Positions 1-34,916 of a DNA stretch of 34,916 bases are shown piece after piece. Source of the stretch: Clostridia bacterium (GTDB taxonomy: Bacteria > Bacillota > Clostridia > Christensenellales > Borkfalkiaceae); assembly GCA_029061155.1 (NCBI GenBank), contig JAIDSQ010000086.1, positions 5,689 to 40,604 of the forward strand, written 5' to 3'. A program made the translations under genes and the position numbers. The notes below the pieces were generated by a model. That model was not told the DNA's origin, searched no databases, and saw nothing but the letters and a program-made list of their open reading frames with translations. Each line of letters begins with the position of its first letter. The stretch's first letter is position 1.

Positions 1-431
1 GGCAGACCAGACTGTGTATATAATTGCAGGAGCGGACAGTTCGGGCGAAACGTACAGTTTCGAGTTTGCGTTTGTTGTAAGCGTTTCCGGGCCCGAAGGT
101 ACGGAAAACGATCCCTACACGGTCCAGGAAGGAGTGAATAGCGGAAGTTCTACGGAATATAACAGCAAAGTTGAGGCGTATATAAAATATTATACCTACA
201 CTGCGGAAACAGCGGGAACAATAACGCTTACGCTCACACAAGGCACGAATACGACGGCGGCAATATCGAACGAGTCGTACACGGCGGCGTTAAAATTAAA
301 GAGCGGACAATATATATATCCGGGAGATGCGGATACCTGCTCGTTGACGGTTGAGGCAGACCAGACTGTGTATATAATTGCAGGAGCGGACAGTTCGGGC
401 GAAACGTACAGTTTCGAGTTTGCGTTTGTTG
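1..431 (+). repeat. Perfect 77-bp direct repeat, period 354 bp (copies 1-77 and 355-431)
   Basis: Bases 1-77 and 355-431 are identical at the DNA level, including third codon positions. The spacing of 354 bp is exactly 118 codons, so the reading frame is kept. The first copy is cut by the window edge. This is the signature of recent tandem duplication or gene conversion of whole protein modules, and more copies probably lie to the left. Confidence 0.9.
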
Positions 432-439
432 CGGATTAA
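2..439 (+). CDS. C-terminal end of a repetitive beta-rich surface protein (5' partial)
   Basis: The reading frame is open from the left edge, so the gene starts outside the window; the GTG at 14 is an internal Val codon, not a start. The visible 145 residues are rich in Thr, Ser, Gly and Tyr. They contain one module whose ending (ADQTVYIIAGADSSG, then a Tyr/Phe-rich strand) occurs twice, 118 residues apart. The pattern YYTYTAETAGTITLTL followed by an AGADSS hairpin is reminiscent of bacterial pre-peptidase C-terminal or similar beta-sandwich domains common in secreted proteins. That comparison is by eye only. There is no LPXTG motif, C-terminal membrane helix or SLH domain at the end, so how it is attached to the cell is unknown. 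I infer an extracellular repeat protein; its function cannot be told from this fragment. Confidence 0.7.
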   Translation, partial: ADQTVYIIAGADSSGETYSFEFAFVVSVSGPEGTENDPYTVQEGVNSGSSTEYNSKVEAYIKYYTYTAETAGTITLTLTQGTNTTAAISNESYTAALKLKSGQYIYPGDADTCSLTVEADQTVYIIAGADSSGETYSFEFAFVAD

Positions 440-566
440 TAAACAATTCAGACAAAAAGAATATAAGTATTTTTCTTATATCCATTTTCATGCGGGGTTC
501 GGCATAGGTATCCCGTTCCCCGCACATCTCCTTTGCTCACACTAGTTTTCATAATTATCTTTTTTA

Positions 567-608
567 AAAAAGTAAGGCGGAGTGCGTTTGCGCTCTGTCT
601 TACTTTTT
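567..608 (+). terminator. Rho-independent terminator (bidirectional shape)
   Basis: A 19-bp stem (567-585 with 590-608, loop gttt), including three G-U wobbles, has an A-run on the left arm and a T-run on the right. It ends the surface-protein gene and insulates the next promoter. Confidence 0.85.
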
Positions 609-623
609 ACCCGCACAACATTA

Positions 624-652
624 TTGACGAGTTTAAAATATTATGGTACAAT
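624..652 (+). promoter_or_regulatory. Sigma-A promoter of the release factor-like/helicase operon
   Basis: TTGACG (624-629), a 17-bp spacer, then TACAAT (647-652). It lies just after the terminator and about 50 bp before the start codon at 703. A near-palindrome (673-686, TTAG...CTAA) lies in the leader and could be an operator or RNA structure. No good Shine-Dalgarno precedes the ATG at 703, so translation initiation may be weak or controlled. Confidence 0.75.
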
Positions 653-702
653 TTAAAAAGGAATTTTTGGCTTAGTTATAGCTAAACACAGACTGACGAT
701 TT

Positions 703-1710
703 ATGTACGGTATTTACGGCGATATAATAAGCGCGGCGGAAAGGACGCTTGATTGTTTTGATGAAACTAAAGAACTTTTAGAATATCCCGAAGTGCAGGC
801 GGACAAGGCGTATTATCTGTCCGTCCTTGCAAAGTACAATAATCTTAAGCTTTTAAAGGACAAACTTTGCGCGCTTTTATCCGCACTTGAAGAACAAAGG
901 CAAGTTACTGCCCTGCTTTCGGACGCAGGCAGCGACGAGGAACGCGCGACAATTTACGAAGAGATTTCGTCTTTGAAAGTAAAAGCTTCAATGATATCCG
1001 CCGCCCTTTCGGACGCGCTCGCCTGTAAACACGCGGAGGAGCGCGCATATTGCAGGTTTAAATTTAAAGAGGTTTCATCCAGATTCGGTACGGTTTTGTA
1101 TTCTCTTATAAAGTCGTATCTGTTATCGCACGGCGCGAAAATTGAGGACGAAAAGACAGTATGTGCAAAGGGCGGATACGTGCAGGAAATTTCATTCATT
1201 GCGGAGGGGACTAACGTGCTTACGCGCCTTATCCCTCTTACAGGCGCGCACAAGGTCTATATCGCGCAGGCTAAGAGCGAAGAGCTGTGCTTTGCCGTGA
1301 CCCCAGCCGCGAGCGTTGAAAGCATATCCGAAAGCGATTTGAAGATTGATATTTTTCATTCCCACGGCGCAGGCGGTCAGAATATAAACAAGGTCGAAAC
1401 CGCGGTGCGTATAACGCATATACCCACGGGGATAAGCGTAGTTTGTCAGGACGAGCGGTCGCAGCTTAAAAACAAGAAACGCGCTTTGGAAACTATTGAA
1501 AAACGTATAAGAGAGAGGAGCGAACAAGCCGAGAAAAAACGCATTGAGGCAGATATATGCGCGCAGCATTTAAAGAAAAACACGCCTATTTCCTTTGACG
1601 CGGCAGGCAATACCATGACTGATACGCGGCTTAAAGCGTTTACAAAAACCGCCTTTCCGCTTACGGACGAACAGTTCACTTCATATATAAACGGGCTTAA
1701 AGCATTATGA
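703..1710 (+). CDS. Divergent RF1-like peptide chain release factor
   Basis: This 335-residue protein has the class I bacterial release factor layout: an N-terminal helical region (about 1-110), a degraded domain 2, and a well-conserved catalytic domain with GAGGQ (Gln226) followed by an RF1-type ITHIPTG and CQDERSQ segment. The GGQ glutamine contacts the peptidyl-transferase centre and drives peptidyl-tRNA hydrolysis. A PLT tripeptide (178-180) sits where RF1 has its PxT decoding motif, 46 residues before GGQ, against 47 in E. coli RF1. However, the GRIHTS segment that follows PxT in RF1, with its decoding histidine, is replaced by GAHKVYIAQ. The GTGGDEA region of domain 2 and the RxRTYN stretch after GGQ are also lost. 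It is therefore likely a paralogue with altered codon recognition, not the housekeeping RF1. Its stop overlaps the start of the helicase gene. A role in ribosome rescue or unusual termination is inference. Confidence 0.85.
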   Translation: MYGIYGDIISAAERTLDCFDETKELLEYPEVQADKAYYLSVLAKYNNLKLLKDKLCALLSALEEQRQVTALLSDAGSDEERATIYEEISSLKVKASMISAALSDALACKHAEERAYCRFKFKEVSSRFGTVLYSLIKSYLLSHGAKIEDEKTVCAKGGYVQEISFIAEGTNVLTRLIPLTGAHKVYIAQAKSEELCFAVTPAASVESISESDLKIDIFHSHGAGGQNINKVETAVRITHIPTGISVVCQDERSQLKNKKRALETIEKRIRERSEQAEKKRIEADICAQHLKKNTPISFDAAGNTMTDTRLKAFTKTAFPLTDEQFTSYINGLKAL

Positions 1711-4094
1711 TACGCAAAATTACGGCGAACACAAAAAAGATAGCTTTATCTTCAAAATACAGCGTCTATAAGACGGAGGGATTTATTACGCTGACGCGCA
1801 GGATAATTGCGGTGGACGCGTTTATATCCCGTGCCGCGGAAAGTATATTCGGCGCTAATATTTCGCTTTCCGACGGTTGTTATTCCGTTAAAACGGAAGA
1901 CGGACAGTATACCCTTTTCTTCAGCCGTAATAATAGCGACAAAAGGCTTTCGGACGGCGATATAGTATTCTATAAATTTATGAGTGCAACCCCTGCCGAC
2001 AGCGGAACGGACAGAAGGCTGAGCGAATACATTTCCGATAATTCAGAAATTACGCTCGTTCTGAACGAAACGAGTGATAGTGTTGCGCAGGACGATTTGA
2101 CGAGGCTGTATCTTGTGTCGGGTTCGGACGGAATAGTCAACTTCCCTTACCTCAACGAAACGCAGCGGAAAATCGTTGAAACGGAAGACGCGAATATGCT
2201 TGTGCAGGGCGTTGCGGGCAGCGGTAAGACCAACGTGTGCGTTGAAAAAATTGTATATTGCGCCTGCCGGAATTACCGTGGCGCGGTGTTGTACACTACC
2301 TTTTCACGCGGACTTCTGACAGAAACGCGCAGCCGCGTGGAACTGTTTTCAAAAAATATAGACACATTCGTCAGCGCATATGAAGGGGGTAACGTTGTTT
2401 TCCTTGACGATAACCATAAAAAGGCTGTGGAAAACAAGCTGGGTATTCTGTTTTCGGTTGACGAAGACGGGGAAATTATTTCCGCTTTGAGACGCATTTC
2501 CGCCTTTCTGAAAGATAAGGTTGACTACTGTCTGATAGAGGATATATACGCCCGAACGTCTGAAACAAAGCGCGTGGCGGGTGAAAGCGTATTCTTGCAC
2601 GAGTATTTAGGGCAGGGTAAAAATTACCGCCTTTCGGGCGCGCTGGAAAGGATAAAACACATCGCGCCCGAGATAATATACAAAGAGATTTACGGAATGA
2701 TTTTCGGCAAGTACGAACTTGATTCGCCGCAGGATATGATGGGACGTGAGGAGTATGCCGAGGACAGAAAGGACAGCTTTACGCGGCGCGAGTGCGACGT
2801 TATTTATACGGTTGCTTTGGACTACGCAGAATTTTTAAAAAAGCACGGTTATACCGACAACAACATTATGAGCCGTGAAATTTTAAGTAAAGTTTCCGCG
2901 CCTAAATATTCCGTGGGAGTTATAGACGAGGCGCAGGACTTCACGCAGATCAATCTGTGCCTTATAAAAAAGCTGTGCCGAAAGCTGTTCTGCGTGGGCG
3001 ACGCATTGCAGATGATTAATCCGTCGTACTTCAATTTCGGGTATTTAAAGCGCCTGATGTACGGCGATATTACGGGCGTGAATGAGCTCAGACACAATTA
3101 CCGCAGTACGGCGACGATAGAGAAAATTGCCGAAAAGCTGGGCGAAATGAATATGCAGAGGTTCGGCACCCACAGTTTCGTTTTAAAGGGTGAAAGCGTT
3201 CCTTCACCGCTGCCGTCCGCGGCGGTATTGGTAAAAGATAAAAACTTTGTCTACTCTCTCGGTGAAAAGAGATTTGAAAACGTAACCGTCGTCGTAGCAT
3301 CGCAGAAGAAGAAAGAAAAGCTTAAAAAAGTTCTGGGTAAGACGGAAATTCTGACCATAGCCGAGGCAAAAGGTTTGGAACGTAATACCGTAATACTTGC
3401 GGACGTTTTAAGCGACAACGCCGATAAGTGGCGGTATCTGCACAATATGTCGCTGAACAGAAAAACCGCCGACGAAAATTCTGTTTTCAGGTACTACTTC
3501 AACCTGTTTTATGTTGGAATTTCGCGTGCAAAACAGTATCTGTTCGTTGTCGAGTCCGACTATCCCGAAACGTTCAACCCGCTGTTTAACGAGTGTTTCG
3601 AGCGGCGCAATAAAGACGGCGCGCTCAGTCTTTTAAAGGATATAGCGGGCAGAATAGAGATTGACGACGACGAGTTCATCGAGCGAATTGAAAAGTTCTG
3701 TTCGCTTGAACAGTACGAAAATGCGAAAAGCACCGCAGACAGATTATCTTCCGACGAACTCCGCGCAAAGCAGCTTGCGTACATATCAGTCCATGAAAAG
3801 TACTTGCGCTACGGAAAAATCCGCGACGCGGGTATAGAGTACTGGCGGCAGGGTATGGACGCTGAGGCGCGCGAAATGTTCATCCGCTCGGGCGATGAGA
3901 AACTGTTTCCCCTTATGGACGCATGCCTTAAGGGCGGCGGCGTGCTCGACCCCGAAATCGTACGGTTCTATCCCTTGGTTGAGGATAACGACGTGGCGAA
4001 GAAATTGATACTTGAAACACTCGATAAAGATTGCAGCGAAATAGCGGCGAACTTAAAATTAGCAAACGCTAAAATGAAGAGGAAAAGACAATGA
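1707..4094 (+). CDS. SF1 (UvrD/Rep-like) helicase with unrecognised N- and C-terminal regions
   Basis: This 795-residue protein carries the full set of superfamily 1 helicase motifs: a Q-motif-like LNETQRKIV (149-157), Walker A GVAGSGKT (168-175), Walker B DEAQD (407-411), motif III GDALQ (431-435), LRHNYRS (461-467), AEAKGLE (552-558) and YVGISRAK (602-609). It should be an active ATP-dependent DNA or RNA translocase. Residues 1-145 match nothing I recognise. The last 180 or so are helical and rich in charged residues, possibly TPR-like. The region between Walker A and Walker B is about 230 residues, as in UvrD-type enzymes. The start codon overlaps the release factor stop (ATGA), which implies translational coupling and a shared task. 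The DEAQD form is typical of DNA helicases, but pairing with a release factor also allows RNA as a substrate. It is clearly not the housekeeping PcrA or UvrD, which are usually shorter. Confidence 0.85.
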   Translation: MIRKITANTKKIALSSKYSVYKTEGFITLTRRIIAVDAFISRAAESIFGANISLSDGCYSVKTEDGQYTLFFSRNNSDKRLSDGDIVFYKFMSATPADSGTDRRLSEYISDNSEITLVLNETSDSVAQDDLTRLYLVSGSDGIVNFPYLNETQRKIVETEDANMLVQGVAGSGKTNVCVEKIVYCACRNYRGAVLYTTFSRGLLTETRSRVELFSKNIDTFVSAYEGGNVVFLDDNHKKAVENKLGILFSVDEDGEIISALRRISAFLKDKVDYCLIEDIYARTSETKRVAGESVFLHEYLGQGKNYRLSGALERIKHIAPEIIYKEIYGMIFGKYELDSPQDMMGREEYAEDRKDSFTRRECDVIYTVALDYAEFLKKHGYTDNNIMSREILSKVSAPKYSVGVIDEAQDFTQINLCLIKKLCRKLFCVGDALQMINPSYFNFGYLKRLMYGDITGVNELRHNYRSTATIEKIAEKLGEMNMQRFGTHSFVLKGESVPSPLPSAAVLVKDKNFVYSLGEKRFENVTVVVASQKKKEKLKKVLGKTEILTIAEAKGLERNTVILADVLSDNADKWRYLHNMSLNRKTADENSVFRYYFNLFYVGISRAKQYLFVVESDYPETFNPLFNECFERRNKDGALSLLKDIAGRIEIDDDEFIERIEKFCSLEQYENAKSTADRLSSDELRAKQLAYISVHEKYLRYGKIRDAGIEYWRQGMDAEAREMFIRSGDEKLFPLMDACLKGGGVLDPEIVRFYPLVEDNDVAKKLILETLDKDCSEIAANLKLANAKMKRKRQ

Positions 4095-4807
4095 GCGAAA
4101 ATTCGATAAAAGAACTTATAGACAGCTTTATAGCATACCGCAATCTGATTGCGCCCTTGCAGGAAAGTTTACACAATGTAAGCAAGACGTATGAGGAGAT
4201 TAAAAGCGACCTTGAAAACCTGACGAAAAGTTTTTCCGGCAACGCCGCAACCCAGCTTGAAAAGGTTCACGCGACAATCAACGCGCAGGCAAAGAGCGGG
4301 CAGGAGCTTGGCAGAAGAATTGAAGAATACGCCGCCTCGGGAACGAAGTACGCGCAGGCGGTGAAGGATATGTCCTCGCGCTTTTCCGAGGTCGTGGAAA
4401 GGATTGATTCGCTCAGTGAAATAGAGAGAACGGCCCAAAACCAGCTTGCGCGAATCGATACGCTGATAGCCGAAAAACGCTCGTCTTACAACCTCAAGGA
4501 ATTGCAGAAGTCGCTTGACGGCTACAACACCAACGTTGAAAAAATAAGCGCGTTTATCAATAAGGACATTGCCTCCGTTCTCAAAGAAAACGCGGACAAA
4601 ATAGAAACTATCCGCAAGGAAAACGAGCAGTTGTCGGCGGCGGTCGTCCAGCAGGGCAAGGATATTGCTACGCTTATTTCAGAGTTTTCCAACACCTCCG
4701 CGCTTTTGAAAAAGTTAGTCGAAGGCAGTTCGGTCAACGAGGAATATCTATTCGACGCGTTCGATAAATGGGCGGCTGACAGAAAGGTAAAAATTAAGAA
4801 AAAATAA
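4091..4807 (+). CDS. Coiled-coil protein of the release factor/helicase operon
   Basis: This 238-residue protein is almost entirely predicted helix. It is rich in Glu, Lys, Ser, Ala and Leu with heptad-like spacing, for example around 90-125 and 150-200. There is no signal peptide, membrane segment, cysteine motif or enzymatic signature. The ending is very basic (DRKVKIKKK), which might contact nucleic acid or ribosomes. It overlaps the helicase stop by ATGA. It superficially resembles SMC-like or chemoreceptor-type coiled coils, but no family can be named. I infer a structural or adaptor subunit, perhaps linking the cytoplasmic helicase and release factor to the membrane protein encoded next. 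Confidence 0.75.
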   Translation: MSENSIKELIDSFIAYRNLIAPLQESLHNVSKTYEEIKSDLENLTKSFSGNAATQLEKVHATINAQAKSGQELGRRIEEYAASGTKYAQAVKDMSSRFSEVVERIDSLSEIERTAQNQLARIDTLIAEKRSSYNLKELQKSLDGYNTNVEKISAFINKDIASVLKENADKIETIRKENEQLSAAVVQQGKDIATLISEFSNTSALLKKLVEGSSVNEEYLFDAFDKWAADRKVKIKKK

Positions 4808-4822
4808 AATTGCTTAAGGGAT

Positions 4823-7102
4823 ATGGCGCAACCAATTGAAGAAAGCTTGTTTCAGGCTATAAAAAAAGACGATATAAAAGCGTTTGCAGCTTTAATGCAA
4901 AAAGCCCGGTGCGGTGCCTGCCGTCTGGGCAGATTTCCCGTGTTGTCGCTTATGTATCTGTATAAATCGCGCAGACTGATTTCCGAATACGGGCAAAGCT
5001 TTTTAAAGAATACAAATTTTGAAGTATTGCGCGAGCCTGTGGAAGTTTCAAATACCTTCTCGGCTAAGGCGGGCAAATGCTTAAGACTGTATCTTAACGA
5101 GGTGGTATCCCCCCTTGAAATGCTTTTGATTTTGGACAGAATAAAGCAATTGAAGGGCATATATCCCTTAACGAAACCCTCTGCGGACGTTAAAAGACGG
5201 CTTAAATCGATTTATTGGATAAAGTATTCGCTGAATGTCAAATTTGAGGGCGACGACATCATTTTAGATAAAAGACCTTTGAGCTACCGCGAAAAGAAGA
5301 AAATAGCAACCGTATGTCTCAGCTCGGTTTTAGCTGTCTGCGTTGCCGTCGGCGCGCCTGTTACCACGGTTGCGCTTATACCCAAACCAGTCGAGGGCGA
5401 GGTTAAAAAACTTAGCCAGATAGACTTTGGCGCAGCCAAGGAATATATCATTAAACGCGACATAGTCCTGCCCGAAAATTATCAAGTTGAAAAAGTCAAC
5501 TGCAAAATTACGGGCGAAGGGCACAAGCTGACTTTAGGCAAGGGAGCAACGCTCGGCGCGCTTAGCGGCCATATATCAGATCTGACAATAGAAAGTTCGG
5601 GGGACGCGGTATTTACTACCGTCTCCGAAAATGCGACTATTAAAAACGTTACGGTAAACGTAAGCGCGGATGTCACGACAACGGAACAGAATGCGCTGGT
5701 CGCGGTAACCAACTACGGTACGCTTGACGGCGTTACCGTGAACATAAGCGGAAAGCTAAGCGCGCTTTCTTCTTCGTCGGAAACCGCCGGCGAGCTTAAT
5801 TTCGGCGGAATAGTTCAAAGTAACAATTATAAGTATAACACTAACGGCGGAACTATAAAAAACTGTACGGTCAATTTTGCGCAGTTTGAACTTGTCGGAG
5901 AGGCAAGCGCGAACGCCTCGTTCGGCGGTATCGCGGGCGTCAACAACGGATATTTACAGGACTGCACCGTAACAGGTGAAATTAGCGGAGATACTTTTGA
6001 TATGGCGGGCGTGTGCGCAGTCAACAACGGTATGCTTGAAGACAACGTGAACGAGGCAAACCTTTATCAGAAGTCTTCCGACAGCGGTTGGAACCCTATT
6101 ATCGGCGGAATAGTTATAAGCAACACGTACGCCGTTGAAAACTGTGAAAACAGAGGAAATATCCGCGCCGTTTCGGACTGCGGACAGTTCGAGGTGCAGG
6201 AGGATTTCGAGCCTACCGTTTCGGCGGCGGGAATAGCTTATTTAAGCAGGGGTTCGTCAACGAGCCCGTATATTAAAAACTGCACAAATTCTGGAAAGGT
6301 TGAGTGTAAGGCAGAGTACAGGAACGTTTATGCGGCGGGCGTATGTCTGTCCACGAGCGGCGGCGTCGACGGCTGTAAAAACAGCGGCGACGTCACGGCG
6401 GAGGCTGGCAATGACTGTGGAACATATGCCGGCGGAATTTGCACGATAGCTTACGCGAATATAGACAAGTGCGTGAACGAGGGCGGTATTTCTGCGGCGG
6501 GCAGCGGCACTGCGTACGTCGGGGGGATTTCCGCACATACGCGTGTGATTATTTCAAACTGTCTGTCAAGCGGTGATATTACGGTCACGGCGAAAGATGT
6601 CTACGCGGGCGGAATATTGGGTTTCAGCGAAATTGTAAGTTACTACTACATATATTTCGGTGAGGTCGACTACTGTATAAGCCAAAGCAAAATTAAAGTA
6701 ACCGCAACGGGCGAGACTCCCGCATATGTCGGAGGTATCGCAGGTTATTTGCCCGAGAGGCGATTCAACAGTGTATACGGCGGCTCGGTTACCAACAGTT
6801 ATTTTACCGGCGGGTTTGAAACTGAAAATTCCTATTGCGGAAATATTGTCGGCGTTTGCGGCGCGAATATATACGAAAATAATTCTTATATCGCTATTTC
6901 TGGTATGACAGAAATGGAATTTCATAATTTCGAGGGCAACTATTATTCGGGTAACGGCTTAACCGCGTTCGGCAAGACAATATCGGAAGACGGAAGTTTT
7001 ACTTCTGTTGAAGACAAGGGCGCGACTTCCGCAACAATCGAAGATATAAAAAATTCCGAAAATTATAAACTTATTTTAAGCGCGCTTAAAATTGAAAAAT
7101 AG
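4823..7102 (+). CDS. Membrane-anchored protein with ankyrin-like N-terminus and GLUG-type beta-helix ectodomain
   Basis: The 759 residues fall into three parts. Residues 1-155 are cytoplasmic and helical; the beginning (SLFQAIKKDDIKAFAALMQ) looks ankyrin-like. One membrane helix lies at about 161-186 after a KKK stop, so the remainder should be outside. From about 270 onward there are at least ten degenerate repeats with a GGI(A/V)...N...G.(I/V)..C...G pattern (for example FGGIAGVNNGYLQDCTVTG), as in GLUG repeats of right-handed beta-helix surface proteins. Many repeats carry a cysteine at the same point. There is no sortase signal. It starts 15 bp after the coiled-coil gene, with an AAGGG only 2 bp before the ATG. 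It completes the operon and could display or sense something outside while contacting the helicase complex inside; that link is inference. Confidence 0.8.
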   Translation: MAQPIEESLFQAIKKDDIKAFAALMQKARCGACRLGRFPVLSLMYLYKSRRLISEYGQSFLKNTNFEVLREPVEVSNTFSAKAGKCLRLYLNEVVSPLEMLLILDRIKQLKGIYPLTKPSADVKRRLKSIYWIKYSLNVKFEGDDIILDKRPLSYREKKKIATVCLSSVLAVCVAVGAPVTTVALIPKPVEGEVKKLSQIDFGAAKEYIIKRDIVLPENYQVEKVNCKITGEGHKLTLGKGATLGALSGHISDLTIESSGDAVFTTVSENATIKNVTVNVSADVTTTEQNALVAVTNYGTLDGVTVNISGKLSALSSSSETAGELNFGGIVQSNNYKYNTNGGTIKNCTVNFAQFELVGEASANASFGGIAGVNNGYLQDCTVTGEISGDTFDMAGVCAVNNGMLEDNVNEANLYQKSSDSGWNPIIGGIVISNTYAVENCENRGNIRAVSDCGQFEVQEDFEPTVSAAGIAYLSRGSSTSPYIKNCTNSGKVECKAEYRNVYAAGVCLSTSGGVDGCKNSGDVTAEAGNDCGTYAGGICTIAYANIDKCVNEGGISAAGSGTAYVGGISAHTRVIISNCLSSGDITVTAKDVYAGGILGFSEIVSYYYIYFGEVDYCISQSKIKVTATGETPAYVGGIAGYLPERRFNSVYGGSVTNSYFTGGFETENSYCGNIVGVCGANIYENNSYIAISGMTEMEFHNFEGNYYSGNGLTAFGKTISEDGSFTSVEDKGATSATIEDIKNSENYKLILSALKIEK

Positions 7103-7119
7103 TCGTTTTTTAATATAAT
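7092..7119 (+). promoter_or_regulatory. Promoter of the TIR-like membrane protein gene
   Basis: TTGAAA (7092-7097), 16 bp, TATAAT (7114-7119). It overlaps the end of the previous gene, so the TIR-like gene has its own transcription start near 7126. The leader can form an imperfect hairpin (about 7122-7148, loop AAGA) before the strong AGGAGAGG ribosome site (7176-7183). Confidence 0.65.
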
Positions 7120-7187
7120 AGCCCGACTACGTAAGAACGTGGTGGGTTATAGTATTTAAATAAAATTATATAAACAGGAGAGGACAA

Positions 7188-8123
7188 TTGAAATACTTTG
7201 TAATACATTCAGGAATAGACTGGAAAGAACAAGTTGAGAATCTTGTAAACGAATGGACAAAGATGTATGAGGGCGCAAATTTTATTGTATTAAACGGCAG
7301 TCAATCGAATTGGATAGATGATGCTACGGCTAAAATCAGACAATCCGAAAAAGTTATATATGTCGTAGGGAAAGAGTCATATAAAAGTGAAAACATTGAT
7401 AAGGAAATAGCAATAGCTATTAAGGAAAAAAAGCCTATATACATTTATAAATTAAACGATAGCTATTTATTGAATAAGTCTTTGGAACCGTTTATTGTAA
7501 ATCAAAATGTCGAGCCGGGGGATGTTGATGGTGAAATAATATTCCGAAAAGGGAAATCATTTGTTACGGAAATTAACAGTAAAAATATTGATTCTCACAT
7601 TACGAGAGATGTAACTGATATAATGAAATATCTTCCTGCAAAAAATTTTACAGATGATAAAACACTTTTCGACCAATATAAAATGTTCGTTGAAACGTCG
7701 GAAGAGCTGGTGAAAAGAAAGCAATCGGTTAATAGCTTTTATGTTACGTTAAACTCTGTTATTTTAGGCGCGATAATATCAATTATGTGCGCAATAAATG
7801 ATTTGCCCATATTGTTTGGTTTAGTAAAGGTCAGTTTGATAATATCGGTTTTTACTTCATTAGTTGGTTTAATAGTGTGTTTTTCCTGGATTTCTATTTT
7901 AAATTCTTATGCTGATTTAAATGCAAGCAAAATGAAAATTATAGAGTTTATCGAACATCATCTTGCTGTTAACTTGTATGAAACTGAATGGTCGGTAATG
8001 ACACAGAAAGTTGGGAAAAAGAAGTATAAATCTTTTAGCAAAAAAGAAAGGTTTGTAGCAATTTTATTTGCGGCACTATATGTTATAATAGTTATCGTAG
8101 GTATTTTCTTAGCCTGTGTTTAA
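7188..8123 (+). CDS. TIR-like (MTH538/DUF1863-type) domain fused to a multi-pass membrane domain
   Basis: The start is TTG, supported by AGGAGAGG five bases upstream. Residues 1-100 follow the TIR-like/flavodoxin-like pattern: MKYFVIHSG first strand, W..DA..KI..SE turning into the VIYVVG strand, then SYKSENIDKEIAIAIK and the KPIYIYK strand. Glu73 (in DKEI) sits where TIR NADases place their catalytic Glu. Residues 165-265 carry the pattern RKQ.VNSFYVTLN, two membrane helices (about 183-204 and 210-236), then SYADLN..K, followed by an EW motif. This resembles RipA-family/SLATT-like membrane proteins found with defence genes. A third membrane helix lies at about 289-309. The gene is visibly AT-rich (roughly one-third GC) against its neighbours and stands alone with its own promoter and terminator, which suggests horizontal transfer. 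I infer an anti-phage or stress effector that perforates the membrane or consumes NAD. The family call is from memory of motifs. Confidence 0.7.
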   Translation: MKYFVIHSGIDWKEQVENLVNEWTKMYEGANFIVLNGSQSNWIDDATAKIRQSEKVIYVVGKESYKSENIDKEIAIAIKEKKPIYIYKLNDSYLLNKSLEPFIVNQNVEPGDVDGEIIFRKGKSFVTEINSKNIDSHITRDVTDIMKYLPAKNFTDDKTLFDQYKMFVETSEELVKRKQSVNSFYVTLNSVILGAIISIMCAINDLPILFGLVKVSLIISVFTSLVGLIVCFSWISILNSYADLNASKMKIIEFIEHHLAVNLYETEWSVMTQKVGKKKYKSFSKKERFVAILFAALYVIIVIVGIFLACV

Positions 8124-8158
8124 ATTTATGTAGTTGTAATTAATCATTGCTAACATAA

Positions 8159-8190
8159 AAAAGAGAGATTTCAACTGAAATCTCTCTTTT
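8159..8190 (+). terminator. Strong bidirectional terminator
   Basis: A perfect 14-bp stem (8159-8172 with 8177-8190, loop AACT) has an A-run before it and TTTT after it. It ends the TIR-like gene, and it would equally end the decayed minus-strand gene that begins right behind it. Confidence 0.9.
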
Positions 8191-8192
8191 AA

Positions 8193-8366
8193 TTACGGTA
8201 ATCGGTTTCGCCATAGCAAATAGTCGGGAGAGCCGTTGACAATGTTTGTTAGCTGCAAAAAATAGTCAAGTGTGGACAGGTTGTTTTTCTTCAGACATAC
8301 ATGCATAAAATTACTTAAGAAACTTGTATAGTTGGATATATCCGCAAATTTTAACTTTTGTTTTTA
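8193..8366 (-). pseudogene. Possible remnant of an HTH (Xre-like) regulator
   Basis: A minus-strand frame of about 57 codons with no good start reads, near its end, NNLSTLDYFLQLTNIVNG and then SPDYLLW. This looks like the last helices of Xre-type regulators (L.TL..L.......SPDYLL). Upstream, the frame is closed by a stop; a neighbouring frame stays open for a little longer, which would fit a frameshift. Its stop codon lies two bases from the bidirectional terminator at 8159-8190, as expected for a former convergent gene. There is no ribosome site or promoter. I read it as a decayed 3' fragment; it could also be chance. Confidence 0.3.
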
Positions 8367-8506
8367 TTTCAGTTCTAACTTGCGGGTTTGAAAGCTTAAA
8401 GAAAATGGTTAAAAACTCTTTAAAATTTTTCGACATAATAAGCTAAAACTTCCCATATTTCGTTAAAATAAGTCCGTGCGAAAAATCGGCTTTCTTGTCG
8501 TATATA
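8367..8506. other. AT-rich non-coding stretch
   Basis: The gene-free interval between the TIR-like gene and the next coding region runs from 8124 to 8558. Apart from the terminator and the HTH remnant I see only AT-rich sequence with stops in all frames, and no tRNA, hairpin with a T-run or repeat. Together with the remnant, it looks like a scar of past gene loss or insertion. Confidence 0.5.
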
Positions 8507-8515
8507 TGATATAAT
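8507..8515 (+). promoter_or_regulatory. Extended -10 promoter of the 104-residue protein gene
   Basis: TGATATAAT (8507-8515) is a perfect extended -10 element with no recognisable -35 at 16-18 bp. It lies 43 bp upstream of the ATG at 8559, which has an AGGAG site (8544-8548). Confidence 0.55.
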
Positions 8516-8558
8516 CTATGTATAAGTTAATATATAGTATATACAGGAGAAACACGGA

Positions 8559-8873
8559 ATGAAAATTGAAATTAAGGAAGAAAATTACAAACAGTTAGTG
8601 CAGTGCGTATACCTCGGCAACCTTGTAATTAACGGTTACAGAAAGGTAGGCGAGGAGAAAGAAGAGTATTCAAAGTTTACTCAAAATCTTTTAAGTCAGT
8701 TTGCAGCTGCCCTGCCTGATAAACCTAAATACAAATTCGTACATATGCCCAACGAAAAGTCGGACGATGCGCGGTTATCCGATCTGAACAATTTAATTGA
8801 CGATTCCGTCAAAGAGTTTTACGTGCAGCATTTAAAGGACGCTTTTTGCGAAATTTTTGATTGCATATGTTGA
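8559..8873 (+). CDS. Hypothetical 104-residue cytoplasmic protein
   Basis: This small acidic, mostly helical protein has no membrane segment. It begins MKIEIKEENYKQLVQCVYLGNLVING, and a Tyr- and Lys-rich central part (DKPKYKFVHMP) follows. It ends with three cysteines, C-x6-C-x-C (CEIFDCIC), which could bind metal or form disulfides but match no motif I know. It has an AGGAG ribosome site, an upstream extended -10 promoter and ordinary codon use. The next promoter begins at its stop codon, so it appears monocistronic. I do not recognise the family. Confidence 0.7.
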   Translation: MKIEIKEENYKQLVQCVYLGNLVINGYRKVGEEKEEYSKFTQNLLSQFAAALPDKPKYKFVHMPNEKSDDARLSDLNNLIDDSVKEFYVQHLKDAFCEIFDCIC

Positions 8874-8898
8874 CCTTAAAACATCTTTGTGATAAAAT
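8870..8898 (+). promoter_or_regulatory. Promoter of the GH4 glycosidase gene
   Basis: TTGACC (8870-8875), 17 bp, TAAAAT (8893-8898). The -35 overlaps the stop codon of the previous gene. Transcription should start near 8905, beside the palindrome AAAAGCTTTT (8904-8913). This excludes the alternative start at 8889 and supports the ATG at 8928. Confidence 0.65.
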
Positions 8899-8927
8899 GC
8901 ATTAAAAGCTTTTATCAGAGGTGTAAA

Positions 8928-10325
8928 ATGAAAAACATTAAATTAGCTTACATCGGCGGAGGTTCAAAGATGTGGGCAAGGGTATTTATGAACGACCTTG
9001 CCGTAACCCCCGGTATGTGCGGAGAGATTGCACTCTACGACATAGACAAACCCGCCGCCGAGCGTAATAAGAAGATAGGCGAACGCATTAACGCAGACAG
9101 CCGCACGGTTTCCAAGTGGAACTACGTTGTGTATGACAAGTTAGAGGATGCGCTTAAGGGCGCAGATTTCGTTGCCTGCTCCATATTGCCCGCAACCTTC
9201 GAGGAGATGCACGCCGACGTTCACTTCCCCGAAAAGTACGGCATATATCAGTCTGTAGGCGATACGGTAGGTCCCGGCGGCGTACTCCGCGCAATGCGTA
9301 CCGTACCCATTTACGAAGGGTTTGCACGCGCCATTGCCGAGGTTTGCCCCAAGGCGTGGATAATTAACTTTACCAATCCAATGACGATATGCACGAAGAC
9401 GCTGTATGACGTGTTCCCGCAGGTCAAGGCGTTCGGCTGCTGCCACGAAGTTTTCCACGCGCAGGAATTTTTAAGCTGCGTCGCGCACGAGGAGCTGGGC
9501 ATTCCCCGTCCCGATCGCCACGAGATAAGCATTGATGCGAGCGGTATCAACCACTTCACCTGGATAACGCAGGCAAGGTATAAGGGTACGGATTTACTTG
9601 AACTTCTGCCTTCGTTTATGGAAAAGCACTTTGAAAAGGGCTACAGCGAAAGCGTTAACGGCGGCGCACATGATTTCCACGGCGACCCCTTCCGCTACGG
9701 CAATAAAGTCAAAATGGATTTATTCCGCCGTTACGGCGCGCTTGCCGCGGCGGGCGACAGGCACCTTGTCGAATTTCTGGATAACAGCCGTTACCTCAAA
9801 GACCCTAAGACTGCGGAAAAGTGGCTGTTCGGTTTAACCACCGTAGATTACAGAAAGAAACAGCAGGCTGAAAGAATTAAGGAGTCCGATATGCTGGCGA
9901 GCGGACAAAAGCCCGTCGAAGTCGAGCGTTCGGACGAAGAGGCTACCGTTTTAATGCAGGCTCTTTTAGGCAAAGGGAAAGTCGTTTCCAACGTCAATAT
10001 TCCCAACCGCGGACAGATGCCCGATATGCCCCTCGGTGTAGTGGTTGAAACGAACTGCGTGTTTGACGACGACAGCGTTAAACCCGTTGTTGCCAACCCG
10101 CTCCCGCTTGCAGTGCGTAACCTCGTTTACCAAAACGCAATGAATATAGAAACCTGCTATCACGGTATCAAGGAAAGGAATATGGACGAAATTTTCGCGT
10201 CGTTCATAAATCAGCCGCTTATGGCGGGACTTCCTGTCGATAAGGCGCACGCCTTGTTCAAGGAGATGGTGGGCGCAACCAAGCCTTACCTTAAAGATTA
10301 CTACAATTTAAAGGGCTACGAATAA
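8928..10325 (+). CDS. Glycoside hydrolase family 4 (NAD+/Mn2+-dependent) glycosidase
   Basis: This 465-residue enzyme has the GH4 layout: a Rossmann start (AYIGGGSKMW, glycines 10-12) that binds NAD+, DID at the end of beta-2, the conserved NFTNPM (147-152), and the metal-binding CHEV (172-175) followed by a GINHF histidine. GH4 enzymes cleave glycosidic bonds by transient oxidation at C3, needing NAD+ and a divalent metal. Substrates vary (alpha-galactosides, alpha-galacturonides or glucuronides, phospho-glucosides). The four residues after the metal cysteine vary with specificity. CHEV argues for a non-phosphorylated alpha-glycoside or uronide, but I cannot fix it. The start at 8928 follows AGAGGTG (8917-8923). 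No transporter or PTS gene is adjacent, so uptake of its substrate is encoded elsewhere. The length is normal for the family. Confidence 0.85.
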   Translation: MKNIKLAYIGGGSKMWARVFMNDLAVTPGMCGEIALYDIDKPAAERNKKIGERINADSRTVSKWNYVVYDKLEDALKGADFVACSILPATFEEMHADVHFPEKYGIYQSVGDTVGPGGVLRAMRTVPIYEGFARAIAEVCPKAWIINFTNPMTICTKTLYDVFPQVKAFGCCHEVFHAQEFLSCVAHEELGIPRPDRHEISIDASGINHFTWITQARYKGTDLLELLPSFMEKHFEKGYSESVNGGAHDFHGDPFRYGNKVKMDLFRRYGALAAAGDRHLVEFLDNSRYLKDPKTAEKWLFGLTTVDYRKKQQAERIKESDMLASGQKPVEVERSDEEATVLMQALLGKGKVVSNVNIPNRGQMPDMPLGVVVETNCVFDDDSVKPVVANPLPLAVRNLVYQNAMNIETCYHGIKERNMDEIFASFINQPLMAGLPVDKAHALFKEMVGATKPYLKDYYNLKGYE

Positions 10326-10353
10326 AAAGGCGGTTTTGGCGCATACTTAGGGT

Positions 10354-10506
10354 ATGGCAAAACGAAGACCTAAAAAACTTATAAAAGAACTTCTTGAAGA
10401 TTGTGCAAGCGCAAACGAGTGTACGGGACTGTACCAGAAAGTTTCGCTTGACACAGACGAAATTGCAAAATTTCATAAACAGTTTATTGAAGAGGACGAA
10501 GAATGA
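10354..10506 (+). CDS. Small 50-residue hypothetical protein
   Basis: A 50-codon ORF starts MAKRRPKKLIKELLEDC and ends QFIEEDEE. It is basic at the N-terminus and acidic at the C-terminus, with predicted helix throughout and two cysteines. It lies 28 bp after the GH4 stop, with a TTAGGG a base or two before the ATG (an unusually short spacing). Its stop touches the terminator at 10506-10534, which it would share with the GH4 gene. It may be a real small protein translated from the GH4 transcript, or a chance frame. Confidence 0.4.
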   Translation: MAKRRPKKLIKELLEDCASANECTGLYQKVSLDTDEIAKFHKQFIEEDEE

Positions 10507-10534
10507 AAAGCCCGCGCATACCGCGCGGGCTTTT
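10506..10534 (+). terminator. Terminator after the GH4 gene
   Basis: A 12-bp perfect stem with core GCCCGCGC/GCGCGGGC (10506-10517 with 10523-10534, 5-nt loop) ends in TTTT. It separates the GH4 unit from glpK. Confidence 0.9.
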
Positions 10535-10556
10535 CTTAACGGTTGTATTAAATGGC

Positions 10557-10585
10557 TTGAAATTTAATTGGCCGTATGATATAAT
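10557..10585 (+). promoter_or_regulatory. glpK promoter, placed for a leaderless transcript
   Basis: TTGAAA (10557-10562), 17 bp, extended TGATATAAT with TATAAT at 10580-10585. The ATG of glpK is at 10592, seven bases after the -10 box, which is where transcription should begin. No Shine-Dalgarno fits in between. Confidence 0.75.
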
Positions 10586-10591
10586 AGCCCT

Positions 10592-12070
10592 ATGGAAAAG
10601 TATATTTTATCAATTGATCAGGGAACGACAAGTTCGCGCGCGGTTATATTTGATAAAAACGCCCGCGCCGTTGCAATGGCTCAGCAAGAGTTCAAGCAGA
10701 TTTACCCCAAACCCGGGTGGGTGGAACATTCACCGCAGGATATTATGGGGTCTGTGATGGCTGTGGTAGCCGAAGCGCTTGTTCGCGCGGACATATCCGC
10801 GGGGGATTTGTGCGCGATAGGAATAACCAATCAGCGTGAAACCACCCTTGTATGGGATAAAAAGACGGGCAAGCCCGTTTGCAACGCAATAGTGTGGCAG
10901 TGCAGGCGTACAGCCGAGCTGTGCGAACAGTTGAAAGGCACATATTCCGCACTCATTTACGAAAAGACGGGGCTTATACCCGACGCTTACTTTTCGGCAA
11001 CCAAGATAAAATGGATACTCGACAATATTAAAGGTGCGCGCAATTTAGCCGAGAAGGGCGAGCTGCTGTTCGGCACGGTGGATACTTACATTATGTGGCA
11101 GTTGTCCAAAGGCAAGATTTTTGCAACCGACTACACCAACGCTGCAAGAACCATGCTGTTCAATATACATACCCTTGAATGGGACGAGGAACTTTTAAAA
11201 TTATTTTCCGTACCCCGCAGTATGCTGCCCGAAGTAAAGCCGAGCGGAAATATGTTCGGATATACAGATAAGGCAATATTCGGCGGAGAAGTGCCCATAT
11301 GCGGGGCTGTGGGCGACCAGCAGTCTGCGCTGTTCGGGCAATTGTGCACCGAGGCGGGAGAACTTAAAAACACTTACGGAACGGGCTGTTTCCTTTTAAT
11401 GAATACGGGCGGTAAGGCGATAAAGAGCAACAACGGACTTGTAACCACGTTGGGCGCAACGCTTACGGACAAGCCGCCTTACGTTCTGGAAGGCTCGGTA
11501 TTTGTGGGCGGCGCGGTCGTGCAATGGCTGCGCGACGGTATTAAATTAATTTCGTCCTCAAGTGAAAGCGAGGAGCTTGCGTCAAAGGTTAAGGATAACG
11601 GCGGGGTGTACATTGTGCCTGCGTTCACTGGGCTGGGTGCGCCGTACTGGGACGCGAACGCCCGCGGAACTATTACGGGAATTACCCGCGGAACCACGCG
11701 CGAACACATAGTGCGCGCCGCGCTCGAAAGCGTTGCTTACCGCGTCAGCGATATCGTAGGGGCTATGGAGAGGGATTCGGGCATAAAAATAACCCGCCTT
11801 GCCGTTGACGGCGGAGCGAGCGCGAACGACTTTTTAATGCAGTTTCAAGCCGATATATTAAACTGCGCGACTGTCCGTCCTGACGCGGTTGAAACCACGG
11901 CTTTGGGTGCCGCTTATCTTGCGGGGCTATGCTCTGGGTACTGGGAAAGCATTGATAAGCTTAAAGACAATATTTCGGGTGTAAAGGTATTTACTCCGTC
12001 AATGGACGAATGTACGCGTCAAAGTCTTTTGGACGGTTGGGAAAAGGCCGTAAAAAAAGCACAGGCGTAA
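10592..12070 (+). CDS. glpK: Glycerol kinase
   Basis: This 492-residue FGGY-family kinase phosphorylates glycerol to sn-glycerol 3-phosphate with ATP. The classic GlpK features are present: [11 protein letters not shown] at 7-17 (phosphate 1 motif), [69 protein letters not shown], and the C-terminal [18 protein letters not shown] signature. Length and ends match the family exactly, so the ATG at 10592 is the right start. No glpF, glpD or glpO lies beside it. The promoter geometry predicts a leaderless mRNA, unusual for a Firmicute metabolic gene. The Gram-positive enzyme is often activated by PTS phosphorylation of a His in the central part; I did not locate that residue with certainty. Confidence 0.97.
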
Positions 12071-12112
12071 AAGGTAAAACCTGTAATAAACAGTAATTTA
12101 GCGGAGAGCGCT

Positions 12113-12904
12113 ATGGATGACTTTGTAGACGAAAGAGATTATAAGATATTAGAGAATAACAAATATACGTTTTTCGTGCTTTGTCGTATTATGGGCGGAA
12201 AATGCGAGCTTTTATTGACAGATCATGAACGGCTGATTGTTTGTTTTTCATGCCGTCCGTTTCCTGTTTGGATATGGACTGAGGACGGAGCCAATGAAGA
12301 CGACATGGAGCGGGCTTATCAACTTGCGGAAAGATATTCTTTATTAGATGGGGAACACCGCTTTAACCTCAAGTATGATTTGGCGCATTATTTCATAAAG
12401 AGAGCCGCCGCCGACAATAAGCGGCTTTCTATCTTTACAAATATGTATGCGTATGATTGCCGCAAGCTTATAGCGCCTACCGTGATTGCCGACGGCTCAA
12501 TTCAACGTTGTTGCAGTGAAGATGTTGACGAATTAGCGAGTTTCTTGGATTTGTTTCATAAAGAACTGAAAATGGATCAAACCGATTTGAATAACTATCG
12601 TTTGCAGGCAGAGGCGCGTATCAATTCGGGAAATACATTTTTCTGGAAGGATAGCCGGGGAAATAACGTTGCAAGCTGTTATTTTACACCAAATGGAAAT
12701 ACGGCAAGCATAAGTCTTGTATTTACACGTCCCGAATTTCGCAGAAAGCACTATGCCGAAAATCTCGTTTATCAAGTTACTAAAATTGTAATGGATGCAG
12801 GATACGTCCCTATGCTTTATACTGATGCCGATTACACGGCGTCGAATGCTTGTTACAATAAAATAGGATATGTTCTGCAAGGTAAACTGTGTACCATAGG
12901 TTAA
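12113..12904 (+). CDS. GNAT-family N-acetyltransferase with N-terminal extension
   Basis: In this 263-residue protein the last 130 residues look like a GNAT fold: SISLVFTRPEFRRKHYAENLVYQV corresponds to beta-4/motif A and the acetyl-CoA pyrophosphate loop, and YTDADYTASNACYNKIGYV matches the usual end (N..Y.KIGF). The loop is RRKHYA rather than the standard R-x-x-G-x-G/A. The N-terminal 120 residues resemble the extra domain seen in FR47-type or two-domain GNATs. The substrate is unknown. It starts 42 bp after glpK with GGAGA upstream, so may be read from the glpK transcript. Base composition is more AT-rich than glpK, so recent acquisition is possible. A strong terminator follows. Confidence 0.75.
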   Translation: MDDFVDERDYKILENNKYTFFVLCRIMGGKCELLLTDHERLIVCFSCRPFPVWIWTEDGANEDDMERAYQLAERYSLLDGEHRFNLKYDLAHYFIKRAAADNKRLSIFTNMYAYDCRKLIAPTVIADGSIQRCCSEDVDELASFLDLFHKELKMDQTDLNNYRLQAEARINSGNTFFWKDSRGNNVASCYFTPNGNTASISLVFTRPEFRRKHYAENLVYQVTKIVMDAGYVPMLYTDADYTASNACYNKIGYVLQGKLCTIG

Positions 12905-12944
12905 AGAAAGATAAATTTCAATTTATAGTTCTGAATGCAGAAAT

Positions 12945-12979
12945 AAAGAAAGCCCGCGCATATTGCGCGGGCTTTCTTT
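12945..12979. terminator. Bidirectional terminator between convergent genes
   Basis: A perfect 16-bp stem (12945-12960 with 12964-12979, loop TAT) with core AGCCCGCGCA has A- and T-runs on both sides. It serves the GNAT gene on plus and the six-gene SPFH operon on minus, overlapping the last codon of the latter. Confidence 0.9.
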
Positions 12980-13592
12980 ATTTATTCTTTAAATATGTTT
13001 TAAATGCTTTTTTATCGGGAGCGCCGTCTTTTATTATAAAGATTTTCTTTACCGTTTTACGGCGGGTGCCCTCGCGTTCGGCAAAGCCGACGTCGGTGTA
13101 ACCTGCTCCGCGCTCGTAAAGTCTGCAAAATGTAACTACAAGCCGCGACTCGATTTCGCCGAGTATAAACGCTTTGCGCGCAAACGACAGCTTTTTAAAC
13201 TCCGAAAAATCAAAAATAATTTTCCCCTTATAATCGTTTACGGATATGATAATGTCCGTTCCTTCAATCGAAATATAAAAGGATAACGATTTTCTTTCGG
13301 GATGCATTAACGCCGCGTTTTCAACGCATACGTCTAAAATATATTTTTTTATAGCACGTTCGTTCGCTCCGCCGAACTTTATGTTGCAGAACGCCGAAAG
13401 GGCAATTCCTATAACCAAAAGTACGGGAGAAAGAATGAGCGTAACAAGCCTCAGCGTTTCGAGATTCAGAACGCTTGCGGAGGTGAACGCCGCGGCAAAA
13501 AATGCAACCACTATTCCGCAGAATACGGTCGCAACCGTTCCGCATAGCTCGCCTTTTTTCCAGTTTTTAATATCGCCTTGTAAGTTAGCCAT
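12978..13592 (-). CDS. Two-TM membrane protein of the SPFH operon
   Basis: This 204-residue protein has two membrane helices near the start (about 18-40 and 46-70). A mixed alpha/beta cytoplasmic part follows (strands such as LSFYISIEGTDIIISV, and IIFDF), and a basic C-terminus. I recognise no family. The layout, two helices then a compact soluble domain, is like small PH-like or YcxB-type membrane proteins, which would fit its neighbour at 13789-14367. It is the last gene of the operon, 9 bp after the ribbon-helix-helix gene; the only ribosome-site candidate (AAGGG) is rather far from the ATG. Confidence 0.7.
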   Translation of the reverse strand: MANLQGDIKNWKKGELCGTVATVFCGIVVAFFAAAFTSASVLNLETLRLVTLILSPVLLVIGIALSAFCNIKFGGANERAIKKYILDVCVENAALMHPERKSLSFYISIEGTDIIISVNDYKGKIIFDFSEFKKLSFARKAFILGEIESRLVVTFCRLYERGAGYTDVGFAEREGTRRKTVKKIFIIKDGAPDKKAFKTYLKNK

Positions 13593-13601
13593 ACGGATAT
13601 T

Positions 13602-13796
13602 TTAACCCTTTTTATCCTCTTCCGTCAAGCCCTTTGCGCCCTTTTTGCGATATTTTACGCATTGCGTCAAAAGATACTCTATCTGCCCGTTGACCGAGCG
13701 GAACTCGTCGTCCGCCCAGCGTTCAAGATCGGTATAAAGCTCGTCCGAAATACGGAGGGGTATTTGTTTCTTTCCGTTACTTTTTTTATCATTCAT
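13602..13796 (-). CDS. Arc-type ribbon-helix-helix DNA-binding protein
   Basis: This 64-residue protein is a clear ribbon-helix-helix protein: a basic lead (KKSNGKK), the beta ribbon [11 protein letters not shown], helix 1 [10 protein letters not shown], then the turn [11 protein letters not shown] as helix 2. Residues of the ribbon (Gln/Pro/Arg) would enter the major groove as a dimer. The helix 2 wording, [12 protein letters not shown], is typical of a small family that is repeatedly found beside SPFH proteins, as here. It overlaps the upstream PH-like gene by 8 bp. It probably autoregulates the operon through the two TGATATCA palindromes at 16985-17003; that is inference. Confidence 0.85.
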
Positions 13797-14367
13797 TAAT
13801 ATCTACCGTCTGTTCGGGTGCGTTGTAGTAGGAAAGCATATTGTTTAAAAGCCTGTAAAGTTCCTTTCTTTTTATCTGCGAACACAATGTATAAATTTTT
13901 ATATTGCAGCCGCCGAATAAGAGCATCATCTTTCTGTAAAGCGATATCCCGCTTTTATACTTTTTAAAGTCCTTCACAAAAATTCTGAGACAGGGCGGGT
14001 CGCCGTCCATTACGTCCAATACAGTCGCCTCTTTTGAAAAGCCTTCTACATCTTCCCAGGATATAAAGCCGTAGTGAAAGAGGCCCGAATAGTTGTAAAT
14101 TCCTTTTTCGTCGGCTGTTAGAATATAGTGGAAGAACAGATTTCTGAGGTTAAGTATTCCGTATAAAAGACATACTGCGCCCCATAAGCTTAAAGCTATA
14201 ATAAGCAGCGTCTTTGTCTGTTCACTCTCGGGCGGGTATTTGACCATTGCCAAAGGGGTTACGACTGCAAGCGTCACGCCGGAAGCGAGCCATACAAAAG
14301 TTGCAATTGCAGTAAGTAAACGGTTTCTACCTATGTAAAGGTCTTGCGGTTTTGTCGGTTTTTCCAT
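13789..14367 (-). CDS. PH-like membrane protein
   Basis: This 192-residue protein has two membrane helices (about 18-40 and 53-75) followed by a compact beta-rich domain beginning [15 protein letters not shown] and containing [10 protein letters not shown]. That I-x-W-x-D-I/V pattern is the hallmark of bacterial PH-like domains (STM3941/YcxB-type) on membrane anchors. It is expected in the cytoplasmic membrane with the PH-like domain inside. It follows the eight-TM gene by 3 bp (AAAGGA ribosome site) and overlaps the RHH gene. Its function is unknown, but linkage with SPFH suggests membrane organisation or stress response. Confidence 0.75.
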
Positions 14368-14370
14368 AAA

Positions 14371-15576
14371 TTAAAGTCCTTTCATATTGCTGAGTTGCAG
14401 TTCCACGGGCTTAACCTTTTTGCGGTAAACGCAATATACTATTACCCATATAATTAACGCAATAAGGGCGGAGGCTATAAACCAGAACACCGTACAGCCG
14501 ATTATGGTTTCCGAAAGTGAAGCTTCGGGGAATTTCAGCAAGCCAACTAAACCGAGGATAAAACCTATAAGGGTGGAAATTCCGCAGAACAGCGAAAAGA
14601 ACAGATTGCCCCTTTTCTGAAGTTTAACAAATTCATTTTGCAGATAACGGCGCATACTGTCGACTTCGCTGTCAGTAAGCTTTGTTTCGTTGCGTTTATA
14701 AATTGCGCGCCTGCGTGTTTCCACCCAGATCACCGAACATATCCATGCAACGAATAATATTCCGAAAAAGCAGCCCGCGCCTATTAATATATAGGTATTT
14801 TCGGCGTTTTCCTCAAGATACTCAAGCAAGTTGGTTATTACGATAAAGACAATCATAAGCGCAGTGCCGAACCAGCCCGCAACCTTTGAAACCTTTCTCA
14901 GCGCTTGTCTGTCAGCGGGGTCGCACAAAAACAGCTCCTGCGAGCGGGTGGCGGTGTTGCGAGCCGAATACGACTGTTTTTCAATTTTGCTTTCGTCCAT
15001 GCCCGCACATCTTTTAATAGTTTTGATTTCCCCGTCGGCTTGTTCGTAAAGCGTTGTTCTGTGTTTGGTATCGAGTGATGCCGAAATAACTGCAAGAACA
15101 ATTGCCGTAACTGTGCCAATAGCAAAGAGTATAGGCACAGCGGGTGAAAGCGAGTCGTTGCCGACAGCGGTGAGAATCGAAAATAACGCCGAAAGTATGT
15201 AAATCAATACGGGGAAATTTAGTATTGCAAAATAAATACCTTTTTGCTTTCCGAATATAGTTAAATACTTTTCGGCAAGGCTTTTGCGGGCGGAAGTCAA
15301 TTCGTCGTTTGCAAGTCCGTCGGATGCAAGCTGTTCGGAAATGAGGCTGTCTATAAACCCTGAACGTATAAACGCGAGAACGGTGTTTATAATTCCCGTA
15401 ATTACAAGCAGCCCGCTCATTACCGCAGGAACCGCAATATAAACTGATTTAGCTGCGAATAACAGCGATACGGCAAAAATCACTTCGAGTGTTGCAAGCG
15501 CCACAAAAATAAAGTTAAACCTCTTTAAACGTTGGTCGCGCGTGCCGGTCAATATGAGTTTTAAAAATTCGTACAT
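14371..15576 (-). CDS. Eight-TM hypothetical membrane protein
   Basis: The 401-residue protein has hydrophobic segments in four hairpin pairs at about 24-72, 122-168, 235-288 and 328-385, with charged cytoplasmic connectors such as DTKHRTTLYEQADGEIKTIKR and ETRRRAIYKRNETKLTDSEVDSMRR. The four-fold repetition of a TM pair plus helical linker suggests internal duplication. No transporter signature or catalytic motif is visible. It lies 12 bp after the zinc-ribbon gene, with AGAGG before the ATG. I do not recognise the family. Confidence 0.75.
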   Translation of the reverse strand: MYEFLKLILTGTRDQRLKRFNFIFVALATLEVIFAVSLLFAAKSVYIAVPAVMSGLLVITGIINTVLAFIRSGFIDSLISEQLASDGLANDELTSARKSLAEKYLTIFGKQKGIYFAILNFPVLIYILSALFSILTAVGNDSLSPAVPILFAIGTVTAIVLAVISASLDTKHRTTLYEQADGEIKTIKRCAGMDESKIEKQSYSARNTATRSQELFLCDPADRQALRKVSKVAGWFGTALMIVFIVITNLLEYLEENAENTYILIGAGCFFGILFVAWICSVIWVETRRRAIYKRNETKLTDSEVDSMRRYLQNEFVKLQKRGNLFFSLFCGISTLIGFILGLVGLLKFPEASLSETIIGCTVFWFIASALIALIIWVIVYCVYRKKVKPVELQLSNMKGL

Positions 15577-15588
15577 TTATAGCCTCTG

Positions 15589-15801
15589 TTAGTCTAATGT
15601 AACGAAAGGTGTGAAGTTTTCGGGCTTGTCGAGCGTAAAGTCGAATATATGCCCGCACTTTGCGCACGCACGCGCGTGTATTCCGCTGCATTTGGGAAAC
15701 AGTTTATTGCGCTGAACTTCGGGATAAGCGACTATGCCCGAATGACCTACGAATTTTACGTTAAGCGTTTCACTGCTCTCGCACTTAGGACATCTTGTCA
15801 T
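15589..15801 (-). CDS. Small zinc-ribbon protein
   Basis: A 70-residue protein with two CxxC knuckles, C4-P-K-C7 and C46-A-K-C49, in the standard zinc-ribbon arrangement (first knuckle at the very start, second followed by GHIFDF). The sequence between is strand-rich. Such ribbons are common as small adaptors. The ATG at 15801 has GGAGAG upstream. It is the first gene after the 225-nt structured spacer and is co-directional with SPFH, hence the same operon unless the spacer terminates transcription. Confidence 0.8.
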   Translation of the reverse strand: MTRCPKCESSETLNVKFVGHSGIVAYPEVQRNKLFPKCSGIHARACAKCGHIFDFTLDKPENFTPFVTLD

Positions 15802-16026
15802 AATAAACTCTCCGTAAAAAAGTTGTCTTTTTCAAATAAATTAACGGCACAAGCAAAACCACGCTTTTGCGCAGTGCGCCCCAATTTGCGCACAATTGCG
15901 CCTCGGCGGGGTGAATGTCCGCGATTATATAATCGTGTGCCCTTAATTATCGCGGACAGAGGGCGAGAAGTCCTCAAATCACGGAAATTACCGACATCAT
16001 CGAACGTCGGAAATTTCGTGAATACT
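15802..16026 (-). other. Structured, palindrome-rich spacer in the SPFH operon
   Basis: This 225-nt gap holds an imperfect hairpin of about 16 bp directly after the SPFH stop (15979-15995 with 16006-16021, core CCGAC/GTCGG), a second inverted repeat TGTCCGCGAT/ATCGCGGACA (15916-15925 with 15949-15958), and a cluster of GCGC-containing short repeats (15857-15902). Neither hairpin is followed by a proper T-run, so they look like RNA-processing or stability structures, or a REP-like repeat, not terminators. An 81-codon basic minus-strand frame (15798-16043) spans the gap exactly, overlapping both neighbours, but the opposite strand is open too; I do not annotate it as a gene. Confidence 0.6.
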
Positions 16027-16965
16027 TTAATATATTGAACCACTGTTGACTACGGGCTGCGCGTCGCGGTTGCCGCAAAGCACTACCAAAAGGTTGGAAA
16101 CCATTGCGGCCTTTCTTTCGTCGTCAAGCTCGACTATGTTGTTGTCCGAAAGCTTTTTAAGCGCCATATCCACCATTGAAACAGCACCGTCGACAATTTT
16201 CTGTCTTGCCGCAATTATAGCCGCCGCCTGCTGACGCTGCAGCATTGCCGCCGCGATTTCGGGCGCGTATGCCAGGTTGTTTATTCTTGCGTCTAAAATC
16301 TCAATACCCGCCATTTCGACGCGCGTCTGAAGTTCGCCCTTTAAAACGTCCGCGATTTCCTGCGAGGAGCCGCGCAGCGATTTTTCGTCACCGTTTTCGG
16401 AAACGTCGTAAGGGTACTGTCTTGCCACCTGTCTTATGGCGGAGTCGCACTGCGTGGAAATGAAAGTCATATAGTTTTCAACCGAGAACACCGCCTTTGC
16501 CGTGTCCTGTATGCGCCATATGACAACGACGCTTATTTCAATGGGGTTGCCCTCTTCGTCGTTGACTTTCTGCTTGTCGTTGTTTAAAGTCATTGCTTTA
16601 AGGCTCACTTTTTTGCCTGCGCGCAAAAATGCGGACGCGGGGTTTTGCGAAGAACAGAAGGGGTTTACAAAGTAAAAGCCTTCCTTTTTGAGAGTGCCGT
16701 GGTATTTACCGAAAAGAGTAAACACCAAAGCCTCGTTGGGTGCAAGCACTTTAAAACCGGCTGAGCACACTAACGATACGATAAATACTATTGCGCCGGC
16801 TGCGGCAAGCGCGAAAAACTCGGGATGTTCGGGAATATCTTCTCCCCCGACGCAAGCAAAGCCTATAATTATCATTACAAGCCCCGCAATTCCGCCGATA
16901 ATTACCGCGGCTAACATTCCCCAGCCGTTTAAGCCTTTCATTTGCTTTTCCTGGATATTGTTCAT
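16027..16965 (-). CDS. SPFH/band 7 (stomatin-prohibitin-flotillin) membrane protein
   Basis: This 312-residue protein has two N-terminal membrane helices (about 16-40 and 50-70), then the SPFH core: VLAPNEALVFTLFGKYHGTLKKEGFYFVNPF, ISVVVIWRIQDTAKAVFSVENY, AIRQVARQYPYD, GIEILDARINNLAYAPEIAAAMLQRQQA. The final part is the Ala/Gln-rich coiled coil that drives oligomerisation into large membrane cages or microdomains. SPFH proteins scaffold membrane proteins and proteases; the precise partner here is unknown. The ATG follows AGGAGG (16976-16981). It is the first gene of the operon and the first product controlled by the promoter and putative operator at 16985-17037. Confidence 0.9.
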   Translation of the reverse strand: MNNIQEKQMKGLNGWGMLAAVIIGGIAGLVMIIIGFACVGGEDIPEHPEFFALAAAGAIVFIVSLVCSAGFKVLAPNEALVFTLFGKYHGTLKKEGFYFVNPFCSSQNPASAFLRAGKKVSLKAMTLNNDKQKVNDEEGNPIEISVVVIWRIQDTAKAVFSVENYMTFISTQCDSAIRQVARQYPYDVSENGDEKSLRGSSQEIADVLKGELQTRVEMAGIEILDARINNLAYAPEIAAAMLQRQQAAAIIAARQKIVDGAVSMVDMALKKLSDNNIVELDDERKAAMVSNLLVVLCGNRDAQPVVNSGSIY

Positions 16966-16984
16966 TTTTTTTGATCCTCCTGTG

Positions 16985-17003
16985 TGATATCATTTTGATA
17001 TCA
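16985..17003 (-). promoter_or_regulatory. Putative operator: two TGATATCA palindromes
   Basis: Two copies of the 8-bp palindrome TGATATCA (16985-16992 and 16996-17003) have centres 11 bp apart, one helical turn. They cover the expected transcription start and early leader of the SPFH operon. Arc/CopG-type dimers commonly bind such tandem short palindromes, and the operon encodes one (13602-13796). Confidence 0.6.
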
Positions 17004-17008
17004 ACCGT

Positions 17009-17037
17009 ATTATAGTACCAGTTTTCGTATTTGTCAA
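17009..17037 (-). promoter_or_regulatory. Promoter of the SPFH operon
   Basis: Read on minus: TTGACA (17032-17037), 17 bp, TATAAT (17009-17014), both perfect consensus. An unregulated promoter this strong would be very active, which suits repression by the operator just downstream. Confidence 0.9.
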
Positions 17038-17045
17038 TATTTTCC

Positions 17046-17074
17046 TTGAAAATTTTTTTAAGGCGGGTTATAAT
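17046..17074 (+). promoter_or_regulatory. Promoter of the EEP-HNH gene pair
   Basis: TTGAAA (17046-17051), 17 bp, TATAAT (17069-17074). It is divergent from the SPFH promoter, with the two -35 boxes only 8 bp apart, so regulation may be mutual. A GGAGGAG ribosome site (17083-17089) precedes the ATG at 17093. Confidence 0.8.
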
Positions 17075-17092
17075 ATACGGGCGGAGGAGCAA

Positions 17093-18223
17093 ATGAAAAA
17101 GAAAATAATTATAATTACGGCTATAACGCTTGCCTGTATAATAGGGGCGGCCATGCTTATCGTTGGCGGTTACGTCGGATACGTTGCATTACAGTATTAC
17201 AGGATAGACGACAATTTTTCGCTTGAAGTTCCGGACGGAGGGGCTACGGTTAAGCGCGGTGAAAATCTGTCGGTTATGACTTACAATTTGGGTTTCGGTT
17301 CGTACTCGCCCGAATATTCTTTCTTTCTGGATACGGGCGTAATGGACGACGGAACAGAGGTTGTCGGTATTTACGCCAAGGGTATGAATAAAAATGACGT
17401 TCAGAAGAACGTCGACGGACAGATTGCCCTGTCAAAGCAGGGGGACGCGGACTTCTATTTCTTTCAGGAAGTGGATGAAAAAGCCGACAGAAGTTACAAT
17501 ATAAATATGAAGGAAAGCCTATATTCGGCGTTCGGCGGTTACGTTTCTACGTATGCCGAAAACTTCCATACAGCTTGGCTTTTGTATCCTTTCAACGACC
17601 CTATGGGAACAACTAAGGCTGGTATAGTCACACTTTCCAAATATAAGGTGGAAAGCGCCGTTCGCCGCTCCTTCCCGCTTACGGACAATTTTATAGACAA
17701 GCTTTTCGATTTGGACAGGTGCTTTGCCGTGCATTACCTGCCTGTAGAGGGAACGGACAAACAGCTTGTTATGATTAATCTGCATATGTCCGCTTACGAC
17801 GAGGGCGGTACGGTCCGCGCCCGCCAACTCGAAATGCTCAACACCGTGCTTGCCGAAGAGTACGCAAAGGGCAATTACGTAATAGCGGGCGGCGACTTCA
17901 ACCACTGTCTCATCGCCGATTCTTTTAGTAGCAATGAAGAGGCTTTTACACATTTTGAAAGCAAACAGAAAGTTCCGGACTGGGTCAAAAATTCTGTGTT
18001 GCGCAAAAGCGAGCTTGCGGGCGGTTTTTCCATATGCGCCGATAAGGACGTCGCTACTTGCCGCGGCGCGGACATTCCCTATGAAAAAGGCGTAAACTTT
18101 ACGACGACGATAGACGGTTTTGTTATTTCAGATAATATAGAAATGCTGAGCGTTAATACAGTTGCAAACGAATTTGCGTACAGCGACCACAATCCTGTGG
18201 TTATGGAGTTCATAATTAAATGA
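17093..18223 (+). CDS. Membrane-anchored endonuclease/exonuclease/phosphatase-family hydrolase
   Basis: This 376-residue protein has an N-terminal signal anchor (about 5-34) and then an EEP fold with all landmark motifs: MTYNLGFG (62-69), FQEVD with the metal Glu, NLHMSAYDEGG, GGDFNH (catalytic Asp and Asn), a TTIDGFVIS strand, and the final YSDHNPV with the Asp-His pair (365-366). The family includes nucleases, sphingomyelinases and inositol phosphatases. An extracellular location argues for a lipid, sugar-phosphate or extracellular DNA substrate, but I cannot assign one. Its stop overlaps the next start by ATGA. Confidence 0.85.
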   Translation: MKKKIIIITAITLACIIGAAMLIVGGYVGYVALQYYRIDDNFSLEVPDGGATVKRGENLSVMTYNLGFGSYSPEYSFFLDTGVMDDGTEVVGIYAKGMNKNDVQKNVDGQIALSKQGDADFYFFQEVDEKADRSYNINMKESLYSAFGGYVSTYAENFHTAWLLYPFNDPMGTTKAGIVTLSKYKVESAVRRSFPLTDNFIDKLFDLDRCFAVHYLPVEGTDKQLVMINLHMSAYDEGGTVRARQLEMLNTVLAEEYAKGNYVIAGGDFNHCLIADSFSSNEEAFTHFESKQKVPDWVKNSVLRKSELAGGFSICADKDVATCRGADIPYEKGVNFTTTIDGFVISDNIEMLSVNTVANEFAYSDHNPVVMEFIIK

Positions 18224-18669
18224 AACTTAGTTTCGAGCTTGTACCCGACAGTTGCTGGTACAGTAATTTAAGAAGTATACTTTCGCCCGCGCAGTGGGAC
18301 GTCGTCCGCCGCGAGGCTTATTTGCGCGCGGACGGAAAGTGTATGATTTGCGGTGCGCCATCTAAACGGCTTGAGGCGCACGAGAAATGGGAGTACGACG
18401 AAACCAATTGCGTACAGAAACTTGCGGACGTCGTTGCAATATGCAAAAGCTGTCACGAGGTTATTCATATAGGCAGAACGCAGCTTACGGGCGGTGAAGA
18501 GCGTGCGTGCGCCCATTTTATGAAGGTTAACGGCGTATCTTACGCAGAGTACCGAAAAGCGCTCGGCAAAGCCAACGAAGAGCACAGGCGCAGAAATCTT
18601 GTGCCCGAATGGAAACTCGATTTAAGTTATTTGTCGAAATTTACACGCTGGATTTGCCGTATTTTGTAG
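18220..18669 (+). CDS. HNH-type zinc protein (possible endonuclease)
   Basis: This 149-residue protein contains CMICG (first zinc knuckle, about residue 41), EAHEKWEYDE (the HNH histidine region), and CKSCHEVIHIGR (second knuckle and the metal His). The order C-x-x-C ... AHE.W ... C-x-x-CH-x-x-x-H is a typical HNH nuclease layout. The remainder is helical. It overlaps the EEP gene by ATGA, implying coupled translation, yet it has no signal peptide while its partner is membrane-anchored. The biological role is unknown; it could be a restriction-like or repair nuclease, or a zinc-binding relative without activity. Confidence 0.7.
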   Translation: MKLSFELVPDSCWYSNLRSILSPAQWDVVRREAYLRADGKCMICGAPSKRLEAHEKWEYDETNCVQKLADVVAICKSCHEVIHIGRTQLTGGEERACAHFMKVNGVSYAEYRKALGKANEEHRRRNLVPEWKLDLSYLSKFTRWICRIL

Positions 18670-18730
18670 CTTTGTACAAAAATTTTTCAAATTAACCCGA
18701 TTTATCGATTTTTATGTTAACATATTTAAC

Positions 18731-18779
18731 ACACAATATGTAGTGTGAATGTTCAAAAAAAACATACAAGATATTGTGT
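18731..18779 (+). promoter_or_regulatory. Tandem NrdR boxes upstream of nrdD
   Basis: ACACAATATGTAGTGT (18731-18746) and ATACAAGATATTGTGT (18764-18779) both match the NrdR-box pattern (acaCwATATwGtgt type). They are 33 bp apart, about three helical turns, as NrdR pairs usually are. The second ends 8 bp before the -35. NrdR with bound dATP should repress the operon. Confidence 0.75.
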
Positions 18780-18787
18780 CCCTGGAC

Positions 18788-18816
18788 TTGACTTTGAGGG
18801 TGGGTTGTACTATACT
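18788..18816 (+). promoter_or_regulatory. Promoter of the nrdD-nrdG-dut operon
   Basis: TTGACT (18788-18793), 17 bp, TATACT (18811-18816). The leader of about 60 nt ends with TGGAG before the ATG at 18882. A longer reading frame from 18816 would start inside the -10 box, so it is excluded. Confidence 0.75.
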
Positions 18817-18881
18817 TGATTTCACTACCGTTCGGAACGAATTTCCGAAGGTTTTATTATTTACACATTCTGGAGTTAGAG

Positions 18882-21008
18882 ATGAAAGTTATTAAGCGTG
18901 ACGGCTCGACGGTCGATTTTGATAAAAAGAAGATTGTTAAGGCAATTGCCAGGGCAAACGAGGCGGTTGACTTCGAGGACCGTGCCACAGACGCGCAGAT
19001 TACCGCGATTGCCGACGACATCGCCTCACGCCATAGAAGGCGCGTCTTAGTCGAGGACATTCAGGATATGGTAGAGGAAAAGCTGATGGAAATTCAGAAG
19101 TTCCAGCTTATGAAGTCCTACATACTCTACCGCTACGAGCGCGCACTTATCCGTAAGGCGAACACCACGGACGAGAGCATACTTTCGCTTATCAAAAACT
19201 CAAATAAAGATGTAATGGAGGAGAACTCCAACAAGAACGCGCGCACCGCCGCAACCCAGCGCGATCTCATTGCGGGCGAAGTTTCCAAAGATTTAACCCG
19301 CCGTATACTTTTACCCGAATACATAGCAAAAGCGCACGACGAGGGTGTATTGCATTTCCACGACGCGGACTATTTCTTACAGCCCATTTTCAACTGCTGT
19401 CTTATTAATATTAAGGACATGCTTGAAAACGGCACCGTCATGAACGGTAAAATGATTGAAAGCCCCAAGTCCTTCCAGACGGCCTGCACCATCACCACGC
19501 AGATTATTGCGTCCGTCGCATCTTCGCAGTACGGCGGTCAGTCGGTAAATATAGCCCACCTCGGCAAGTATTTAAGGCGCACCAAGGAAAAATATACAAA
19601 ACAGTGCGACGAACAGTTCGGCGAAACCATAGACGCGGCGACAAAGGCGAGATTTGTAGACCTCCGCGTGCAGGAATCTTTAAAAGCGGGCGTTCAGACT
19701 ATACAGTATCAGATTAATACTTTAATGACTACAAACGGTCAGTCGCCCTTCGTAACGCTTTTCCTGTATCTCGACGAAAAGGACGAGTACATAGAAGAGA
19801 ACGCTAAGATTATAGAAGAAATCTTAAAACAGCGCTATGAGGGAATAAAGAACGAAAAGGGCGTTTACGTTACGCCTGCGTTCCCCAAACTTATTTACGT
19901 TTTGGACGAAAACAACTGCTTAAAAGGCGGTAAGTACGACTATCTTACAAAGCTTGCGGTAAAGTGTTCGTCAAAGCGCCTCTACCCCGACTACATTTCG
20001 GCAAAGAAGATGCGCGAACATTACGAAGGCAATGTGTTCTCGCCCATGGGCTGCCGTTCCTTCCTTTCCCCCTGGAAAGACGAAGAGGGCAATTACAAGT
20101 TTGAAGGCAGATTTAATCAGGGTGTCGTTTCAATAAACCTTCCCCAGATAGGCATACTTGCAAAGGGCGATGAGAAAAAGTTCTGGGAGCTTTTGGAAGA
20201 AAGACTTCAGCTTTGTTTCGAGGCTATAATGTGCCGTCATAACGCGCTTCTGGGCGTTACAAGCGACGTTTCGCCCGTTCACTGGCAGTACGGTGCGATA
20301 GCAAGACTTCAGCCCGGTGAAACCATAGACAAGTATTTATTCGGCGGATATTCTTCAATATCCCTCGGCTATATCGGACTTTACGAGGTCACAAAGCTTG
20401 TAAAGGGCGTATCGCATACCGACCCCAAGGGAACGGAATTTGCCGTCAAAGTTATGCAGTCTCTCCGCGCTCACTGCGAAAAGTGGAAGAAGGAAACCAA
20501 TATCGGTTTTGCGCTGTACGGCACCCCCGCGGAATCTCTTTGTTACCGCTTTGCGAGAATAGACAAGGAGAGGTTCGGCGATATCCCCGACGTAACGGAC
20601 AAGGGTTACTATACCAACAGCTATCACGTGGACGTACGCGAAAATATAGACGCGTTCTCCAAGTTCACGTTTGAAAGCCAGTTCCAGAAAATTTCTTCGG
20701 GCGGCGCTATTTCGTACGTGGAAATTCCCAATATGCGCCACAACCTTACGGCGCTCGAGGACGTCGTCAAATTCATTTACGACAATATCCAGTATGCTGA
20801 ATTCAACACCAAGAGTGACTACTGCCACGTGTGCGGCTTTGACGGCGAGATAATTATAAACGACGACAACGAGTGGGAGTGCCCCGTTTGCCATAACAAG
20901 GATCAGCGCAAGATGAACGTTACCCGCCGTACCTGCGGATACCTCGGCGAGAATTTCTGGAACGTGGGCAAGACAAAAGAAATTAAAGCAAGGGTATTGC
21001 ACTTATAA
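18882..21008 (+). CDS. nrdD: Anaerobic (class III) ribonucleoside-triphosphate reductase
   Basis: The 708-residue NrdD reduces NTPs to dNTPs without oxygen by a glycyl radical mechanism, using formate as reductant in the best-known enzymes. Residues 1-90 are an ATP-cone (VIKRDGSTVDFDKKKIVKAI ... YILYRYERALIR), the allosteric site where ATP activates and dATP inhibits. The catalytic barrel follows. Near the end are two CxxC pairs (about 648/651 and 667/670) that hold a zinc, and RTCGYLG with the radical glycine at about 686. The start at 18882 follows TGGAG and is confirmed by the promoter position. Downstream, nrdG encodes its activase, with a hairpin between. NrdR boxes lie upstream. Confidence 0.97.
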   Translation: MKVIKRDGSTVDFDKKKIVKAIARANEAVDFEDRATDAQITAIADDIASRHRRRVLVEDIQDMVEEKLMEIQKFQLMKSYILYRYERALIRKANTTDESILSLIKNSNKDVMEENSNKNARTAATQRDLIAGEVSKDLTRRILLPEYIAKAHDEGVLHFHDADYFLQPIFNCCLINIKDMLENGTVMNGKMIESPKSFQTACTITTQIIASVASSQYGGQSVNIAHLGKYLRRTKEKYTKQCDEQFGETIDAATKARFVDLRVQESLKAGVQTIQYQINTLMTTNGQSPFVTLFLYLDEKDEYIEENAKIIEEILKQRYEGIKNEKGVYVTPAFPKLIYVLDENNCLKGGKYDYLTKLAVKCSSKRLYPDYISAKKMREHYEGNVFSPMGCRSFLSPWKDEEGNYKFEGRFNQGVVSINLPQIGILAKGDEKKFWELLEERLQLCFEAIMCRHNALLGVTSDVSPVHWQYGAIARLQPGETIDKYLFGGYSSISLGYIGLYEVTKLVKGVSHTDPKGTEFAVKVMQSLRAHCEKWKKETNIGFALYGTPAESLCYRFARIDKERFGDIPDVTDKGYYTNSYHVDVRENIDAFSKFTFESQFQKISSGGAISYVEIPNMRHNLTALEDVVKFIYDNIQYAEFNTKSDYCHVCGFDGEIIINDDNEWECPVCHNKDQRKMNVTRRTCGYLGENFWNVGKTKEIKARVLHL

Positions 21009-21030
21009 TAAAATTTCGTTATTTACATTT

Positions 21031-21054
21031 ACGCCCTGCCATACGGCGGGGCGT
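21031..21054 (+). terminator. Hairpin with A/T tail between nrdD and nrdG
   Basis: A 10-bp stem (21031-21040 with 21045-21054, loop ATAC, one G-U) is followed by ATTTTA. It looks like a weak intrinsic terminator or processing site. Partial termination here would give more nrdD than nrdG mRNA, matching the catalytic role of the activase. Confidence 0.6.
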
Positions 21055-21072
21055 ATTTTAAGGAGTTTTTTA

Positions 21073-21606
21073 GTGAACTATGCAACAATAAAGTGGTACG
21101 ATATTTCCAACGGCCCCGGCGTCAGGGTTTCGCTGTACGTAAGCGGCTGCCGTAACCACTGTAAAAACTGTTTCAACCCAGAAACGTGGGACTTTGCCTA
21201 CGGCGAACCTTTTACACGCGATATTGAAAATAAAATAATCAAGGCGATGATTCCCGATTACATAAAGGGGTTTACATTGCTTGGCGGCGACCCCTTCGAG
21301 CCCGAAAACGCCGAAGTTATTGCTCCTTTTTTGGAGAGATTGAGAGAGCAGTTTCCTCAAAAGTCATTTTGGTGCTTTACGGGCTACGATTACGAGGCCG
21401 ACCTTTTAACGGGCAAAAAGGGCAATATAGACACGGTTATGCGCATTTTAAAGTGTCTTGACGTTTTGGTTGACGGAAGGTTTGTCGAGGAGTTAAAGGA
21501 CCTGAATTTACTCTTCCGCGGTTCTTCCAACCAGCGCATAATTTTGGTTCAGCCTTCATTAGAGAAAGACGACGTAGTGCTTTGGGACGAAAAAACAATT
21601 ATATAA
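21073..21606 (+). CDS. nrdG: Anaerobic ribonucleotide reductase activating protein (radical SAM)
   Basis: This 177-residue radical SAM enzyme installs the glycyl radical on NrdD, using a 4Fe-4S cluster and S-adenosylmethionine. The cluster motif is C26-x3-C30-x2-C33 (CRNHCKNC), followed by the GGDPF SAM-binding motif. The start codon is GTG with AGGAG seven bases upstream; the protein begins MNYATIKWYDISNGPGVRVSLYVSGC as in the family. It is the second gene of the nrd operon, 64 bp after nrdD, and precedes dut by 13 bp. Confidence 0.95.
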   Translation: MNYATIKWYDISNGPGVRVSLYVSGCRNHCKNCFNPETWDFAYGEPFTRDIENKIIKAMIPDYIKGFTLLGGDPFEPENAEVIAPFLERLREQFPQKSFWCFTGYDYEADLLTGKKGNIDTVMRILKCLDVLVDGRFVEELKDLNLLFRGSSNQRIILVQPSLEKDDVVLWDEKTII

Positions 21607-21619
21607 GAGAGAAAACATT

Positions 21620-22057
21620 ATGCAAGTCAACATTAAAAAATTAAGTGAAAAAGCCGTTATCCCCACATACGGCAGCGAGTATTCGGCGGGGGCGGATTTG
21701 TACGCCTGTCTTGACGGCGAGCTTGAAATAAAGCCACACGCCACAGTTTTAATACCGACGGGTATCGCGATCGAACTTCCGGTAGGCTATGCGGGGCTTA
21801 TATATGCAAGGAGCGGACTTGCCACTAAAAAGGGGCTTGCGCCTGCAAATAAAGTGGGCGTTGTGGACTGCGACTACCGCGGCGAAGTTAAGGTTGCCCT
21901 TCACAACCACTCGGAAATTCCTCAAACTGTATCACCTGCCGAAAGAATTGCACAGCTTGTAATAACGCCCTATATAACGGCGCAGTTTGAAGAAGTGGAC
22001 GAACTTTCACAAACCGTGCGCGGCGCGGGCGGGTTCGGCTCGACGGGCAGCAAATAA
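21620..22057 (+). CDS. dut: dUTP pyrophosphatase (dUTPase)
   Basis: This 145-residue trimeric dUTPase hydrolyses dUTP to dUMP and pyrophosphate, protecting DNA from uracil and supplying thymidylate synthesis. All five motifs are seen: SAGADLYA (motif 1), ARSGLA (motif 2, where most families have PRSGLA), NKVGVVDCDYRGE (motif 3 with the catalytic Asp), ERIAQLV (motif 4), and RGAGGFGSTG at the end (motif 5, covering the active site). It follows nrdG by 13 bp, so dNTP production and dUTP removal are co-transcribed. A terminator comes right after it. Confidence 0.96.
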   Translation: MQVNIKKLSEKAVIPTYGSEYSAGADLYACLDGELEIKPHATVLIPTGIAIELPVGYAGLIYARSGLATKKGLAPANKVGVVDCDYRGEVKVALHNHSEIPQTVSPAERIAQLVITPYITAQFEEVDELSQTVRGAGGFGSTGSK

Positions 22058-22071
22058 CATCATTTACCATT

Positions 22072-22097
22072 CCGCGGGACAGCCTCCCGCGGTTTTT
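22072..22097 (+). terminator. Terminator of the nrdD-nrdG-dut operon
   Basis: An 8-bp perfect GC-rich stem, CCGCGGGA/TCCCGCGG (22072-22079 with 22085-22092), is followed by TTTTT. Confidence 0.9.
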
Positions 22098-22111
22098 ACA
22101 TCCGTTTAATC

Positions 22112-22140
22112 TTGACAGTTGTTTGCGCTTAATGTATAAT
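22112..22140 (+). promoter_or_regulatory. Consensus promoter of the ROK kinase gene
   Basis: TTGACA (22112-22117), exactly 17 bp, TATAAT (22135-22140): a perfect sigma-A promoter, suggesting strong constitutive expression. A TAGGAG ribosome site lies at 22159-22164. Confidence 0.92.
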
Positions 22141-22170
22141 AGATATATATTTATCAATTAGGAGTACTGT

Positions 22171-23094
22171 ATGTCACTTTATATAGGTATCGATATCGGC
22201 GGTACGACGATTAAGGGTATTATTCTGGACGAAAACGGTAAAATCTGCGTTGAGGACAGCATAGTGACGGGCAAGGGCGAAGATATTGCCGACAACACCG
22301 TGACGCTTGTAAACCGTATGAAAAGCGCCGTAAACGGTGACTGCAAAGGCGTTGGTATCGGCTGTGCGGGGGTTATCGACAGTCAGGACGGCAAGGTTGT
22401 GCTTGCCAACAACTTACAGCTTAAAAACTTCCCGCTTGCAGAAATGGTGCAAAGGAAGGTCAATCTTCCCGTAAAAATTACCAACGACGCAAACGCCGCA
22501 GCACTGGGCGAGGCTAAGTTCGGCGCGGGCAAAAACTATTCTGACAGTATTTTAATCACCCTCGGCACGGGCGTCGGCGGCGGCATAGTTATAGACGGAA
22601 AACTTTTTGAGGGTCACAAATCGGCGGGCGCGGAGCTCGGGCATATGGTAATCGAGCACGGCGGCAACAGATGTTCGTGCGGCAGAAAGGGCTGTTTCGA
22701 GGCGTACTCTTCGGCGACGGCGCTTATCAAACGCACAAAATGGGCTATGGAAGAGAACCCCGGCTCGAAAATGTGGCTTACCTATACTCCAGATACCGCG
22801 TCGGGCAAGACGGCGTTCGAGTACGCGGAATGCGACATTGCCGCAAGCGAAGTTGTGGAGTGGTACATTAAATATCTTGCATGCGGGCTTACAAATCTTG
22901 CAAACATATTCCGCCCCCAGGTAATTATGCTCGGCGGCGGCGTGTCTGGCCAGAAGGAAAGGCTTACTGCACCCCTTCAGAGCATTGTCGACAGGGAAAC
23001 GTTTGCATCCGACTATGCACCCGTTAAGATAACTACGGCAACCCTCGGCTCGGCGGCGGGCGCATACGGCGCGGCTGCGCTTATTATGGAGTAA
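22171..23094 (+). CDS. ROK-family sugar kinase, probably glucokinase
   Basis: This 307-residue protein phosphorylates a hexose with ATP. It has the N-terminal phosphate loop GIDIGGTTIKG, the catalytic NDANAAALGEA with Asp as base, GTGVGGGIV, the glucose-contact EFGH-equivalent GAELGHMVIEHGG, and the ROK zinc site C-S-C-G-x2-G-C (RCSCGRKGCFEAYSS). These match bacterial ROK glucokinases closely, so glucose is the most likely substrate, although N-acetylmannosamine or fructose kinases share the fold. There is no N-terminal HTH, so it is an enzyme and not a ROK repressor. It is followed by rex, 35 bp downstream, with AAAGG before the rex start. Confidence 0.9.
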   Translation: MSLYIGIDIGGTTIKGIILDENGKICVEDSIVTGKGEDIADNTVTLVNRMKSAVNGDCKGVGIGCAGVIDSQDGKVVLANNLQLKNFPLAEMVQRKVNLPVKITNDANAAALGEAKFGAGKNYSDSILITLGTGVGGGIVIDGKLFEGHKSAGAELGHMVIEHGGNRCSCGRKGCFEAYSSATALIKRTKWAMEENPGSKMWLTYTPDTASGKTAFEYAECDIAASEVVEWYIKYLACGLTNLANIFRPQVIMLGGGVSGQKERLTAPLQSIVDRETFASDYAPVKITTATLGSAAGAYGAAALIME

Positions 23095-23129
23095 GTTTTC
23101 GCAAATATTTTTGTGTAAAGGTTATTGAT

Positions 23130-23741
23130 ATGTTTAAAGATATTCCCGTAATCTCTTTGCAGAGATTGCCTATCTATCTCAATTATTTAAAATCTCTCCC
23201 TGCGGACAGAAAGTACGTTTCTTCGGGGCTGATTGCCGAGGCGCTGGGTATGGGCGAAGTGCTTGTCAGAAAGGACCTTGCATTCACTTCGGCTGTAGGC
23301 AGACCGCGCATAGGCTACGTTACTGTAGAACTTATTGCCGCGCTTGAAGACTTTTTGTGCTGTAACACAAGGAGCAGCGCCGTAATTGTCGGTGTGGGCG
23401 CGCTGGGCAGAGCAATTCTGGGCTACGGCGGATTTTCCAACTACGGCATAGAAATAGACGCGGCGTTTGATAACGACAGTTCAAAAGTGGGCGTTGAAAT
23501 TTTCGGCAAACCCGTTTACGATATAAAAGACGCGAAAAGCAAAGTGGCGGACCTGGGCGCGGAACTTGCGGTTCTGTGCGTTCCCGCACAGTTTGCGCAG
23601 GAAGTCGCGGATATTTTAATAGGTTGCGGTATAAAGGCAATTCTCAACTTTGCGCCGGTATTGATAAAAGCGCCCGAAAACGTTGTCGTCCGTCATATAG
23701 ACGTCGCGGCAAACCTTGCAATACTGTCGAGTATGATATAA
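23130..23741 (+). CDS. rex: Redox-sensing transcriptional repressor
   Basis: This 203-residue repressor senses the NADH/NAD+ ratio: NADH binding releases it from DNA and allows fermentation genes to be expressed. An N-terminal winged helix (about 1-78, containing VSSGLIAEALGMGEVLVRKDLAF) precedes a Rossmann domain with GVGALGRAI near 88-96 and the family ending HIDVAANLAIL, involved in domain swapping. It lies behind the ROK kinase gene, linking sugar entry with redox control; rex is often autoregulated, but I found no convincing TTGTGAA...TTCACAA operator here. Confidence 0.95.
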   Translation: MFKDIPVISLQRLPIYLNYLKSLPADRKYVSSGLIAEALGMGEVLVRKDLAFTSAVGRPRIGYVTVELIAALEDFLCCNTRSSAVIVGVGALGRAILGYGGFSNYGIEIDAAFDNDSSKVGVEIFGKPVYDIKDAKSKVADLGAELAVLCVPAQFAQEVADILIGCGIKAILNFAPVLIKAPENVVVRHIDVAANLAILSSMI

Positions 23742-23805
23742 ATGTTTCACAAATTTATTAAAATTTCAACATACAAACGAAATAGTTAAAGTATAAAATT
23801 AAACA

Positions 23806-24078
23806 ATGGAACTTGAAAAGGAAGAGCTTGCTCGCCGACTTGCAAAGCGGGCGGAAACAGCTGTTAAAATTTTAAAAATTCTCGTTATTATCGCAGGCGC
23901 CGTATTTGCTGCGGCAGGCATTTTCTGCATAATCGCCCTCACGGTCATTTCCGACAGGCAGACGGCGGTTATCGGCATTATTGTGTTTATGTGCTGCATT
24001 ATACTTCTGGCGGTTGCCGTAATGTCAATGCTTGCGTATGCGTATTATGCTTTAAACAAATTGAAGAAACTGAAATAA
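23806..24078 (+). CDS. Small two-TM membrane protein before the RND transporter
   Basis: This 90-residue protein has a charged helical start (MELEKEELARRLAKRAETAVK), two membrane helices (about 22-46 and 54-82) and a basic end (NKLKKLK). No Shine-Dalgarno is visible. A TATAAA at 23792-23797 ends 8 bases before the ATG, so the mRNA may be leaderless if that box is real; no good -35 matches it. It sits 6 bp before the RND gene and may be an accessory subunit. I do not recognise the family. Confidence 0.65.
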   Translation: MELEKEELARRLAKRAETAVKILKILVIIAGAVFAAAGIFCIIALTVISDRQTAVIGIIVFMCCIILLAVAVMSMLAYAYYALNKLKKLK

Positions 24079-24084
24079 AATACT

Positions 24085-27000
24085 ATGAAAAAATTTTTCT
24101 CTTTTATTATCAGACAGTGGGTAGCGATTTTGCTCGCGGTTGTGTTTGTGCTCGCGTTCGGTGTGTACTCCGCAATCAATATGAGCATTAACTTGCTGCC
24201 CGATATTAATGTCCCCATGGTGTGCGTTCAGGTAATTTACCCGGGCGCAAACGCCTCGTCCGTGGAAAAGGACGTGACTACAAAACTTGAGGACGGGCTT
24301 ACAATCGGCGGAGTTACCGACGTACAGAGTTATTCTTACGACAACCTTTCCGCGCTTGTACTGTCCTTCGATTACGGTACGGACACGACGGACAAAAAGT
24401 CTGAAATTCAAAGCAAACTTTCCGAACTCAAATTGCCCGACGGCGTGACGACTTCGGTCTACGATATCGACCTCAACGCCGAGGCGCTTGCCGTGCTTTC
24501 CGTCATTTCGGACGCGGGCGCGGACGATGCGTACGAAAAGGCAAATGACTTGTCGGTAAAGCTCGGTTCTATCGACGGCGTGGAGAGCGTTGAAATAAAG
24601 GGCGGAGCGCAGTATTCGTACGTAATCAGCCCCTTCGGCGGGTTGGAGCTTATAAGCCCTCTCATCGTTCAGGCGTTTTCTTACGGCGCGCTCGACTTGC
24701 CCCTCGGCAATATTAACGACAACGGCGACGTTCAGATACGCAACAACTCCGACGTTGCCTCGGTTGACGACATAAAAAATATGCCCTTGGAACTTCCCTC
24801 CTCGCTTGTGACTATGCTTTCTTCGGTAAAGCAGGTTATGACCTATTACGAGGATTCGACGGTCGAAGACCTTGAAACTCTGCGCGCGGACCTTGCAAGC
24901 GGCGTTGCTGAAGTTTTAGGCGCAATCGACACAATGACCGCCGAAGAAGTGGATAAGTTTGCCGAGCTCAAAACTTATATGAACATTGCCGACACTTACA
25001 CAGCCGACAGATTAAAGTCCATTAAGTCGAGCAGGTACTACGACACCATCTATAAGCAGACGGTGGACGACGACGGCAACCCCAAGGACGATGACGAGCT
25101 TGAAAAGGTCGCAGACGAAATAAACACGCAGTATCCAAACCTTCCTTTCACGATTTCCGTGGACCTTTTAAAGGTGGTGCGTGACGGAAAAATAGACGAT
25201 ATTATCGCGTTCAGGGAAGAAATCGAGCAGGGTGAAGGCTACATAACCGCAACTGAAAATAACGAGTATTATGCGCTTTCCGACGAAGAGTTTGTAAAAC
25301 TTGCAAAGGATATGGGCGTGTACTCCCCCGACGAATATTCCGACGAGCAGATAGCCGAAAACGTTGCCTTTGCAAGGCAGACCTCGGCAACGGGGCTTGC
25401 CGCAATAGCCGACAAAAAGAGAGAGGAGGGCAACGACTACAACCCTACCGACGGCGAATGCGCGCTGCTTTTCACGGCAACCGACCTTTCAAACGACCAC
25501 CCTATAATAATGTCGCCCACGTTCATAGCCTTTGTAAGAAGTCCCAATTACGAGGACAATATGCAGCTTTTAATAGACAGGCGCGGCGAGCTGGGTGAAG
25601 AAATTACCGCCGAGCAGTTCTATACGCTTTACAACGACCTAAACTTAGAGGGCGTTATAGAGATAAACCTTTCGGTAAAGCTTATCAACTTTATTTTGGA
25701 AACAGACCTTACGGAGCTTACCGTAAACGCCTCGGGAAGTTCTGTGCTTGTCGTAAAGACGGCGGACGTGGCTGACGTAACCGACCCGCCTTCGGCAAGC
25801 TACACTTCATACGCGTATTACTACGGCGGTAAAGCAAATATTACCACGGGTATTATAGTAGAAATTTACAAATCCAACGGCGCGAACTCTTCGGCGGTGG
25901 TTGAAGAAGTTAAAAAAGTATATTCTGAAATAAGCGCACAGGAAGGCTATTCGGCAAGCATAAGCCTTTTGGACGACCAGTCCGAGTTTATATCCGAAAG
26001 TATTTCAAACGTGCTTGTAAGTATGCTTATAGGCGGCGTGCTTGCAATACTTATAATTTACGTGTTCCTCAAAAAGGTGCGCACGTCGCTCGTAATTGCA
26101 GTGACAATGCCCCTTTCGGTGCTTGCCGCAATTATCTGCCTGTTCCTCATGGGCATAACGCTCAACATGGTTTCTTTGGGTGGGCTTGCCGTCGGCATAG
26201 GTATGCTTGTGGACAACAGCATAGTCGTAATAGAGGCTATCTCCAAGCACCGCGACCTCGGCAAAAACGCCTTCCGGTCGGCTGTGGACGGCACGGTGGA
26301 GGTGGGCGGCGCACTGTTCGGTTCAACGCTAACAACCGTGTGCGTGTTCATTCCCATAATTTTCTCGGGCGGACTGACAGCCGAAATTTTCACCGATTTG
26401 GCGTTTGCGGTAATATACTCGCTTGCGTTCTCCTTGATTGTTTCAGTCACTGTAATCCCTGCGCTTTACGCCCTGTTTGAAGGTGGTGCGCGTATGCTCC
26501 GTCAGGGTAAGATCGGCGCAGAGCCCCTTCCCGAAAAGCCTGCGGAAATTATTGAACCTGTCGAGACTGAACAGCCTGTAAAGAAGAAGTTTTCCTTCAA
26601 AGAACCCGTAATTATGAATAAAGTTACGGGCGTATATGAAAAAATTCTGCCCAAGGTCTTAGGCAAAAAGCTTATAACTATTATTACCGCCGTTGCGGTA
26701 TTCGGCGCAAGCATAGGACTGCTGTTTTTGACGGGCACGGAATTTTTGCCCTCGATTGACAAGGGCAAAATAGAAGTTACAATGTCTTACGGCTCGGGCA
26801 GGGATCTTGAAACCGTTCAACGCGACGTGCTTGAGTTTACCGAAGTAATTACCAAAAACGTTGAAAATATCGATTACGTATCGGCAAGCGTGGGTAAAAA
26901 CGGTTTGCTTGCTTTGACCGATACGGGTATTATAACAGTTCAGCTTACGACTAACAGGGGCACGGACAACGTTGTCGATAAAATAAGACAGCTTTCAAAG

Positions 27001-28176
27001 GATAACCCCACCGTCGGCAATGTAATGGTAAAGCAGATTGACGGCGTTGTAGCCTCGCTTATGTCGGGCTCCAACGATTTATCCGTAACCATAGTGGGCA
27101 GCGACGGCGACAAGCTTATCGAAATTTCTAATAAGATAAAAGCGGAGTTGGGCGAACAGGGTTTTGACGACATAACGGACAGCGCTACCGATAAATCTTT
27201 GCAGTACACCCTTCATTTCGACCGCAATAAAATTGCGGAGTTGGGGCTTGATTATCAGACAGTAGTGCTTACTCTAAGAATAGGCATTGCATCGCACACG
27301 GTTTGCACAGTCACTATCGACGGCGACGACTATAATTTGGACGTGCGCTTTGCCGAAGGTACGATAAATAATAAAGCCGACCTTGAAAACTTCGTAGTCG
27401 GCTTTGACAGCAGCGAAGGCACGCAGATTAAACTTAAGGATATTTTAAAAGAGGGTGTAAAGGAAGAGCTTACAGAGGCTTGTATACGCCGTTCCAACGG
27501 CGATAAAATGATTTCCGTTTCCGCAACCCTGCCCGGCGTCGATACAGGCTCGGCGGGAAAGATAATGCAGAAAACGGCAAGCGAAGTTTTGAAGGAATAC
27601 GAAGGTTACTCTTTCGAGTCGAGCGGTATTTCAAGCTATCTTACGGACGCATTTTCTGGGCTTGCCGTGGCGCTTGTAATTTCATTCTTCCTTCTGTACG
27701 CCGTAATGGCAGTGCAGTTCGGCTCGTTTGTAACTCCTTTAATAATTATGGCAAGCATACCTTTCAGCTTTACGGGCGGGTTTATAGCGCTTGTAATTAC
27801 GGGCACAAGCCTGAACGTCGTTTCGTTCATAGGTCTTATAATGCTTATGGGTGTTGTAGTAAACAATGCAATCGTTATGCTTGAAAAAATCAAGCAGCTG
27901 CACGACGAGGGTATGCCCCACTTCGAGGCGGTTACGGCGGCTTGCAGTACAAGGCTTAGACCTATTCTTATGACTACGTTGACGACCATACTTGCGCTTA
28001 TACCAATGGCGATAGGCGTGGGGCAGGGCAGCGAGCTTATGCAACCCCTCGGCATAGTGGTAATAGGCGGACTTTTAATAGGAACGCTTGTAACGCTCGT
28101 TCTCGTTCCCGCAGTATACAGCGCAGTGCACAGACTTTCAAAGGATAACCCCGAAGGCAAAAAGATTAAACAATAA
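24085..28176 (+). CDS. RND-family efflux transporter with a large insert
   Basis: At 1363 residues this is about 300 longer than typical AcrB/SwrC-type RND pumps (around 1030-1065). Residues 1-235 give TM1 and the start of the first porter domain (LLPDINVPMV.V.YPGA, then the ASSVEKDV motif). About 237-551 is an extra charged, mostly helical block of roughly 315 residues, after which the usual sequence resumes (SVLVVKTADVADV). TM2-TM6 follow; TM4 holds MLVDNSIVVIE with Asp710-Asn711 where AcrB has Asp407-Asp408, so the proton relay keeps the first acid. The second half (about 860-1363) repeats the pattern with VVNNAIVMLE. Two repeats, 12 helices, proton-driven export of drugs or amphiphiles is the family's job. 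No membrane-fusion or outer-membrane partner is adjacent, as in Gram-positives. Confidence 0.9.
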   Translation: MKKFFSFIIRQWVAILLAVVFVLAFGVYSAINMSINLLPDINVPMVCVQVIYPGANASSVEKDVTTKLEDGLTIGGVTDVQSYSYDNLSALVLSFDYGTDTTDKKSEIQSKLSELKLPDGVTTSVYDIDLNAEALAVLSVISDAGADDAYEKANDLSVKLGSIDGVESVEIKGGAQYSYVISPFGGLELISPLIVQAFSYGALDLPLGNINDNGDVQIRNNSDVASVDDIKNMPLELPSSLVTMLSSVKQVMTYYEDSTVEDLETLRADLASGVAEVLGAIDTMTAEEVDKFAELKTYMNIADTYTADRLKSIKSSRYYDTIYKQTVDDDGNPKDDDELEKVADEINTQYPNLPFTISVDLLKVVRDGKIDDIIAFREEIEQGEGYITATENNEYYALSDEEFVKLAKDMGVYSPDEYSDEQIAENVAFARQTSATGLAAIADKKREEGNDYNPTDGECALLFTATDLSNDHPIIMSPTFIAFVRSPNYEDNMQLLIDRRGELGEEITAEQFYTLYNDLNLEGVIEINLSVKLINFILETDLTELTVNASGSSVLVVKTADVADVTDPPSASYTSYAYYYGGKANITTGIIVEIYKSNGANSSAVVEEVKKVYSEISAQEGYSASISLLDDQSEFISESISNVLVSMLIGGVLAILIIYVFLKKVRTSLVIAVTMPLSVLAAIICLFLMGITLNMVSLGGLAVGIGMLVDNSIVVIEAISKHRDLGKNAFRSAVDGTVEVGGALFGSTLTTVCVFIPIIFSGGLTAEIFTDLAFAVIYSLAFSLIVSVTVIPALYALFEGGARMLRQGKIGAEPLPEKPAEIIEPVETEQPVKKKFSFKEPVIMNKVTGVYEKILPKVLGKKLITIITAVAVFGASIGLLFLTGTEFLPSIDKGKIEVTMSYGSGRDLETVQRDVLEFTEVITKNVENIDYVSASVGKNGLLALTDTGIITVQLTTNRGTDNVVDKIRQLSKDNPTVGNVMVKQIDGVVASLMSGSNDLSVTIVGSDGDKLIEISNKIKAELGEQGFDDITDSATDKSLQYTLHFDRNKIAELGLDYQTVVLTLRIGIASHTVCTVTIDGDDYNLDVRFAEGTINNKADLENFVVGFDSSEGTQIKLKDILKEGVKEELTEACIRRSNGDKMISVSATLPGVDTGSAGKIMQKTASEVLKEYEGYSFESSGISSYLTDAFSGLAVALVISFFLLYAVMAVQFGSFVTPLIIMASIPFSFTGGFIALVITGTSLNVVSFIGLIMLMGVVVNNAIVMLEKIKQLHDEGMPHFEAVTAACSTRLRPILMTTLTTILALIPMAIGVGQGSELMQPLGIVVIGGLLIGTLVTLVLVPAVYSAVHRLSKDNPEGKKIKQ

Positions 28177-28207
28177 AAAAACGCGACCGTACAGGTCGCG
28201 TTTTTTT
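28175..28207. terminator. Bidirectional terminator between RND gene and lipoprotein gene
   Basis: ACGCGACC pairs with GGTCGCGT (stem including flanking A/T runs 28175-28188 with 28194-28207, loop GTACA). A-runs before and T-runs after let it work on both strands between convergent genes. Confidence 0.92.
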
Positions 28208-28220
28208 ATGCTTTAAGTCA

Positions 28221-30239
28221 TTAAATTTTTCTGTAAACCATTAGGGGGCTATACCGGTAAAAAGTTACACCGCCGATAGTGTATTCGGTATAACATATGG
28301 GGTCGCCGCCAAATTCACTGTCGCACGTGGTAGAAATTTGAACGACCGTGCAACCCGAATATGTTCCGAAATAAGTTGAAGGAACACCAGCTTTATCATA
28401 ATCGGTAATTCCGAACTGTTTGCAGAACGCAGTGTTTATAGTTTCACGCGTATCTTCGCTTAAGTCATTCGGGCGGGTGTCGGGGTTGTTATAATAGTCC
28501 GCAATGCTTTTCAAATTCTCTTCGGAGAGTAAGTCGTTTTCGTACGCATCCTCCAACGAAAGAATTTGTCGATCAAAAACTGCGTCATAAATATAAGACG
28601 GACTTGCAATTAAAACCATATCCAACTTCATAAGCTTGTCGATTACGTCAAGGACTTTTTGTTTATCGTGGGTTGCAAGCTCCATACAGAACATATGGTT
28701 TGTTTCCTTTCTTAAATTAATTATATCCCCGCGTCCGAAATCCTCCAACTTATAATGGAACGAAACCATTTCGGAAACCTGATCCGTGGCGGCAAAATCG
28801 GCAAAGCTTATTTTGGTAAGGTCGTTGTACTCGCTCTTTAAAATGACCCATACTTTGTTATCTTCAAACTTTTCGTCGATTGTCGGTTCATGGGAATTAT
28901 TCAGCATTACCATATCGTGCGTTTTGTCAATTTCGCCGCTTAGCCTCCAGATTACGATACTGTAATAACCCATATAATGAAAATTAACTCCGCCTATAGT
29001 TACCCATTCATCTCTTACGTCGGCCGGATAATCGTCATACGGGGTGTTTAATACAACTGCATAACCGCCGTCGTAAACTCCGTAATATCTGAGTATTTCG
29101 AAGTCTTCCGCCTTAGCGTCCAAAACGGGGAATTTTTCTCTGTTGCGCTCGGCGTTTGCCGCATATTCTTTAATGAGCCGTGCCGTCGTTTCGTCTAACT
29201 TTTCGGGACAGACTTCACCGTTATTATTATAGTCCGCAATAGCCTGTAAATTTTCCCGAGTTAATACTTCACCGTATGCGTCCTGTAAGCTGTAAAACGC
29301 TCCGTGCCTTTTGGGGTCGCTGGCGTTTGGATTGGGGTTATATATCACGATTTGCGGTAAGGCGGTGTTGCCGTAGATAAACGTTACCCCGCCTACTTCA
29401 ATACTTATAGGCGCGTAAAGCGTTATATAGGTAGACCCCGTTCTTTCAATCATAACTGCCGACGCGCCGTTATAAGTTCCGTAATAGCGTAATAACGTTG
29501 CGGAAATTTCCTCGGAAGTATCGTGTTGTGCTTTGTAATTTTTTACCCAATCGTCTTTAATCTTTTGTGCAATATCTTCGCTCAATTCGGGCGGTTTAAC
29601 ATTGCTGTTAGTATGGTAGGCGAAAATTGACTGCAAGTCTTCCTGCGTCAGCCAGCCCCTGTAGTAAGCCGTTTGCAGGCTGTAAAAGGGAGCGCTTGAG
29701 TTAGTTTCGGGCATTGGCATAGGTGTGGGCGGTTCGGGCGGTTGTGGTTCGTCGATTACTTCGCCGTTGGCGCTGTAAAGGAAGGTGGAAGTACATTTCG
29801 TAACCCAGTCGCGGTTATCGAACTTGTATCTCATTCGCGCCTGCCAGTATTTTTGTGCGCCGCCCGTCGGTACGGAAATGGTTATAGACTTGCCAATATC
29901 CAAATCTTTTACACTTTCGATTTTCTCGCGCGTCATCGAAGTATAAGATTCCTGATAGGTTTGCGAAGAGTACAGTTCCACGAACACCCATATGGTTGAA
30001 GGAAGCAGCGTGAAGTTGTTTCTTACCTTCGCCCATACGGCGCCTTCGCCCCCGCCGATAGACAGCGTTAAGTTGGTCGCTATGCCCTTGGTGGTAACAA
30101 GCTCTTCGTCGGTGTCGTTCCACTGTATATTGGTGTCCGTTTGGTTTTCGGGAATTTCTTCAGGTGATGCGCACGCGCACGCAAATACGGACGACAGCGC
30201 CAATATTCCCGCCAATAATCTTTTTATTGCCCTTTTCAT
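28221..30239 (-). CDS. Lipoprotein with a triplicated approximately 115-residue module
   Basis: The start is the ATG at 30239: an AAGGAG lies just upstream inside the codons of the longer alternative start at 30254. The 672-residue protein has a signal peptide ending in a lipobox-like SVFAC, so it should be lipid-anchored outside the membrane. A beta-sandwich-like domain (about 50-155) is followed by a Pro-rich linker (about 165-175). Three diverged copies of one module follow at about 185-300, 315-432 and 559-670. Each starts with SL..AY...L..E(D/N)L.(S/A)IA.Y, continues with an (L/D)(S/D)E helix, then YYG.Y.G..(A/V)V and ends with (T/V)IGGV.F....... Between modules 2 and 3 is an unrelated stretch with HDMVMLNN and VWVILK. 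No function can be assigned; it ends the operon of the Xre and AraC regulators. Confidence 0.8.
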   Translation of the reverse strand: MKRAIKRLLAGILALSSVFACACASPEEIPENQTDTNIQWNDTDEELVTTKGIATNLTLSIGGGEGAVWAKVRNNFTLLPSTIWVFVELYSSQTYQESYTSMTREKIESVKDLDIGKSITISVPTGGAQKYWQARMRYKFDNRDWVTKCTSTFLYSANGEVIDEPQPPEPPTPMPMPETNSSAPFYSLQTAYYRGWLTQEDLQSIFAYHTNSNVKPPELSEDIAQKIKDDWVKNYKAQHDTSEEISATLLRYYGTYNGASAVMIERTGSTYITLYAPISIEVGGVTFIYGNTALPQIVIYNPNPNASDPKRHGAFYSLQDAYGEVLTRENLQAIADYNNNGEVCPEKLDETTARLIKEYAANAERNREKFPVLDAKAEDFEILRYYGVYDGGYAVVLNTPYDDYPADVRDEWVTIGGVNFHYMGYYSIVIWRLSGEIDKTHDMVMLNNSHEPTIDEKFEDNKVWVILKSEYNDLTKISFADFAATDQVSEMVSFHYKLEDFGRGDIINLRKETNHMFCMELATHDKQKVLDVIDKLMKLDMVLIASPSYIYDAVFDRQILSLEDAYENDLLSEENLKSIADYYNNPDTRPNDLSEDTRETINTAFCKQFGITDYDKAGVPSTYFGTYSGCTVVQISTTCDSEFGGDPICYTEYTIGGVTFYRYSPLMVYRKI

Positions 30240-30303
30240 AGTAGGCTCCTTCATATTTCTTTTTACTATATTTTATACTCTGCGTAAAAAGAAATCTATC
30301 AAG

Positions 30304-30798
30304 TTAACCTTGCATTTTGTCCAGTTTTGCATTGCGGACACATTTAATTATTAAAAACACGTTTAACGCAATTATAATAACCGCAAGGATAATCAGAACT
30401 ACGGCAATTTCGTTATGCGTTAAGCCGAAGTCCACGCTTGCAACAGTTTCGTCGCCTTCCCGCGGGTATATGTACAGGCAAAGGCAAAGTGTAACCGCCA
30501 ATAAAATAACGGCACTTAAAACAGCCGTAATAATTACCGCAAGGCGGGAAACGCGTTTTTGTTTAACGGAAGTTTGCTCTTCCTTTTTAACGGAATTTTC
30601 TGCGTTTTGCAAAAAGTAGTCGGAGCTTACACCGAAAAGCTCGCACATTGCCTTGATTTTATCGGACCTTGGTGTTAAGGAATTGGTTTCCCACTGCGAA
30701 ACTGCTTGGCGGCTTACGCCTATCTTGTAGCCAAGCTCGTCCTGTGACATTCCGTTTTGTTTTCTTAACTTGCGAATTTGTTCGCCTATCGTAGTCAT
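30304..30798 (-). CDS. Xre-family HTH regulator with two C-terminal membrane helices
   Basis: The first 60 residues are a textbook Xre/HTH_3 domain (GEQIRKLRKQNGMSQDELGYKIGVSRQAVSQWETNSLTPRSDKI, then LFGVSSDYFLQN). Membrane helices follow at about 85-109 and 130-152, with a basic end. Such one-component membrane-bound regulators of Firmicutes couple envelope state to DNA binding. It begins 12 bp after the AraC stop (AGAGG ribosome site) and lies 64 bp before the lipoprotein gene, which is its likely target or partner. A decayed HTH remnant of similar type is at 8193-8366. Confidence 0.9.
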   Translation of the reverse strand: MTTIGEQIRKLRKQNGMSQDELGYKIGVSRQAVSQWETNSLTPRSDKIKAMCELFGVSSDYFLQNAENSVKKEEQTSVKQKRVSRLAVIITAVLSAVILLAVTLCLCLYIYPREGDETVASVDFGLTHNEIAVVLIILAVIIIALNVFLIIKCVRNAKLDKMQG

Positions 30799-30809
30799 AA
30801 ATTGCCTCT

Positions 30810-31514
30810 TTATTTACCGTATTCGGACGGTGAAACGCCGAAGTATTGTTTGAATACGCGCGAGAAGTAGAGGGGGTCGGAATACCCGCACGCCTCGGCT
30901 GTCTGCGATACCGTGTATTCGGAGTAGCGGTTGGATATTTCGCCGAGAATAATTCCCCGCGCAAGCTCCATTCTGCCGTTCAAGAGATATTCGCGCGGAC
31001 TGACGCCCACTTCCTTTTTAAAAAGCCGCCTTAAATAGTCGTAGTTCAAGGGGAAAGTTTTAAGGTAATCGTCAAGCGAAAAAGTGGGGTCGGAAAGACT
31101 TTTGTCTATTCCGTCCGCAACAGTAGATACCACAGGCGAATACTTTTTGCTTGCGGTAAAAGCGTTTATGTACCCTACCAAAAGCGAGCCGAGCGCCGAC
31201 AAAACAAGTTCGCTCTTATAGTTTTCGCTTTTAAAATACTTAACCGCCTCGCCTGCGGTAAAGGCGATTGCTCCGTCGTCGTCGATAACGGTAACACTCT
31301 TTAAGGGCAGCAGCGCTTTTTCAACCGTAACTCTCAGACCTTTTTCAAGGTTAAGTTCAAACTTGGTCAGCGGGGGAATTATTATTACTTGCCCCGCCTT
31401 AAAAAAAATACTTTGCGAAGAGGTTATGCTCCCTGCCGAGCGGGCAAGTATGACCTCGAAATTTTTGCTCGTATTTATTGCGGTATCTTCGCCCGCATAT
31501 ATAATGCCGTTCAA
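30810..31514 (-). CDS. AraC-family transcriptional regulator
   Basis: The start is TTG at 31514, one base after the stop of the preceding acetyltransferase gene, with GAGGG eight bases upstream; longer frames would overlap that gene. The 234-residue protein has a cupin-like N-terminus (about 1-85; INTSKNFEV, AGQVIIIPP) for ligand binding, and the double-HTH AraC domain at the end: SLDDYLKTFPLNYDYLRRLFKKEVGVSPREYLLNGRMELA, then VSQTAEACGYSDPLYFSRVFKQYFGVSPSEY. The inducer is unknown, but a short cupin suggests a sugar or small polar ligand. It is embedded in the operon, so its targets may include its own neighbours. Confidence 0.88.
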   Translation of the reverse strand: MNGIIYAGEDTAINTSKNFEVILARSAGSITSSQSIFFKAGQVIIIPPLTKFELNLEKGLRVTVEKALLPLKSVTVIDDDGAIAFTAGEAVKYFKSENYKSELVLSALGSLLVGYINAFTASKKYSPVVSTVADGIDKSLSDPTFSLDDYLKTFPLNYDYLRRLFKKEVGVSPREYLLNGRMELARGIILGEISNRYSEYTVSQTAEACGYSDPLYFSRVFKQYFGVSPSEYGK

Positions 31515-31515
31515 A

Positions 31516-32010
31516 TTATTTACCCTCGCAGGAGCACTTGTGCAATGAAAGTTCCTTGTCGTAAATAAAGCAGTCCAGATCCTCGTTATATTCCTGAGAA
31601 TCGGAGTAACCGCAATGTACAAAGAAGGGCACGGCGCTTTCATAGGGCAGACAGTAAACGGACTTTGCTCCGCTTTCAAAAAGTTTCAGTTCTGCGGCGT
31701 ACAGCAAAAATTTGCCGTAGCCCTTTTTGCGTGCCTCGGGCGCAATATAAATTTCGCGGATATCGCCGCAGCCTTCCTTAAGGTTCCAGTCGTTTGTTAT
31801 GTCGTCAATCTGATAAATGACGAACCCGACGTAGGCGTTTCCGTCGTGCAGTATATCGATGCTTATAAGCCCCGCCAAAAGGTCGGGCAGGATATATTCG
31901 TCCAGAAGGTGGGCGGTGTCGTCCGCGCAGTCCAATTCCTTATAGTAATCTTCAAACAGTTTGTAAAACTGCTCTTTTGTTTTATCTGTAAGAGGTGATG
32001 CTTTTATCAT
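31516..32010 (-). CDS. GNAT-family N-acetyltransferase
   Basis: This 164-residue acetyltransferase carries the GNAT core: YVGFVIYQID (beta-4), DIREIYIAPEARKKGYGKFLLYAAE (motif A with the acetyl-CoA loop R-K-K-G-Y-G), SVYCLPYESAVPFFVHCGY (motif B). The substrate is unknown. The start overlaps the metallophosphoesterase stop by ATGA (32007-32010). It lies inside the operon, directly before the AraC regulator. Confidence 0.88.
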   Translation of the reverse strand: MIKASPLTDKTKEQFYKLFEDYYKELDCADDTAHLLDEYILPDLLAGLISIDILHDGNAYVGFVIYQIDDITNDWNLKEGCGDIREIYIAPEARKKGYGKFLLYAAELKLFESGAKSVYCLPYESAVPFFVHCGYSDSQEYNEDLDCFIYDKELSLHKCSCEGK

Positions 32011-33560
32011 ACATTAAATTCCTTTAAAATTTGTTTTTTGGTATTGGTGAATTTGACGTTTATTTTGCCGTCCTTAATCTCTATTGCCGTGCCCGTAAAT
32101 TCGGCGGGGGAAACGCCTTCACGGTCGGAATAGCGGTTGCTCCTTATCGAACCGCGGAGTACGGGATAGTTTGCAATCGCGTTGTCCCACGTTCCGACTT
32201 CGGCATAGTCCGTTTTGTGCGAGTGCCCGCACAGCGCAAGGTCTGCGCCGTCGGTTAAAGATATAAGCTCCTTAGCCCAACCGCTCCAGTGGCAATTATC
32301 CGAAACATAGCCCGAAAGGGGGTAAGCCATGTGCGCAATCACGAAGTTGTACTGTCCGTCCTGCCAGTCGAGGTTTTTCAGCCATTCACTCTCTTGCTTT
32401 CTCACTTCCGCAAAGTTGGCGATGGGGCGGATAAGAGCCTTATCGTCCGCCATGTCGTTGTTGGTGTCAAGTACCACCATTGAAAGACTTCCCGCTTTAT
32501 AAGTGTAGTAAAAACCGCGTTCGGCACAGCCGACGTATTTTCCGAAGTCGTTCGCAAGCTTGCCGTTGCACTCGTGGTTGCCCCGCGTGTAAATTACGGG
32601 AACTTTACCTCCGGTTATGCTGTGCGCAAGCTTATATATGAGCGAAATCTGATATTCGCTCGAAACGTCGTTTATTATATCGCCGTTTAAAATAAGCAAA
32701 TCAAGCTTATCGTTAAACCATATACCCGCATGTGCAGGTCCAGAAACGCACTCGTGCGTGTCCGAAAGATTGTATATCTGCAAGCCGTCGCTTTCGTCAA
32801 CGGGACGGAAGGGATAGGACTTTTGAATTTTAATTCCGTTTGAAGGCAGGTATGCGTAGTTTAAAATTACGCCCTGCGTATTAATGCTGTATTCGCGCGA
32901 ACTTTCGAGTTCGCTTGCGGGAACGCTTATTTTGTGAAGGGTGGAAACGTTGTTCTGTCCGTTGGTCTGGTCGTAGTAGACGGTATCGCCCACGGTTACG
33001 CTTGCAATGGACTTATGCGACGTTGCAAACGCTATCTGGTATTCGTCGTCCACCGCAAACACAGTAGTTCCGCCCGAAATGTAGAAAGGAGTTGCGTCAA
33101 ATAAGCATACAAGACAGATTATAAAAATTATTACGGAAATTCCGATTGCCGATATGCGTTTGAACAGTTTATTGAGGCGGGGGAACGCAAAAACAAAAAA
33201 TGCGACAAACGCGAACAGTCCCGCCGTAATAAAGTAGGGCGCGCCCTCTATTAAAAAGTAATTAAGTTTGGAAAGCACGAACGCAAAGAAGAAAAAGTAT
33301 AAAAGGGCGAGCGCGGGGCAGGCGCAAATTACTAAAATTTCGACAATGCGGTTTCTACCGAGCGCGGTATTGAGTACAAGCGCTACAAGGGGTAAAAATG
33401 CTAAAACCGCGCCGAAAAAGGGGAGGGCGGGGGAGGTGTTCCACATTTTTGAAAATATTGCCGCGCCCAGCGCAAAGTAAAGTAAAAGCCATATACCCGA
33501 GAGTATATAAGCCGATAAGCTGAGTTTTGAGTGCAGTATGTCTTTGAATTTATCTTTCAT
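32007..33560 (-). CDS. Membrane metallophosphoesterase (calcineurin-like)
   Basis: This 517-residue protein starts with about 160 residues that form four to five membrane helices, followed by an ectodomain with the five metallophosphoesterase motifs in order: YNLSDTHE (metal Asp and His), NGDIIND, RGNHE (catalytic His), VIAHMAYP and CGHSHKTDY. The dinuclear metal site hydrolyses phosphomonoesters or diesters; a membrane-bound form outside or inside may act on lipids, cyclic nucleotides or wall polymers. Topology is unclear from sequence alone. It begins 14 bp after the hairpin of the rpmA terminator, and I see neither a promoter nor a good ribosome site; it may rely on read-through. Confidence 0.85.
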   Translation of the reverse strand: MKDKFKDILHSKLSLSAYILSGIWLLLYFALGAAIFSKMWNTSPALPFFGAVLAFLPLVALVLNTALGRNRIVEILVICACPALALLYFFFFAFVLSKLNYFLIEGAPYFITAGLFAFVAFFVFAFPRLNKLFKRISAIGISVIIFIICLVCLFDATPFYISGGTTVFAVDDEYQIAFATSHKSIASVTVGDTVYYDQTNGQNNVSTLHKISVPASELESSREYSINTQGVILNYAYLPSNGIKIQKSYPFRPVDESDGLQIYNLSDTHECVSGPAHAGIWFNDKLDLLILNGDIINDVSSEYQISLIYKLAHSITGGKVPVIYTRGNHECNGKLANDFGKYVGCAERGFYYTYKAGSLSMVVLDTNNDMADDKALIRPIANFAEVRKQESEWLKNLDWQDGQYNFVIAHMAYPLSGYVSDNCHWSGWAKELISLTDGADLALCGHSHKTDYAEVGTWDNAIANYPVLRGSIRSNRYSDREGVSPAEFTGTAIEIKDGKINVKFTNTKKQILKEFNV

Positions 33561-33574
33561 TGTAAATTAAAAAT

Positions 33575-33602
33575 ACGGCAATCCGTTTTAGCGGATTGCC
33601 GT
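33575..33602 (-). terminator. Terminator after rpmA
   Basis: On minus: ACGGCAATCCG pairs with CGGATTGCCGT (33592-33602 with 33575-33585, 6-nt loop) and is followed by ATTTTTAATTT. It ends the rplU-rpmA unit, but lies so close to the next start (33560) that it may act as an attenuator. Confidence 0.85.
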
Positions 33603-33613
33603 GCCCTTATTTA

Positions 33614-33892
33614 TTATTCCGCGACGGGATATACGCAAACCTGCTTTCCGTCTTTGCCCAGTCTTTCAAACTTAACGGTACCGTCAACGAGCGCGAAAAG
33701 CGTATCGTCTTTACCCATAGCAACGCCCTTGCCTGCCTTGAATTTGGAACCGCGCTGTCTTACGAGAATGTTGCCCGCAAGCACGAACTGACCGTCCGAG
33801 CGCTTAACTCCAAGCATTTTGGGATTACTGTCTCTGCCGTTGTGGGAAGAACCCGTACCTTTTTTATGGGCGAATAAACTTAAAAATATCAT
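33614..33892 (-). CDS. rpmA: 50S ribosomal protein L27
   Basis: The 92-residue L27 has the family core [24 protein letters not shown] near residue 8 and a basic, glycine-rich body. Its N-terminal tail reaches the peptidyl-transferase centre. The first seven residues (MIFLSLF) precede AHKKG, as in Firmicutes, where protease Prp removes the extension after Phe (S. aureus: ...LQFF/A). The extension here is shorter than in S. aureus. GGAGG precedes the ATG. It lies 18 bp after rplU, without the usual intervening gene. Confidence 0.96.
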
Positions 33893-33910
33893 TATTCTAT
33901 CCTCCTTGTG

Positions 33911-34261
33911 TTACTCCGCTTTTTCTTCTACCGTCTTTTTAGCGGTTTTCTTAGCGGGTGCGCCGATTGCGGTTACTTTAACCTGCGTGTAGGGCTGTCT
34001 GTGACCCTGCTTTTTCCTTACGTTTTTCTTGGCTTTGTACTTGAAGACGATAATCTTCTTTTCCTTGCCCTGAGAAACGACTTCGCAAGTAACCTTAACG
34101 TTTTCCACTTCCTTGCCCACCTGAATACCCTTTTCGTCGGCAGTCAGAATAACGGGGAAAGTAACTGTGGCGCCTACGGCTACGTCCAACTTTTCAACCT
34201 TAACAAGGTCTCCGACATTGGCTTTGTACTGTTTGCTACCGTTTTCAAAAATTGCGTACAT
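33911..34261 (-). CDS. rplU: 50S ribosomal protein L21
   Basis: The 116-residue L21 binds 23S rRNA and is needed for 50S assembly. The signature MYAIFENGSKQYKANVGDLVKVEKLDV is followed by the KKNVRKKQGHRQPYTQVKVTAI core, and a Lys/Ala/Glu-rich tail extends beyond the usual end. The ribosome site is a strong GGAGGT. The upstream leader can fold (34262-34356), fitting autoregulation by L21 as in other Firmicutes. It is the first gene of the unit. Confidence 0.96.
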   Translation of the reverse strand: MYAIFENGSKQYKANVGDLVKVEKLDVAVGATVTFPVILTADEKGIQVGKEVENVKVTCEVVSQGKEKKIIVFKYKAKKNVRKKQGHRQPYTQVKVTAIGAPAKKTAKKTVEEKAE

Positions 34262-34356
34262 AAAATTTACCTCCTCTAACCAGTCTCGCCGGACGTTTAC
34301 CCTTGGGGTACAGGCAGCGCAGAGCGCGTTTAAAAAGCCCGTTCCGAGCGGCTCGT
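34262..34356 (-). ncRNA. Candidate L21 leader with internal attenuator-like hairpin
   Basis: On minus, the leader runs from about 34356 to the ATG. An AGCC...GGCT hairpin (near 34334-34352) is followed directly by TTTTT, an early terminator-like element. A second small hairpin TACCC-CAA-GGGTA (34298-34310) lies nearer the gene. This fits the L21-leader type of ribosomal protein control in Firmicutes, but I have not matched the consensus. Confidence 0.4.
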
Positions 34357-34360
34357 ATAT

Positions 34361-34389
34361 AATTTATCATAACGCAATTTTAAAGTCAA
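34361..34389 (-). promoter_or_regulatory. Promoter of rplU-rpmA
   Basis: On minus: TTGACT (34384-34389), 17 bp, TAAATT (34361-34366) with an upstream TG (extended -10). Confidence 0.7.
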
Positions 34390-34457
34390 GCGAATTTCGG
34401 CTTGTCTGAGGTATATTTTTACTTAAACGGGACAAGTTATATTTACAAGGAGTACTT

Positions 34458-34898
34458 ATGGAACAGTCAAAATCAAACAGTGAAATTGTTGCGGAAATTT
34501 ACCGCAACGCACAGCTTGCCTTAACCTCTATTTCGGACATTTTACCCGAAGTGGACGACGGCGGTATACGCGAAGAAATTATGCACCAGCACGAAGAATA
34601 CGAAAAAATTTGCTCGAAAGCGTCCAAGCTTGCTTTGGAGAGCGGACTCGATTTAAAGGAGCCCAGTCCCATGAAAAAGGCTATGATGTGGAGCGCAATA
34701 AAAATGGGTACGGCAAACGACAATTCCGCGCAGAACATCGCTCAGATGATGATACGCGGTACGGTTACCGGCATTACCTCTTTAAAGACCGCTTTAACGG
34801 ATAGCGAAAACACACTTCAGCCCGACGTTAAAAAGCTTTTAACCGAGCTGATATCTTTGGAAGAAGGTTTTGAAAAGAGACTTAAAAAGTTTTTATAA
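34458..34898 (+). CDS. Ferritin-like four-helix hypothetical protein
   Basis: This 146-residue protein is all helix, with a pattern of long amphipathic segments: SNSEIVAEIYRNAQLALTSI, EEIMHQHEEYEKICSKASKLA, MKKAMMWSAIKMGTANDNSAQNIAQMMIRG, TVTGITSLKTAL and PDVKKLLTELISLEEGFEKRLKKF. It resembles the small Clostridial ferritin-like/DUF2383-type families, but the metal-binding Glu/His set is not clearly complete. AAGGAG lies eight bases before the ATG (34449-34454). It is divergent from rplU; an inverted repeat CTTGTC/GACAAG (34401-34406, 34431-34436) lies in its upstream region. Confidence 0.7.
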   Translation: MEQSKSNSEIVAEIYRNAQLALTSISDILPEVDDGGIREEIMHQHEEYEKICSKASKLALESGLDLKEPSPMKKAMMWSAIKMGTANDNSAQNIAQMMIRGTVTGITSLKTALTDSENTLQPDVKKLLTELISLEEGFEKRLKKFL

Positions 34899-34916
34899 TA
34901 AATAAGAAAAGGAAAG

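What the first reader, a model, noticed from the sequence alone, without database searches (positions are those of the whole stretch)
703..7102. Operon pairing a divergent release factor with an SF1 helicase, a coiled-coil protein and a GLUG membrane protein
Four genes in one unit, the first three joined by ATGA overlaps, combine a peptidyl-tRNA hydrolase-type factor with an ATP-driven nucleic acid translocase, a coiled coil and a transmembrane beta-helix protein. I know of no described bacterial system with this composition. Release factor paralogues next to helicases would fit rescue of stalled ribosomes, decay of aberrant mRNA (loosely like Upf1 with eRF1 in eukaryotes), or a defence system that senses translation failure. 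The sequence shows the overlaps and motifs; the function is inference.
Basis: partly seen in the sequence, partly recalled or inferred. Interest (0 to 1): 0.8.

Follow-up and report, generated by a model that had tools for sequence, protein, structure and literature searches.

The report
Codon-blind release factor operon with helicase
A set of four neighbouring genes, passed between Clostridia, joins a release factor that has lost its stop-codon reader to a motor protein, a coiled coil and a membrane protein, and looks like a new kind of machine for freeing stuck ribosomes.

Summary
In detail: four genes at 703-7102, two ATGA overlaps, then a 15-nt gap. RF1 and RF2 lie elsewhere in the genome, so the RF-like gene is a third paralogue. 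The unit is conserved: of 61 relatives the same 4 have the helicase and a third full-length RF; in 80 loci the gene order is kept wherever contigs reach, with the RF upstream in 73 of 77 testable. It occurs in 63 of 396 genomes of the order; class and phylum draws found no others. It moves between families: helicase 82-84% identical where RF1 is 50-56%. 70 of 70 complete RF-like proteins keep GGQ; none keeps the PxT/SPF stop-reading motif (27 of 27 canonical ones do). In 42 of 70 loci a promoter ends 6 nt before the RF start, predicting a leaderless mRNA; the window copy is an exception. Best reading: a mobile, codon-independent ribosome-rescue module, working like PrfH-RtcB2 with other partners. 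Against: in one genus 6 of 12 genomes have no detectable RF-like gene. Rescue versus defence is open; the Upf1 analogy is weak.

The parts
624..652 (+). promoter-like site TTGACG-17-TACAAT with TG before the -10; in 42 of 70 related loci such a site ends 6 nt before the RF start, here a 50-nt leader follows
703..1710 (+). RF-like protein: third class-I release factor paralogue, GGQ kept, stop-codon recognition motif (PxT/SPF) lost
1707..4094 (+). SF1 helicase (UvrD/HelD-like) with an unassigned mixed alpha/beta N-terminal part (about 1-145) and a helical C-terminal tail (about 636-795)
4091..4807 (+). coiled-coil protein, near-constant length (236-244 aa in 75 orthologues), conserved C-terminal D.WA..R....K
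4823..7102 (+). membrane protein: about 155-aa N-terminal domain predicted inside, TM-like stretch, repetitive GLUG-type part predicted outside

Best explanation
A horizontally moving, self-contained ribosome-rescue module. SHOWN by sequence: a third RF paralogue keeps the GGQ peptidyl-tRNA hydrolase domain but has lost the stop-codon reading motif; it is inherited together with an SF1 ATPase with intact Walker motifs, a coiled coil and a membrane protein. INFERRED: the RF-like protein enters ribosomes that stand without a readable stop codon (truncated mRNA, blocked or damaged A site) and frees the nascent chain regardless of codon. The helicase, bridged by the coiled coil, replaces codon recognition as the recruiting step by moving on the mRNA or clearing it, or by clearing a blocking RNA polymerase. 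The membrane protein tethers the complex at the envelope and its outer part may sense attack. A leaderless RF mRNA (predicted in 42 of 70 copies, not in the window's) would still be translated by 70S ribosomes when Shine-Dalgarno-dependent initiation fails.
For: Third RF besides RF1 and RF2. GGQ in 70 of 70 complete proteins; PxT/SPF in 0 of 70 against 27 of 27 canonical; hairpin 12-22 aa against 24; alpha-5 GG in 17 of 70 against 27 of 27. RF model pLDDT 92, nearest solved folds RF1/RF2, PrfH on a damaged ribosome at rank 50. Walker A and DExQD in 75 of 75 helicases. RF upstream in 73 of 77 testable loci (62 of 71 measured gaps at most 30 nt), inverted downstream in L081. In G284, G263, G080 and G102 a loopless RF lies elsewhere in the genome, so co-occurrence is not only linkage. 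4 of 61 relatives have the helicase, the same 4 a third full-length RF (Fisher p 2e-6). Distances of the four proteins correlate at 0.89-0.95 (Pearson; Spearman 0.73-0.89) over 58 loci. Added to, not instead of, trans-translation and RQC: SmpB in 28 of 31 helicase-bearing and 27 of 28 helicase-free genomes, NFACT/RqcH in 30 of 31 and 27 of 28. Promoter 6 nt before the RF ATG in 42 of 70; non-redundant 21 of 40 (5-8 nt) against 8 of 201 flanking genes, shuffles mean 0.85, maximum 4.
Against: No biochemistry; no complex could be predicted. Genus g46 breaks the rule: 12 helicase-bearing genomes, RF unlinked in the two fetched (G080, G102), and a candidate RF-like gene in only 6 of 12 (genomes 71-97% complete). 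In L079 no RF was found next door and its genome was not searched. The RF is the fastest-evolving of the four (mean tree distance 2.71; membrane protein N-terminus 2.2, helicase 1.48, coiled coil 1.39). A V[GA].SRA helicase motif pattern is missed by 8 of 75. UvrD-type helicases usually act on DNA (recalled). The window copy itself has a 50-nt leader, and 28 of 70 loci lack the site at 6 nt. Patchiness and transfer fit defence as well as rescue.
Confidence: 0.55

Rival explanations
1. Anti-phage or anti-toxin defence: the membrane protein or helicase senses an attack, and the RF-like protein acts as an effector that aborts translation (dumping unfinished chains) or mends the consequences of a ribosome-targeting weapon.
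For: Patchy within one genus (2 of 37 genus members), transfer between families, membrane protein of variable length (605-1082 aa), a second RF-like 5' end beside a serine recombinase in the same genome; the helicase matches GajB models (best E 6e-20), as other UvrD-type helicases may (inference). PrfH-RtcB2, the nearest precedent, protects against colicin E3 (PMC9223846, abstract read).
Against: Of 137 flanking proteins (nearest two per side, 120-900 aa, from 41 non-redundant loci) few match PADLOC at E 1e-15: 18 families, none by more than 3 proteins (no background rate measured); the 25 commonest of 120 Pfam families there are mostly metabolic, transport and regulatory. No confirmed relative in the viral-contig scan or in phages; 132 plasmid records match, none over 80% of the query, the best-ranked at 27% identity.
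Confidence: 0.25
2. Transcription-coupled clearance: the helicase works like HelD, removing RNA polymerase, while the RF-like protein frees the ribosome stuck behind it; the coiled coil stands in for a HelD arm.
For: HelD on RNA polymerase is the top Foldseek match (8qn8, E 4.5e-13), next to UvrD; HelD is also among NCBIfam and PDB sequence hits.
Against: The HelD model scores 32 bits against a cut-off of 419; in the 50 rows shown TM-scores are 0.39 or less of query length, and UvrD is as close.
Confidence: 0.12
3. The RF-like protein reads an unusual signal with a reshaped loop rather than being codon-blind (as first proposed for RFH).
For: Proposed for RFH (PMC1586002, passages read), which keeps an SXY motif; the alpha-5 GG is kept in 17 of 70 here.
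Against: The hairpin is short and variable (12-22 aa) with no PxT or SPF in 70 of 70; a specific reader should be conserved.
Confidence: 0.06

Closest known systems
PrfH (RFH)-RtcB2 operon
   Same: RF paralogue with altered codon reader and GGQ kept, in a sporadic, horizontally spread operon with a partner enzyme (PMC6514570, passages); PrfH on a damaged ribosome (9mor) is among the fold matches
   Different: PrfH lacks the N-terminal RF domain and keeps an SXY motif with a 3-residue gap (PMC6514570, PMC1586002, passages); here domain 1 is present, the motif is gone, and the partners are helicase, coiled coil and membrane protein, no RNA ligase in the unit
RF1 (prfA)
   Same: best NCBIfam model (123.6 bits), full domain plan, fold
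   Different: far below the family cut-off (423.25), no PxT motif, separate from an RF1+RF2 branch with 99/98 support
ArfB/YaeJ, ICT1, mtRF-R (C12orf65)
   Same: GGQ hydrolases that act without a stop codon (recalled); they match only the GGQ region of the profile
   Different: chains of 108-206 aa matched over short stretches; ArfB model 42 bits against a cut-off of 100
HelD, UvrD/PcrA and GajB helicases
   Same: SF1 UvrD-type core
   Different: NCBIfam cut-offs missed by far; unassigned N-terminal part and helical tail
Upf1 with eRF1 in nonsense-mediated decay
   Same: pairing of a release factor with an SF1 ATPase
   Different: archaeo-eukaryotic release factors are structurally unrelated to bacterial ones (PMC6514570, abstract in search listing); helicase UvrD-like by sequence

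Membership tests
RF1/RF2 | family score over curated cut-off | tested here: not met
   prfA 123.6 of 423.25, prfB 98.8 of 370 bits
RF1/RF2 | PxT or SPF stop-codon reading motif | tested here: not met
   0 of 70 operon RFs, 27 of 27 canonical; 6 of 6 RF2 rows show SPF
RF1/RF2 | GGQ catalytic motif | tested here: met
   70 of 70; the 27 references were picked by having it
PrfH (RFH) | prfH model over cut-off | tested here: not met
   77.3 of 166.65 bits
PrfH (RFH) | operon with RtcB ligase | tested here: not met
   the unit holds none; commonest flanking cluster is in 10 of 80 loci; only the 25 commonest of 120 flanking Pfam families were seen
ArfB | ArfB model over cut-off | tested here: not met
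   42.2 of 100 bits
HelD | HelD model over cut-off | tested here: not met
   32 of 419 bits
HelD | binds RNA polymerase | not testable with these tools
   needs pull-down or a complex model
Gabija (GajA-GajB) | GajA nuclease next to GajB helicase | tested here: not met
   the partners are RF, coiled coil and membrane protein; no GajA hit among the listed PADLOC rows
Ribosome-rescue factor (by function) | peptide release without a stop codon | not testable with these tools
Anti-phage defence system | known defence family or defence-island setting | tested here: inconclusive
   GajB-type helicase hits only; few PADLOC hits in 137 flanking proteins, no background rate

The most novel reading that the evidence does not exclude
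A membrane-tethered bacterial translation-surveillance complex in which an SF1 motor takes over the role of codon recognition for a codon-blind release factor, kept on a leaderless message in most copies so that it can still be made by damaged or unrecycled ribosomes, and traded between Clostridia as a ready-made module against attacks on translation.
Probability: 0.3. Interest if true: 0.92.

Novelty: categorically new. Interest (0 to 1): 0.8.

Why it matters
My paper searches showed no rescue system that couples a release factor to a helicase and a membrane protein. If the RF-like protein works without a stop codon, the module would be a further route, beside trans-translation and RQC, in which a motor and a release factor clear stuck ribosomes, and a further case, beside PrfH, of a release factor rebuilt for emergencies. 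A leaderless message would tie rescue to a kind of initiation reported to survive loss of the 16S rRNA end (PMC12186496, passages), which is directly testable.

Tried and rejected
Member of RF1/RF2, PrfH, ArfB, HelD or Gabija: rejected on scores and partners. Strain-specific oddity: rejected. Replacement for trans-translation or RQC: rejected, SmpB and NFACT are mostly kept; SmpB was not found in the window's own genome (90% complete), nor in G086, G127 and helicase-free G060. Phage or plasmid cargo: no support. The TIR + 8xMP gene at 7188-8123 as a fifth member: nothing like it among the recurrent neighbours listed. Wider taxa: the helicase profile (E 1e-40) and the coiled-coil profile (E 1e-12) found only the window genome in draws of 391 (class), 398 (phylum) and 391 (class) genomes; the two class draws also held order members without it. 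The one genome-contig scan worked from two short peptide patterns of the helicase and kept 80 of 100 relatives, so more distant forms may be missed. PDB search with the membrane protein profile: no hit. Coiled-coil PDB hits are generic. An ankyrin-like look of the membrane protein's N-terminal domain is my impression by eye; no Pfam support. A recombinase scar as source of the window's 50-nt leader: no convincing match. Limits of the promoter count: flanking starts are the first start codon of the longest ORF, so some control starts are misplaced, which lowers both promoter and SD rates there; RF starts were picked by fit to the profile. In the RF tree row L013 was a wrong-frame ORF that I failed to drop; the branch RF1 7 + RF2 6 does not contain it. 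In one search several reference rows were wrong-frame ORFs; redid the count with 27 references (window-genome RF1 plus 26 hits, operon RFs L005, L006, L008 left out). Rows dropped: of 73 loci with an upstream RF, one search used 70 (cut or N-holding ones out) and another 70 (those with under 60 nt upstream out).

Full report
WHAT IS THERE. Four + strand genes at 703-1710, 1707-4094, 4091-4807 and 4823-7102, two ATGA overlaps and a 15-nt gap. Domains: RF-1 and PCRF; UvrD-type SF1 helicase; coiled coil; membrane protein. The genome has two other RF-1 domain genes: RF1 on C168 (PxT present) and a contig-cut RF2 on C29 (SPF present).

IS IT A UNIT. In G007, G059 and G051 the same four genes lie in the same order beside other genes (in G051 the coiled coil was read). 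A scan of one genome per species gave 472 pattern stretches, 100 relatives, of which 80 loci were kept; their titles read Clostridia, Clostridiales, Eubacteriales, Clostridiaceae, Bacillota, Christensenella or plain bacterium. Helicase, coiled coil and membrane protein follow each other wherever the contig reaches. The RF-like gene is upstream on the same strand in 73 of 77 testable loci (L076, L095 and L102 start inside the helicase); L081 has it inverted downstream; L079, L080 and L084 lack it next door (a masked stretch lies upstream in L084). G284 and G263, whose helicase loci have the same profile scores as L080 and L084, carry a loopless RF elsewhere. Gaps: RF-HEL 45 of 71 overlapping, 62 of 71 at most 30 nt, two of 485 and 670 nt; HEL-CC 52 and 71 of 78; CC-membrane 13 and 65 of 74. 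Neighbours beyond the unit do not recur widely: the commonest cluster is in 10 of 80 loci at varying distances. The four proteins' tree distances correlate at 0.89-0.95 in 58 loci; these loci share ancestry, so this shows joint inheritance, not contact.

DISTRIBUTION. 63 of 396 genomes of the order, 17 of 142 genera (E 1e-60); only the window genome in draws of 391 (class) and 398 (phylum) at E 1e-40. In 61 relatives the helicase is in 4, and the same 4 are the only ones with a third full-length RF; G011 shows three RF pieces cut by contig ends. Across 64 helicase-bearing genomes (63 plus G007) a candidate RF-like gene was found in 58; the 6 misses (G207, G219, G230, G241, G272, G292) are all in genus g46, where it is unlinked in the two I fetched. 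I judged candidates in the match tables by number, place and score; the loop itself was inspected in the 70 proteins and in the loci.

TRANSFER. RF1 of the window genome is 50-56% identical to that of six genomes of family f6 (G280, G338, G372, G381, G390, G425), but the helicase is 82-84% and the RF-like protein 68-76% identical to theirs; within the genus (G007) RF1 is 76% and the helicase 81%. So the unit moved between families. In the same genome a short contig (L038) shows the first 31 codons of a second RF-like gene (87%) directly behind a serine recombinase; similarity to most other loci begins within 7 nt before the start codon. It may be a second copy, another strain or contamination (3.6%).

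THE RELEASE FACTOR. GGQ in 70 of 70. The hairpin that carries PxT or SPF is 24 residues in 27 of 27 canonical factors, 12-22 in the 70, and none has the motif; the GG at the tip of alpha-5 is in 17 of 70 against 27 of 27. The model (pLDDT 92, stretches of the GGQ loop under 50) matches RF1/RF2 and, at rank 50, PrfH on a damaged ribosome. That PxT/SPF read the stop codon is from PMC1586002 (passages read).

THE PARTNERS. The helicase keeps Walker A and DExQD in 75 of 75, a GDxxQ motif in 74 and a V[GA].SRA pattern in 67; its sequence hits among solved structures are PcrA, UvrD and HelD; by fold HelD and UvrD/PcrA lead, Ighmbp2 is at rank 5 and Upf1 first at rank 36. Its N-terminal part and helical tail stay unassigned. 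The coiled coil is near constant in length (236-244 aa) and conserved (16 invariant columns in 42 sequences). In the fourth protein the strongest hydrophobic stretch lies near residue 161, positive-inside in 67 of 67; total length varies from 605 to 1082 aa. In 25 of 61 testable loci, all numbered L079 or higher, a small hydrophobic protein (71-114 aa) starts within 43 nt before to 2 nt after the end of the fourth gene; none was found in the loci nearest the window (no chance control).

EXPRESSION. In 42 of 70 loci a sigma-70-type site (score 9 or more of 13) ends exactly 6 nt before the RF start codon, no other distance from 0 to 39 having more than 3; in the non-redundant set 21 of 40 at 5-8 nt, against 8 of 201 flanking ATG genes (Fisher 3e-13) and 0.85 on average (maximum 4) in shuffles; SD-like motifs precede 10 of 70 RFs against 128 of 201 flanking genes. 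Since RNA starts about 7 nt after the -10 (recalled), the message should begin at or beside the ATG. It also holds in 9 of 26 divergent loci, while others there show an SD and a short leader. The window copy has the promoter but a 50-nt leader. That ribosomes lacking the 16S 3' end selectively translate leaderless messages is from PMC12186496 (passages read).

READING. Loss of the codon reader with GGQ kept, an ATP-driven partner, presence beside intact trans-translation and RQC, and transfer as a unit point to codon-independent rescue of ribosomes under an external or occasional insult. PrfH-RtcB2 is the nearest precedent in logic (PMC6514570 passages; PMC9223846 abstract), but no family test is met except the shared GGQ. 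Defence is the main rival. I call the system categorically new for its composition; the RF alone would be a new variant of stop-independent release factors.

Noticed in passing
window 7188-8123 (+): TIR-like (ThsB_TIR E 4e-6) plus 8xMP membrane domain (E 6e-28) protein just downstream; looks like a defence-type effector; not among the recurrent neighbours listed.
   Followed up: partly
L038 (G000:C176), 3-95 and 112-1788, - strand: Serine recombinase directly upstream of the first 31 codons of a second RF-like gene; shared sequence begins at about the RF start codon, so an element boundary may lie there.
   Followed up: partly
upstream of the RF start in loci L040-L117: Promoter-like site ending 6 nt before the ATG in 42 of 70 loci: predicted leaderless mRNA.
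   Followed up: yes
directly after the fourth gene in 25 of 61 loci, all L079 or higher: Small hydrophobic protein, perhaps a fifth member in the divergent clades.
   Followed up: partly
genus g46 (G080, G102 and others): Helicase kept in 12 genomes, RF unlinked in the two fetched and not detected in 6 of 12.
   Followed up: partly
G000: No SmpB found in the window's own genome (90% complete), though 55 of 59 genomes searched have it.
   Followed up: no
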